Part shown: one piece after another, positions 1 through 64,000 of the stretch
Layout of the letters: every line of letters starts with the position of its first letter
How positions within the stretch are numbered: the stretch's first letter is position 1
NCBI RefSeq assembly: GCF_026151205.1
Contig: NC_087082.1
Span: 19,182,494-19,246,493 of the forward strand
DNA: 64,000 bases
Direction: 5' to 3'
DNA from: Bolinopsis microptera
Lineage: Eukaryota > Ctenophora > Tentaculata > Lobata > Bolinopsidae
Notes under the pieces: generated by a model
Told to the model about the DNA's origin: nothing
Databases searched by the model: none
What the model saw: the letters and a program-made list of their open reading frames with translations, nothing else
Made by a program: the position numbers and the translations under genes

Positions 1-94
1 GTTTCAGTTGTATATATTTTACGATTTTTGCGGAAATTTGCGTTAAAGTTGATGCCGTGGTGTCAGTAAAATGGCACGGACAAATATATATATG

Positions 95-989
95 TATGTT
101 GTTGGGAAAGGAGGTTATACATGTTGCCATCGATATATCTAACATGTTTACCAACATTCCTAGGGATATGGGGATCCAACAATGCACTAAGCACCTGAAT
201 AAAAGGAGTAGTGGTGATCAATTGTTTAGTACAGAATGCATTATTAGTGCACTAGAAATTACTCTTGATTACAACATTGCTTCATTTAACGGTATAACAT
301 ACCGCCAGGAGCGTGGAGCAGCGATGGGTCCTAAGAACTCATGTGAGTATGCTGATTGTGCTATGGATAAGATTGATATTTTAGTTAACGAAGGAGATCT
401 AGAATATGGCCCGCCTCATAGACCAGCATTCTGGGGTAGATTACGTGATGACATTTATATGGCTTGGCCCGGTACTGTTGAGGAACTATTACAATTCATG
501 GAATGGCTCAATAGTATCCACCCAAACCTTTTGTTTACTTACGACTACTCTAGGGACGGCGTTGAGTTTCTAGACACCTATGTCTATGCTGTTGGTGATG
601 TTGTCCACACCAAACTCTACTCTAAACCTAGTGACACCCACTGCTACCTTATCCCCACGTCATGCCATAGGAACCATGTTGTAAAAAACATACCTTTTGG
701 AGTGGCGAGGCGGGTGAGACAGAACAACAGTGAAGACACTAACTTCTTGGAGCAGAGAGAGGTCTATACACGTTACCTTCTAGCCCGAGGTTATCATTCC
801 AGTATTATAGAAGATGCCTTTAACAAATTTAGTGATATAGCTAATAGGAAAAACTTGTATACCCTTAAAGACAAGGATGAGTCGACTGCCTCTTTAATAC
901 CCATGGTGATGGATCAAAATCCAGCACTTCCCAACATGGGGGCATTATCCATAAGTATAAGCACCTTCTCAACCTTGATCCGGCCCTGA
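95..989 (+). pseudogene. PLE reverse transcriptase fragment
   Basis: This is the C-terminal half of a Penelope-type reverse transcriptase. Visible motifs are DISNMFTNIP (RT motif A), GAAMGPKNSCEYAD (motif B), RLRDDIYMAW (motif C, an RDD catalytic pair as in many PLEs and unlike the YADD of LINEs) and GVEFLDTYVY. The N-terminal half is missing. The frame closes at 989, and the continuing endonuclease is in another frame, so this copy cannot make the normal fusion protein. It is roughly 45% identical by eye to the second PLE at 2.1-5.1 kb, so the two are different families. Confidence 0.85.
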
Positions 990-1018
990 AGAAGCTGGTA
1001 CGTGCGGACAGTGTATTC

Positions 1019-1693
1019 GTGAGTCATCGAAAGAATCAAACTATCGGTGGCATGCTTGTACACAATAAGTACCGTGCCAGTGGAACTTTAAACTGTGATA
1101 ATGAGAGAAAAACAACTGCAAGTCAGATCCAGGAACCAGACTCCGAAAGTCTAAGGGCGGTTCCCGGGGCTGTCGACCCAGGGTGCCATGCTTGTGGTAA
1201 ATGCTATGTTTGTAAGCAAAATTTCCTGTCCCCCTGTTCCAATTTTAGTAGTCACCATTCTAAACAAGTTTTCCCTATAACTAAGTATATATCTTGTCAG
1301 AGTTATAACCTCATTTATTTAATGGAGTGTAAGACTTGTAAACAGTCGTATGTCGGTTATACTACCTCAAATCTCCCTAAGAGATTCTCTAACCATAAGA
1401 GTCACATAAAGAAAGGTATAAGAAGTTGTAAATTAGTTAACCATTTTTTAGATATTGATCATGATTTAGATTTTAGTACCATAGCCTCCTATAATTCCTC
1501 ACTTAGTAAGCACCTTTCTGTAATTATAGTAGACGCTTTAGTATTTGAGCCTAATATTAGTAAAGCAGACAAAGAAAAGGCTATGGAAGCTAGAGAGGGG
1601 TTCTACCAGACCCAATTGAAAACCCTTGAACAGTTTGGGGGTATGAACACCCTTGATAGTAACCATATACTTTTTAAATCTGCCGGAGCTTAG
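1019..1693 (+). pseudogene. PLE GIY-YIG endonuclease domain
   Basis: This is the C-terminal domain of the same element. It starts with a cysteine cluster (CHACGKCYVCKQ), a linker finger found before the nuclease in endonuclease-bearing PLEs. The GIY-YIG core follows (LIYLMEC ... SYVGYT), then the conserved Arg and His in KRFSNHKSHI and the catalytic-type Glu in EAREGFYQTQ. The frame is open to the stop at 1693, but it is separated from the RT by a frameshift near 989-1019. The first in-frame start-like codon is GTG, so no independent start is supported. A close relative sits at 56144-56785. Confidence 0.85.
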
Positions 1694-2012
1694 TTTTAGT
1701 TTTAGTATATTTTGTAGATTTTATTTAGTTATACCATTATTCCAGAGACGTGCATATTACATTTTTTACTTAAGTATACATTTTACAGGTTTTTTGTTGT
1801 GATTTTAAGTGATTTTCCGAGAATCAGTTATCAGTATTTAGATAAGAGATAAGATAAGAGTACATTTTTAACGGCTTTCGGTTTCTTTTTTAATTTTCAG
1901 TTCATCAGATTTTCCCACTGCTTTTAGTTTGTATTTATTCTCAATTGTATATGATTCGTATTTGATGTAGTTACTTTAATGATATAATTTCTCAGAATTG
2001 ATGTAAATAAAT

Positions 2013-2148
2013 GATGCAAAGACTTTCGAAGATCTAATCACAACCGCTTTCTTTTATTGTGTAGAAGTCCAGCCATGAAATATATATATATCTAATCAAC
2101 ACCGACTTTTAATGTGTAGGAGTACAGCAACGAAATATATATATATAT
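2013..2148 (+). repeat. PLE terminal block, two diverged units in tandem
   Basis: Two diverged copies of a block of about 65 bp lie in tandem. Each starts near ATCTAATCA, contains TTNTGTGTAG and ends in an AT tract. The second unit (about 2091-2148) is nearly the same as the 3' end of the PLE copy at 57170-57226. The apparent N-terminus of the next PLE frame (codons from 2112) reads out of this unit. The arrangement recalls the tandem pLTR organisation known for Penelope elements. Confidence 0.65.
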
Positions 2149-5114
2149 CAACAATACCAAAAGGTACCTTTGAACAGTGTCAATTTCAGTGTAGTGTCAG
2201 AGACCCTGTTTTAGAGAAGTTGACCGCCAGTATGATGATATTCACAGCTAGCAGAATCTTGGATATCTTAATCCTATACTACCACAACTGGTCAAACAGA
2301 CTAAGAGAGAACTACTACAAACTAAAAAATGAGTTTAAAACTGCTGTGCCAACAAACCATTTTGAGAGAGGTATGGCTACTGTCCAACACAAGATCCGCC
2401 AACAGAAACTGGAATGTGAGAAAACACACGATTCTAAGTTAAATAGAGACAAGGTGAATGGAACAGAGGTATACATCAAAAACAGCTATACTTCATTACC
2501 AGAACAACCAGAAGTACCCAGGATATCTCTAACCAAAACGAGAACTCGTAGGCGCAAGGAGAAAAAATCAAAAGTCACTAAACCTAGAAAAAGGAAATCT
2601 GTCCATAAACACAGGAGGGATGGGATAAAATCAAGACCACTTAACAGAAACAATGTCAGCCAAGCTGCATTAGACAAAACTGTCATTAATCTCTCGTCCA
2701 AAACAGTTACAAATGCTCATAAGTTTGTCTTCCACCTTGGAGAATCATTTGCAGTTACTCCTTCTAAAACGAACAGAGATAAACTAGTAGAAGATGTAAA
2801 CTCCTGGGCAAACTCACTTAGAATGAGTTTCGTCCTCAGTAGAGTTGTAATCCCCACCCAAAATGTAGAAGAACATGAGAAAACCCTTGACCAGAAGGTA
2901 AAGCAAATGGAGAAAGTTCTAGGAATAAAAACCTCAAAGAAGAAGAATTTCTCTAACAGTGGTAATCATGCATTAGAACTGTTCATCAGCAATGTCAAGA
3001 AACAGATATCTAATCACCCTAGAAAACCAAAGCCAGCTCCTAGGAATGTAGACAAGGAGACTACAAAAGCAATCCAAGAGCTCAAAAGCTGGGATGATGC
3101 TGTAATTCGATTATTTGATAAAGGGACTGGGTTCTTTGTGTTAGACAAATCAGACTACATCAATAGAGTAGAAGCTGCCCTAAAAGATCAGAGCACTTTC
3201 AAACAAGTATCGGATCAACAACAACAGATCCACACAACCATCATCACCATTAAAGAGTGGGTTCTGAAATACTCAGCAGATGCTGACTGCCCTGGCATGA
3301 CCCCAAACTTTATGGAATGGGTAACACCTAGTGAAGAGGAAAATGAACCTGGAGTAAACTACATGAACCTGAAAGCTCACAAACCAGAGAAAAACTACCC
3401 TGGGAGACTTATCAGCACTGGATGTAACTCTTACATCAAGAACCTCTCAATATTCACAGCAGAAGAACTAAAGAAGGTAACCCTGCCCCACTGCCTCATG
3501 GATTCTAATGATCTACTTATGAAGATGAAAGAACTCAATGAGTCAGGAAGATTGACTGGGAAGACCATCTACCACGTTACATTTGATATTGTAAACATGT
3601 TCCCCAGCATTTCAAAGGAGATTGGACTATCAGCCTGTAGAACCTTACTAGACCAAAGAAGTACTAAACTTTTCTCCACAGACTGCGTTATGGAAGCTTT
3701 GGAGATAACCCTGGATAACAACATCACTGTTTTCAATGGCAACATGTATGTACAGACAAGTGGAACTGCGATGGGTCCAAATAATGCTTGCCAGTATGCA
3801 GACTCAGCTCTCAGCCCCTTGGACAGTAAGATCGTGGAGAGCCAAGAAATCACAACCCCTGAGTTCTATGGCAGATACCGTGACGACATATACATCACCT
3901 GGACTGAGTCACTGGAGAAGCTAGACCAGTTCCTACTTTGGCTCAATCAATACCATCCAAACCTCAAGTTTACAATGTCGACACCTTCTACAGAGGGGAC
4001 TGAATTTCTAGACCTGTTTATTTACTCGAAAAATTGCAAGCTAGAAACTAGGACGTACTGCAAACCTAGTGATGCCCATAGCTATTTACTCCCACAATCC
4101 TGCCACCCTACACACATAGCAGAGAATATTCCATATGGAGTAGCACATCGAGTGTTCAAAAACTGTTCAGAGGAAGAAGAGTATTTGAAATGTAAAATTG
4201 AATTTAGTGAATATCTAGAAGATAGGAATTACAATAAAGATCTTATCCATAAATCCTTTGAGAAAGTTGAGTTACTTAAACGGGATGATCTGATTTCAAA
4301 AAACCTTACAAGCTCTAATAGTAAGAAGAGTGAAAGATGTTTTCCTTTAGTTTGTGATTTTGACCCTAACTTACCTCCAATTGGTAAAATAGTTAACAAG
4401 AATAAATTTATCCTTGGCCTAGACCCCCTTTTAAAGTCTGTGATCCAGCCTAGTAAAGTATTTGTTTCATATCGTGGTAATAAAACTATCAAAGAAACTT
4501 TAGTTCCGAGTAAACTTTCAGAAGATCGTAAGTATCATGAAGATAGTAATGTTATAGCTTTAAACTCTAACACTGAAAATGTGGCTCTGCCTACTAGTAT
4601 AGAAGAGGGGGGATGTTATCATTGTAACTCCAGATGTAAAGCCTGTAGAATGTATATTTGTGAATCAAAAACAGCTCAGAGCTACCACTCGGGGTACACT
4701 GTTAACATCATTGGACAACTAGACTGCAACACAGTAGGGGTGTGCTATCTAGTAAGGGATAAAGTCTGCAGACGTGCTTCAGTAGGAAGCACAGTTAACA
4801 ATTTTAAGACCAGATGGCAGAACCACAAATCACATATTAGGAAAGCGGTTAGGAGTTGTGAAATTTCTTGTCATTTTAACGATAACCAGTTCCATAACCT
4901 TACCAAAGAGCCCTTAAAAACGTTTGACAATGAGTTATCCGATCAGATAGAGGTTATTATTTTTGAAAAGCTAGATTTTATAAAATGTTTAACCTTAGAA
5001 GATAGAAGTAGGGTTGCTAAAGAAAGAGAATCATTTTGGCAAAACCAGCTTATGACCCTCAGTGATTTTGGAGGACTTAATAAACGTAGTGCTCTTAATG
5101 AAATAAAAAATTGA
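2112..5114 (+). CDS. Penelope-like element polyprotein, open frame, RT + GIY-YIG
   Basis: One open frame of 1000 codons holds a complete PLE protein. It has a basic N-terminal region (RRRKEKKSK near residue 150), an RT domain with FDIVNMFPSI (about residue 490), TAMGPNNACQYAD (about 551) and RYRDDIYITW (about 590), then a cysteine cluster (CYHCNSRCKACRMYIC) and a GIY-YIG-like domain near residues 875-920. The nuclease core is degenerate: VCYLV replaces GIY and SVGST replaces YIG, while KSHIRKA and the late Glu (KERESFW) remain. The first codons come from the upstream PLE terminal block, so the true start may be a later Met, such as one near 2232. PLEs reverse-transcribe their RNA at a nicked target. 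The frame has no internal stop, so the insertion may be young. Confidence 0.88.
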   Translation: MCRSTATKYIYISTIPKGTFEQCQFQCSVRDPVLEKLTASMMIFTASRILDILILYYHNWSNRLRENYYKLKNEFKTAVPTNHFERGMATVQHKIRQQKLECEKTHDSKLNRDKVNGTEVYIKNSYTSLPEQPEVPRISLTKTRTRRRKEKKSKVTKPRKRKSVHKHRRDGIKSRPLNRNNVSQAALDKTVINLSSKTVTNAHKFVFHLGESFAVTPSKTNRDKLVEDVNSWANSLRMSFVLSRVVIPTQNVEEHEKTLDQKVKQMEKVLGIKTSKKKNFSNSGNHALELFISNVKKQISNHPRKPKPAPRNVDKETTKAIQELKSWDDAVIRLFDKGTGFFVLDKSDYINRVEAALKDQSTFKQVSDQQQQIHTTIITIKEWVLKYSADADCPGMTPNFMEWVTPSEEENEPGVNYMNLKAHKPEKNYPGRLISTGCNSYIKNLSIFTAEELKKVTLPHCLMDSNDLLMKMKELNESGRLTGKTIYHVTFDIVNMFPSISKEIGLSACRTLLDQRSTKLFSTDCVMEALEITLDNNITVFNGNMYVQTSGTAMGPNNACQYADSALSPLDSKIVESQEITTPEFYGRYRDDIYITWTESLEKLDQFLLWLNQYHPNLKFTMSTPSTEGTEFLDLFIYSKNCKLETRTYCKPSDAHSYLLPQSCHPTHIAENIPYGVAHRVFKNCSEEEEYLKCKIEFSEYLEDRNYNKDLIHKSFEKVELLKRDDLISKNLTSSNSKKSERCFPLVCDFDPNLPPIGKIVNKNKFILGLDPLLKSVIQPSKVFVSYRGNKTIKETLVPSKLSEDRKYHEDSNVIALNSNTENVALPTSIEEGGCYHCNSRCKACRMYICESKTAQSYHSGYTVNIIGQLDCNTVGVCYLVRDKVCRRASVGSTVNNFKTRWQNHKSHIRKAVRSCEISCHFNDNQFHNLTKEPLKTFDNELSDQIEVIIFEKLDFIKCLTLEDRSRVAKERESFWQNQLMTLSDFGGLNKRSALNEIKN

Positions 5115-5410
5115 CCTTTATATGATATGCTTTAATATTAATCTTTCCACAGACACTTGCATTTTGATGTTTACTTTCACTTCTGCATCTTTTGTTTATA
5201 TCTTATGATTGAATGAGACTTACTCACAAATTTCCCATCTCAGTATTGATCTATTTTTGTCATGTTTTTAATTTACTTCATAGAACAGTTATTTTAATAA
5301 ACTTGCTTTCAGAATGAGACATATAAAGATTACACACTCGATAGCTTAATGTGAATTTCGTGTTTTACTGTTTCACTGAATGTCTCAAATATATATATAT
5401 ATATCGTCTC
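5115..5410 (+). other. 3' untranslated tail of PLE copy 2
   Basis: AT-rich non-coding sequence after the PLE stop. It shares a weak motif (CAGACACTTGCAT, near 5150) with the CAGAGACGTG motif of PLE copy 1 and ends in an AT dinucleotide tract (about 5389-5404), as the other PLE copies do. Confidence 0.5.
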
Positions 5411-5519
5411 GCTTTATATATAGTAAGATATTGGCGGTCGTATAATAGTAGAGCATTACGTAGTTACTGTTATCAGGATAGAGGCATTTGTAGTCAGGCT
5501 TTAGCGTAGAGATGGTCAG

Positions 5520-5745
5520 CGATGGTTGACTCAGGGCATCTAGATTAGAGTAAGAGGAAGAATCAACAAAGGTTGATTCAGGGCATCTAGATTAGAGTAA
5601 GAGGAAGAACCAACAGTGGTTGATTATGGGCGTCTAGATTAAGGTAAGAGGAAGAGTCAGCAATGGTTGGTTCAGCTCATCTAGTTTAGGGTAAGAGGAA
5701 TCAACAGTGGTTGGTTCAGGGCATCTAGATTAGGTTAAGGATAGG
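5520..5745 (+). repeat. Minisatellite, about 47-bp unit, 5 diverged copies
   Basis: Five imperfect head-to-tail copies of a unit containing GGTTGATTCAGGGCATCTAG and ending in AGAGGAAG(A)ATCAAC. No reading frame is conserved across the units. It sits just upstream of the larger 27-bp array. Confidence 0.75.
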
Positions 5746-5995
5746 GTAAAGTACGGTCAAGGCGAGTTGACCGTGCTATCTGTATTTTATATTACAGTGC
5801 TAGATCATTGGGCGTTTATGGGCGATACGAGTCTGATTACTTAGGATTTGAAGTAAAAGTTGTCGGATTATTCATTGTGTTGTTTTATAGTTTAATATCT
5901 TGTAACCCTTGTTATCACGCTCGTTTCCATTGTCCAAGCCCTTAATTAAATGCAAATAAACTTCGAACCGGGAAGCAAGTGTCCACTGCTTACAC

Positions 5996-7556
5996 ACGTA
6001 TAGGATCAGGTTGTCCTCAGCCACGTATAGGATCAGGTTGTCCTCAGCCACATATAGGATCAGGTTGTCCTCAGCCACATATAGGATCAGGTTGTCCTCA
6101 GCCACATATAGGATCAGGTTGTCCTCAGCCACGTATAGGATCAGGTTGTCCTCAGCCACGTATTGGATCAGGTTGTCCTCATCCACGTATAGGATCAGGT
6201 TGTCCTCAGCCACGTATAGGATCAGGTTGTCCTCAGCCACGTATAGGATCAGGTTGTCCTCAGCCACATATAGGATCAGGTTGTCCTCAGCCACATATAG
6301 GATCAGGTTGTCCTCAGCCACGTATAGGATCAGGTTGTCCTCAGCCACGTATTGGATCAGGTTGTCCTCATCCACGTATAGGATCAGGTTGTCCTCAGCC
6401 ACGTATAGGATCAGGTTGTCCTCAGCCACGTATAGGATCAGGTTGTCCTCAGCCACATATAGGATCAGGTTGTCCTCAGCCACATATAGGATCAGGTTGT
6501 CCTCAGCCACGTATAGGATCAGGTTGTCCTCAGCCACGTATAGGATCAGGTTGTCCTCAGCCACGTATAGGATCAGGTTGTCCTCAGCCACGTATAGGAT
6601 CAGGTTGTCCTCAGCCACGTATAGGATCAGGTTGTCCTCAGCCACGTATAGGATCAGGTTGTCCTCAGCCACGTATAGGATCAGGTTGTCCTCAGCCACG
6701 TATAGGATCAGGTTGTCCTCAGCCACGTATAGGATCAGGTTGTCCTCAGCCACGTATAGGATCAGGTTGTCCTCAGCCACGTATAGGATCAGGTTGTCCT
6801 CAGCCACGTATAGGATCAGGTTGTCCTCAGCCACATATAGGATCAGGTTGTCCTCAGCCACGTATAGGATCAGGTTGTCCTCAGCCACGTATAGGATCAG
6901 GTTGTCCTCAGCCACGTATAGGATCAGGTTGTCCTCAGCCACGTATAGGATCAGGTTGTCCTCAGCCACGTATAGGATCAGGTTGTCCTCAGCCACGTAT
7001 AGGATCAGGTTGTCCTCAGCCACGTATAGGATCAGGTTGTCCTCAGCCACGTATAGGATCAGGTTGTCCTCAGCCACGTATAGGATCAGGTTGTCCTCAG
7101 CCACGTATAGGATCAGGTTGTCCTCAGCCACGTATAGGATCAGGTTGTCCTCAGCCACGTATAGGATCAGTTTGTCCTCAGCCACGTATAGGATCAGGTT
7201 GTCCTCAGCCACGTATAGGATCAGGTTGTCCTCAGCCACGTATAGGATCAGGTTGTCCTTATCCACATATAGGATCAGGTTGTCCTCAGCCACGTATAGG
7301 ATCAGGTTGTCCTCAGCCACGTATAGGATCAGGTTGTCCTCAGCCACGTATAGGATCAGGTTGTCCTCAGCCACGTATAGGATCAGGTTGTCCTCAGCCA
7401 CGTATAGGATCAGGTTGTCCTTAGCCACGTATAGGATCAGGTTGTCCTCAGCCACGTATAGGATCAGGTTGTCCTCAGCCACGTATAGGATCAGGTTGTC
7501 CTCAGCCACGTATAGGATCAGGTTGTCCTCAGCCACGTATAGGATCAGGTTGTCCT
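5996..7556 (+). repeat. 27-bp tandem array, about 58 copies
   Basis: The unit reads ACGTATAGGATCAGGTTGTC followed by CTCAGCC. About 58 head-to-tail copies run with very few substitutions (A/G in the CATA/CGTA step, occasional TATTGG, one TTAGCC). Because 27 divides by 3, long frames stay open on both strands (RIGSGCPQP, SSATYRIRL and, antisense, AEDNLILYV). None has non-repeat coding sequence attached, so these are by-products of the period. High homogeneity points to recent amplification or gene-conversion-like turnover. Confidence 0.95.
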
Positions 7557-7844
7557 AATGTCGTCAGCCACGTATATCGGTATATATAGGACCAGGTTGC
7601 CTGGGCCTGTTGACCTGTGTCTACTTTGCAGCTACCAGGGTCTGATACTTTCGACTTGCTATCAGGCAGCACGTGATCACACGATTTGTGATTCTACTTC
7701 CTATTGATATTTGACGGATAGAAGTTTCGATCACCTTATTTATAGTCACGATCGTATTGTTAATGATAGTGACCATGATATCCGTAAAATATTCCAAGAT
7801 ATATTTAGATTTAGAATTTCCAGCACATTACTCGATGACTATAA
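7557..7844. other. Non-coding spacer
   Basis: Sequence between the 27-bp array and a LINE fragment. I see a partial last repeat unit near 7566-7576 and nothing else recognisable. Confidence 0.6.
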
Positions 7845-9125
7845 ATGACTGTCCTAGGGATATTCATTGACTTGAGCAAAGCCTTCGACACCCTTGATCA
7901 CGATATTCTTTTATGCAAATTAAATTCCTACGGTATTAGGGGCACAGCACTTACCTTACTAAAAAGCTATTTGACTAACAGAAAGCAGTATGTTATGTAT
8001 AACGATGTACCATCAGAAACAATGGACGTGAAATTTGGAGTACCACAAGGGTCAATTCTAGGGCCGTTACTCTTCCTATTGTATATGAACGATATAGTAA
8101 ACTGCTTTTCAGACAGTGAGGTGAAATTTGTACTTTATGCTGATGACACTAATATCTTCATATCAGGACCATCTAGAGAAGCAACATACAAAAAAGCCAA
8201 CTTAGTACTTAAACATGTCTCGATTTACATGAAATGTAATCTACTTCATATCAACATGTCCAAATGCTGCTACATACATTTTAAACCTGCCTCTGAATAT
8301 GATGACACCTGTGCACGGACCAGACCATTTGCTATCCTGCTAGATGAATCTAGATCAATATTCATCAATGGTAAGGTTATTACTAAAGTCAAGGATACCA
8401 AATTCTTAGGTGTTGTTAAAGATAGTAAGCTAAACTGGATTGCCCACATGCACTACATCCGTAAAAAACTGCGATCTATGACTGGTGCAATCTGCAGAAT
8501 TCGGCACTCGATACCTTCTGAACTATATTTGAAAATATATAATGCTCTTTTTGAATCACATCTCAGTTATGGTATAAGTGTTTGGGGTGTTGTCCTCAAA
8601 GAACGGTCCAATGATAGTCTTTTCATCACACAGAAGCACTGTATAAGGATCCTTTTTGGCGACCTTGACTCATATTTAGATAAACAATCAACATGTGCAC
8701 GTACTAGACCATACGGTATGCAAAAACTAGACCATAAACACTTTGAAAAGGAGCATACAAAACCCATTTTTAATAGATTAAAAATTCTTACAGCTCAAAA
8801 CTTGTACAAATATCACTGTATTTTAGAATTCTCTAAGATTATCAAGTACCACTGCCCATACTCCCTTTATGAGGCTATCAACATTTCAAGCCGTGCAACG
8901 AGTCTAATGGTTATTCTCCTAAATAAATCAAATACCTTTTTGTTTAATGCAGCCAAGCTTTGGAACGCTGTCCATAAAAAAATTTTAACTTCAAGCAATT
9001 GCTTAGAAACGTCCATTAGTTTGATAAAACTGAGAACCAAAGCACTATTAAGGGGGCATACACCAAAACAGTGGTTTGTGCCGTCCAGACCAAATGACCT
9101 CATAGGCAGTTCAGTGACCTTCTAG
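7845..9125 (+). pseudogene. LINE reverse transcriptase, 5'-truncated (CR1/L2/Jockey-like)
   Basis: A 426-codon open frame carries the RT of a non-LTR retrotransposon. It starts at motif A (GIFIDLSKAFDTLDHDILL), then shows the B motif (GVPQGSILGPLLFLLYMNDI), the catalytic YADD in VLYADDTNIF, the thumb region (TKFLGVVKDSKLNW) and a C-terminal segment ending at the stop at 9123-9125. The endonuclease and RT motifs 0-2 are missing, so the copy is 5'-truncated. The peptide CARTRP occurs twice in it. Its last 80 bp are also present inverted at about 10340-10409 as part of a giant palindrome. Confidence 0.85.
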
Positions 9126-10409
9126 CGCACCGTTTCCACACCAAAAAAAATTATTTTGAGAATTCCCATTTTCGTAATCGAGCATTTCCTGGTTGAGAGT
9201 GCAATTTTCGGAAAAAATTATTTTGTGGTTGAGACGCTATAAGTAAATAGTTTCTTGCGGTATCGGGTTGAAATTTTGCTCACCGTTTATTCACATCTAT
9301 TTCAAGGTGTGTGTAAAATCTTGATATCGTATCTAAAAAGGCTGGTGTGTTATGAATTTTGAAAGTCAAAAAGCTAAAATTGTCCTTTTCAGGCTTATTT
9401 TAACAAAAAGACAGTCAGGGAAGATCGGATTGATTTGATGCTTGACATCAAATTGTTCTCTGAATTCTGGCGCATTTTTTGATGCCCTCAAAAACGTTTT
9501 TACTCATTCAGCTTCAGATCTATTGGACCTCAAAGCCAAACAACAAATTTAGGCACATTTTTCGGTTTTAATATTTACTGATTTTTCTAAAATTTTGATA
9601 GGAATGTGCTAGTGACTTTTTGAAGGGTGCAAAATAACCGCAACTAGCACATTTATATATGAGTTATGAACAACAAAACACCCTAAAATGCTTCCCTTTG
9701 AAGTTATGGGAGAAAATGTGATTTTTTGGCTTTGCAGATAAAAAATCACATTTTCTCCCATAACTTCAAAGGGAAGCATTTTAGGGTGTTTTGTTGTTCA
9801 TAACTCATATATAAATGTGCTAGTTGCGGTTATTTTGCACCCTTCAAAAAGTCACTAGCACATTCCTATCAAAATTTTAGAAAAATCAGTAAATATTAAA
9901 ACCGAAAAATGTGCCTAAATTTGTTGTTTGGCTTTGAGGTCCAATAGATCTGAAGCTGAATGAGTAAAAACGTTTTTGAGGGCATCAAAAAATGCGCCAG
10001 AATTCAGAGAACAATTTGATGTCAAGCATCAAATCAATCCGATCTTCCCTGACTGTCTTTTTGTTAAAATAAGCCTGAAAAGGACAATTTTAGCTTTTTG
10101 ACTTTAAAAATTCATAACACACCAGCCTTTTTAGATACGATATCAAGATTTTACACACACCTTGAAATAGATGTGAATAAACGGCGAGCAAAATTTCAAC
10201 CCGATACCACAAGAAATTATTTACTTATAGCGTCTCAACCACAAAATAATTTTTTCCGAAAATTGCACTCTCAACCAGGAAATGCTCGATTACAAAAATG
10301 GGAATTCTCAAAATAATTTTTTTTGGTGTGGAAACGGTGCGCTAGAAGGTCACTGAACTGCCTATGAGGTCATTTGATCTGGACAGATTTGGTGTATGCC
10401 CCCTTAATA
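9046..10409. repeat. Giant inverted repeat (palindrome) made from a LINE 3' end
   Basis: The left arm 9046-9727 and right arm 9740-10409 are inverted copies separated by a 12-base loop (9728-9739). Identity is very high, with scattered substitutions, several of them C/T or G/A at CpG-like sites, and one replaced stretch (15 bases at about 9067 against 3 bases in the right arm). The left arm includes the last 80 bases of the LINE frame plus about 600 bases of downstream sequence. The mismatches argue for a real genomic palindrome and against a sequencing chimera. Confidence 0.93.
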
Positions 10410-10749
10410 CAAGCACAGGCAGCTGACTTAAAAGATACTTGGACTCCAAACAATTTTAAATTGCAGTAATCAAATCTAATTGCAGCGGCACACACTTACT
10501 ATTACTATCATGATTGTACTATAGACAGAAAATCTTTCAAATCGATTTTGGGCGCTTTTTAAACATTTGTTGTAATGTTTTTAGATAAGTTAAATATCTA
10601 AATTTATAAAATTTTTTATCGGAATGAATTAATTGATATTTAATAATTTATTCGGTAGGTTTATCTGGTATTGATATTGATTATATTGATATTGTTATTA
10701 TTGAACGAAGCTAACTCTAGACATAGTTAATACTACTTCTTTTAAGAAA
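10410..10749. other. AT-rich non-coding stretch
   Basis: No open frame, RNA or repeat recognised. Confidence 0.5.
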
Positions 10750-10933
10750 GGGACTTGGAGTATAAACGACCAAGTTTGCATAAATTTCTACCCAACCAAG
10801 AACTCAGGAGGCAAAGGTGGGTGCGTAAACTTTTGGTCTGCACTCTCCGATCCTGTATCACCCTGGATTCTTCTCGACGTATCTTTGTAAAAGTTATATA
10901 CCTTTTAGTCAATCTCTTGCTACTCCAAGTCCC
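10750..10933. mobile_element. Possible small MITE with 13-bp inverted ends
   Basis: GGGACTTGGAGTA at 10750-10762 is perfectly inverted at 10921-10933, enclosing 158 bp with no coding potential. I could not find a convincing target duplication, so it could also be an RNA-hairpin-forming repeat. Confidence 0.35.
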
Positions 10934-11057
10934 CTAAGATATCTGATCTAAAGTTCGTGCTAGTTATATATATATGAAATATATTTTTGTCTGCTTTAAT
11001 TGATACTAAATAAAATTGTTGTTTTCTTGAAATTGTTGTTTTCTTGTATATTAATTA

Positions 11058-11130
11058 TTGCATAGAGTCTTCAAACGTCTAATAGTAATTCCGAAATATA
11101 ATCACGCGAGATTACTCGTCACCTATTATG
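11058..11130 (+). repeat. Left half of a dispersed repeat split by a LINE
   Basis: About 70 bp from TAGAGTCTTCAAACGTCTAA onward match, inverted, the region around 37310-37360. The other half lies at about 17980-18055, on the far side of the LINE. The copy at 37.2 kb has both halves adjacent, so it acts as a paralogous empty site. Confidence 0.7.
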
Positions 11131-11143
11131 AATTAGGTAATAG

Positions 11144-13055
11144 ATGGTCCGTTCGAGTAATGTCAGCGGTGGAGACGGTGGTGACGCCAACTCCAACATA
11201 TTTAACCCGAAGAAGAAATCATTTGTATCAACAACCATTGCATTAATGATCAGCTTCGCCACATTTAACATCCGTGGGCTCGGTGTTCAGCAAGATGATA
11301 GCCTACATAGTAAACGTGAGTTACTAGGATTAGACTGTGAAAAGTACAATGTCGACATCTGCGCTCTGCAGGAAACTAAAGTCACCGAATCAGACAGCCT
11401 TGTTTTGCGCAACGGTTTTAACTTGTTTCTGTTCGAGCAGTTGGACAGTCGCCATGGAGGCTTGGGTTTTATAATCAGTCCGCGCATGATGAACTATGTG
11501 GTTTGCTGGAAGTACATCAGTGACCGGGTATGCTAGTTATGTCGATATTTGCATCCCCTCACGTAGCGGTACACCCCTACGTTGCAGGGTGATCAATGCC
11601 TACTGTCCACATCAGGGGCTAGTCCGTAAAAATCCAGTTGTTTTGGATAACTTTTATGGGCAGCTAAGAGAGGCCAAGAATGTCCCCTCTAATGCGGAGT
11701 TGCAATTCCTGGGTGACTTTAATTCAAAACTGGGTAAATTATCCCCTTCTGATATTGAACAGGGTTTTGGTAGATATATGGGGAAATACGGAATGGGAGT
11801 AAGGAACGAAAATGGTTCTAGATTACTGGATTTTATCTCAGAAAATAATCTGTTTGCTGTGAACACTAGTTTTATACAACCTAGCAGACGTGTTACATCA
11901 TTTACTGGTTGGCGGAAGGATTGGTCGGCTGGTCGGTACAGTAAGAAGACAATGCCTGTATACTCTCAAATAGATTACATACTATGCCGAAATAGATCTA
12001 AGTGTCTTTTGACTCAATCAAGAACTTATGCTGGTACTAAAACATTTTCAGATCATAGACTTGTCATTGCTCGCATCAATTTCAGCAACATTCATCTTTG
12101 TTTCAAACCTAAACAACGTCGTGTTCCTTCTTATAATATATCAGAACTTGTAAGCAACAAAGATATGCAACATAAATATCACTTGGCCCTTGAAGGCAAG
12201 TTCTCAAATTTTGTGACCAGCAACGATCCAAATGCCGACCTTCAAAATCTTATGTCTCATATTCGTGATGCTGCCAATGTTTCCATCGGCCCAAAACCTA
12301 AAGCTCGCTTGAAACATCACAGCAGTGATGACACTCTCAAAGAGCTTGTTGAAAAGCGTCACGATCTCCGACAGCTACTTAACAATAATCAATCTCTTGA
12401 TCGAACTACATTGAGGTCATCCATCAACCACCTCACTAAAAGTATCCAGAAAAGATTAGTTGAAGTGAGGTCTGCTCAAGCTTATCAGACCTATAGTGAT
12501 ATTACTAACACAAACGATTCAAGGAAAATGTTTGAAGCAGTAAGACATCTTCATAAAAGTAAACCACCTAATAACTCGATTGGTGTTCATGATGAAAATG
12601 GCTGTTTGATTGCATCTGACGACATGAAAGCTTCTGTTGTTAGAGACTATCTCGAAAAACAGCTGACTCGCAATGAGCAACCTCTCGAGCCTTTTGAGGG
12701 TCTACCACGTGCTCTCAATGTCCCTTTTACTGGAGTTGAAATACATGCAGCCACCTCTAGCTTGAAAAATGGGAGGGCAAATGGTCCCGATGGAATACCC
12801 AACGAGCTAATTAAGTACTCTAATAGTACAGTCCATGAACATTATGCTGGAATCATCAACAGTTGTTTCGAGACACATACTTTCCCCATTTCCATTGGAG
12901 AGGCTACTATAACACCCTTACAGAAGCCAAAAAAACCTATTGGTCCTCTGAAGAATTTACGTCCACTCACCTTGTCCAATGCAGCCAGAAAAATTCTGTC
13001 TATGGCTACTCTTAAAAGGATAGAAGAAAAAGTGAACGCCTTCACTGGTCCATGG
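11144..13055 (+). pseudogene. LINE-A endonuclease and N-terminal RT (frameshifted)
   Basis: The APE-type endonuclease begins near 11250 with SFATFNIRGLG and DICALQETKV. The frame shifts near 11500-11530, then continues with INAYCPHQG, LQFLGDFNSKLG, SQIDYILC and FSDHRLVIARI, the last holding the catalytic Asp-His pair. The RT entry motifs follow (GRANGPDGIPNELIKYSN, ITPLQKPKKPIGPLKNLRPL). Similarity stops at 13055, where the opposite-strand LINE-B is inserted. Endonucleases of this type nick target DNA to prime reverse transcription. The frameshift makes this copy inactive. Confidence 0.88.
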
Positions 13056-13057
13056 CA
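13049..13057. repeat. Target-site duplication of LINE-B (left)
   Basis: TCCATGGCA, repeated at 16608-16616 on the other side of LINE-B. Confidence 0.8.
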
Positions 13058-16000
13058 CTTGACTTACTTACTCTGACTTAAGGCGGCTTCAGCGTCCGAG
13101 TATTGATGCGCTGTCTCCATAAAACTCTATCCGCCATAAGTCCGCCCATTTCTCCAGTGTCGTTGAGACCCGTGTCAGCTCGTAGGCTATCAACATAGGT
13201 CATGGCTGGTCTCCCCCTACTCCGCACCCCATGAGTTGGTTCCCAGAGTAGCAAGCGGTTTGCGACTAGTTCTGGGTGCCGGTGGATATGGCCTGCTAGT
13301 CGCATCCTGCGCTCTTGGATCTTCATGGTTGCTCTCGGTAGGTTGCCATAGACTTCTTTGTTGGTTTTTCGCTGCTTCCAATCCACATTAAGTGCCATCC
13401 TTAGCATTCTAGTGTAGCAGCCATCAATGCGTTTCTTCAATTGCTCTGTCAACGTCCACGTTTCAGAACCATAAAGAAGTATTGACTCCACAGTAGCAAC
13501 AAATAGACGGATCTTTAGTCCTCTTCTAAGGTCAGACTTCCACATCTTCTTTAGCTTGTGGCAGGCTGCCCAAGCCTTAGCTTTTCTGACCCGCAGGTCC
13601 CTATCTGTTGTTGCTATCCAAGCTCCAAGGTAAACAAAGTCTGTCACCTTTTCCAGCTGGTTTCCAGAACAGCTATTAAGACTACTCGCCTCCTCTGTCA
13701 TGTTCAGAGTCATGAACTTAGTTTTAGAGCCATTCATGGCTAGCCCAACACTCAGTGCTGCTTTCTCAAGCCTGTCCAGGAGTAGTTTTGCCCCTTCAAT
13801 GGTATCAGTGATAAGGGCAACATCATCTGCAAACTCGACGTCTGCGATCTTCTCGGCACCAATCCTTCTACTCCGTGCAGGCCTGAGGGTAAACCCAGAG
13901 TCCGAGTCATCATCGTCTATAGTCACTGTCATGATATAGTCATTCACGATAATGAACAAGTACGGGGCAAGAGTGTCTCCTTGCAGTACTCCAGCCAGGA
14001 TATCAAAAATTTCTGTTATACCATCGGCTGTAACTACTTTAGCCTTTGTGCTCGTATAGATACCCTCAATGAGCCGCACTATGGCTTCTGGTATGCCATA
14101 TGCTTTTAATATCTTCATGAGCAAACCTCTATGCACACTATCGAACGCCTTTTTGAAATCAATGAAAACCATGGTGGCCTTACGATTTTTGGCTCTAGCA
14201 CCCTCCATAATTCTTCGTAGAGCAAGGATGTGCGATGTTGTAGAGCGCCCAGGTCTAAAGCCATTCTGGTTGTCCCTTAAAACTTCCTCAAGACTTGGCT
14301 TCATCCTGTTCAGCAACATTTTGTTCAGAGTTTTACTGACTATCGATGTCAGAGATATTCCTCTGTAGTTGTCGGTCTTAGTGAGGTCCCCTTTCTTTGG
14401 CACAGGAACAATATTACTGAGCTTCCATTGATCGGGCATGAGACCATCACATAATGCATCGTTGCAGAACTTCAGGATGACGTCATCGATGTCCACCCTC
14501 TTCATCACTTCAGGTGAGATACCATCATCACCATAAGCTTTGCCTTCTACTATCTGCTTTTTGGCAAGACGTAGTTCTTCAATGGTGAACGGGCCATCCT
14601 CTATATTCAGTGGAGGGTGTATATTCCTGATCGGAATACTATTGTCAGGGACTGTGGGTGGCTGTCCAAGTAACCCAGAGAAGTGCTTCCTCCAGTTCTC
14701 AAGACGTTCTGTTGAGCTGCCCCCTTCCACGAGTCCACAGCTGGGATTTGTCCTCCCTGAAATATCGTTGACAAGCTTCCAGCTTTCCTTGTTCTTACAA
14801 CGATCAGCAGTATCCTCAACTTTCCTGATCTTTCCTTTCAGGATCTCCTCCTCTACCTCTTTGTAGCAGGCCTTTAACAAATCCTTTTTAGTGGCGACTT
14901 CCTCTCTCTTCTCCTCACAAGGCTCCTGATGGTATTGGTCCTTGGCCAAGAACAGTCCCCTCCTTGCACTGTCCACTCTTGGGTCACTTGAGGGGTCAAT
15001 CTGCTTTTGTCGAGTCTTCTTTGGCAGAAGGCTCTTGTTTGCCGCCTCAATAGCAACCATAAGCTTCCCGTAGCTTTCAGTGGCCCCATCATCTTCCTCT
15101 ACCAGGCCAGAGAATCTATTCCGAACTTCAATTGCATACTTTTTTTGAAGCTCACCATCCGACTTCAGGGCACTATAATCATAGTTAACTTTTTTCGGAG
15201 GCCTGTGTCCTTTCCTAAAGCTAACTTTGATCTTACACACTACAACTCTGTGATCAGATCCCAACGACTGAAAAGTGTTGTAAACTTCAGTGTTCTTTAA
15301 TGAGTTTTTCCACTTCCGCCGTATGAGGATATAGTCAATCTGACCTGTGTTAAGTGTCCCATCGGATAAGAAGGTCCACCTCTTGTTGACCTTCTTTCTG
15401 AAGCGGATATTGGTAATTTCCATATCGCACTCCAGGGCAGTGTCTCTCAGTAGCTCTCCATTCCGATTGGTACGAGTATGAAAGTACCAACGGGAATCTT
15501 CTTCACTCTCCTTTCCAAGCCGGGCGTTCATATCTCCCTCTGTGATCAGCAGGTGGTGCGCTGGCACATCATTCATAGCCTGTCTAAGGGTGTTATGGAA
15601 ATCCTCCGCTTTTTCAACTAGTGCTGCCTCGGTAGGACTATAGGCAGTTATAGTTGTGAGTCTGGGATTTCCGTTGAAAGAGATAGTCAGCACCCTTGAG
15701 CCATAGGGTTTAATGAGGCTGATTGCGCTGTATGCTCTTCTAGTCAGCAGAAAGCCCACTCCACCAGTGGCTGCTCCTGCTCCATTCCTCCATGCTGAAA
15801 CAGTTACCAAGCTAACCCCCTCCTTGAACTTTTCGATCTTGATCGGCTCCTGGTGGACAATCCTATGTTCTTGGATCCCAAGGATCTCCATGCCACTCTC
15901 CAGAAACTGAGTCACGAGTTCAAGGCGCTTGTAACCTTCTCTAGCAGTTCGGACATTAAATGTCCCTACTAGAGCTACCTCACTACAAGAAACCAATGCA

Positions 16001-16607
16001 TCCCCATCCTTTTTTTGTTGTTTTATGTTATTTTTTGTGCCGGGTGAAGGAGCCGGCATATCATCTGTCACCCCTCTCCTAGGGAGTTTTAGGGTGAGAG
16101 AGTCATCAATCCGGTCCCCTCCGACATCTAAATCAGTGGTAGGGACTTTAACCCTAGTGTTATTATAAGACATCATCAAACTTTTCAATGGCTGGTGTCT
16201 CATGCGCAGTCCCCTGCACATCAGGCAAAGTGAGACACCTACTTAACGCCGGGCGCCACTTGAGCGTTAAATGACTTATCCATCTTGGCCACGTGAGTAA
16301 CAACTTCCGCTAGAACACTTGTTGCTACTAATCAGTAAGAGTGGGTTTTGTGATGATGTCCTGTCGTTGTATTATTTCTTCTTTCTTCACCAATTCCAAT
16401 AAATGACTATACGCTTTTGTCCCAAAGCTTAGGGAGATTAGAGTGTGAGCCAAGGCTCCACTTTTACGGGGGCTAACCTTCCCCCTGACTACCTCGTTAC
16501 CCCAGGCATGGGGGGCCGATCCTGTTACCAGAGCGTGGTCCAGTTTACCTGGGTCATAGAAACAAGGTCAGAGGCAAACGGCCAATACCTCTTTAGCTAC
16601 TGTTCAC
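13058..16607 (-). mobile_element. LINE-B, nearly full-length, nested in LINE-A
   Basis: A minus-strand LINE of about 3.55 kb with one long open frame (16221 to 13078), a roughly 390-bp 5' leader (16222-16607) and a very short 3' tail containing AAGTAAGTC on its own strand. It is flanked by a 9-bp target duplication (TCCATGGCA) and lies exactly between the two halves of LINE-A. Confidence 0.9.
13078..16221 (-). CDS. LINE-B ORF: APE endonuclease + reverse transcriptase, intact
   Basis: A 1047-codon frame with no internal stop. The endonuclease starts near residue 83 (VGTFNVRTAREGY, ILGIQEHRIV), has EGDMNARLGKE, and ends with the catalytic LGSDHRVVVCK (about residue 322). The RT has VPKKGDLTKTDNYRGISL, NQNGFRPGRSTTSHILAL, MVFIDFKKAFDSVHR, AGVLQGDTLAPYLFI and VEFADDVALITD (FADD, about residue 797). 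The C-terminal tail has RRMRLAGHIHRHPE and RSRGRPAMTYVDSLR, shared with LINE-C at 28-30 kb, so the two belong to one clade. The start Met at 16221 gives a short variable N-terminus. A later Met is possible. Both enzyme domains keep their catalytic residues, so this copy could be functional. Confidence 0.9.
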   Translation of the reverse strand: MCRGLRMRHQPLKSLMMSYNNTRVKVPTTDLDVGGDRIDDSLTLKLPRRGVTDDMPAPSPGTKNNIKQQKKDGDALVSCSEVALVGTFNVRTAREGYKRLELVTQFLESGMEILGIQEHRIVHQEPIKIEKFKEGVSLVTVSAWRNGAGAATGGVGFLLTRRAYSAISLIKPYGSRVLTISFNGNPRLTTITAYSPTEAALVEKAEDFHNTLRQAMNDVPAHHLLITEGDMNARLGKESEEDSRWYFHTRTNRNGELLRDTALECDMEITNIRFRKKVNKRWTFLSDGTLNTGQIDYILIRRKWKNSLKNTEVYNTFQSLGSDHRVVVCKIKVSFRKGHRPPKKVNYDYSALKSDGELQKKYAIEVRNRFSGLVEEDDGATESYGKLMVAIEAANKSLLPKKTRQKQIDPSSDPRVDSARRGLFLAKDQYHQEPCEEKREEVATKKDLLKACYKEVEEEILKGKIRKVEDTADRCKNKESWKLVNDISGRTNPSCGLVEGGSSTERLENWRKHFSGLLGQPPTVPDNSIPIRNIHPPLNIEDGPFTIEELRLAKKQIVEGKAYGDDGISPEVMKRVDIDDVILKFCNDALCDGLMPDQWKLSNIVPVPKKGDLTKTDNYRGISLTSIVSKTLNKMLLNRMKPSLEEVLRDNQNGFRPGRSTTSHILALRRIMEGARAKNRKATMVFIDFKKAFDSVHRGLLMKILKAYGIPEAIVRLIEGIYTSTKAKVVTADGITEIFDILAGVLQGDTLAPYLFIIVNDYIMTVTIDDDDSDSGFTLRPARSRRIGAEKIADVEFADDVALITDTIEGAKLLLDRLEKAALSVGLAMNGSKTKFMTLNMTEEASSLNSCSGNQLEKVTDFVYLGAWIATTDRDLRVRKAKAWAACHKLKKMWKSDLRRGLKIRLFVATVESILLYGSETWTLTEQLKKRIDGCYTRMLRMALNVDWKQRKTNKEVYGNLPRATMKIQERRMRLAGHIHRHPELVANRLLLWEPTHGVRSRGRPAMTYVDSLRADTGLNDTGEMGGLMADRVLWRQRINTRTLKPP

Positions 16608-16616
16608 TCCATGGCA
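16608..16616. repeat. Target-site duplication of LINE-B (right)
   Basis: TCCATGGCA, matching 13049-13057. Confidence 0.8.
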
Positions 16617-16617
16617 G

Positions 16618-17808
16618 TGTGCATATAAACGCGCTCGTTCTTGTGCTGATATTGTTTAGTGTCAGCGAGTTCTACTGTCAGTTGTCCAAAGGAAGAAATG
16701 GGAGTATCATCGCATGGGCATTGATATGTCTAGTGCGTTTGACACGATCAAACGCACTACGATTCTTGAACTCCTGAAACTGTGTGGCTGTACTGAGGAT
16801 GAGCTGAGGATTGTCCGGTTGTTGTTGTCCAACACAAAGCTACGGGTGAAGGTAAATGGAGTTCTTTCAGCTGAGTTTTTAAGTCTCCTTGAAGCTTTCC
16901 AAGGTGACTGTCTATCCGGCTGTCTGTTCACCCTTGTCTTGGCTGGTGCTTTGAATGAACTTAGATGGACTATAACAATCAGTTTAGATAGGCCGATCCC
17001 CCCGATTACTATTGCTGGCCTTCCACTTGACACTGAATATGCTGATGATGTTGACTTCAATGATGAAGAGGAAGACAACTTGAGAGCTATTTTGCCCCAG
17101 GCAACAGCTATACTCGAGAAATGGAACCTCTTTGTCAATGAAGACAAAACGGACTTCACTCATGTTTATTTAGCTAGTACGGGTGAAGTCGACAGTGATG
17201 GAAAATTAGTGTCGGGGAATGAAGCATGGAGGAAAAGTATCACTCTAGGGTCCGTCTTGTGTAGCAAAGCTGATATTCAGCGTCGCATAAACCTGGGATA
17301 TGCTGCCTTTAACAATTACAAGAAGGCCTGGAGTGATAAACTGCCCCTAAACAAACGTCTAATACTGTATAATGCTTTAGTCGTATCGGTTCTTATGTAC
17401 AACTCATCCTGTTGGGCCGTCCCCAAAATATTCCTTGAAAAACTAGATGTTGTTCACCGCAGACATCTTCGCACTATTTTGAATATAAAGTACCCAGGAG
17501 TCATCTCCAACAAAAACTTGTATAAACGCTGCAATGCTGAACCATTGTCAGAAAAAGTGGCCCGTAGTCGGTGGAGAATGTTAGGGCATGTTTTGCGGGG
17601 TCCTATTGACGGACCAGCGTTTTCTTCCCTCATTTTTGCCATCAATACACTGGAGTTACCAGGGAGAAGAGGAAGACCCCAAAGCAATCTTTTCTCGCTG
17701 ATTGTGCATGATTTATGTAAAAGAAATCTTTATTTGAATAATATCTTTGACCTGCATTATCTCCGTAATTTGAGTTATGACAAGAGATATTGGCGGAAAG
17801 TGCAATGA
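16618..17808 (+). pseudogene. LINE-A RT core and C-terminus (after the nested insertion)
   Basis: This continues LINE-A downstream of LINE-B. The first part reads CAYKRARSCADIV, then a TAG stop, then QRKKWEYHRMGIDMSSAFDT (RT motif A), a motif B variant (AFQGDCLSGCLFTLVLAGAL) and the catalytic block EYADDVDFND. Later come VVHRRHLRTILNIKYPG and SRWRMLGHVLRG and a GRRGRPQSNL tail. The TAG codon near 16661 breaks the frame. A diverged relative of this C-terminus lies at 39.5-40.3 kb. Confidence 0.88.
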
Positions 17809-17974
17809 AGTTTTTTTAATTTTTAGTTTTTGTTTTAGGGAAAGATTAGACTCGGGCGTTGTTTTTTAACTATCCCTTGTTTAGAACTTTGATTTAATAA
17901 ATAATAATTAATATGATAAAATCTCCTTAAATCTATAACACATGAATAAGGAAGACCTTTAAACTTGTGTTCTT

Positions 17975-18055
17975 GCTCATTCATACGAATCCATGATTGC
18001 TTACATAAAATATGTAGCGTGCGAAAACATATGGTTGATATGCATTATGTTACAG
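17975..18055 (+). repeat. Right half of the dispersed repeat split by LINE-A
   Basis: The block around ACGAATCCATG through GTAGCGTGCGAAAACAT matches, inverted, positions 37210-37285. Confidence 0.7.
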
Positions 18056-18620
18056 GCCCAATGCCCATCTTACTAAATATAAAGCGAGACAATATATATA
18101 ATTATATATACGAGGAACTTTTTAAAATCAGTTATGTTTTAATTTCTTTTCATCATCTAGCTCTGTTATACTGTAGAAAGTATGGCTTTTATTTGGCAAC
18201 GTCGACAACGTTGCTATAGTATTTGGATTCCCTAAACGATACCTTTTACAGTATCTGTTCATAAACACTAAAGCACTAACAGATTGAAGCTGCGGCGGAA
18301 TGACAGTCTGAGAGTGGCCGAGTAAATAAATAATTGCACGAACCAAAACCTTTTAATTGGAACTTACTGATCAAATATTTACCACAAAATAATGACTGTT
18401 ATATTCAAATACACGACAGTAATCACAGTTGAAGAGGACAGCACAAGATTCGTTTGATATAATTATATTCAGTATTTGATCATACTATATATACTTGCTG
18501 CATATCCCATTTCAAATTTAACTAACCTACAACAAAATTACAATGAGTATAATGATTATAATTAAATTATTAAAATTAAAGTATTATATATGTCCTTAGT
18601 CTGTTTATTCGAATATCTGT
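18056..18620. other. AT-rich non-coding stretch
   Basis: No gene, RNA or repeat recognised between the LINE-A flank and the piggyBac terminus. Confidence 0.5.
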
Positions 18621-18624
18621 TTAA

Positions 18625-18638
18625 CCCATTAGGGACGA
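18625..18638 (+). repeat. piggyBac left terminal inverted repeat
   Basis: CCCATTAGGGACGA, inverted at 26441-26454. It directly follows the TTAA target copy, as expected for this superfamily. Confidence 0.9.
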
Positions 18639-18640
18639 TA

Positions 18641-19296
18641 GGGTCGTTTACGACCCATCTTTCCTAGAGGCTGTAGATGACAAACCAAAATACTTGATTA
18701 CACAAATTTTATGCACGAATGTTCAAAATCTATTGGGCTACATTATTCACTTCGGAATATGGGCCTAATGAGTGACTAACAATTAGATAATTAGGTTAAT
18801 TAGTCGTGATAATTGGAAATTATTCAAATTAACTTCTGGCCTCTATTGGGCCATTAAAACTTCATGAAGGCCATGGGTGCTATGCGAAAAAAGTTGCGGG
18901 CAACGATTTCCTAAAGGTCAGTGAAAAGCCCGTGAAAATCAGATGTTCACAAGCAGAGCTAGATGCTGTGTCCTAACTGCGGTCGCATACGACCCACTCG
19001 TCCGGGTCGTAAACGACCCATTTACAATTATATCAGGTACAGCTCCTGTAAGTATATTAGAAGTTCAATTTTTCGAAGAAATAGTGAAAATCAACGTTTC
19101 CAATCAAGTGGTATCAAAAATATCGAAAATTATTTTATTGGGTCATAAACGACCCACTCGCCTGGACCAGTTTTTACCATAATTTATGCTCTAACGATGA
19201 TGTAACGGTCGAAATATCCTATTATATACGTTATGTACGATTATGATTGTATGTACATTCCAATAAAACATTTTCTTATCGGGTCATTAACGACCC
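18641..19296. promoter_or_regulatory. Five palindromic GGGTCR....YGACCC sites, left subterminal region
   Basis: Sixteen-base sites at 18641, 18980, 19004, 19140 and 19281 (first base each), for example GGGTCGTTTACGACCC. The pair at 18980/19004 is spaced by ACTCGTCC. The same pair and spacer occur inverted at 26285-26324 near the other end. The symmetric placement suggests binding sites for the element's own protein; this is inference. Confidence 0.65.
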
Positions 19297-19719
19297 ATTA
19301 GTATTCACAGTATAAAAACCAATTTAGTATAGTTTCACTTCCATTGTATATCTGTAAAATATATATTCGAACACAATATCTCTTATCTCTGAATCTTTAA
19401 CAGATTATCAGGGAGATACCGTTCTGTGTACATTAGTTCCTGAACTTGTACTGTAGGTTCAAGTTAATGTTTCTCTCTTTGCATTATCATTTATACAAAT
19501 CCTTAAGCTGGGGTTGGATCTCAGAAAAAGTACAGGGGGTTATGGCCCCCGCGAGAGCGCTCGGCAAATATTTACAACTACAAGCCTGATTAATCTAAAA
19601 TATTTTCGTTATTTTCAAAATCGTATCGGTATCATAAGTGAAGTAGAGTCTAGAAACGTCTGTTTTCCGTTTAATGCGTTATTAGGGCGTAATAATATTT
19701 TGATAGCTATCTTTAGATT

Positions 19720-22700
19720 ATGTCTAAAAGACGCAGAGGACACAAGGATAAGGAAGGAACGGTTGTTAAGCCAGGAGATAGGGTATCAGTTCCCCGAGAC
19801 TATTTCGATCGTGAAGAAACCAGTTACTCAGCCACGTTATCCTGTGATATACTTGTGCTATGGGGAAGTATCATCACAATATCAAAATCAAATGGAAGAG
19901 CATACGTAAAATTCGATGTGGATGGCAAAGGGGTTGCCATTCCGGTAGCAGATCTTTCGAAAAGTTTGACCGGTACGATTGATGCAGTAACTGTTGAATC
20001 TACGAAGACTACAGTCAATGTTATAGGAGATGAGGAGCAGACAGACAGTACAGTCCAGGTGATAGGAGATGAGGAACAGACAGACAGTACAGTCCAGGTG
20101 ATAGGAGATGAGGAACAGACAGACAGTACAGTCCAGGTGATAGGAGATGAGGAACAGACAGACAGTACAGTCAAGGTGATAGGAGATGAGGAACAGACAG
20201 ACAGTACAGTCCAGGTGATAGGAGATGAGGAACAGACAGACAGTACAGTCCAGGTGATAGGAGATGAGGAACAGACAGACAGTACAGTCAAGGTGATAGG
20301 AGATGAGGAACAGACAGACAGTACAGTCCAGGTGATAGGAGATGAGGAACAGACAGACAGTACAGTCCAGGTGATAGGAGATGAGGAGCAGACAGACAGT
20401 ACAGTCCAGGTGATAGGAGATGAGGAACAGACAGACAGTACAGTCCAGGTGATAGGAGATGAGGAGCAGACAGACAGTACAGTCCAGGTGATAGGAGATG
20501 AGGAACAGACAGACAGTACAGTCAAGGTGATAGGAGATGAGGAACAGACAGACAGTACAGTCCAGGTGATAGGAGATGAGGAACAGACAGACAGTACAGT
20601 CAAGGTGATAGGAGATGAGGAACAGACAGACAGTACAGTCCAGGTGATAGGAGATGAGGAGCAGACAGACAGTACAGTCAAGGTGATAGGAGATGAGGAA
20701 CAGACAGACAGTACAGTCCAGGTGATAGGAGATGAGGAACAGACAGACAGTACAGTCCAGGTGATAGGAGATGAGGAACAGACAGACAGTACAGTCCAGG
20801 TGATAGGAGATGAGGAGCAGACAGACAGTACAGTCAAGGTGATAGGAGATGAGGAACAGACAGACAGTACAGTCCAGGTGATAGGAGATGAGGAGCAGAC
20901 AGACAGTACAGTCCAGGTGATAGGAGATGAGGAACAGACAGACAGTACAGTCCAGGTGATAGGAGATGAGGAGCAGACAGACAGTACAGTCAAGGTGATA
21001 GGAGATGAGGAACAGACAGACAGTACAGTCCAGGTGATAGGAGATGAGGAACAGACAGACAGTACAGTCCAGGTGATAGGAGATGAGGAACAGACAGACA
21101 GTACAGTCCAGGTGATAGGAGATGAGGAACAGACAGACAGTACAGTCCAGGTGATAGGAGATGAGGAGCAGACAGACAGTACAGTCCAGGTGATAGGAGA
21201 TGAGGAACAGACAGACAGTACAGTCAAGGTGATAGGAGATGAGGAACAGACAGACAGTACAGTCCAGGTGATAGGAGATGAGGAACAGACAGACAGTACA
21301 GTCCAGGTGATAGGAGATGAGGAACAGACAGACAGTACAGTCAAGGTGATAGGAGATGAGGAACAGACAGACAGTACAGTCCAGGTGATAGGAGATGAGG
21401 AGCAGACAGACAGTACAGTCAAGGTGATAGGAGATGAGGAACAGACAGACAGTACAGTCCAGGTGATAGGAGATGAGGAACAGACAGACAGTACAGTCCA
21501 GGTGATAGGAGATGAGGAGCAGACAGACAGTACAGTCCAGGTGATAGGAGATGAGGAACAGACAGACAGTACAGTCAAGGTTATAGGAGATGAGGAACAG
21601 ACAGACAGTACAGTCCAGGTGATAGGAGATGAGGAGCAGACAGACAGTACAGTCCAGGTGATAGGAGATGAGGAACAGACAGACAGTACAGTCAATGTTA
21701 TAGGAGATGAGGAGCAGACAGACAGTACAGTCAAGGTGATAGGAGATGAGGAACAGACAGACAGTACAGTCCAGGTGATAGGAGATGAGGAACAGACAGA
21801 CAGTACAGTCCAGGTGATAGGAGATGAGGAGCAGACAGACAGTACAGTCCAGGTGATAGGAGATGAGGAACAGACAGACAGTACAGTCAAGGTGATAGGA
21901 GATGAGGAACAGACAGACAGTACAGTCCAGGTGATAGGAGATGAGGAGCAGACAGACAGTACAGTCCAGGTGATAGGAGATGAGGAGCAGACAGACAGTA
22001 CAGTCAAGGTGATAGGAGATGAGGAACAGACAGACAGTACAGTCCAGGTGATAGGAGATGAGGAGCAGACAGACAGTACAGTCCAGGTGATAGGAGATGA
22101 GGAACAGACAGACAGTACAGTCAAGGTGATAGGAGATGAGGAACAGACAGACAGTACAGTCCAGGTGATAGGAGATGAGGAACAGACAGACAGTACAGTC
22201 AAGGTGATAGGAGATGAGGAACAGACAGACAGTACAGTCAAGGTGATAGGAGATGAGGAACAGACAGACAGTACAGTCAAGGTGATAGGAGATGAGGAAC
22301 AGACAGACAGTACAGTCCAGGTGATAGGAGATGAGGAGCAGACAGACAGTACAGTCAAGGTGATAGGAGATGAGGAACAGACAGACAGTACAGTCAAGGT
22401 GATAGGAGATGAGGAACAGACAGACAGTACAGTCCAGGTGATAGGAGATGAGGAACAGACAGACAGTACAGTCAAGGTGATAGGAGATGAGGAGCAGACA
22501 GACAGTACAGTCAAGGTGATAGGAGATGAGGAACAGACAGACAGTACAGTCCAGGTGATAGGAGATGAGGAACAGACAGACAGTACAGTCCAGGTGATAG
22601 GAGATGAGGAACAGACAGACAGTACAGTCCAGGTGATAGGAGATGAGGAACAGACAGACAGTACAGTCCAGGTGATAGGAGATGAGGAACAGACAGACAG

Positions 22701-23440
22701 TACAGTCCAGGTGATAGGAGATGAGGAACAGACAGACAGTACAGTCCAGGTGATAGGAGATGAGGAGCAGACAGACAGTACAGTCCAGGTGATAGGAGAT
22801 GAGGAACAGACAGACAGTACAGTCAAGGTGATAGGAGATGAGGAACAGACAGACAGTACAGTCCAGGTGATAGGAGATGAGGAACAGACAGACAGTACAG
22901 TCAATGTTATAGGAGATGAGGAGCAGACAGACAGTACAGTCAAGGTGATAGGAGATGAGGAACAGACAGACAGTACAGTCCAGGTGATAGGAGATGAGGA
23001 ACAGACAGACAGTACAGTCCAGGTGATAGGAGATGAGGAGCAGACAGACAGTACAGTCCAGGTGATAGGAGATGAGGAACAGACAGACAGTACAGTCAAG
23101 GTGATAGGAGATGAGGAACAGACAGACAGTACAGTCCAGGTGATAGGAGATGAGGAGCAGACAGACAGTACAGTCAAGGTGATAGGAGATGAGGAACAGA
23201 CAGACAGTACAGTCCAGGTGATAGGAGATGAGGAACAGACAGACAGTACAGTCCAGGTGATAGGAGATGAGGAACAGACAGACAGTACAGTCCAGGTGAT
23301 AGGAGATGAGGAACAGACAGACAGTACAGTCCAGGTGATAGGAGATGAGGAACAGACAGACAGTACAGTCCAGGTGATGTTGGAGGAGACGGTAGTGACA
23401 GAGAGTACAGTTCACTACACTACTACCCCTTATCCACCAG
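19720..23440 (+). CDS. piggyBac protein exon 1: N-terminal domain + 86 acidic repeats
   Basis: Starts at ATG 19720. Residues 1-100 begin basic (MSKRRRGHKDKE), then give a compact segment (VKPGDRVSVPRDYF ... GRAYVKFDVDGKGVAIPV) that looks like a small beta-barrel; the fold is inferred. Residues 101-1218 are exactly 86 copies of VIGDEEQTDSTV plus Q, K or N. A short tail follows (VMLEETVVTESTVHYTTTPY). The frame ends at a TGA at 23449, but CCACCAG/GTAGGC at 23440/23441 is a good splice donor. The next acceptor, CCTTCAG at 23579, joins it in frame (phase 1) to the transposase. I therefore read it as the first coding exon of the transposase gene. It could also be a separate accessory protein if the intron is retained. 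Confidence 0.72.
20020..23373 (+). repeat. 39-bp coding minisatellite, 86 exact-length copies
   Basis: 3354 bases = 86 x 39. The differences I see fall at a silent GAA/GAG site, a codon that is CAG, AAG or AAT (Gln, Lys or Asn), and a GTG/GTT silent site. No indel or stop occurs. Each unit has four acidic residues. Antisense and alternative frames also stay open because 39 divides by 3, but only the + frame is joined to non-repeat coding sequence on both sides. Confidence 0.96.
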
Positions 23441-23579
23441 GTAGGCCTTGAAAATATATAACGGCTTTGTTTGCAGTAGCACTGTTAATAAATAACTTTG
23501 GCTTGTTCCCATATTACTGGTTTGACTCTTGCCTTGTATATATATTTCGATTCTTGACCTTAATAGAACTAACCTTCAG

Positions 23580-25547
23580 GTATTATCCGGTTAGTGAACA
23601 GCATGTCGAGAAAGTCGCCTAGAGTTGCTGCAGGAAAGACAGCTACTTGCTCTATGTCTGATCCCCCCTCAGTGTCTACTGTTTCATTACCACCAATTAG
23701 TAGAGTCAGCGCCAGGAATAAGAAGAGAGCTAAACTTGAGCCAGCGTTTTTGCCAATACCTAGCAAGAGACCCAGGAAGACCAAAGGAGATAAAGTAAAC
23801 GATGCCGTAAACTACCTTGAAGAAAATCATTGGAGCTCAGCACAGTTATTCATCTGCCCTCCTGCGATCGCAGAGCTGACAGACGAGGACTCAGGTGATG
23901 AAGAATCAAACGGCGGGGGTATCGATAATATGAACACTTGTCAGCTCGAGGCTGGATTTGAACTTGTAATTTTAACGCCCGAAGATGAAGAACTGCGGCT
24001 GACCAACGTTGTGGAAGAAGAGATTGACACGATCATCGAGGAGGTGACAGAGCCAACAGAGCCGACAGAGCGAAGTCAACCGAAGAGAAAGGGGAAGGCT
24101 CCTAAAACTCCGGAAGCTGTTGCTCGAGCTGTTGCTGAGAGAAAGAAAAGGGCCGCAGAAAAAGCAGAACTGGAGCGACAGCAAAAAAGGAACAAGTGGA
24201 AAGAGTCCTATGAGTTCGAAAATTCAGAGCTGCTCTGCAAGATAGCAGAATTCGAATGTCCAACGACAAATCAGGATCCACTGTCCCTGGCAACACTCAG
24301 TCCCATCGAGCTGTTTGAGCTGTTCTTCGACGAAGATGTTGTCACATTCATTTGTCAACAAACTAATCGTTACGCTCTTCAGAAAGGTGCAGACAGGTGG
24401 AATGATGTGGGTATCGAGGAAATGCGGTGCTTCTTTGGGATACTGCTCCTCAGTGGGTACAACCAACTTCCAAGAATGAAAATGTACTGGGAGCAAACAC
24501 AAGATGTTCACAACAACCTAGTGTCCGATGCTATGCGGCGGGATAGGTTTTTGGAGCTGCTGCGGTATATTCACTTTTGTGACAATGCAGTCCTTGATGG
24601 TTCGACAACAGACAGATGTTGGAAGATCCGGCCTATTTACAATATGTTACTGTCAAGGTTCCAGAAGAACGCTGTCCTCACCAAATGTTTCAATGTAGAC
24701 GAATCAATGGTGCAATACTTCGGAAAGTCTGGCAATGCCCTAAAGCAACGCATGCCAATGAAACCGATAAGAAGTGGGTACAAAGTGTGGTCTCTCAACC
24801 TAGACAACGGGTATATGTATAACTGCGAGATATACCAAGGAAAGGGGAGTCAGTCCGATTACCAGGTGGCATTTGGCCATGGACCTGGAGTTGTTCTCGG
24901 GCTAATGGATGATCTCCCCAAGGGAAACTACGAAGTGTACCTTGACAACTTTTTCACTTCAACGAAGTTGTTGTATCATCTCGGAAAAGAAGGTATAGGA
25001 TGCACTGGAACATTTAGTAGGAAAATGATTCAGTTCTGCCCTTTTCCAACCGATAACGAGATGGTGAAGGCTGGGAGAGGTATATTCAAGTCTTTTGTAC
25101 ACACGGACCTGAATATTCAACTCACCAAGTGGCAGGACAATAAACAAGTGATCATCGGCTCAAACTTTGACTGTGACACCCCTGCCGATACCTGTCAAAG
25201 ATGGTCTGCCGAGGAGAAGGAGAGGATTTCTGTTCCCCGACCTAAATCCATCACATCCTATAACACACACATGGGGGGAACTGATAACATGGATCAGGCA
25301 ATAAATGTTTACAGACCTGTCATACGGAACCGGAAATGGTATTGGCCACTCTTCTCGTACATTCTGCAAGTTTCCACGTATAATGCCTGGAAGCTGAGCA
25401 GGTATGCTAATTCTAGCGCCAGCAACACATTCCTCGACTTCATCAGAAGCATCGTCTGCCCCTACCTGACCTTGTACAAGACGACAAGGAAACGCGGAAA
25501 GACGAACAACTTGTACCCCTGTAAAGGAGTTGCAGCTCGGGTTCCTG
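23580..25547 (+). CDS. piggyBac transposase, catalytic exon (DDE)
   Basis: This exon carries the DDE_Tnp_1_7 catalytic domain. A low-complexity linker with a basic segment (QPKRKGKAPKTP) and a Lys/Arg/Glu-rich helix (ERKKRAAEKAELERQQKR) precede it. Then come MRCFFGILLLSGYNQLPRM, FNVDESMVQYFGKSG (first Asp at about 24698), EVYLDNFFTSTKL (second Asp at about 24943) and HMGGTDNMDQAINVYRP (Asp at about 25283 and 25292). These are the conserved acidic residues of piggyBac transposases, which excise at TTAA without footprints. Read alone, the first in-frame ATG is at 23603, but an acceptor at 23579 joins the exon to the repeat exon. The frame runs to 25618, but a donor at 25547/25548 gives a better C-terminus. 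Confidence 0.9.
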
Positions 25548-25672
25548 GTGGGTCTCCATTAAATAATAATCTTAATAAGTGTTGGTCCTTTCCAAATTTG
25601 TTTAACATTTCCGATTAACAGTACATTGCTTGTTATGTTTAATTGACTATTATTTAATTCAAAGACCCCCAG

Positions 25673-25833
25673 AAAGTGTGCGTTACGACGGGATAGGTCA
25701 CGTGATAAAAAGAACGATAGGGAAGAGAACGAGATGTGGTCTATGCAAGAGTAAGACCATTTACGAATGTTCGAAGTGTGCAGTGAAGTTGCATTCAAAC
25801 TGTTTTGCAGCATTCCATGGTAGTGGATCCTAG
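25673..25833 (+). CDS. piggyBac transposase, C-terminal cysteine-rich exon
   Basis: After a 125-bp intron (25548-25672, GTGGGT ... CCCCAG) the frame resumes in phase 1 and reads RVP/ESVRYDGIGHVIKRT, then the zinc-binding finger RTRCGLCKSKTIYECSKC followed by His and Cys in KLHSNC, with a stop at 25831-25833. This C-terminal cysteine-rich finger is standard in piggyBac transposases and binds the transposon ends. The join restores the expected PE.VR.DG.GH sequence across the splice, which is strong support for the intron. Confidence 0.85.
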
Positions 25834-26000
25834 TATGAGACTGGTTAAAATTATGGTCCGACTTCCGAGTGTGTTGTTATTGACCCAGTTTAAATATTTT
25901 GTTAAATTTTAATAACAAGTTTTTATTCTAGTATTACTATTTGACATTTGCGAACGTTTCATAACATTTTTTCTTATCAATTTCTTGACTTTGTCCGAGT

Positions 26001-26324
26001 GGGTCGTTAATGACCCATATGAAATTGATTTTTTAAAATTTCTGGTTGTTTAAGTATGATAATCACTCGCTAAGAAGCGATTCGGTACTTTTGTTTCCTT
26101 TTTTAGACTGTATGCAAGCAGTTACAAGATAATTTATAAAGATTAGCAAGTGTGCCGAGTGGGTCATTAATGACCCAATTTCAGTAATTTTCAATATTTT
26201 GAATCGCACAGTACTAACTATATTCTACATCATTTATTTGTTCCTTACGGCTTTGTTTCACGAGTAATATACGAAAAACAAAGTGGGTCGTTTGCGACCC
26301 GGACGAGTGGGTCGCATGCGACCA
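26001..26324. promoter_or_regulatory. Four palindromic GGGTCR....YGACCC sites, right subterminal region
   Basis: Sites begin at 26001, 26161, 26285 and 26309. The 26285/26309 pair mirrors the left pair at 18980/19004, including the intervening GGACGAGT (its complement on the left is ACTCGTCC). Confidence 0.65.
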
Positions 26325-26440
26325 TCGCTATATCTATGAAAGTAACGGAGATACAGATTAGCTTTTTTGGATATCTCATTTTTGCTGTAAAGTGACCTTG
26401 TGTGTGAAATGGCATTAAAATCGGCAAACTTTAAAACTCG

Positions 26441-26454
26441 TCGTCCCTAATGGG
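26441..26454 (-). repeat. piggyBac right terminal inverted repeat
   Basis: TCGTCCCTAATGGG, inverse of the left end, followed by TTAA. Confidence 0.9.
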
Positions 26455-26458
26455 TTAA

Positions 26459-27554
26459 TTATTTAATACAAAAAGAGTTGAAATAATCGATCACAATTCT
26501 CGAAAATTGCAACAGAAAGTCGCATCACAATTTTAAGTCCTTCCCCAGAAAGAGAAACACTCAGAGCTAAGTCCAAACTTCAGACCAAGAGACCCGACAC
26601 GTGTGGCCCCACTCATGACTATAGTAAGCAGTATTGATATAATTTTCTGGGACAGGCACCGTTAACTGTTAAAGTTTTAAGGTATCCTGGATCATCGACA
26701 ATTTAACCTCATTAATTCCGTTATCAGATTAAAAATATAGCACCAGAGCAATAGCCGGTTTCGTTCCGACCGGAAAATGTTATTATTATTAATGATTATC
26801 TATATCTATTTAAGGGTCAATTCTCAAAGAATATTCAGTACAAATATAAGGGACGAACAAATCTGGGCTGGTTAGATAATAGATTACGATCTGGTCACGA
26901 TAACGATCACGAAAATATTTTCACATAATTTATAAACTAACTGTCGTACTAGTATAGCGATGCTGCAGATGACTGCAGTCAAGCATTTAAGACGGCTAGG
27001 TTGGTGGTACAGCAGGCTGATAGTGTCGGTGGAATGTTTTTGTATGCTTATAATATGGTCATTGGTCGTGAGACGTAAAAGTGGGACAAAAGCTGGCGAT
27101 TTGTTTTATAATTAGAATGACTCAGTGATATCGTGAAAGTGATCGTGAGAGGTTTTCAGGTAGTTAGCAACAAAATATGTAAAATTGTAGCCAGAACTTT
27201 GACAGAAGTTGGAGAAGTTGTACCATATAATAATAAAACAAATATTTAATAAAACAAATATTTATTTTTACGGCACAATCAAACAATATCAATAATAAAT
27301 AAATCAGGGGAGGTTTGAAGAGGTTTCAAGTGCCGAAGGCCACTGCTTATCTTTAGGATTTGAGAGTGACCTGTGCTTGAAACCCCCTCAACCATCCACT
27401 TCGTAAGGGTATTCTTTATTCACAACAAACTTTCGCTTACATGTCAAAATTGTTGAAAGTTATTGCTGTATAATAGTTAGGGTAAAGATTTTTGGACTTT
27501 AGCCACCAGGTGAAGAGACCCAAATTAAAATATTGGTAAAATGATATTAAGCTC
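26459..27554. other. Non-coding AT-rich stretch
   Basis: No gene recognised. A short direct duplication (AAAACAAATATTTA, near 27236-27262) and a GTTTCAAG/CTTGAAAC inverted pair near 27322-27388 are the only structures I see. Confidence 0.5.
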
Positions 27555-27780
27555 ATTGGCATATTCGATCAATAATATTGAGATTTTCTGCTTCACCAAT
27601 ATAACCATATTAAAATAATATAATACTTTACTTAAACATTTAACAAATTCCTGCATGAGTCTGCAAGAAGGATTGCTTTCTCTTCATCTTATAACTTAAT
27701 TACATACCTTTCCAGCCATCAGAGCAAGAATTAGGCCTATCCCAAAAAATGTTTGATAATGCATTTTGTATTTACCTCCC
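27555..27780 (+). repeat. Dispersed repeat R2, uninterrupted copy
   Basis: About 220 bp (from CATATTCGATCAATAATA to TTTGATAATGCATTTTGTA) match 32222-32337 joined to 33500-33672. In the second place a hAT element splits the repeat. Confidence 0.75.
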
Positions 27781-27839
27781 ATCAAAGTGACAGTGAAATG
27801 GAAAACGAAATGCGTGACTATATTAATAAAGCGATGTAA

Positions 27840-27850
27840 TTGTTACAAAT
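27840..27850. repeat. Target-site duplication of LINE-C (left)
   Basis: TTGTTACAAAT, repeated at 30494-30504. Confidence 0.8.
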
Positions 27851-30493
27851 AAGCTACCCCGACATGATTTAAAATTACTGCTCGGTGATCTTAATGCTAA
27901 GGTCACATCGGACTGCAGTTCTATGTCAGGTGTCATTGGTGGACACTCGCTTCACAGCTCATCAAATGACAATGGTACCCGATTGTTTGACTTTTGCATT
28001 GCCCACCAACTTACCATCGGTGGCACTATGTTTCAGCAAAAGGACATACATAAAGGTACGTGGAGATCACCTAATAGTCGTATTGTAAACCAAATAGACC
28101 ACATCTGTATTAGTAAGACGTTTGGAGGCTCTTTGCTAAATGTAAAAGTTTGTAGGGGGGCTGACATTGGGTCTGATCAATATTTGGTAAGAGCACGACT
28201 GAGAATGAAGCTTATGTCAGTGAAAAAGAAGCAAGAACGTAAGCTCGAGATTCCTGCTATTGAGCATCTGCGTGATCATTCACTTGTTTCCGAATACAAT
28301 ATTGTTCTGAGAAACAAATTTGACTGTTTGGAATCTGAGGTTGACCTGGAATCAATGTGGGACAACTTCAAGACAACTGTCCAACAAGTTTCCATGGAAA
28401 TCCTTGGGCAAAGACCTCGAAAAAAGAAGGACAGGCACCAATCTCAGAAGACAAAAGAATTATTGAAGAACCATAAGGAATTTAAGCGTAAAGACCCTAA
28501 TTCGAACGCTAACAGGTCAGAGTATTCTAGATTGAATAAGCTCTTTAAAAAAAGTAGCAAGGTGGACAATAACAACTGGGCACGTAGAATGGCCAATGAC
28601 TTGGAAGAAGCTGCGAGAAAAGGTCAGCAACGTGGGTATGGCAGAAGATCAAATATCAATGTCATATCTGGAAAGAAGCAGAAGCAGTCAACTGCAGTTA
28701 GAGACGTATCTGGCCAGTTGATTGCCGACCCACATGCCCAGAAAGAAAGGTGGAAAGAGCACTTCTCTAGGCTATTGAACCCTCCCCCGCAAGAGGCCAA
28801 TATTTCTGACCTGGACAACATCCCTCCGCAACCCAGTTTTGACGACCTTTCCGATTCGGATGATGCTCCTACAAGAAACGAGATTGTTGATGCCCTCAAC
28901 AAATACTCAAGAATCATAAAAGTCCAGGAGTGGATGGTATCACCAACGAGCAACTTAAGTATGGACAGGATGGGTTGGTTGATCAACTAGTTGTGTTGTT
29001 CAAAAAAGTGTGGGAAGATGAGAAGATTCCTGAGGATAGGTACAAAGGTGTTATTATCATCGTTGGAAAGAAAGGTGACAACTCTCATTGCGCTAGCAAC
29101 AGAGGCATTACATTAAGATCCACAGCCTCGAAGCTCCTGCAGATGATACTCCTGCGGAGACTTAGCAATGGCATGGACAAATTTCTCCGGGAGAATCAAA
29201 GTGGTTTTAGACAGAATCGCTCATGTATTGACCAGGTTTATTCACTCCGCTGTATTATACACCAATGCATTGAGTATAATATCCCTCTGTTTATTAATTT
29301 TGTTCATTTCAAAGCAGCTTTTGATTCGATTGACAGGCAGTTCATTTGGAGAAGTATGCAGCACTACGGCTTACCTGACAAGTACATTAGAATTATGAAG
29401 GCGTTCTTCACTCACACAGTTAGTGCTGTTAGGGTCAATGGAGAGGTTACCCGTTACAGGTTGGTTTGATGTCAACTCGGCAAGGTGATATACAGGGACC
29501 ACCAGTCTTCAACTTTTGTTTGAATTTTTCGGCATACCTTATGGAACTGAACAAGGTCATTAGCAAGGGGGTTTTATTACAGCTGCCAGCCCCCGGGGTA
29601 GAAGAGAAACATCTCTTGGACACTGATTACGCTGATGACATGGCCATGTTAGATAACTCAAAAGAGGGGCTGCAGGAAACTACTGACCTTCTCTGCAAAT
29701 ACAGTGCCTATGCGGGTCTGAAGATTAATGCTGGCAAAACACAGAGCATGGTTGTCAGCAAAAGTGCATCGCAGAGGCCGTATTCTAAAGACGACACTAT
29801 GGACATCAATGTGGAAGGTCTCCCAATACAGCAGGTCAGCAATTTCACTTACTTGGGTGCAATCATCAGTGCGAATGGAACAATTGACAAAGAACTATCA
29901 GCTCGAATTCAAAAGGCCTCTGGGGCATTCTATCAGCTTAGCAGTATATGGTACAGTCGCAGCATCAAGACTCAAATTAAAATCAGGATTTACAAAGCGG
30001 TTATTCTCACTATACTGCTTTATGGAAGTGAGGTATGGAGTACCACACAGACGCAGATGAAAAGATTGGAGGTGTTCCATCATAGATGTCTGAGGAGAAT
30101 CCTGAAAATCAAATGGTTCTATCATGTATCTAATGCTGATGTACTTAAGCGGGCTAACATCACCACTGTTGATACTTTCGTACGAGCAGCTAGACTCCGG
30201 TGGTTTGGCCATGTGGTGAGGATGCCAGAAGAAAGAATACCCAACTATCTTCTGCACTGGATCCCAAAGCATGGTAAAAGGTCAAGAGGTAGACCTCGGA
30301 AAAACTGGTTGCCATGTGTCCGGGAAGATGCAGCAATCTTCACAGGTGTCGATAACATCACGATAGAAGATGCAGAACAACAAGCTACAGACAGGGTTCA
30401 CTGGAGAGATCTAATACACCGGAGAAAAGAGTTACTATGTGGTGCAGGACACTCCAACGACTAGGAGGAGACCTTTTCAAGTACAAGTACAAG
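27851..30493 (+). mobile_element. LINE-C, 5'-truncated, with target duplication
   Basis: A 2.64-kb LINE copy lies between 11-bp direct repeats (TTGTTACAAAT). It begins inside the endonuclease domain and ends in a short tandem tail (AAGTACAAGTACAAG, 30479-30493). The tail type and the C-terminal protein motifs match LINE-B. Confidence 0.88.
27857..30464 (+). pseudogene. LINE-C endonuclease/RT, two frameshifts
   Basis: The protein reads in three successive frames: about 27857-28930, 28930-29469 and 29466-30464. Domains in order: end of the endonuclease (LLLGDLNAKV, NQIDHICISK, and GSDQYLVRARL, where Gln replaces the catalytic His), a basic linker, RT (MDGITNEQLKYG, GKKGDNSHCASNRGITLRS, NQSGFRQNRSC, FKAAFDSIDRQF, TRQGDIQGPPVFN, TDYADDMAMLDN) and the C-terminal tail (RLRWFGHVVRMPE, RSRGRPRKNW). 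The frameshifts and the His-to-Gln change mark it as dead. Confidence 0.87.
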
Positions 30494-30504
30494 TTGTTAC
30501 AAAT
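30494..30504. repeat. Target-site duplication of LINE-C (right)
   Basis: TTGTTACAAAT. Confidence 0.8.
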
Positions 30505-30532
30505 GGAGATTGAAAAAAGAAAAAACACTTTA

Positions 30533-31691
30533 CCATATCGGACCTTATTTGGACGGACATTAATTGAACGCTGGAGGCCCTAACGTTCATCTTAATGTCC
30601 GTTCTAAAAAAAGTCCGTTCATTTAAGGTCCGTCCAAGTTGAAGTCCGTTGAATTTTTTTCAAAAGTTTTTCCACTTCGAACTTTTTGTCCAGAATATGA
30701 CAACTATGAGAACTTTATTGTGCCGTAAGTTAACGACGGAAAGGTTCTCCTTGGTCTGCCGGAGGCACAGAAAACTCTACTACTACTAGTATATGATGTT
30801 TTCAAGGGTCACTTTGCGGAAAAAGTCAACGAAATTATGGCACTCAACAACATAGTTCATGAGCTAGTCCCCGCCAACATGACAAACTTGTTCCAGCCTC
30901 TAGAAATTAGGGTAAATCGTGTTGCCAAGGACATTGTCTGACGCTGTTATAGTTCATATTTGTTTATTGAAATCTTTCAATTATTATCATCAGAATTTAT
31001 TACAATATCAATGTTGTATAGAATTTCTAAAAATGGACTAGAGAAACCAAGAAATGCCTTGACAAGTGTACAGCGATGATAACAATCAGGGGACACCAAT
31101 ACACCCAAATAACCAAACAAAAGGCCTCGAGAGACCTGATGAAAAGTCAAGCAATTACATTGGGCCCCAAGTGCAGAAGGAGAAAAATGGGCAAATAATA
31201 CGAGCTGTGACCTTAGGAGGCATTACTCAGGGGAGGTAATGAAACAGTGCTAGGAAAGCACCACGTGATGTCAAGGTTAACCTAAAGTTGTCTAAGATAA
31301 AAACCACTTCACGCCGAATGGGTGGTAAAAGTTAACACTGAAATGCAGGACCGGGGTAGTTTGATAAAAAAGGTTTCCATAAAGCTAGAAATCACTGATG
31401 CTTTAAGCATGGACTATTTCATGCACAAAATCCCATTTGATGAAGATGATATGTGATATTAGACACTGATCATGTACACATATTTTAATATTTTTACTGC
31501 TTAACGACTGCTTTTCTTACTTACTGGATAAAAAATGGATTTAAAAATCGTTTGCTGAAATAATAAAACGTTTAAAAAAATGAAAAAATTCGGATTTTTG
31601 ATAGTTTTGAATGCCTTCTAGCGTTCATATTAATGTCCGTTCATAATTATGTCCGTTCATTTGATGTCCGTCCAAATGAGGTCCGATAAGG
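30533..31691 (+). mobile_element. pogo/Tigger-type DNA transposon, deletion derivative
   Basis: Inverted termini of about 40 bp, with CC(A/T)TATCGGACCT at the outer edge followed by ATTTGGACGGACAT, flanked by TA on both sides. Subterminal GTCCGTTCAT-like motifs repeat near both ends. An internal fragment encodes the second half of a DDE_1 catalytic core. Confidence 0.82.
30756..30941 (+). pseudogene. pogo/Tigger DDE_1 transposase fragment
   Basis: About 61 codons read LPEAQKTLLLLVYDVFKGHF, then NNIVHELVPANMTNLFQPLE, ending at TGA 30939-30941. This is the middle of the DDE_1 domain of CENP-B/Tigger/pogo transposases: the second catalytic Asp in the VYD.F.GH block and the T.L.QPL.. block. The N-terminal DNA-binding region and the rest of the catalytic core are missing. 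Confidence 0.75.
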
Positions 31692-31693
31692 TA

Positions 31694-32215
31694 TTATAAT
31701 ACTATAATAGGCACTGAGAAATTCTTAACATATATGTTACGTAATATTTTACATTCCAGAAAATAATACTCAGTCACGGATAAAATATCTAAATAAATAA
31801 TAAATATTATTATCATGGCATCAGGAATTACGATCATGAACATGATGATCGTGACCTCAAGACTTTTAATCGCTAGAATTGCAGATCGCCTGATCAACTG
31901 TGGCCTAGCACTTCAGCAATATTGATATCATATAAAGCCATCATAGGGTGATCACCGACAACTGAACCTGCAATAATATTAATTGAACCTAGTTCCCACT
32001 AACCTATCAGCTTAATTAGTTAGGGTTAGGGTTATCATATTTTGTGATGAGAAAAGGACGAACGACTCGGAGACTTGAACCGGCTTTCGAGGGCCAAATT
32101 AAAACCTATAATTCGATTGAAAATAAAGCGACAGAGATAATAGCTGGACCGTCCCAATCGAGCAAGGGACTGGGGAGACTGGAAAACTGTTTACATAGAC
32201 AGCATATTTACTATT
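31694..32215. other. Non-coding AT-rich stretch
   Basis: Nothing recognised apart from two telomere-like TTAGGG units near 32020. Confidence 0.5.
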
Positions 32216-32337
32216 TAGCATAACATATTCGATCAATAATATGAGATTTTCTGCTTCACCAATAGTTACAACCATATTAAAATGACCTAATACTTTATTT
32301 AAACATTTAACGAATTCCTGCACGAGTCTGCACGAAG

Positions 32338-33499
32338 CAAGGTCAAAAGAAAATCGCGGCACGTGCGGAAACTTCACAACTTCCCTAAAACTTAGACATA
32401 AAAACTTAGACCACTAAACATAAGTTTACCACTAGACATTATGGTCTGCCCACACTACGCCTCTATTCCCCGAATGTCTGCCCACACTACGCCATGTTTT
32501 GACGGGCCACATGGCGTGGGTCAAAAAAACCGGATTCACACAACGAGGCGCGTAGTGTGGGCAGGCCCTAAAGTTAACCACTAGACACCCCAATCAATGT
32601 CTGGAAAACTGCAAACATTCAGAAGACGATACATAGAGGCCCTTTTCTGAACAAAGGTACAGATGAGGAAATAACATAATACGTATATGTACGCCAAATG
32701 TGTTTGGCATAAGGTTAGTTAATCTGTTAAGTGAGAACTGGGAACTATCTACTTTTAAGGCAGCTGCCTCGTGGCTGAAAGCCAGGTAGAGCTATTAAAG
32801 TTCTGAAATGTCTACTTATACAGGTTTTTTACTTACGGCTTCCGATATCGCATTAACCCTCGAGGAGTTAATCTGTTAAGTGAGAATTGGAACAATGATA
32901 ACAATTAACATTGATCAATTGTTAGGACAATTAATCTACATTATAACTGTATAACATACCTTTGCGAACACAATATGGACAAAAACTCAGGGTATTGCCT
33001 CACTTTAATATAAGCCAAGTACAAATGCGCGGCTGCATATTGTGACTTTCACCCCGACACCACTGAGTGAAACGATGATGGGGATCACGACGTGATGCAA
33101 TGAGTGATTGAGGGTAAAGGAAATAATATTTCAAATATTTCTACGAACATATCATTAGTAAAACAACTTATACAAAGGATCCCACAATGCTGGCAACATG
33201 CCACCACCTCTAATTAGTAGCCCACAAAAAGCCAGCTGCAAAATTTGCCACTACTCGATAGAATTAAAAATGTTAAGTAATTTAAACTTCATTCTGTCCG
33301 ATAACCATAACGATAATATGCCCTAGGACTACTCGTTCCAGAATCACGTGCCGAAGAACAACTAGTTCACTTGAAGAGCCGAGGAAATGTTTGCGAATCA
33401 GCCGCGATTTTCGAGATTTTTGCCGCGATTTTGCCTAGTTTGGCTTGTCGCGGAGCCGCGATTTTTGTCCTAAATAATCGCTATTTTCTTTTGTCCTTG
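32338..33499. mobile_element. Non-autonomous hAT element
   Basis: A 1162-bp insert with termini CAAGG(T/A)CAAAAGAAAAT and a perfect 8-bp target duplication GCACGAAG (32330-32337 and 33500-33507). The CAAGG ends and the 8-bp duplication are hAT hallmarks. It has no transposase frame. Subterminal regions are rich in CGCGATTTT-type motifs. A second member lies at about 61935-62880. Confidence 0.88.
32443..32567. mobile_element. Small MITE-like inverted repeat inside the hAT element
   Basis: About 125 bp with near-perfect inverted ends GG(T/C)CTGCCCACACTACGC. A second internal copy of CTGCCCACACTACGCC begins at 32477. No clear target duplication. Confidence 0.5.
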
Positions 33500-33672
33500 G
33501 CACGAAGGATTGCTTTCTCTTTATCTTATAACTTAATTACATACCTATTACCTTTCCTATCCAGCCATCTATGCAAGGCTGCAAGCCATACGAGTTTCAG
33601 GTTCAGAGCAAGAAACTTGTTACTACTGACGATCTAATAATCCCAAAAAGTGTTTGATAATGCATTTTGTAT

Positions 33673-33695
33673 CCCCCCCCCCCCCCCCCCCCCCC
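33673..33695 (+). repeat. Poly-C run (23)
   Basis: Homopolymer of 23 C. The length may be uncertain in the assembly. A second run of 17 C is at 34199-34215. Confidence 0.85.
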
Positions 33696-35432
33696 ATGAG
33701 AATCAGCCTTTTCAAGGATGACACGCTCGACCAAATAAAATCAAACGACCCCTCACCTCGAGATAATTTATTTGACTTCACAAATTACGGTTCTTTACTG
33801 TTGTAAAATGACGGCTCAGGCGGCCTCCTAGCTCCATCTACTTCGGCGTAGCTGCTAGTGGGCACTGGGCCATATATTTTAAACAGTAGCTTCAAGGCCA
33901 AACTAACCTAAACCTAATTGGAGTTTCCTTTGTTAATACTTTAACACAATTGGGCAAAAACGATTAGCGCTAGTAACATCTCCCTTTCAAAAGAAAGGCC
34001 CGTATTAAGTTAGACTAGCTGGCGGTGACTATCCAAATTGTGAACGTGACCACGGGTTCGCAACATTTAACTACCGTGAGGAAGGTTAAAGTAATATTTA
34101 CCGGACATTTTACCCTAACATGCTTGACTCCTCCATTTAATGAAGGGCCCATATATGAAATCTGTCCAGCGCAAATGACTGAACAAAAAGTTCAGTGACC
34201 CCCCCCCCCCCCCCCGGCCCCGTGTTGTTCTACAGTCTATATAGTCTAACTATAGTTATTGTATCTGGAGTCAAAGTTAACCAAAAAGTCGATATATAAC
34301 CTAGAAAGCTATAAGAAGAGTAGAAGACAGAAATTAGTACCCATCTGTACTGTATCAACTTTAAGAATACGACTAAGGAACATAAATGAACACACGAAAA
34401 GAAACTGAAAGCGAAGTAAATATGGGCGTTAGTACGCTCATTATATTGTAACGTTGTTGAATATACTTGAATATATAACCGCGCAAATTGTACATAATCT
34501 TGAAATTATGTTGCATATTAATAAATCTATTGTGTTGCGGTCCCTCAGTGGAGCCAGCGTGGGCCTATCATGGGCCCATCATGCTATCATGGGTCTATAA
34601 CACTCTACACTTATCAGCCGTTATTAACTGCGGCGGTGAAATCCCGGCTAAAGGGTTACACTATAATAGTACTTGAATATAAATATGCCATGAATTGCAC
34701 ATTATCTTGACATTATGTTGAATATTTGGAGCCAGCGTGGCCTAGTGGGTCTACACTTAACCGTGAGTCATGAGGACAATGCATAAAGTGTAAATAGTTT
34801 CAAACTATGCCGCAACACACCGCGGGAACAGTTATTGTGAGGGAAAAAACACACGTGAGAAGCTTGGCTCAAGCCGTGGGCTTCACGTGCAGCTTCGATC
34901 GATAGGCCATAAGGCCAAAACGATTTGATCAGCACAGGTTAACATCTTCCGTTCAATTTCAAAGGACAAGCTATAGCATTATAGCTATATATTAAACTTG
35001 AAGTATTAAGTTAGACTAGCGGGCGACTATCTGTATTCCGAACATGATCACCAGGGTTCGCAGCATTTTGATTTAATTACCGTAAGAATAAGATTTACCG
35101 GAAATTCCACAACTTTTACATTTAACATGTAGGCCAGGACCCGACCATCTTTCAGTCTTATCAAATTTAAAACACGTTGAAATAATGCCATGCTGCAACA
35201 ATTGTTATAATTTTATTAGTTAAAACACTGAGCCAAAACGATGACTATCATGAGCGCTGGTAATATCGTTCATAACGATTCTGTCAATGGTCACATAAAA
35301 CGGTTAAGGCACGGTTTGTAAGGAACGTCTTGCTCTAAGTCTAACCAGAGCCCTCTCGCTTATAACTTGTAAAACAAGCGCGTCACGTAACGTAGTACGC
35401 GTCACGTAGTACGCGTCACGTAGTACGCGTAG

Positions 35433-35489
35433 ACTCATGACTATGTGAAAGGTACGTTAACTTAACGTTCCTTTCACATAGTCATGAGT
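35433..35489. repeat. 57-bp near-perfect palindrome
   Basis: ACTCATGACTATGTGAAAGG (35433-35452) is perfectly inverted at 35470-35489. The centre itself (ACGTTAACTTAACGT) is also symmetric. It follows three tandem copies of GTAGTACGCGTCAC-type sequence at about 35390-35430. Confidence 0.85.
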
Positions 35490-36604
35490 TAAGTGTGCCC
35501 GTTAAGCGTGCCTTAACTTTAAGTAACCATTGTAGCTGTGCCTTAACCGTGCGTTATAATATGTAACCATTGACATATAACCGAATTGCCCATCTCCTAT
35601 TCAAAGAAAAAGCTCGCATTAAGTTAGACTTAGAGTTAGACTAACTGGAGATTATATAGTATCAAAATTCCGAACAATAACATCATATGAGTATGACCAC
35701 GGAATGGCCGCTCGATTAGATTTACTAGGCCTATCCGTAAGCTTTTATAACGCTTACGGTGAACAACGAAATGGACGTTTACAAACGTATACTATACGGA
35801 TAGGCCAAAATGTTATACTAATTACTAGGCCTTACTTACAAGTTATTTAATTGGCCCAGAGCACTTAGTGCTAATAGTAACTCTGCTGGTCCAAAGGAAA
35901 GATCTCGTTATGTTTGACCAGTGGGCGACCGCCGACCACCCATTCAGTGAAATACTAGGTAACTGGGCTTCAGGTTTTATAACTTTATAACACCCGGCCC
36001 TCGAGGTACGAACATAATTACATTACAATCGGGTTTCAAGTAAATTTATTAAATTACGGAGTTAGCTATCTTCAGCTCAGGAAACTCCAGCTTTTAAAGT
36101 TGGTTCGAAAATCTTACTCTTTGTTTAATTTGTTTCAGTGATGAAATCACTCTGAAGAATGTCCTCAACTTACACTTATTATATATTACTATTAGTCCTA
36201 CGGTCTAAAACGAACTTAACGTTTATATAGTTATACTTATAATTATACTTGTAGGGATGTTTCTTTTTATCGAGGCCAGGGCGAACTTTCAAGACTAGTG
36301 AATTAATAAACCATATTTAAAAAAGGATTAATGGGCCTGATCATAGAGTTGCTATTTTTGGAGTCAAACTTAATCAAAAAGTAAATTTACCTAGCAGACA
36401 GAAATGGGTGCCTAGCTATCAAAAATGCGACTAAGGGATATAATTATAAATATAATAAATGAACACACGAAAATAAACTGTAGCAGTTATGGACATAGTA
36501 TTAGTACGTTCATTATCGGATGATGCTTTATCAGTCTACACTCGACTGTCACGTGATTTATTCAACCCGTTCTCTAGCTGTACTGACTGGCCTTGAACAA
36601 CTTT

Positions 36605-36695
36605 CCAAAACCCTAACCCTCTATAATCTGATCCCAACCCTAACCCTAACCCAATCTTAAACAAAAGTATATGCTGAAACCCTAACCCTGATAAT
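36605..36695 (-). repeat. Interstitial telomere-like CCCTAA units
   Basis: Seven or so CCCTAA/CCCTAACC units, interrupted, in 90 bp. Confidence 0.6.
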
Positions 36696-37204
36696 ATATA
36701 GCGAGAAATTAGACTAACTTCCTTATACAGTTATACTGTCATATCACGTGATCGAGACATTTTCATCCCAATATCTCGCCAGGGTAGCATTTTAACCCTA
36801 TGCCATGGGCCGGGGGTGATTCGGAATCAGCGTCCGAAAATACATCGATTTGAGTTAGTATCAACTGTCGGGGCCCTTTTAGAACAATCTCGAAGATTGA
36901 ATGTAAACTTGTAAAGTGATTTAGCAGTTACTACCTCATTATCTTGTAACATTGTTGAATATACTTGAATATAATGCCATGAATTACACATTATGTTGAC
37001 ATTATGTTGAATATTTGGAGTCAGCGTGGCCTAGGTCTATGACCATGGATCTACACTTAACCGTGAGTCATGAGGACAATGCATAAAGTGTAAATAGTTT
37101 CAAACTATGCCGCAACACACCGCGGGAACAGTTATTGTGAAGGAAAAACACACGTGAGAAGTTTGGCTCAAGTCGTATAGTCAAGTCGTGGACCTGGCAA
37201 TTTT

Positions 37205-37365
37205 TGATTGACATAATGCATATCAACCATGTTTTCGCACGCTACGTTTATGTAAGCAGAAGCAAGCATGGATTCGTTTGAATATTATTATTAATTTAAA
37301 ATATGTGATGAGTAATATCGTGATTATATTTCGGAATTAGACGCTTGAAGACTCTATGAGTATTG
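37205..37365 (-). repeat. Dispersed repeat, uninterrupted copy (empty site for LINE-A)
   Basis: Reverse complement of the sequences flanking LINE-A: 37310-37360 matches 11058-11130 and 37210-37285 matches 17975-18055. Here they are adjacent, with only an AT-rich join. Confidence 0.7.
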
Positions 37366-37840
37366 CTGAAAGCACAGTGTCCGCCTCTAACTAGCCAATC
37401 CCTGTTTACATGCCGTGTAGCAGGGGACTAGAAAGAGCTAAACTAGTAAGCGGGGCATAGCCAATACACTATACTTCCATCATTGAGTATATTACCAACC
37501 AAAAGGAAAATTTCCTTGTGTTTGGAATCTACCAAGACGAAAGTTGTGCAATCCAGCGAAATTCCGAAGTATGCAATCTTAAATAATAATCTCAGAATTA
37601 TGCATTATGCAGATCTCAGAAACTGCATATTGTTTCTGTCTGGTTCTAATGTACCGTCACAATAATGACTTTAATATATGTTTGTTTGGTTTTAGAACCC
37701 GTCTAGTCCCCAATCTCGTATCGGAAAATGACTCAGGTCTGAGTGTGAATACGGCCGGGTGGTACCTGCATTTAGAGTTCTGTAAAACTGCAGTTACAAT
37801 TGTGCTAGAGTATTTTCAGTATATACGATTGGTATCAGAT

Positions 37841-39042
37841 CTATATCCCAACATGCTTCCAAAATTTGTAAAGCCGTAGTACACTTACTCCTCCCACAAG
37901 CACGACTCCCTGAGTCCGGCTGTGATCGTCTACCACGATAAATGCCGGACAGAACACTACTTTCTTTCCCGCCCCCTTCAACCGCAGGAAGAAATCTTTG
38001 TGCTCACCTATTTTAAGTTCTTTGCTCCAACCTCCCACCGCTATAGCATCCTATGTTCTTGCCACGAACATATTGGCGGTAATTTCACATCTATAACAAC
38101 CAGGGTGAGGAAACCCTGTTACAGTTTGGTTAGCAGCAGTACATGTGTCTTCGTAGTGGAATAAAGTTGTTCTCCCATAAAGATCCAGACCACACTCTAA
38201 GAAACCTGCAAACATAAACCCTCCCCCTACGAGAGTGGTGTCGGTGGTGTCCAATATCTCCACCAATTTAGAAACTTCTGTTCTATCTGTAGCGACCATA
38301 TCATCATCTAATAGGAAGAAATATTTAGTCTTCACCATTCGTAGACCTATATTCCTCCCCTCGGCAATGCCTAGATCTGGAGAGGAGATGACGTATTGCA
38401 TATATTAGGGAACTTGGCGATCTTATCCATTATCTCAGAGCTATAATCTTCAGGACCGTCGTCAATAACTATCATAGGAAGGTCAAGTTTAAACTGTTTC
38501 CGCAGACTCTTAGCAAGTCTGATAACGAATAGCGGTCTCCTAGCAGTCTTAGTAACCACGGTAACGCACTCTGACAAGTCACCACATCTCTCCACCTGAT
38601 CAGCAAACAAGGCTTTTACAGGAGGTGCGCTTTTGTTCACACCACAAGCAGGGAAATTACACGTGTCATCAGGCGGGAGTGGAAGAAGGAGAGCTGCTCT
38701 ATCTTTGAGGAATGATGTTTCCTCCAGTAGCTCTACTTTTGAAGCCTCTATCCTGCAGGTTGTTAACCCAACTTTGCCACCTATTTCAGGACTGTTTGTT
38801 GAAGGACAAACCGACTCTGCTGTGTCATTCAAAGCTGAAAAAAAGTTTACACCTCAAATTCATTGTCCGGTATCTTGGCAAGGATCTCATCGACAAGTTC
38901 GAATCTAGCCGCCTCTCCGCAATCCAGAAACAACAAAAATTTGTTATCAGAACGATCCTCACTTAAAATACTATTAGATACCTGAGGACACTCCGAATGG
39001 AATTGCTCACCTAATGCGGGTTTTGAATCAGCGGGTAATTAC
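37841..39042 (-). pseudogene. GT12-like N-acetylgalactosaminyltransferase, broken
   Basis: Three minus-strand pieces together resemble the catalytic domain of beta-1,4-GalNAc-transferases (GT12/GT2-like). The N-terminal part is 38832-38371 (SECVTVVTKTARRPLFVIRL, LPMIVIDDGPEDY). The core is 38401-38051 (ISSPDLGIAEGRNIGLRMVK, YFFLLDDDMVATD with the DxD metal site, CYRCEITANMFVART). The end is 38050-37841 (VGGWSKELKIGEHKDFFLRL, VVDDHSRTQG). A 2-base shift in an ATAT tract near 38393 and a TAG codon at 38051-38053 interrupt it. A further open stretch (about 39042-38851, SEDRSDNKFLLFLDCGEAAR) probably belongs to the same gene, separated by 18 bases with GT..AG ends, too short for an intron. A canonical donor (GTAAGT) near 37885 suggests the parent had introns. 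Confidence 0.62.
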
Positions 39043-39490
39043 TCCTACCCTTTTTAAATGCAGCATTGAAATCACGGCCGAAGGCCGGGTTACACTAGTG
39101 TGTGAATAAAATTATAAAATAACCATGGTCACATTTGCAGTAAGTATCGAGATTATTGAAGGGACTAATTATAATAATAATTTACAATTTAAGAATGTAT
39201 CCGGCTCCGCGCTGAACTACTGACCTATTGTACTGTTAATGTTGGTGGTGGAGCCTCTGTGACCACACGGCGTTAGGATATTATATCTTTAGTATACCCA
39301 GAAAACCTTACCGCCTGCCGGGCTCGCTAGAGGTGATCATTTTTCAACAGCAGTTTGTCCTCGCGCGTGACGATATTATATACTTAGTCAATTAAAAAGT
39401 TTCATGCAATCCTGTTATCCTGCAGTACCAATTAATACTCCATTAATTTCACCTTTACAATTCCTCATCTCTGAGATCGTGATCCTGTTC
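39043..39490. other. Non-coding stretch
   Basis: Nothing recognised. A short block near 39065-39105 resembles 34625-34660. Confidence 0.45.
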
Positions 39491-39494
39491 TTCA

Positions 39495-40399
39495 AGATAT
39501 TTTTGTTTATGTAAAAGTTTTCCAACTGAGTGGGAATATTCAGACGATTGTGACTTTGCTGACAAGGACATCAAGAAACTGATAATTTTCCTTCCTGCAG
39601 TGAAGGAGATTCTCAAAGAATGGAACCTCTAAGTAAATGAAAGTAAAACTGAATTCAGTACCTTCTACCTGGCGAAAAAATCTGATAAAGACACAAACGG
39701 TCAGCCATTAGCTAATAACGAACCATGGCGAAGTAATAAGTCACTAGGTTCCTTACTGTGTACTGAAAAGGACATTCAAAGAAGGAGAATCCTAGCTGAA
39801 ATTGCTTTTAAGAACTTCGAAAAAGTATGGTTGTCCGGTAAGAAAATTTCCCTTAAAAGAAAGCTGAGGTTATACGATGCTCAAGTTGTATCTGTATTGA
39901 TTTACAACTCAAATAGTTGGAGTCCTAAAAAAGCAACCATGGAGAAAATGGACACACTTCATCGTAGACACCCCAGGTCCATTTTAAACATCAAATGGCC
40001 TAAAGGTATGATAGGCAACAAAGCATTGTATGAAAGGTGCAAAGTTGAAAAGTTATCCAAGCGTATCGAACACCAGCGGTGGAAGATGTTTGGACACATT
40101 CTCAGGAGTATGGAGAACACTCCAGCCCAAACGGCTCTCTCTTTTTCTATTGAATCAGATAATTTATTCATTGGGAGATGGGGGAGACCTAGAATGAACT
40201 TGTTATCAGTTTTAAGAAGTGATTTAAGTAGTAGAAATTTGCGTATGGAAAACTCGTATGAATTGAACGAAATTAGAGATATAGCTGCATGCAACAGATG
40301 TTGGGAAAATCTTTTTCAAGGGTACAGTTTACCGCATTAAGGTATTTTTAAGAATCATTTTTGTCGGTAAGATCCTGTTTTATAATAATAATAATAATT
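39495..40399 (+). mobile_element. LINE-D, 5'-truncated fragment related to LINE-A
   Basis: Begins just before the RT catalytic block (EYSDDCDFADKDIKK, with SDD) and runs to an AAT-repeat tail (40382-40398). It is the same lineage as LINE-A, judged by the C-terminal motifs, but clearly diverged. Confidence 0.8.
39530..40340 (+). pseudogene. LINE-D RT C-terminus
   Basis: Contains an in-frame TAA near 39632 (EWNL-stop-VNESKTEFS), then an open frame from 39831 reading VVSVLIYNSNSWSPKKATME, HRRHPRSILNIKWPKG and HQRWKMFGHILRS, close to LINE-A's HRRHLRTILNIKYPG and SRWRMLGHVLRG. Only the thumb and C-terminal region survive. Confidence 0.8.
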
Positions 40400-40770
40400 G
40401 AAAGATATTGTGGGACTTCCATGTCCAGTCGGACCACGTTATCGAACACTGCAGACCGGATCTCCTCCTGGTAGACAAGGTAACCAACGCAGCAACCATC
40501 ATTGACGTTGCAGTCCCAGGAGATACCCGGATCCTGGATAGAGAACAAGAAAAGATACTGAAATATCAAGACCTAAAAAGAGAAATTAAGAAGAACTGGA
40601 ATTTACGAAAGGTCACAATCGTCCCTGTGGTGATAGGCGCATTAGGAACTATCACCATTAACTTTCGTAAACACCTTGACGCAGTCCACTGCAATCTGAG
40701 CATCTCTAATCTCCAGAAGACAGCTCTGCTTGGATCAGCCAGTATTCTCAGGATGGTCTTAGACATATGA
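40396..40770 (+). pseudogene. LINE-E C-terminal restriction-like endonuclease domain
   Basis: Open frame ILWDFHVQSDHVIEHCRPDL, then VDKVTNAATIIDVAVPGD, KYQDLKREIKKNWNLRK, VVIGALGTI and SNLQKTALLGSASILRMVLD. The RPD...(I/V)IDVAVP.D pattern fits the PD-(D/E)XK nuclease at the C-terminus of R2/NeSL/Hero-type LINEs, which cut target DNA. The assignment rests on that motif and the position at the end of the protein. RT and zinc-finger parts are missing through 5' truncation. Confidence 0.68.
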
Positions 40771-40867
40771 TATTATTGAGAGTATAATACACTGTAGATA
40801 CTCTATATTTAGTTTATTCTTCACTGGATACTGTAATAAACACTTTTTACCTGGTCCTCTTATATCT

Positions 40868-41398
40868 CTTCCCTTGCTATGCAAGCCCTGTCTCTTGTTT
40901 ATACAATTTTTAACTCGTATATTGGGTAGACTGTGTATTTGTTATGTATTTCATATTATACAGTTTTGTGTACAATTAATTATTGTTATTTACTGGACTA
41001 AGGGGTATACATGTGTTGGAGTTTCTCTCTTATTTTTCTTCTCTTGCTCTGCATGCCCTGATTCTTGTATAAACATGATGTTTGTTATATTGTATATTCT
41101 TGTATTGATTGTGGTATTTTGTGGGTCAGATTCAGCAATACCCAATGGGTACTTGCTGAATCACTGTTTTATACACTCTGTAGCCAGTTCCTGTGTTCCG
41201 TCCCTTGCCCTGCAAGCCCTGTTTCTTGATTATACAGCATTTATTTATCGTGTATTACATTGTAGTATGTAATAAACATTTGTAGTAGTGTAGGATTGTT
41301 TGAATTTCTTTTTGCTAGGTTTTATAATTTTTATTTGTATAATTTGTGATTGTTTCTCCCGGTTTTCTTCCCTTGCGTAGCAAGCCCTGTCTCTTGTA
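40868..41398 (+). repeat. Four periodic hairpin motifs in the LINE-E 3' UTR
   Basis: CCCTTGC(nnn)GCAAGCCCTG-type motifs start at about 40868, 41038, 41198 and 41367, spaced 160-170 bp. The 5-bp stem CTTGC/GCAAG is kept (one G-to-T-type change in copy 2) while the three loop bases differ in every copy (TAT, TCT, CCT, GTA). The intervening sequence is diverged. Confidence 0.75.
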
Positions 41399-41556
41399 AA
41401 AACAACCTCGAAAGATTTGTAGATACACATAGTCTCTACACCTTTACCCTCTGGTCCCTAGGGTCAGCTGATCCCGGGCCAGAGGAAAACTACCGACTGC
41501 CAAGGTTTGACGCCTAGGCAGTCGAGACCTCTTATTGAGACCCTTTATAATAATAA

Positions 41557-42051
41557 TATGTAAAAGTGTAAATCTAGTACTCTGCTACCCCTTCCATAGA
41601 CAATATGATCCCCAATATTAGGGCCCATAAGATGGATAAGAATTAGATTGGCTTCGTTCCAATAAGCTGTATATAAAACTAAATAAAATGTGTTGGTAAA
41701 GCAATGACCTTGCTATATATGTGTTAACCATTCTATCCAAAAACAATAGTTTAAAACGGACCCTTGTTGGCACTACAGTAACCAAAAAGGTAGCTATTGT
41801 GAACAAAACAGAAACCAAGACTGCCGACGCGGCCGCCGATAACCTGACCGCTAACAAGAGAGCAAATTGTTAAGTCAGCTTTGTTAGACACACACTGACA
41901 ATGCTTCATTTAAGCTGGCCTTTTGTTACAACCGAACGTTTTGTTGTGAACAGCGGTTGTCGTTCTTTAACGTTTTGCCTTATAGGCAAACAGATCACTT
42001 TACGTTCACTTCAGTTGCCTTAGAACAGCAAATATTTCTATTTAAGTTAAC
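41557..42051 (+). promoter_or_regulatory. Upstream region of the kringle gene
   Basis: About 490 bp without coding potential between the LINE-E tail and the kringle start codon. It presumably holds the promoter. I see no clear TATA box at a fixed distance, so no element is pinned down. Confidence 0.35.
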
Positions 42052-42918
42052 ATGTTGAGAATTGGTATACTAACCCTGACTCTAGCTGCTATCAGCTACA
42101 CAGCGGACCCAACCCAGACATGTTCGGATGGAAAGCAGACAGACTACCGAGGAACGAAGAGCACTACACGAGGGGGACTGACATGTCAAGCCTGGGCCTC
42201 CCAGACACCCCACAAACACACTCGGACTCCCGAGAAATACCCCAGTCTAGAGGAGAACTACTGCAGGAACCCTGATAATGAACCAGCTGCCTGGTGTTAC
42301 ACTACTTCCAGTAAGAGGTGGGACGTGTGTGGGGTCCCTACCTGCGCAGAACAGAGGGCGCAGGAGGTGTTGGAGACGGAGAGGGCCAGGGAGGAGGACG
42401 TGTTCCTGTTTGGGGAGAGTAAAAGGGCGAATGTGACTCTAGAGGGGGCTGGTGTGAAGCTTACTACTCGTGAAGATCTGGGAAGTTTTTACTGTGGGGG
42501 TACTTGTGAGTGGGTGTTCACTACCGATATAAATGATGATGCCTTGTGGAATATCATCTCCTTCAAGCAGGATGATTACCAATGTTACAAGATAGAGAAA
42601 GCCAGTGGTTACCACGCCGGGGAGAGCATGGCACCCGGAACGTCAACTAATGACTTGCGTAAGGGGGGACTTCTTGAGGGTGAGTTCCTGGTCCAGACTG
42701 ATAGGTGGAGTGGGACAGAAAGGGAGTGTTGGGAGTTCGTACCTGTAGATGGGGAGGAGGACTCTTACAAGATCAGGAAGAGGTTTGGAAGTCAGAGTGG
42801 TAAGTTCTTGAGGGCTCCCCCTTTCACCTTCAAAGACGCTGATGTTCCCAAAACGAGGAGATTTGTGAGAGTTTCTAGCGAGGACTCTGATAATGTGTGG
42901 AAAATAACAACTGTTTAG
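42052..42918 (+). CDS. Secreted single-kringle protein with a beta-rich C-terminal domain
   Basis: An intact, intronless 288-codon frame. Residues 1-17 form a signal peptide (MLRIGILTLTLAAISYT). Cys 24, 45, 71, 82, 93 and 98 have the spacing of a kringle, with the typical NYCRNPDNEPAAWCYT block, so three disulfides (1-6, 2-4, 3-5) are expected. A short charged linker (residues 100-117) leads to about 170 residues with repeated W..I/YKI..G...G.FLRA segments and several cysteines, resembling a beta-trefoil; that is inference. Kringles bind protein or lysine ligands, so a role as an extracellular binding protein is likely. No protease domain is attached. The start is the first ATG, right before the signal peptide. 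A poly(A) signal follows the stop. Confidence 0.85.
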   Translation: MLRIGILTLTLAAISYTADPTQTCSDGKQTDYRGTKSTTRGGLTCQAWASQTPHKHTRTPEKYPSLEENYCRNPDNEPAAWCYTTSSKRWDVCGVPTCAEQRAQEVLETERAREEDVFLFGESKRANVTLEGAGVKLTTREDLGSFYCGGTCEWVFTTDINDDALWNIISFKQDDYQCYKIEKASGYHAGESMAPGTSTNDLRKGGLLEGEFLVQTDRWSGTERECWEFVPVDGEEDSYKIRKRFGSQSGKFLRAPPFTFKDADVPKTRRFVRVSSEDSDNVWKITTV

Positions 42919-42972
42919 ATTTTTCTGACTTTTCTGTTTAAAACCGAAAATTTACTTTTAGATGGACATTAA

Positions 42973-42978
42973 AATAAA
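42973..42978 (+). terminator. Polyadenylation signal AATAAA after the kringle gene
   Basis: AATAAA 55 bases after the stop codon, on the coding strand, in the normal distance range. Confidence 0.6.
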
Positions 42979-42984
42979 ATGTGC

Positions 42985-44303
42985 ATGTTTCTTTCGAAAC
43001 ATTGACAGAGTAAAAATTTCCGGGTCATTCGTATTTTAGCGTAAACTTATAAAAGAACTGAGTAAAATTTAGTTTGATTTGAAATCTTTCAATTGTGGTT
43101 TTGCTTCGCGGTTGATGGAGTTTACCCAAATATTTTGATGTTATTCTATTAAATAATATTTCATGTATATGCTTTTATTTTGTATAATTATACAAGCAAA
43201 ATCACAAAAGTGTTCCACCTCCATCTCATCTTCCACAACATCGTACACCTGACTCCGAATTAGGGCCGAACACTCCAGAGAGCTTCCATTTACAGGAGAG
43301 CTCTCGATCGTCTCTGGGTTCATAATAGAACTGAGGCATCGATGAGAATGAACTGCAGTTGAAATTAAGAAGCTCGTGAACACCACATATTTTTGATTTT
43401 ATTATCGTGTCGTAAATAAAAATTCAATACACAATATTATACACAAAACTAATAGACTTATTATACTAAACGTGAATCAATTGTGAACGATCTTAGTACT
43501 AACTAAAAGTACAGCGCAATACTGCAGTATGTCAAACTTCACAAGAATATACTATGTAGAAATAGTAAAACAAAATGGACACTAGCTACACCTCGCGCTA
43601 AGTTGATTAACTGAAGCTCACCATCTGCTCAAATGACGTCAGATGAATTCCGAATGGATGAATAAAACAACGAAAATTTAGCCAACTGTAACAGGGGAAC
43701 ACCAGTTGCAGATAGGGCCACTGTAACAACGCTCACAAAGGTGATACAAATAAGTTTACTGAATTTCTGACTTTGAGTTCATTGATCATCAGGTCCTTTT
43801 CCGACAAATATTGTTTTTTGTCCTCGATTGAGTTGCATTTTGTGATTTGAGTATTGACGTTTTTTATCGTCTGGATGGAAGCCTATATTATTTGTATCCT
43901 TAATTGTGCTACTGCTAAGCATACACAACGTGGCTGAAGCTGGAATCCGAGGAAAAGAATAAAGTTGTAAATGTTAAGATGATACCGTCAGTCAAAATAA
44001 TAGTAAAAACTGGATCATATTCAAATATCATTATCATATCAAGTTGGCCTTTAAAAGTTTAAAGGATAAATTTGAGCATTTCGTCCCCAAAATCCAAATG
44101 AAAATAAAAAGTCCGTCAATATTCGAAGTGACAACTTAAATTGTCCATTAACTAAACCATGACATTGAAATTAAAATGAATGCAACTCCTACACAAAATA
44201 TGTAACGATGTGTGTTTCAAAATATGTTTAAGAATTGAGATTAAATAATAAGATAAGATTTAAGAGTTTAGAGTTGATTTGTCAGCTACGTGTAAACCAG
44301 CTC
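42985..44303. other. Intergenic stretch
   Basis: AT-rich. A block at 43430-43490 (containing GTGAATCAATTGTGAACGAT) recurs at about 63637-63685. No RNA gene or supported coding exon. The last exon of the OATP gene might lie here, but I could not fix one. Confidence 0.45.
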
Positions 44304-47300
44304 ATTCTGGATATAGTCCAATGCAATAAAGATGCAGATAGTTCCTGCTATTCTGGATACAGTCTCCATGCAATAAAGATGCAGATAGTTCCTGCTACTC
44401 TGGATATAGTCTCCATGCAATAAAGATGCAGATAGTTCCTGCTACTCTGGATATAGTCTCCATGCAATAAAGATGCAGATAGTTCCTGCTACTCTGGATA
44501 TAGTCTCCATGCAATAAAGATGCAGATAGTTCCTGCTACTCTGGATATAGTCTCCATGCAATAAAGATGCAGATAGTTCCTGCTATTCTGGATATAGTCT
44601 CCATGCAATAAAGATGCAGATAGTTCCTGCTATTCTGGATATAGTCTCCATGCAATAAAGATGCAGATAGTTCCTGCTACTCTGGATATAGTCTCCATGC
44701 AATAAAGATGCAGATAGTTCCTGCTACTCTGGATATAGTCTCCATGCAATAAAGATGCAGATAGTTCCTGCTACTCTGGATATAGTCTCCATGCAATAAA
44801 GATGCAGATAGTTCCTGCTACTCTGGATATAGTCTCCATGCAATAAAGATGCAGATAGTTCCTGCTATTCTGGATACAGTCTCCATGCAATAAAGATGCA
44901 GATAGTTCCTGCTACTCTGGATATAGTCCAATGCAATAAAGATGCAGATAGTTCCTGCTATTCTGGATATAGTCTCCATGCAATAAAGATGCAGATAGTT
45001 CCTGCTATTCTGGATACAGTCTCCATGCAATAAAGATGCAGATAGTTCCTGCTATTCTGGATATAGTCTCCATGCAATAAAGATGCAGATAGTTCCTGCT
45101 ATTCTGGATATAGTCTCCATGCAATAAAGATGCAAATAGTTCCTGCTACTCTGGATATAGTCCAATGCAATAAAGATGCAGATAGTTCCTGCTATTCTGG
45201 ATATAGTCCAATGCAATAAAGATGCAGATAGTTCCTGCTATTCTGGATATAGTCTCCATGCAATAAAGATGCAGATAGTTCCTGCTATTCTGGATATAGT
45301 CTCCATGCAATAAAGATGCAAATAGTTCCTGCTACTCTGGATATAGTCTCCATGCAATAAAGATGCAGATAGTTCCTGCTATTCTGGATACAGTCTCCAT
45401 GCAATAAAGATGCAGATAGTTCCTGCTACTCTGGATACAGTCTCCATGCAATAAAGATGCAGATAGTTCCTGCTACTCTGGATATAGTCTCCATGCAATA
45501 AAGATGCAGATAGTTCCTGCTACTCTGGATATAGTCTCCATGCAATAAAGATGCAGATAGTTCCTGCTACTCTGGATATAGTCTCCATGCAATAAAGATG
45601 CAGATAGTTCCTGCTATTCTGGATATAGTCTCCATGCAATAAAGATGCAGATAGTTCCTGCTACTCTGGATATAGTCTCCATGCAATAAAGATGCAGATA
45701 GTTCCTGCTATTCTGGATATAGTCTCCATGCAATAAAGATGCAGATAGTTCCTGCTACTCTGGATATAGTCTCCATGCAATAAAGATGCAGATAGTTCCT
45801 GCTACTCTGGATATAGTCTCCATGCAATAAAGATGCAGATAGTTCCTGCTACTCTGGATATAGTCTCCATGCAATAAAGATGCAGATAGTTCCTGCTATT
45901 CTGGATATAGTCTCCATGCAATAAAGATGCAGATAGTTCCTGCTACTCTGGATATAGTCTCCATGCAATAAAGATGCAGATAGTTCCTGCTACTCTGGAT
46001 ATAGTCTCCATGCAATAAAGATGCAGATAGTTCCTGCTATTCTGGATATAGTCTCCATGCAATAAAGATGCAGATAGTTCCTGCTACTCTGGATATAGTC
46101 TCCATGCAATAAAGATGCAGATAGTTCCTGCTACTCTGGATATAGTCTCCATGCAATAAAGATGCAGATAGTTCCTGCTACTCTGGATATAGTCTCCATG
46201 CAATAAAGATGCAGATAGTTCCTGCTACTCTGGATATAGTCTCCACGCAATAAAGATGCAGATAGTTCCTGCTACTCTGGATATAGTCTCCATGCAATAA
46301 AGATGCAGATAGTTCCTGCTACTCTGGATATAGTCTCCATGCAATAAAGATGCAGATAGTTCCTGCTACTCTGGATATAGTCTCCATGCAATAAAGATGC
46401 AGATAGTTCCTGCTACTCTGGATATAGTCTCCATGCAATAAAGATGCAGATAGTTCCTGCTACTCTGGATATAGTCTCCACGCAATAAAGATGCAGATAG
46501 TTCCTGCTACTCTGGATATAGTCTCCACGCAATAAAGATGCAGATAGTTCCTGCTACTCTGGATATAGTCTCCATGCAATAAAGATGCAGATAGTTCCTG
46601 CTATTCTGGATATAGTCTCCACGCAATAAAGATGCAGATAGTTCCTGCTACTCTGGATATAGTCTCCATGCAATAAAGATGCAGATAGTTCCTGCTATTC
46701 TGGATATAGTCTCCATGCAATAAAGATGCAGATAGTTCCTGCTATTCTGGATATAGTCTCCATGCAATAAAGATGCAGATAGTTCCTGCTACTCTGGATA
46801 TAGTCTCCATGCAATAAAGATGCAGATAGTTCCTGCTACTCTGGATATAGTCTCCATGCAATAAAGATGCAGATAGTTCCTGCTACTCTGGATATAGTCT
46901 CCATGCAATAAAGATGCAGATAGTTCCTGCTACTCTGGATATAGTCTCCATGCAATAAAGATGCAGATAGTTCCTGCTACTCTGGATATAGTCTCCATGC
47001 AATAAAGATGCAGATAGTTCCTGCTACTCTGGATACAGTCTCCATGCAATAAAGATGCAGATAGTTCCTGCTACTCTGGATATAGTCTCCATGCAATAAA
47101 GATGCAGATAGTTCCTGCTACTCTGGATATAGTCTCCATGCAATAAAGATGCAGATAGTTCCTGCTACTCTGGATATAGTCTCCATGCAATAAAGATGCA
47201 GATAGTTCCTGCTACTCTGGATATAGTCTCCATGCAATAAAGATGCAGATAGTTCCTGCTATTCTGGATACAGTCTCCATGCAATAAAGATGCAGATAGT

Positions 47301-48439
47301 TCCTGCTACTCTGGATATAGTCTCCATGCAATAAAGATGCAGATAGTTCCTGCTATTCTGGATACAGTCTCCATGCAATAAAGATGCAGATAGTTCCTGC
47401 TATTCTGGATACAGTCTCCATGCAATAAAGATGCAGATAGTTCCTGCTACTCTGGATATAGTCTCCATGCAATAAAGATGCAGATAGTTCCTGCTACTCT
47501 GGATATAGTCTCCATGCAATAAAGATGCAGATAGTTCCTGCTACTCTGGATATAGTCTCCATGCAATAAAGATGCAGATAGTTCCTGCTATTCTGGATAC
47601 AGTCTCCATGCAATAAAGATGCAGATAGTTCCTGCTACTCTGGATATAGTCTCCATGCAATAAAGATGCAGATAGTTCCTGCTATTCTGGATATAGTCTC
47701 CATGCAATAAAGATGCAGATAGTTCCTGCTATTCTGGATATAGTCTCCATGCAATAAAGATGCAGATAGTTCCTGCTACTCTGGATATAGTCTCCATGCA
47801 ATAAAGATGCAGATAGTTCCTGCTACTCTGGATATAGTCTCCATGCAATAAAGATGCAGATAGTTCCTGCTATTCTGGATACAGTCTCCATGCAATAAAG
47901 ATGCAGATAGTTCCTGCTACTCTGGATATAGTCTCCATGCAATAAAGATGCAGATAGTTCCTGCTACTCTGGATATAGTCTCCATGCAATAAAGATGCAG
48001 ATAGTTCCTGCTACTCTGGATATAGTCTCCATGCAATAAAGATGCAGATAGTTCCTGCTACTCTGGATACAGTCTCCATGCAATAAAGATGCAGATAGTT
48101 CCTGCTACTCTGGATATAGTCTCCATGCAATAAAGATGCAGATAGTTCCTGCTACTCTGGATATAGTCTCCATGCAATAAAGATGCAGATAGTTCCTGCT
48201 ATTCTGGATACAGTCTCCATGCAATAAAGATGCAGATAGTTCCTGCTACTCTGGATATAGTCTCCATGCAATAAAGATGCAGATAGTTCCTGCTACTCTG
48301 GATATAGTCTCCATGCAATAAAGATGCAGATAGTTCCTGCTACTCTGGATATAGTCTCCATGCAATAAAGATGCAGATAGTTCCTGCTATTCTGGATATA
48401 GTCTCCATGCAATAAAGATGCAGATAGTTCCTGCTACTC
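44304..48439 (+). repeat. 47-bp satellite array, about 88 copies
   Basis: The unit reads TCTCCATGCAATAAAGATGC, AGATAGTTCCTGCTACTCTG, GATATAG. Variation is limited to a few positions (CTACTC/CTATTC, GATATAG/GATACAG, CATG/CACG, a TCCAATG variant mainly near the start). Each + strand unit contains AATAAA. The period is not a multiple of 3, so no long frame is conserved. It lies directly downstream of the last recognised OATP exon. Confidence 0.96.
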
Positions 48440-48700
48440 GGAATCCTAGCTGACTCATCGTAAACGTCACTATCATACTGAAATTGGATGAATATCAGTG
48501 GCAAAATGATAAAGGAACCAGTTCAGATCTGTTTCTACAGGTCAGTATACAGACTCAGATCGAGATGCGCTGAATTATCGATCCTTATTAGGGGTTGGAT
48601 ATAATGTGATAATTCAACCATGTCAGTGAGTGTGTTGCAACGAAGTGGTACTACAAACAGTCAATAATGGTGTGCTTTTTGAGAAATTCAGAACACATAC

Positions 48701-48862
48701 TCATGCAGATCGTAGAGCCAGCAGCTTCCTCCACCTCTCCACACTACGCAGTAGTTGTCAATGATAGCTCCAAACAAAATGGGTCCTAACACGAATCCAA
48801 ACGCTCGTGTAAAGAACTCTTTCAATCCCTGTGCTGCGGACCTGTCGATTTCGGGAACCACT
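48701..48862 (-). CDS. OATP exon 10 (TM11 region, conserved C-W...C-Y)
   Basis: Reads VVPEIDRSAAQGLKEFFTRA, GPILFGAIIDNYCVVW, GSCWLYDLHE. Acceptor TTCTCAG at 48863-48865 and donor GTATGT from 48700. Without splicing the frame would stop at 48688 (EYVF-stop), leaving the protein without its last helix. Confidence 0.85.
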
Positions 48863-51800
48863 CTGAGAATTTTCAAAGATTAGCCGCCAGAATTTTGACT
48901 ATAATGTAAGATTAGTTTTGCCATATCAAACTTGGCTGTGATTTTGAGGAATTTAAAGCCTCTTGGAAGTGGAGGTAAACACTGCTTCTTGCGAACACAT
49001 TATATCAATACTCAATAGTTGTATAAATGTGATTTGCAATTTGTGATTAGGAAAAACCATGTGAGTAACCTAGAACAAGATTTCAACCACCGAGCTTCCA
49101 AGCTTTGATTTTCATAAATATTTTAGTTTTGTTGAACAAAATTCTGCTCACCTGAGGTAAGCCACACTTATGGCAGGGTAGTGACTGAAGAAAAAGAGGG
49201 CTCCGAAGAATTGCTGAATTACAAAAACTATCCACTTCCTCGTCGAACAGGAATCTTCTGCTGGACATGCTCCCGGGACTAAATCTGCCTTACTGCACTC
49301 ACAATTCTCATAGACCTTCTTTTCTTCCTGCAATAAAATAGGAATTATCAGAAACAATCCTCTGTATCATCAAACAATCGCTTATATGAGTAGGCTAAAA
49401 TTAAACTTCTTAAACATTATGACCAAGAACATTTGATGTAACCGCCAATAAAGAGCTAAAACTTACGTTATATGAAGAACAGCCAGCATGGCAGGGGGAG
49501 AAGTAGGTTATCTTACTCTCCAGATCACAAACGGGCTCGTAGAAATCTGTTGAGCAACTACATTCACCGTTACACTTGTCTGTCAAGTTCCTGCTTCCCT
49601 TGCTGAGATTATAGTTTTACATTTAGTCGACCTCTACTGCTGCTTAAGATTCTCAACGATATAGCGAATATGAGTATAAGAATTAACAAGAGGAACTAAA
49701 AAGCTCAAAAGCCGTGTCTTAACACATTAAAATTGAGAATTGATTTTGCTTTTACTTCCAATCCAGGGAAAGGTCGGTCGGGTAGGAAACTGATATACCA
49801 GCAACATTGTCAGTTTCACAGTGATGAAGTGACATCGGTGGTGCAGGCAGTGCCAGAAACTGTGTCACTACTACGAACAGCAAACACGTTTTTCCTGAGT
49901 GATGTGGTCATAACTGATCTCGACAACTCTTTCAGATCTCTTATCACTACTTTCAATTCGTTTTAAAAATCTTGCTCTGCCTGTTTATTGAAATTTGAAG
50001 ACATGTCTCATCATGGCAATTCTCAACAAAACTCGGATCGCCGACAGAGCAAGGCTTCCCGTAATTCCTACTGTCCCGTGACTTCTCAGTTTGGCAACGG
50101 TTATCAGCACGATCAGATGCCACGTCAACAACTACAACAGCCACAGCTACCTCACTTTTCCAACGGTGAGTCAGAACTAAGATCAGTTCAAGAGTTATGG
50201 AAATTTATGCAACATCTAGAAACCGAACTTAGTATAGCTCGTAGTGATCATGCTAAATTGTTGGACGACTTCGTGGAACTTCGACACGTTAACTCAAAGC
50301 TCAGCAAAGTTGTCGATCGTCAAGCGGATGCGATCTGCAAACTAGAAGTGGAACTAGATAATTTAGATCAATACTCACGTAGGGAAAACGTTTGTTTTAC
50401 CAATTTGCTAGTTAATGAGAGCAATAGTTGTGAGGACCAAGTGGTCTTGTTGTGTGAACAGTTAGGTGTGGACATTGTTAAGGATGACCTTGTAGCCGCT
50501 CATCCCTTGAAGGGCAAGAAGGGTAAAGCCCCTAGGTTTATTGCTCGCTTCAAAGATAGATCAACAGCACAGAAAGTGTTTAGAAATAGGAAAAGCACTA
50601 AAAACATTTCCCCAGATAAAAAGAAATTGCTGTTTGAGAACCCCGAAAAGGGTGTCGGGGTACAGCCCAATATAACATATAAACGAGCGGCATTATTAGG
50701 GCAGGTCAACGATGCTGTCAGATTTGGTGGACTAAACTCTTGTTGGGTTGACTACAAGAATGGGAATGTTTTATTGAGAATGAATGCTAACGGTAATCCT
50801 AAGCTGATTAGGAATACTGCTGATTTGTTGATTTGTGTGCCTACTTTTGAACCTAAAGAGTTTTTGTTTTGTGAGAGCCCCTTTTTGAACAATACTGAAT
50901 TCACACCGTGAGATGAATATTTCTAATACAACTATTTTTCAGATTTTAATATTTCTAACAGAGAGTTATGGATGACGGAGTTTCAAACATGACCCTTCCC
51001 AACATCCTCATTCCCTCTGACCGTAAGCAATGCGTCTTCTGTCATAAAATTTTGTACTTTCACCAATTCATTCTACGTTGCAACAACTGTAAGGACATAT
51101 ATCATGGATCTTGTTTAAAGCTAGACAATAGTACCATATTTATACTTCAGCAATTTGTATGGTATTGTAAAATATGCTATGACGATTATATTGAGTATTA
51201 TAAGTGTGTGACATGTTTAACAAATATTGATATATTTAATGAAAAGATTGCACAGTGTAAACAATGTTTCAAAATGTTGCACAAGAACTGTGTTAAGTCT
51301 AATATTTGTTCGTCATGTATGCCCTTACCCTTACTCGACTTAAACACTGCTACTACCAGTACTGTTGAATATATTGAAACTGATTTTTATTCCGAACAAC
51401 CGTTCTTTGCTCCTTTTGAATATTATTACAATGAAATGATAGATTTTATCCCGGATGTTGAAACTCTTAGCGAGAATTTACAAGATTGCAGCCAGATACT
51501 GCGTCAGTGCGTCTATTATAAGTTAGATGATTTTGAAGAAAAAATGAACGACAATGGATTATCGTTATTAAGTTTGAATATTGATGGATTCAGATCAAAT
51601 TTTGACTGCTTTTTAGTGCACCATGGACGTTTCAAAGCTGATGGATATTTCCTTTGTGAAACTAATGTAACAGAACATGAGTCACAACCATTTTACATAC
51701 CGGGTTATAATAAATTTGTACTTAATCGATTATTGAAGGAGGATGGAAAGCTTAAACACAAAGGTTCTGGTTTGGTAACGTTTTTGCGTGACAAATTTAA

Positions 51801-54800
51801 TAATATTAATCAAAAATTTGAGCTTTGTTATTCTACCGTTGATTTTGAATCACTTTGTGTTGAAATAACAGTTAAATCTGAAAAGTTACTAGTTGTTAAT
51901 TGTTATAGATCACCAAGTGGAAACTTTGATTCATTTATCGATATGTTTGGCAGTATCTTAAGTAAATTGAACACATTTAAGGGACACAAAAGCTATATTC
52001 TTGGTGACTTTAATGTAAATCTATATAACTCCAATTCTAGTGTTGTTAGGAGATATTTAGACTGCATGTTTAGTAATAACTTTTTACCAATTATCTCACG
52101 TGCTACTCATTTTGGAGGCTTAAATGGCACATGTATTGATCATATACTTACTAACAATATATCTAACATAATTTGTAACGGCCTTATACGATGTAATATA
52201 AGTCGTCACCTTCCTACATTCGTAGTTTTGGACTATAATTTTGATCCTAACGAAAAGTGTAGAAATAGAAATAAAGTAAATATTAATGACTTTTTATTAC
52301 AAGGGTTTTTGAATGATTTTAAATTATTAAAATTTGATCTTGAAAGTGATTCTGCCGAAAATATGTATTCCTTTTTTGACAGAAATTTTAGAACACTGTA
52401 TGATAAGTGGTTTATTAAAAGTCAGAAGTCTAGTGGTAATAATTCTCTTCTTCGCTCTGATTGGATTTCAATAGGAGTGGCCAAGAGTAGTGACACTAAA
52501 AACAAACTCTATGATATTTGGGTTATGAATAAAACTAGAGTTAATTGGAACAAATATGTTGATTACAAACGAGTGTTTGATGCTATTAGAAGTAAAGAAA
52601 AATTTGAGTATTTTGATAAATGTTTTAAAGCAAATCAACATGATTTGAAAAAGACTTGGAAACTGATAAACGGTTTACTAGGTAGGAAGAGATCAAACAG
52701 ATTACTAGTTTTTCCTAATCAAGATGCAGCGCATAATTTTAATTATTATTTTGTTAATATTGCTAATGATCTTTTACTAAAAACGTATGGTGAAAATGCT
52801 AACGCGGATTTAACAGATTTTAATAAATATATGCCTGAGAGGAACATAAGCGAGCTATCGGATATTAATTTTTCAAGTGAAGAAATAAATAATATTATAA
52901 GTAAGCTTAATAATAGCAAGGGTACGTATTATTCTCCTAGGGTCCTCAAACTTTTAGCTACCACTTTAAGTCCTTTACTGGCTGATATTTTTAATAAATG
53001 TGCAAATGAAGGTTATTTTCCGAAAGAATTAAAAGCAGCAAAAATAATTCCTTTGTATAAGAATAAAGGATCTATTTCTGATATAAGCAATTATCGTCCT
53101 ATTTCAATGTTACCTGTTTTTGCTAAGATTTTCGAGAAGTTAATACATAAAAACGTATCTGATTTCTTTAATAAGCACAATCTTTTCTGTGATAATCAGT
53201 TTGGTTTCCGCAGTAAGCACTCAACCTTTCATGCACTTGTTTCAGCAGTAGAAAATCTTCATGATGCTATCGATAATAAGAATTTTACATTAGGTATATT
53301 TATAGATTTTTCCAAAGCTTTCGATACAGTGCGGCATAATATCTTGTTAGAAAAGCTGGAGAACTATGGTATTCGAGGAAATGTCATTAAATTATTAAAC
53401 AGTTATTTATCAGATCGGTTTCAGTATGTTAGCTATGGGGGATTCGAAAGTTGTCTCTTGAAAATAACCTGTGGTATTCCACAGGGGTCAGTGTTAGGCC
53501 CCCTGCTCTTCATTATTTTTATCAATGATTTGGCAAATATTTGTGAGTTAGCTAAATTTATCCTCTTTGCAGATGATTTAAACCTTTTTCTTCAAAATAA
53601 AGACCGAAATTTACTCTACAAAAATGCTAATGAGGTATTATCAAAGATTCACGACTATTGCTGCTTAAATAGGTTAATCATTAATTTTGAAAAATGCTGT
53701 TTTATGGAATTCGGAAGTAGTAAAGTTCCTAAGAATCAAAAGTTTGTTGGAATACTTAACAACCAGTTTAATCAAGTGAATAAGTGTAAATTTTTGGGAG
53801 TCATTATTAATTCTAATTTAACGTGGAATGATCATATTACCAATGTAATAACGCAAGTTTCAAAATCTTGCGGATCACTCTACTCCATAAGTTCTATAGT
53901 ACCAGCCAAAGTGTTAAGACAAGTATATATTTCACTTGTTCAACCATATTTAATGTATTGTATACCACTGTGGGGTGCTGTTTTTCACCATCCTTTGCTG
54001 CAAAAACTGTTTGTGTTGCAGAAAAAATGTATTCGTATTGTGAGTAGAAAAACAATAAAGATTGATCACAAGTTTCAACATACGAAACCAATGTTCTTTC
54101 GTTTGAAATTATTAACCTTGTTTAACTTATTTACATACTTTACTGGATGTATTGCAATGAGGCTACTTAAAGAACAAATTCCTGTTGATGTTTATCGCCG
54201 GTTTAGCAAGTCAAGTAGATCATGCAGACTGCTATATCCTAAATTCTCAATGTCTAAGACCAAGAATAGTAATTTTGTTTTTAATGCATCCAAAATTTTA
54301 AATTATCTCCTTGATCATGATGTACCGTATCATATTTTGTCAATTTCACTATTTAAAAAGAGATTTAAGAACCATTTGCTTCATATACAAAACCTAGGGC
54401 TAATTGGGGATCATGGATGGCTACCATGTAATCACGATATCTTCTCGAATGTATCAATTTCATAAAATAAGTTAATTTCAACTAGGGAAATATAAATTGA
54501 AGTTAATGTTTTGGGGACGTTTGTGTGTTTTTTGTGTGTATTTTATTGTGAGTATTTAAAACAAGATGGGGGCTATAATTGTAACGGTTTAAGTGTATAC
54601 GTCTTTATTAATGTTGCCTCCGATTTCACTACACTGACAACATTCACTTTTTATTTTTTGTGTTATTTTTTACTTGAGATCTCATATCATAAAATTTTAC
54701 CATCGCGATACGGGTATTAATTTACCTCCCAGCGGTGAGACACCGCTTCCCTCCATCGCCATGTTTGAAGCTCTCCCATCATCTGTTCTACTTCAGAGGG

Positions 54801-57800
54801 AAGTGATTTATTTTATATTTTAAAATTGTTATTATTCCAGTATAACAAATACATTTTCTAATCGTGTAAATCGTGTAAAACTGTAATCGATACAAGAGAG
54901 ATACAAGAGAGGCCGATATACCAACTTTTTTGGTGCAAGTATCTACTTGCATGATGCATCCAAGACGACTCAATAACTATCAGTTAGTAGTTACCCGATG
55001 GAGAGAATTTTCCCATGAAAGCCCCACCTAGGGCTAGTCCTAGAAGACTTCCAACTATCTTCATAATCCCGATAAGCGATCCTGTCTCTGTAACTGATAT
55101 CCTGTAAAGACATAGTTCTAGATCTCTTATTTTTCTATATATCACCCGAGGTAACAAATAAGCTGAACATCGCACTATTTACAAAGTATCACCGCACCTA
55201 CCTTTGGATATAACTGTATGTATATTAATCTAAAAACTTATCTTATACATCTGATACATGCTAGAGGTTATAACTATCAGAAGGTAGAAGGTGAGTTCAC
55301 ATTTAAATCACATTTAAATGTACTGGTTAGTGGGAGATATCAAAATATAATGATAATAATATACAATTTCATTACACCAATAAGTTTCACTTATCGATAC
55401 TTTTCCCCCGACTTACTTGAACAGTTGCGACAATAATTTGGTATCATATGCCATGGAAGAGACGTATATGTTGTTAAGAGCTTGTCCTGCAAGAATGAAT
55501 AACAGAGCCTTGTTTTTCATGAGACGTTTCAGAGTAGGTAACAAGTCATTCATAAGGTCCTTGAGTGACCGGTTCAGTTCAGAGTCCTTTTCTTGCTGAC
55601 TTGCCTTCCCGATATCTATCTTCTTTCGTAGAACTACCTTCAATGTAACTAAGTTTTCTTTAGTGTTTCCGTTTGCTCTTAGAACCTATCTGCTCTTAAA
55701 TCATATATCATTTATGCCATCCCTAGAAATTAGACTATGTTGATTAATCAAACCTTAGCTGCTGGCATCTGTGTAGGGAACAGTATCATGGGTATCCCAG
55801 AAAGAGCAAGCAAGAGTCCAGGTGCTAGGTACCCCATCCACCATGCCCCCACCCAATGACTGCTCCCTAGTGTCACTCCATCTGGGGGTGTACCCAAGGT
55901 GACATACTGTGTCAGGAGATATGCTCCAAACAGATAGGAGGCTGTATACCCCAGCAGACCTATAATGCTACAAACAGCAATAGACGGACCAAGCTTCTTC
56001 TTCGTCATCACTTCGTCTAGATACGTTATGCCACTAATTGCTTGAGATGTTCCTATACCCTAATTTGGAATTAATACTTTTCACATATATTTTATAAATA
56101 TATATATATTTATAGTCACCGAAAGAATCATACTATCGGTGGCATGCTTGTACACAATAAGTATCGTGCTAATGGAACTGTAAGCAGTGATAGAGAGGGA
56201 GAAGCCACTGCTAGTCAATTTCTTGAACCAGACGCTGCAATATTGCCGGCTGTTCGGGAGGCTGACAACGCAGGGTGCCATGCCTGTGGAAAATGCTATG
56301 TTTGTAAGCAAAGTTTCATGTCCCCTTGTTCCAAATTTAGTAGTCACCATTCCAAACAAGTTTTCCCTATTACTAAATATATAACTTGTCAGAGTAATAA
56401 CCTTATTTATTTAATGGAGTGTAGAACTTGTAAACAGTCGTATGTAGGATATACTACTTCCAATCTCCCTAAGAGATTTTCTAATCATAAGAGCCACATT
56501 AAGAAAGGTATCAGGAGTTGTAAGTTAGTTAACCATTTTTTAGATATTGATCATGATTTAGATTTTAGTTCAGTAGCCTTCTATAACTCTTCACTTAGTA
56601 CCCACCTTTCTGTTATTATAGTGGACGCTCTAGAATTTAAACCTGAAATCAGTAAAGCAGATAGGGAAAAGGCCATGGAAGCTAGAGAGGGGTTCTACCA
56701 GACCCAATTGAAAACCCTTGAGCGTTATGGGGGGATGAACACCCTCGATAGTAACCACATCCTTTTTAAATTCGCTGGAGCTTAGTGTTTAGTTTATTTA
56801 TTTTATGTAACATGATCTTAGCCTATAAACCCGTGTTTAGTTTACAATATTGCTATCAGAGACGTGTTATATTCATTACTATTTTAGTATTTTTACTGCT
56901 TGATTCAGAGAAATCTAGCTTTTTCCGGGAAACTAATTTTTAATAGATTAGATAAGATGTACTCAGCCATTCTTTTCGTTTGATAATTACTCAGTATGTT
57001 TTAGTTTTGTATCGTTTTAAGTCACATAATTTTGTACGTCTTCCTAAGATTTGTTTTCCTTTCCTAGTTTGTAAGTTATTTTAAAGATTTGTGTAAATTC
57101 CAGTTGCTTTTAGAACAATTTTATCTCAGATAACGATGTTTAATAAATGATGCAAAGAATTTCGAAGATCTAATCAACACCGACTTTTAATGTGTAGGAG
57201 TACAGCAACAAAATATATATATATATACAGGGTGTTTCAAAAATAATGTCCTGATTTAAAAAAACAATAATTTTTTTATAAAGGAGCAAAATATCCTGAT
57301 TTAAAAAAACAATACATTTTTTTATAAGAGGATCAAAATGCCCATTATTGGTTGCGATTAGTTCATAAAGCTTACAAATTTAATTTGTTAAGCTCATTTG
57401 TTCCAGCGATTCAACTTTGTTAATTTTTTTGCGCTCTGTTCCAAAAAGTCGAATTTTAAGAAAAATGGGGTTCGCAAAAGAAACAAAACTCGATATTGTG
57501 AAGACTTATTGGATTTGTGAAGCCAGTGTATGGGTACTGACTTTTGGCCCACCCTGTATATATATTTAATTTTCTATATATAGAAAATGCATATTATAGG
57601 TTTCGCGTACTTGTGTTTTTTGATAAGTTGGAAGGAAAACTCTGTCATGCACCTACCATACTTTGCTTCTTATTGTATTCAGATTCTTAAGACCATTTTC
57701 TTTAATATCTTTCAGTATTCTTACCTGCAATATTCCGGCCAAGAAAAGGATCCAGAACAATTTGTTATTCTGGACAGCATAAAACATGGACTCTATCACT

Positions 57801-59006
57801 GAGTTTGTATTATCTTCATCATCAAGTGTACACATCTTATCTTCTTTTCTTACGTTAGATCCCGTCACGTCGCTTGTCAGTTCAGGAAGCTAAGATGATT
57901 GAGAAAAGACAATTTTTTTGAGAAAAGACAATTTTATTATTTATCACCAATTCAATACATAATCAATAAATATATATCCGAATAAATTTGATTTAAAATT
58001 AAATGATACAAGTACATGCTAGCAGCTAGCGCGCTTGTATTTGATAAATATCCACGCTGTTAAAATGGGTTTTACCACACATTAGATGCTTTACCACACA
58101 TTAGATGCTCATATGAGATTCCTGTTCAGATTATGATACTATTTTCAATTTTATCAAATATCAGCAGTTGGCATCGATCGAGCGACTTGTTACGACCATT
58201 AGATTGACTTAAGATCCAACTCACTATACCGACCATACATTTAACTATCTAGTTCCACATGATTTTATCATACCTTGACAAAGAGCTGTGTTCCACTTTG
58301 CAACAGATTTGCTATAAAGCTGACTATCACCCCGAAAAGTAGCCACCTCATCTTTCCTTTGCTGGCAAAATGCCCGAATATGAACGCCACAACAAGACCA
58401 GACAAGTCATTTGCGATTAGTATCAAACCTATGTGGAATTCAAATAAAGTTGCTAATTTTATTCAATTTTAAGAGCGTGTTCAAACTTGCTTGAATTTTA
58501 AATCCTGTTCGACTTATAAAGTACCCACTTGGTATTGTAACCATCTATAATCTATTGTAAATGTAAAATATTAAAATCGTCTTTCTCAATATCCTGAATT
58601 ATCAATTGCTTACCAATTTGCTTTGAATTCAAATTGAACAGTTCCTGAAGGGTTGGTATCAGCACTTGGTTCATGCCCAGAGATGTGGCTATAGCGAAAG
58701 TGGATATGGAGAAGAGGACCAGGTACATATTAGGAGTGTTGTATATCTGAAACAAAAAGATTTTACAACTTTTGCACACCCTCCTAGTTTATAGTCGCAA
58801 AATAATTGATCAGTGTTATCTCTGTCATTTTCTGGAGAAGTAAATATTAACAACAGGTCATCAATGCCAAATGAACCCAGTTGGAATGTTGTCCAAACCT
58901 TTAAAAAAGATGGTCTCCAACCCCATAGCCCGCAATTTGTTACTCGTGGACTATTCATTTCAACTTTCATGTTGGCACCTGTTTTGTCTAAAAAATCATA
59001 AGACAT
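48701..59006 (-). CDS. Organic anion transporter (OATP/SLCO family), ten exons recognised
   Basis: Exons in order on the minus strand: 59006-58899, 58746-58614, 58428-58274, 57889-57725, 56059-55754, 55637-55417, 55101-54995, 49602(or 49598)-49467, 49327-49152 and 48862-48701. Phases fit at all joins except 7 to 8. Hallmarks: CGLWGWRPSFL N-terminus, WVGAWWMGYLAPG in exon 5 (OATP signature), a Kazal-like loop in exons 8-9 and GPILFGAIID in exon 10. The family are 12-helix plasma-membrane carriers of large amphipathic anions. The joined exons give about 550 residues against the usual 650-720. The stretch between exons 7 and 8 and the last helix plus tail are not found. Introns carry LINE-F, PLE copy 3 and a mariner MITE. 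Whether the gene works is uncertain. Confidence 0.85.
49152..49327 (-). CDS. OATP exon 9 (end of Kazal-like loop, TM9-10)
   Basis: Reads EEKKVYENCECSKADLVPGA, CPAEDSC, WIVFVIQQFFGALFFFSHYP, AISVAYLR. Acceptor ATTGCAG and donor GTGAGC. The cysteines complete the loop started in exon 8. Confidence 0.87.
49467..49602 (-). CDS. OATP exon 8 (Kazal-like extracellular loop)
   Basis: Reads NLTDKCNGECSCSTDFYEPV, then CDLESKITYFSPCHAGCSSY. YFSPCHAGC is the typical OATP loop motif. Donor GTAAGT at 49466. The acceptor is either TCTCAG (49603-49605) or CAAG four bases further in; neither matches the phase left by exon 7, consistent with an unseen exon between them. Too short to appear as a long open frame. 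Confidence 0.82.
50003..50911 (+). CDS. LINE-F ORF1: RNA-binding protein with coiled coil
   Basis: An open frame of up to 307 codons from 49988; the first ATG is at 50003 (MSHHGNSQQNSDRRQSKASR). A Gln-rich N-terminus leads to a coiled coil (about residues 75-115, LWKFMQHLETELSIARSDHA), then an L1-ORF1-like RRM region starting YSRRENVCFTNLLVNES and ending in a basic segment (KAPRFIARFKDRSTAQKVFR). Such proteins coat the LINE RNA and act as nucleic-acid chaperones. It precedes ORF2 by 56 bases. Confidence 0.82.
   Translation: MSHHGNSQQNSDRRQSKASRNSYCPVTSQFGNGYQHDQMPRQQLQQPQLPHFSNGESELRSVQELWKFMQHLETELSIARSDHAKLLDDFVELRHVNSKLSKVVDRQADAICKLEVELDNLDQYSRRENVCFTNLLVNESNSCEDQVVLLCEQLGVDIVKDDLVAAHPLKGKKGKAPRFIARFKDRSTAQKVFRNRKSTKNISPDKKKLLFENPEKGVGVQPNITYKRAALLGQVNDAVRFGGLNSCWVDYKNGNVLLRMNANGNPKLIRNTADLLICVPTFEPKEFLFCESPFLNNTEFTP
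50968..54465 (+). CDS. LINE-F ORF2: PHD-like fingers + endonuclease + reverse transcriptase
   Basis: A 1165-codon open frame. Residues 17-120 form two cysteine/histidine clusters of PHD type (CVFCHKILYFHQFILRCNNC; later CVTCLTNI, CSSC). The APE endonuclease starts near residue 197 (LSLNIDGFRSNF), with YILGDFNVNL (about 345) and GTCIDHILTN, but the usual SDH is SRH at about residue 411 (ISRHLPTFVVLD). RT: YRPISMLPVFAKIFEKLIHK, GFRSKHSTFHALV, GIFIDFSKAFDTVRHN, GIPQGSVLGPLLFIIFINDL and FILFADDLNLFLQ (FADD, about 866). The RT is intact. The Asp loss in the SDH motif may impair DNA nicking. Confidence 0.9.
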   Translation: MDDGVSNMTLPNILIPSDRKQCVFCHKILYFHQFILRCNNCKDIYHGSCLKLDNSTIFILQQFVWYCKICYDDYIEYYKCVTCLTNIDIFNEKIAQCKQCFKMLHKNCVKSNICSSCMPLPLLDLNTATTSTVEYIETDFYSEQPFFAPFEYYYNEMIDFIPDVETLSENLQDCSQILRQCVYYKLDDFEEKMNDNGLSLLSLNIDGFRSNFDCFLVHHGRFKADGYFLCETNVTEHESQPFYIPGYNKFVLNRLLKEDGKLKHKGSGLVTFLRDKFNNINQKFELCYSTVDFESLCVEITVKSEKLLVVNCYRSPSGNFDSFIDMFGSILSKLNTFKGHKSYILGDFNVNLYNSNSSVVRRYLDCMFSNNFLPIISRATHFGGLNGTCIDHILTNNISNIICNGLIRCNISRHLPTFVVLDYNFDPNEKCRNRNKVNINDFLLQGFLNDFKLLKFDLESDSAENMYSFFDRNFRTLYDKWFIKSQKSSGNNSLLRSDWISIGVAKSSDTKNKLYDIWVMNKTRVNWNKYVDYKRVFDAIRSKEKFEYFDKCFKANQHDLKKTWKLINGLLGRKRSNRLLVFPNQDAAHNFNYYFVNIANDLLLKTYGENANADLTDFNKYMPERNISELSDINFSSEEINNIISKLNNSKGTYYSPRVLKLLATTLSPLLADIFNKCANEGYFPKELKAAKIIPLYKNKGSISDISNYRPISMLPVFAKIFEKLIHKNVSDFFNKHNLFCDNQFGFRSKHSTFHALVSAVENLHDAIDNKNFTLGIFIDFSKAFDTVRHNILLEKLENYGIRGNVIKLLNSYLSDRFQYVSYGGFESCLLKITCGIPQGSVLGPLLFIIFINDLANICELAKFILFADDLNLFLQNKDRNLLYKNANEVLSKIHDYCCLNRLIINFEKCCFMEFGSSKVPKNQKFVGILNNQFNQVNKCKFLGVIINSNLTWNDHITNVITQVSKSCGSLYSISSIVPAKVLRQVYISLVQPYLMYCIPLWGAVFHHPLLQKLFVLQKKCIRIVSRKTIKIDHKFQHTKPMFFRLKLLTLFNLFTYFTGCIAMRLLKEQIPVDVYRRFSKSSRSCRLLYPKFSMSKTKNSNFVFNASKILNYLLDHDVPYHILSISLFKKRFKNHLLHIQNLGLIGDHGWLPCNHDIFSNVSIS
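54995..55101 (-). CDS. OATP exon 7 (TM7 region)
   Basis: Reads ISVTETGSLIGIMKIVGSLL, GLALGGAFMGKFSPS. Acceptor TTTACAG, donor GTAACT (phase 1). Confidence 0.82.
55417..55637 (-). CDS. OATP exon 6 (intracellular loop 3 and next helix)
   Basis: Reads VVLRKKIDIGKASQQEKDSE, then LMNDLLPTLKRLMKNKALLF and LAGQALNNIYVSSM. The LK.L..N..L.F...Q pattern is typical of OATPs here. Acceptor TTGAAG at 55638-55643, donor GTAAGT. Confidence 0.83.
55754..56059 (-). CDS. OATP exon 5 (signature WVGAWW, TM4-6)
   Basis: Reads GIGTSQAISGITYLDEVMTK, GPSIAVCSIIGLLGYTASYL, and the diagnostic HWVGAWWMGYLAPGLLLALS, then ILFPTQMPAAK. This is the strongest single piece of evidence for the family. Acceptor AAATTAG, donor GTTTGA. 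Confidence 0.9.
56115..57226 (+). mobile_element. PLE copy 3, 5'-truncated, in an OATP intron
   Basis: Begins at the equivalent of position 1020 of PLE copy 1 (CACCGAAAGAATCA) and runs through the nuclease, 3' UTR and terminal block. Both sides abut AT dinucleotide tracts (about 56089-56114 and 57212-57226). It lies antisense between OATP exons 4 and 5. Confidence 0.88.
56144..56785 (+). pseudogene. PLE copy 3 GIY-YIG endonuclease domain
   Basis: A 213-codon open frame without the RT. Cysteine cluster CHACGKCYVCKQSFMSPC, GIY-YIG core LIYLMECRTCKQSYVGYT, KRFSNHKSHIKKG and EAREGFYQTQ. It is very close to PLE copy 1 in protein sequence, so both derive from one recently active family. The truncation removes the RT, so it cannot move by itself. 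Confidence 0.88.
57228..57556 (+). mobile_element. Mariner-type MITE with a transposase N-terminal remnant
   Basis: 329 bp between TA dinucleotides. Termini CAGGGTGTTTCAAAAATAAT (left) and, inverted, CAGGGTGGGCCAAAAGTCAG. From ATG 57466 it encodes MGFAKETKLDIVKTYW, which looks like the start of a mariner/IS630-type transposase before the frame runs into the right end. An internal short duplication (CCTGATTTAAAAAAACAATA) is present. Confidence 0.75.
57725..57889 (-). CDS. OATP exon 4 (extracellular loop 1, TM3)
   Basis: Reads LPELTSDVTGSNVRKEDKMC, then NSVIESMFYAVQNNKLFWIL and FLAGILQ. Acceptor ATCTTAG, donor GTAAGA, phase 0 on both sides. Confidence 0.83.
58274..58428 (-). CDS. OATP exon 3 (TM2)
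   Basis: Reads GLILIANDLSGLVVAFIFGH, FASKGKMRWLLFGVIVSFIA, NLLQSGTQLFVK. The GLI...ND...LV..~FGHF.SKG pattern matches OATP helix 2 and the following loop. Acceptor CACATAG, donor GTATGA. Confidence 0.83.
58614..58746 (-). CDS. OATP exon 2 (TM1)
   Basis: Reads IYNTPNMYLVLFSISTFAIA, TSLGMNQVLIPTLQELFNLN, SKQI. Acceptor TTTTGTTTCAG, donor GTAAGC. The splice to exon 3 (phase 1) gives Gly, as expected for the QIG.I motif. Confidence 0.85.
58899..59006 (-). CDS. OATP exon 1 (N-terminus)
   Basis: 36 codons from ATG 59006: MSYDFLDKTGANMKVEMNSP, then TNCGLWGWRPSFLK. The TNCG...RP.FL block precedes helix 1 in OATPs. An in-frame TAA two codons upstream supports this start, though a spliced upstream exon (TTTTTAG at 58988) is an alternative. 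The donor GTTTGG is weak but the join is in phase. Confidence 0.75.
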
Positions 59007-59068
59007 CAGTTAGTTTAATAGGATGAAAATAACGATAATATAACATAATATAATACACAATATAATTT

Positions 59069-59908
59069 TAGGGCCTGTCATGATATCATGGATCGTTTAG
59101 GTTCCACCAGGATCTGGTAGTCCTTATAATTCGGCGGCCTCTATGTATCGTCATCTCGCACAACTCCGTAAGACCCTTGTGAGTTTGGCATGTGAAAATT
59201 TGCAGCCTTCCAGACATTGATTGGGTTAACGAGTTGTCGTACGTCACCTCAATATCGGGTGACAGTGGGCTGACTAGGCCAGAACCCAATTGATTGGGTC
59301 TGAGGTAACGTTATTAGGTACCTGAGGTTAAGTGACTGTGACGTCACCAGAGCTTGTTCTCCGTTTCCCGCTCATTGGACCAGGTGAGCTTGCATGCTTG
59401 TGAATGTGGGTGTAAGTACAGCTGTACTGTAGTTAATATCTAATTACCCTTATTATAGAAACCGTAAATTTATTTTCTGACAGAAAGCTAGAAATTTACC
59501 AAAATATCGACATTGTTATAAACTTATTTTGATGACCATTCCTAACCTAACATTGCACGAGAAATCGATTAAACTTGGTTTCAGAGCTCAACAATGCTTC
59601 CTTATGCCTTAAAATCCATGTTTTATCGATACAATCAACATTATGATCCTGTTGATTAATTAGTAACAGGTAACAAATACGCAGAAACAACCATCACACC
59701 TACATTGCATTCTTAACGGATCGATTTTGAGTGACCAATAATCGTCGTGATGATACGTCATGTGATCCTGATCATCATAAGCAATCAAGAGACAGGAGCG
59801 GCAGTTGCTTTAAATCAATGGTTTACGTTATTTTTGTGAATTCGACCCCTGTTGAAACAGTTATCAAACTTTGTAACTGCATATGTATTGAGGATAGCTT
59901 TACAATTA
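59069..59908 (+). repeat. Large inverted repeat R4, left arm
   Basis: About 840 bp match in inverse orientation to 61800-61934 plus 62881-63633. The outer end starts TAGGGCCTGTC in both arms. This arm is uninterrupted. No coding potential. Confidence 0.88.
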
Positions 59909-59910
59909 AT

Positions 59911-60236
59911 ACGTTCACAGGCTACCACGTCTCGTGTAACCCCAGGATTTAACATGCTCAGAGGCTACCACGTCTCGTGTAACCCTATGACTCTAACACT
60001 TAACAGACTCTAACACGCTCACAGGCTTCCACGTCTCGTGTACCCTAGGATTTGGTTTTGGATCGGACACTCAAAACAACGATAGAGGAGCGGTCTACAC
60101 GCTCACAGGCTACCATGTCTCCTGTAACCCCAGGATTTGACACGTTCACAGGCTCCCACATCTCGTGTAACCCCAGGATTTGGTTTTGGATCGGACACTC
60201 AAAACAACGATAGAGGAGCGGTCTACACGCGGTCAT
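59911..60236 (+). repeat. Complex tandem repeat, two alternating modules
   Basis: Module a (ACAGGCTACCACGTCTCGTG, then TAACCCCAGGATTT) occurs five times with variations. Module b (GGTTTTGGATCGGACACTCA, then AAACAACGATAGAGGAGCG) occurs twice, identically. Confidence 0.8.
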
Positions 60237-60544
60237 TATAAGTTAGCTGGTCACATTTCAATAAAAAATGAAGTTTTCGTCCTTAGTTGGAGAGCCACTA
60301 GAGTTAGCTCAGACCAGTCCTTCTACTAGGAGAGTGTTGCAGTTGCTACTGCTTACACGTGACCAACACCCAAGGGTGCAGATTAACAGGATACTTTAGT
60401 AGCTGAGGAACTCGTTACCTTCTATGCTGAATCAGACTTTTTGATATCCTTGAACAGTAAAGCTAACATTTTCAAGTATGTAGTTTCAGTTTCCCACAGT
60501 TTCAGCACAGACAGCAAACGAAAAAGCAGAAGAAGTGAAGGTAC
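60237..60544. other. Non-coding stretch
   Basis: Nothing recognised. Confidence 0.45.
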
Positions 60545-60846
60545 AATTAATCAGATATACTGTATTTCTTACAACAAGATACAAGGCTAGGTCACTCCCG
60601 GTGTTGGGATGGCCTGAGGTGCTTATCTCCTTTTCATTAACCCTAAGCCACTCTGTACCCTATACTAGTATACAAGCTGAAGGGGAATTAGTCCTACAGC
60701 TACGAGCCAGGGAGTGTGTATCACCAGCCGAAGCTGTACCAAATCACAGCTTGGTAAGTGGTAACTGGCCGACTTGCATCCGACCGGATTTGAACCCGGA
60801 CCTTCTGCTTGGGAGGCGATCGTGTTAACACTACACCACCCGGCCG
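60545..60846 (-). mobile_element. tRNA-derived SINE
   Basis: The head (60846-60776, minus strand) resembles tRNA-Gly(CCC): an A-box-like GGTGTAGTGTTAACACG, an anticodon loop with CTCCCAA and a perfect B box GGTTCAAATCC. T-stem pairing has a mismatch and no clean acceptor stem forms, so it is not a working tRNA. About 220 bp of unrelated body follow, including AAAGGAGATAAGCACCT. Confidence 0.65.
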
Positions 60847-61112
60847 ATTATTTCTTAAGTGGCTCACAAATAGAAGAGTAGAAGCTCAACCATAATTTCT
60901 TGTATCGTCACAAAAAAGGTCTGTAGCTTAATTAAATTTCAGATCACATCATTAATGGGTTATAAATATGATTAAACGGAACATTAGCCAGATTAAGTGA
61001 AAAGTATTATTTAGGCTTTTAACAACCATATGCTTTATATCTCACACCCAAGTGACGGAAGTGCCATTGATTTAACCTGTCGACAACATGATTCCCACAA
61101 GCAATTATGTTC
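60847..61112. other. Non-coding stretch
   Basis: No feature seen. Confidence 0.4.
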
Positions 61113-61502
61113 TTCGTTCTGCACTGATCCCTACTCTGTAACTAACTGCTTCGTTCTGCACTGATCCCTACTCTGTAACTAACTGCTTCGTTCTGCACTG
61201 ATCCCTACTCTGTAACTAACTGCTGATCCCTACTCTGTAACTAACTGCTGATCCCTACTCTGTAACTAACTGCTGATCCCTACTCTGTAACTAACTGCTG
61301 ATCCCTACTCTGTAACTAACTGCTGATCCCTACTCTGTAACTAACTGCTGATCCCTACTCTGTAACTAACTGCTGATCCCTACTCTGTAACTAACTGCTG
61401 ATCCCTACTCTGTAACTAACTGCTGATCCCTACTCTGTAACTAACTGCTGATCCCTACTCTGTAACTAACTGCTGATCCCTACTCTGTAACTAACTGCTG
61501 AT
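61113..61502 (+). repeat. Tandem array with 37-bp then 25-bp units
   Basis: Three copies of a 37-bp unit (TTCGTTCTGCACTGATCCCT, then ACTCTGTAACTAACTGC) are followed by about eleven copies of a 25-bp unit that lacks 12 bases of the first (TTCGTTCTGCAC). The short unit evidently arose by deletion and then amplified. Confidence 0.9.
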
Positions 61503-61799
61503 GGACTTTGGTACGATTCGTTGATTTTTTGTGAAAATGTGTGTGTTATATTTAGATAGTAGATAATGATCAAAATTCAAAATTGGTTAGACAACTTTGC
61601 ATGTAGTTAAAATGTAATTTTCAGCGTTGACAAGCTTGAAAATTATTGTGTTCGATTAACCGTTCAAAGGTTGATAAGTGTGGTTAATTTTTGTAAAATT
61701 CCGATATTCTTCGTCGTTAAAAAAATTCCGAATCTTATGGAAGTAAGAATTTCCAATATGTCTGATCGAAAGTGAGTGAAAGAAACATTTGTGGCAATT
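61503..61799. other. AT-rich non-coding stretch
   Basis: Nothing recognised. Confidence 0.45.
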
Positions 61800-61934
61800 T
61801 TATTTACTGATCCTCTTATTTGTAAAGCTATCATCAATACATGATATGCAGTTACAAAGTGTGATAACCGTTTCAACAGGGGTCAAATTCGCAAAAATAA
61901 CGTAAACCATTAATTTAAAGCAACCGCCGCTCCT

Positions 61935-62880
61935 CAAGGACAAAATAAAATCGCGATTATTTAGGCCAAAAATCGCGGCGCCGCGACAAGTCAAACTAGG
62001 CAAAATCGCGGTGAATTTGCGGCGAAAGATAATGTATTTGCAGAGCTAAGTTGGATGTCATAAATTAGTTAACTAGCTTGTTAGCATAGATGGATAAGGG
62101 AGCGACAGGCTCGTCAGGCAAAACAATAGCATCTATATTAATAATCTTAAGTGTTAAGATTTAATATTCCACAACTAGTTGGTTTGTGTGTAGATAGTAA
62201 GTCTGTGCGGCTTCTACAGGGTGAGTTGAAAATAGTGTGTGGAATGTAAATATCGATAATTTATTTTATGAAGGAGCACATTTTGAAAGGTGTATTGCTA
62301 TCAGTTCATAAACGTATTATTATAATATGTATATATTTTCATTACCTAAATATCCAAAAATTTAGTGCAAATGTCATTTGTCAAAAAAATGATCGATCTT
62401 AACATTCCACACACTATTTTCAACTCACCCTGTAGTGATAATAAATAATTATTATAATTGTTACGTAAGAATTATTATAAAAGTTATGTTTATTTAGAAA
62501 CAAGGATAGTAACTTACATATTGAGGCACTTTCCTTGTACCTATCGAGACTGACTCGGACCGAAAATTTTCTAAATCGAAATTATTTTCAAACTTTTTCT
62601 GGAAACTACTTTTGTTTATGTTTCATGCTTCCCTGAGCATTATGAGCCGACTTTTTCGGTCCGTACAGCTACATTCGGAAGGCTGTGGATGTGATAAGTT
62701 CAATATAATTATAAAGAACGTGATATTTGGCCCTCGGATTTAAAGGAGAATGCGCAAATTTGGTCCTCAGAGAACTAGAATAATCGCAATTTATTGCGAA
62801 GATCTGTTTGTCTCGGCAAACGTCAAAAATCGCGATTTGTCGCAGAGAATGAGAAAACTCGCGATTCTGCACGTGCCGCG
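61935..62880. mobile_element. Second non-autonomous hAT element
   Basis: The left end CAAGGACAAAATAAAATCGC matches the hAT end at 33499-33470. The right end (CACGTGCCGCGATTTC..TTTTTGA) matches the other end at 32338-32370. The flanks CCGCTCCT and CCGCTACT look like an 8-bp target duplication with one change; the last bases of the right end seem lost. Confidence 0.78.
62217..62432. mobile_element. Mariner-type MITE nested in the hAT element
   Basis: 216 bp between TA dinucleotides, with perfect inverted ends of about 31 bp starting CAGGGTGAGTTGAAAATAGT. The CAGGGTG start is shared with the MITE at 57.2 kb. No coding potential. Confidence 0.85.
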
Positions 62881-63636
62881 ATTTCTTTTTGACCGCTACT
62901 GTCTCTTGATTGCTTATGATGATCAGGAACACATGACGTCGACGATTATTGGTCACTAAAAATCGACCCGTTATTGTTAAGAATGCAATGTAGGTGTGAT
63001 GGTTGTTTCTGCGTATTTGTTACCTGTTACTTATTAATCAACAGGATCATAATGTTGATTGTATCGATAAAACATGGATTTTAAGGCATAAGTAAGCATT
63101 GTTGAGCTCTGAAACCAAGTTTAATCGATTTCTCGTGCAATTTTAGGTTAGGAATAGTCATCAAAATAAGTTTATAACAATGTCGATATTTTGGTAAATT
63201 TCTAGCTTTCTGTCAGAAAATAAATTTACGGTTTCTATAATAGGGGGTAATAAGATATAAACTACAGTACAGCTGTACTTACACCCACATTCACAAGCAT
63301 GCAAGCTCACCTGGTCCAATGAGCAGGAAACGGAGAACAAGCTCTGGTGACGTCACAGTCGCGTGACCTCAGGCTCATAATCACGTGACCTCAGACCCAA
63401 TCAATTGGGTTCTGGCCTGGTCAGCTCCCTGTCACCCGATATTGAGGTGACGTAGAACACCTCGTTAACTCAATCAATGTCTGGAAGGCTGCAAATTTTC
63501 ACATGCCAAACTCACAAGGGTCTTACGCCCTTACGGAGTTGTGCGAGATGACGATACATAGAGGCCGCAGAATTATGAGGACTACCAGATCCTGGTGAAA
63601 CCTAAGCGATCCATGATATCACGACAGGCCCTAGTG

Positions 63637-64000
63637 ACAATATTATACACAACAGTAATATGTGAATCAATTGTGAACGATCTCAGACTTATAATAAAGT
63701 GATTCATGAAGGAAACATCACGTAAACCGTAAAAATGGAACATGCACAATCACTACAAGTTGGTGTCTAACTGAACTCAATTGTTATTTAGCATAATTGA
63801 TAATTGTAGACTAAGCTGAGAGATATTTGTTCAGTGACATTAAATCATGAGATTTGGAACAATGATAACATTGATCAGCTTCTTACAGTAAGATTCATGA
63901 CTAGCCCTTGGTTGAGCAAACTGGTTACGCGTACGCAGCTCCAAACAATTAAATCTATATCATAGCATATCTTAGCGAACTCAATATGGACAATAGATCA
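63637..64000 (+). repeat. Dispersed repeat fragments to the window end
   Basis: 63637-63690 resembles 43430-43490 (shared GTGAATCAATTGTGAACGAT). 63845-63990 resembles 32880-32985 (shared TTGGAACAATGATAACA and CTCAATATGGACAA-type ends). No gene seen. Confidence 0.55.

What the first reader, a model, noticed from the sequence alone, without database searches (positions are those of the whole stretch)
18625..26454. piggyBac transposase apparently spliced to an exon with 86 acidic 13-residue repeats
The element is bounded by TTAA and 14-bp inverted ends and encodes a normal DDE transposase with its C-terminal finger. A 1243-codon frame upstream ends at a good donor (CAG/GTAGGC at 23440). An acceptor at 23579 joins it in phase 1 to the transposase with no stop. 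The predicted protein is about 1950 residues, with an 1118-residue repeat segment of strong negative charge between a small N-terminal domain and the catalytic core. I know of no described piggyBac protein with such an insertion.
Basis: partly seen in the sequence, partly recalled or inferred. Interest (0 to 1): 0.82.

Follow-up and report, generated by a model that had tools for sequence, protein, structure and literature searches.

The report
Transposase carrying a length-variable acidic arm
A mobile DNA element in this animal genome appears to make its cutting enzyme with a long, acidic, repeat-built arm whose length differs from copy to copy, and other transposon families in the same genome carry arms built on a similar plan.

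Summary
The window holds a piggyBac element (18621-26458, TTAA plus 14-bp ends). Its first exon carries 86 in-frame 39-bp units, and predicted splice sites join it in phase to a DDD transposase (predicted 1949 residues; array charge -318).

Own-genome copies test the model. Three further full-length copies keep both introns and the ends but have 14, 30 and 12 units; a fragment has 1. The array is thus a fast-changing coding minisatellite, and 86 is an extreme. Exon 2 is clearly constrained. The 99-residue N-terminal domain leans the same way without significance (P 0.08 and 0.053). The array shows no such constraint.

A second piggyBac family (32-40% identical) has small domain, 13-residue repeats, core and finger in one intronless frame. 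An unrelated ORF family has a Tudor-like domain predicted to splice in phase to 36-44 acidic 9-residue repeats. Domains and repeats show no detectable homology between families.

Best reading: a spliced fusion transposase with a length-polymorphic acidic tether, tolerated and perhaps regulatory. No transcripts were available, and minisatellites are common in this genome. New variant of a known kind.

The parts
18621..18638 (+). left end: TTAA target site plus 14-bp terminal inverted repeat
26441..26458 (-). right end: 14-bp terminal inverted repeat plus TTAA
18641..18656 (.). 16-bp palindrome GGGTCGTTTACGACCC, likely protein-binding site (inferred)
   Evidence: 13 strand matches in the window, 0.00 expected
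19004..19019 (.). 16-bp palindrome, same type
19140..19155 (.). 16-bp palindrome, same type
19281..19296 (.). 16-bp palindrome, same type
26001..26016 (.). 16-bp palindrome, same type
26161..26176 (.). 16-bp palindrome, same type
26285..26300 (.). 16-bp near-palindrome, same type (matched on the + strand only)
19720..20016 (+). exon 1, N-terminal domain (99 codons)
   Evidence: 3 nonsynonymous of 7 changes among 5 copies, 4 of 297 sites variable among 4 copies; no family match above cut-off
20017..23370 (+). exon 1, coding minisatellite, 86 units of 39 bp / 13 residues
23371..23440 (+). exon 1, tail after the array, ends in phase 1 at the donor
23441..23579 (+). predicted intron 1 (GTAGGC ... 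CTTCAG)
   Evidence: kept in 4 of 4 full copies
23580..25547 (+). exon 2: transposase with DDD core; possible internal start ATG at 23603
25548..25672 (+). predicted intron 2 (GTGGGT ... CCCCAG)
25673..25833 (+). exon 3: C-terminal cysteine finger and stop

Best explanation
The element is a recently mobile piggyBac transposon. Its transcript is spliced so that a small N-terminal domain (99 residues) is joined, through a coding minisatellite of 13-residue acidic units (12 to 86 in full copies), to an otherwise ordinary DDD transposase with a C-terminal finger. Shown: the ends, the open frames, the copies, the kept splice sites, the variation in unit number and constraint on exon 2. Inferred: that splicing happens; that the N-terminal domain is a selected fold; and that the array grows and shrinks by slippage or unequal exchange and is tolerated because it lies in the arm outside the catalytic fold. 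Most likely mode of action (inferred): the array is a flexible, strongly negative tether that holds the N-terminal domain away from the core and damps non-specific DNA contact, an exaggerated form of the acidic, disordered N-terminal region that tunes T. ni piggyBac.
For: Intron 1 and 2 boundaries are kept in 4 of 4 full copies. Exon 2 is constrained: 24/1945 variable sites against 71/1977 non-coding (P 1e-6), 10 nonsynonymous of 24 changes (neutral 75%, P 0.0004); the domain leans the same way: 4/297 sites (P 0.053), 3 of 7 (P 0.08). A second family reads domain, repeats, core and finger in one frame. An unrelated family has a predicted phase-1 domain-to-array join in two near-identical loci. 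Array length differs at each of five loci: 86, 14, 30, 12, 1. The T. ni N-terminal region is acidic and disordered and affects mainly excision (PMC9499001, abstract and passages); its phosphorylation inhibits (PMC11707139, passages).
Against: No transcripts. The in-frame join alone is weak (4 of 16 pairings). Tail (3/70) and exon 3 (7/159) vary at the non-coding rate. Array variants look neutral: 15 nonsynonymous of 19 against 77% expected. The domain has no family, PDB or usable structure match. Minisatellites are common in this genome.
Confidence: 0.65

Rival explanations
1. Two proteins: exon 1 is a separate protein (domain plus acidic repeats, stop three codons past the donor), and the transposase starts at ATG 23603 from its own transcript.
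For: The exon-1 frame closes at TGA 23449 and an ATG with A at -3 opens the transposase frame at 23603. The tail next to the donor varies at the non-coding rate.
Against: Donor and acceptor are kept in 4 of 4 copies, and the second family has the fusion in one frame.
Confidence: 0.2
2. The fusion is real but the array has no function: a by-product of a genome prone to minisatellites, kept only where it is in frame and in a linker. (Compatible with the fusion; a rival to the tether role only.)
For: Unit variants look neutral (15 of 19, family 1; 16 of 26, family 2). Three other arrays of 12 or more units lie in the 64-kb window, and at least one of four 7-kb samples had a large one. The full-length C12 copy has only 12 units.
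Against: Net-acidic N-terminal arrays recur in several transposon-like families in this genome.
Confidence: 0.5
3. The array acts as DNA, for example as an enhancer or binding-site array, and its open frame is incidental.
For: Daphnia Pokey piggyBac elements carry copy-variable repeats 5' of the transposase, for which a role in transcription was proposed (PMC3849761, passages).
Against: The arrays are open without stop or frameshift in 143 units at five loci, though a 39-bp period makes this easy; two antisense frames are open as well. The candidate binding sites are palindromes near the ends, not in the array.
Confidence: 0.08

Closest known systems
T. ni piggyBac and piggyBat transposases
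   Same: DDD core aligned to both solved structures, TTAA target, C-terminal cysteine finger; an N-terminal region described as acidic, disordered and regulatory
   Different: Their N-terminal region is about 100 residues (T. ni) and has no repeat array; here it is predicted at 300 to over 1200 residues with 12-86 units
Pokey piggyBac elements of Daphnia
   Same: TTAA target and a spliced intron in the transposase gene; copy-variable repeats 5' of the core (PMC3849761, passages)
   Different: Pokey repeats are about 200 and 50 bp, 2-5 copies, rDNA-derived and in the 5' non-coding region
Lancelet PGBD5
   Same: Tandem repeats overlapping exons of a piggyBac-derived gene (PMC3902484, passages)
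   Different: A domesticated gene with few copies of 60- and 108-bp repeats that include splice sites
Mouse LINE-1 ORF1 length polymorphism region
   Same: In-frame repeats change the length of a protein of a mobile element between families (PMC3600994, passages)
   Different: A retrotransposon; one to four repeats of 42 or 66 bp in a coiled coil

Membership tests
piggyBac superfamily | DDE_Tnp_1_7 catalytic domain | tested here: met
   Pfam 1.2e-80, 271.8 bits against cut-off 22.4
piggyBac superfamily | Catalytic aspartates aligned to solved transposases | tested here: met
   NVDES, YLDNFF and GGTDNMDQ align with the aspartate motifs of 6x67 and 9c0f (which residues are catalytic is recalled)
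piggyBac superfamily | TTAA target duplication and short inverted ends starting CCC | tested here: met
   4 of 4 full copies end in TTAA in different flanks
piggyBac superfamily | C-terminal cysteine-rich finger | tested here: inconclusive
   Cysteine/histidine pattern present; best Pfam match C1_2 is 5.9e-5 but below its cut-off
Tudor / SH3-like reader domain (N-terminal domain of this element) | Significant profile or fold match | tested here: not met
   No SH3 or Tudor match for this domain even below cut-off; no PDB sequence match; model pLDDT 41, not searched
Tudor / SH3-like reader domain (N-terminal domains of the other families) | Significant profile match | tested here: inconclusive
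   All below cut-off: C5/C2 family DUF4537 0.0015 and Tudor_3 0.044; family 2 Hsr-9 Tudor 0.086; family 3 KOW6_SPT5 0.022

The most novel reading that the evidence does not exclude
Several unrelated cut-and-paste transposases in one animal genome have converged on the same N-terminal design: a small, chromatin-reader-like domain tethered by a net-acidic coding minisatellite of rapidly changing length. Tether length sets activity or target choice, so each copy is a length variant on which selection can act, and the domain exon can be exchanged between families (as may have happened at C10, where this element's exon 1 lies in phase before another family's acidic array).
Probability: 0.25. Interest if true: 0.82.

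Novelty: new variant of a known kind. Interest (0 to 1): 0.64.

Why it matters
piggyBac N-terminal regions are described as disordered, poorly conserved and regulatory, by a mechanism that is not settled (PMC9499001, PMC11707139). Here one genome supplies nearly identical transposase cores behind arms of 12, 14, 30 and 86 repeats. That makes the role of arm length and charge directly testable. If the design is convergent, it points to a general way in which transposons tune themselves and shows coding minisatellites at work inside mobile enzymes.

Tried and rejected
Homology between the two piggyBac families' 39-bp units: cyclic identity 18 of 39 bases (shuffles average 18.2), protein score 7 (shuffles 7.8). 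Not supported; the shared 13-residue period is coincidence or convergence.

Homology of the N-terminal domains: families 1-2 and 1-3 score no better than shuffles; 2-3 was reached by 68 of 1000 shuffles. Profile comparison of family 1 with family 3 plus the C6 relic gave P 0.073; the two others gave 0.42 and 0.26. Not shown.

Structure: the single-sequence model was too poor (pLDDT 41), so I ran no fold search.

Relatives elsewhere: viral contigs gave none for core or domain. I did not scan genome contigs (prokaryotes). No eukaryotic genome other than the window's own was open to me.

Constraint on the array: none seen in family 1 (15 nonsynonymous of 19 distinct variants), at most weak in family 2 (16 of 26).

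C10 exon swap: the in-phase join is weak evidence, since 4 of 15 AGs tested give an open join.

Literature: ten searches, seen as listings; passages of eight papers, one with its abstract and outline. None of what I saw described a repeat array in the protein of a mobile piggyBac element. The library is open-access only; Repbase was not searched.

Full report
Observation. The element at 18621-26458 is bounded by TTAA and 14 identical inverted bases. The exon-1 frame (ATG 19720, TGA 23449) holds 99 codons of non-repetitive sequence, exactly 86 units of 39 bp and a 70-nt tail that ends at CAG|GTAGGC. Joining 19720-23440, 23580-25547 and 25673-25833 gives 1949 residues. Residues 100-1217 are the array, with net charge -318. 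The core matches Pfam DDE_Tnp_1_7 at 1.2e-80 and the solved piggyBat and T. ni piggyBac transposases, with the aspartate motifs aligned. Seven sites of the form GGGTCRTNNRYGACCC lie near the ends: 13 strand matches in the window, all in the element, with 0.00 expected. The three other full copies have 7, 7 and 5, and 6 of 8 other elements with these ends that I read have 3-5. I take them for protein-binding sites (inference).

Copies in the same genome. A protein search with the domain found 5 loci; one with the core found 24 matches, of which 4 are near-identical full cores. The four full elements (C11, which is the window, C3, C9 and C12) have 86, 14, 30 and 12 units. The C10 fragment has 1 and no recognisable element ends. 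The four keep donor, acceptor and both introns (intron 1 139-141 bp) and end in TTAA in different flanks. Exons 1 and 2 are open in all four, and the finger is in frame. The stop codon itself was confirmed only in the window copy.

Constraint. Variable sites among the four copies are: 5' part 44/1099, intron 1 6/139, intron 2 6/115, 3' part 15/624, exon 2 24/1945, domain 4/297, tail 3/70, exon 3 7/159. Against pooled non-coding sites (71/1977), exon 2 is clearly slower (P 1e-6) and the domain suggestively so (P 0.053). Tail and exon 3 are not slower, which counts against my reading of those parts. Nonsynonymous changes are 10 of 24 in exon 2 (neutral 75%, P 0.0004) and, with C10 added, 3 of 7 in the domain (neutral 74%, P 0.08). 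Distinct unit variants in the five arrays are 15 nonsynonymous of 19, as expected under neutrality; no stop or frameshift occurs in 143 units, but few would be expected. A search for 30 bases of the unit (up to 1 mismatch) gave 87 forward and 52 reverse matches. The 100 printed lie in known copies, and the totals do not exceed what those copies hold.

Mobility. The 18-base end (up to 1 mismatch) occurs 184 + 197 times, against none for the backward control. Among the places printed, pairs about 241 bp and about 2.66 kb apart recur. Two elements of the 2.7-kb class that I read have no frame over 110 codons. The family has thus been mobilised widely.

A second piggyBac family. Eight loci (C2, C4, two on C6, C8, C10, and two duplicated loci on C5) match the window's core at 32-40% identity. 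Their small domain (MANTQLHQDHKFDVGDLVYKEWG...) is followed by 10-21 units of RVAEAERVLEEQK (TRF), then core and finger. The C2 copy has these in one frame of 1085 codons, but its first codon is not ATG. One C6 copy starts at ATG (883 codons) but lacks about 420 and 30 bp of what the others have; other copies are interrupted. TTAA is intact at both ends in 3 of 6 loci examined. Between a diverged locus (C8:7848820) and this family the domain differs by 9 nonsynonymous and 7 synonymous changes (ratio about 0.4, P 0.065). This intronless relative is the best comparative support for the window's splice.

Wider pattern. A third piggyBac family (C8:8075072) has an N-terminal domain and no repeat array. 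A stretch 28% identical to that domain (E 0.006) lies 5' of a further piggyBac relic on C6. An unrelated multi-copy ORF family has no Pfam or NCBIfam match; I take it for another transposase family (recalled motif, not tested). Its C5 and C2 loci, 559 of 560 bases identical over the stretch compared, have two small exons reading MWCPGLQVLANPFQDKLYYKATIVKRVR|EGVFSLQFESENKSRNVSAKFMKLLILGV, then a phase-1 junction to 44 or 36 units of SEDTVVAAG (net charge -90 and -74) and the body. That domain's best Pfam hits are DUF4537, Tudor_3 and other SH3/Tudor models, all under their cut-offs. A related pair has 21-residue repeats in an upstream frame; its join to the body was not tested. At C10 the window family's exon 1 with one unit lies before this family's acidic 9-residue array. 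Both boundaries are phase 1 and the join is open for 983 residues. Since 4 of 15 AGs tested would do the same, this is a lead only.

Controls and cautions. Minisatellites are common here: the window has three other arrays of 12 or more units, and at least one of four 7-kb samples at round coordinates had a large one (the output was cut). Repeats and domains show no detectable homology between families. The window family's own domain gave no Tudor or SH3 hit. Convergence is therefore possible but not shown; mutational bias plus tolerance in a linker may suffice.

Mechanism. Published work describes the T. ni N-terminal region as acidic and disordered, and its loss as lowering transposition, mainly at excision (PMC9499001, abstract and passages). 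Phosphorylation of this region is inhibitory (PMC11707139, passages). A long acidic arm would be expected to act on DNA contact or to give reach to the N-terminal domain (inference). The array has no S/T-x-x-D/E site, so its charge is built in. I hold the spliced fusion at about two in three and the convergent, selected design at about one in four.

Novelty. Searches (listings) and passages of the closest papers showed no mobile piggyBac protein with such an arm. The nearest are Pokey's non-coding 5' repeats, lancelet PGBD5 repeats and the mouse L1 ORF1 length polymorphism. The library is open-access only, so this is no proof of absence.

Noticed in passing
L028-L035 (C6, C2, C8, C6, C10, C4, C5, C5): A second piggyBac family with small N-terminal domain, 10-21 repeats of 13 residues and transposase in one frame; the copies are damaged in different ways.
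   Followed up: partly
L039, L040, L041: Stretches with long arrays of the second family's 39-bp unit (up to about 34 copies by TRF) and no transposase core match there.
   Followed up: no
L049/L051 (C5) and L055 (C2): Unrelated ORF family: Tudor-like domain in two exons, predicted phase-1 splice to 44 or 36 acidic 9-residue units, then the body; the two loci are nearly identical outside the array.
   Followed up: partly
L019:2194-5479: Exon 1 of the window's family (one unit) lies in phase before another family's 9-residue acidic array: possible exon swap.
   Followed up: partly
L052 and L056: A further pair of related loci with 21-residue in-frame repeats, at least 7 and about 2.5 copies.
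   Followed up: no
L037, L038, L053: Third piggyBac family with an N-terminal domain but no repeat array, and a weakly similar stretch before another piggyBac relic.
   Followed up: partly
window 25673-25833: Exon 3, the C-terminal finger, varies among the four copies at the non-coding rate (7 of 159 sites).
   Followed up: no
window 5995-7556 and 44306-48439: Two other large minisatellites, 27 bp x 58 and 47 bp x 88; the first lies 5' of a frame that looks like a reverse transcriptase (recalled motif).
   Followed up: no
window 19824-23411 and 19888-23484, minus strand: Two antisense frames of about 1195 codons stay open through the array, a by-product of the 39-bp period.
   Followed up: no
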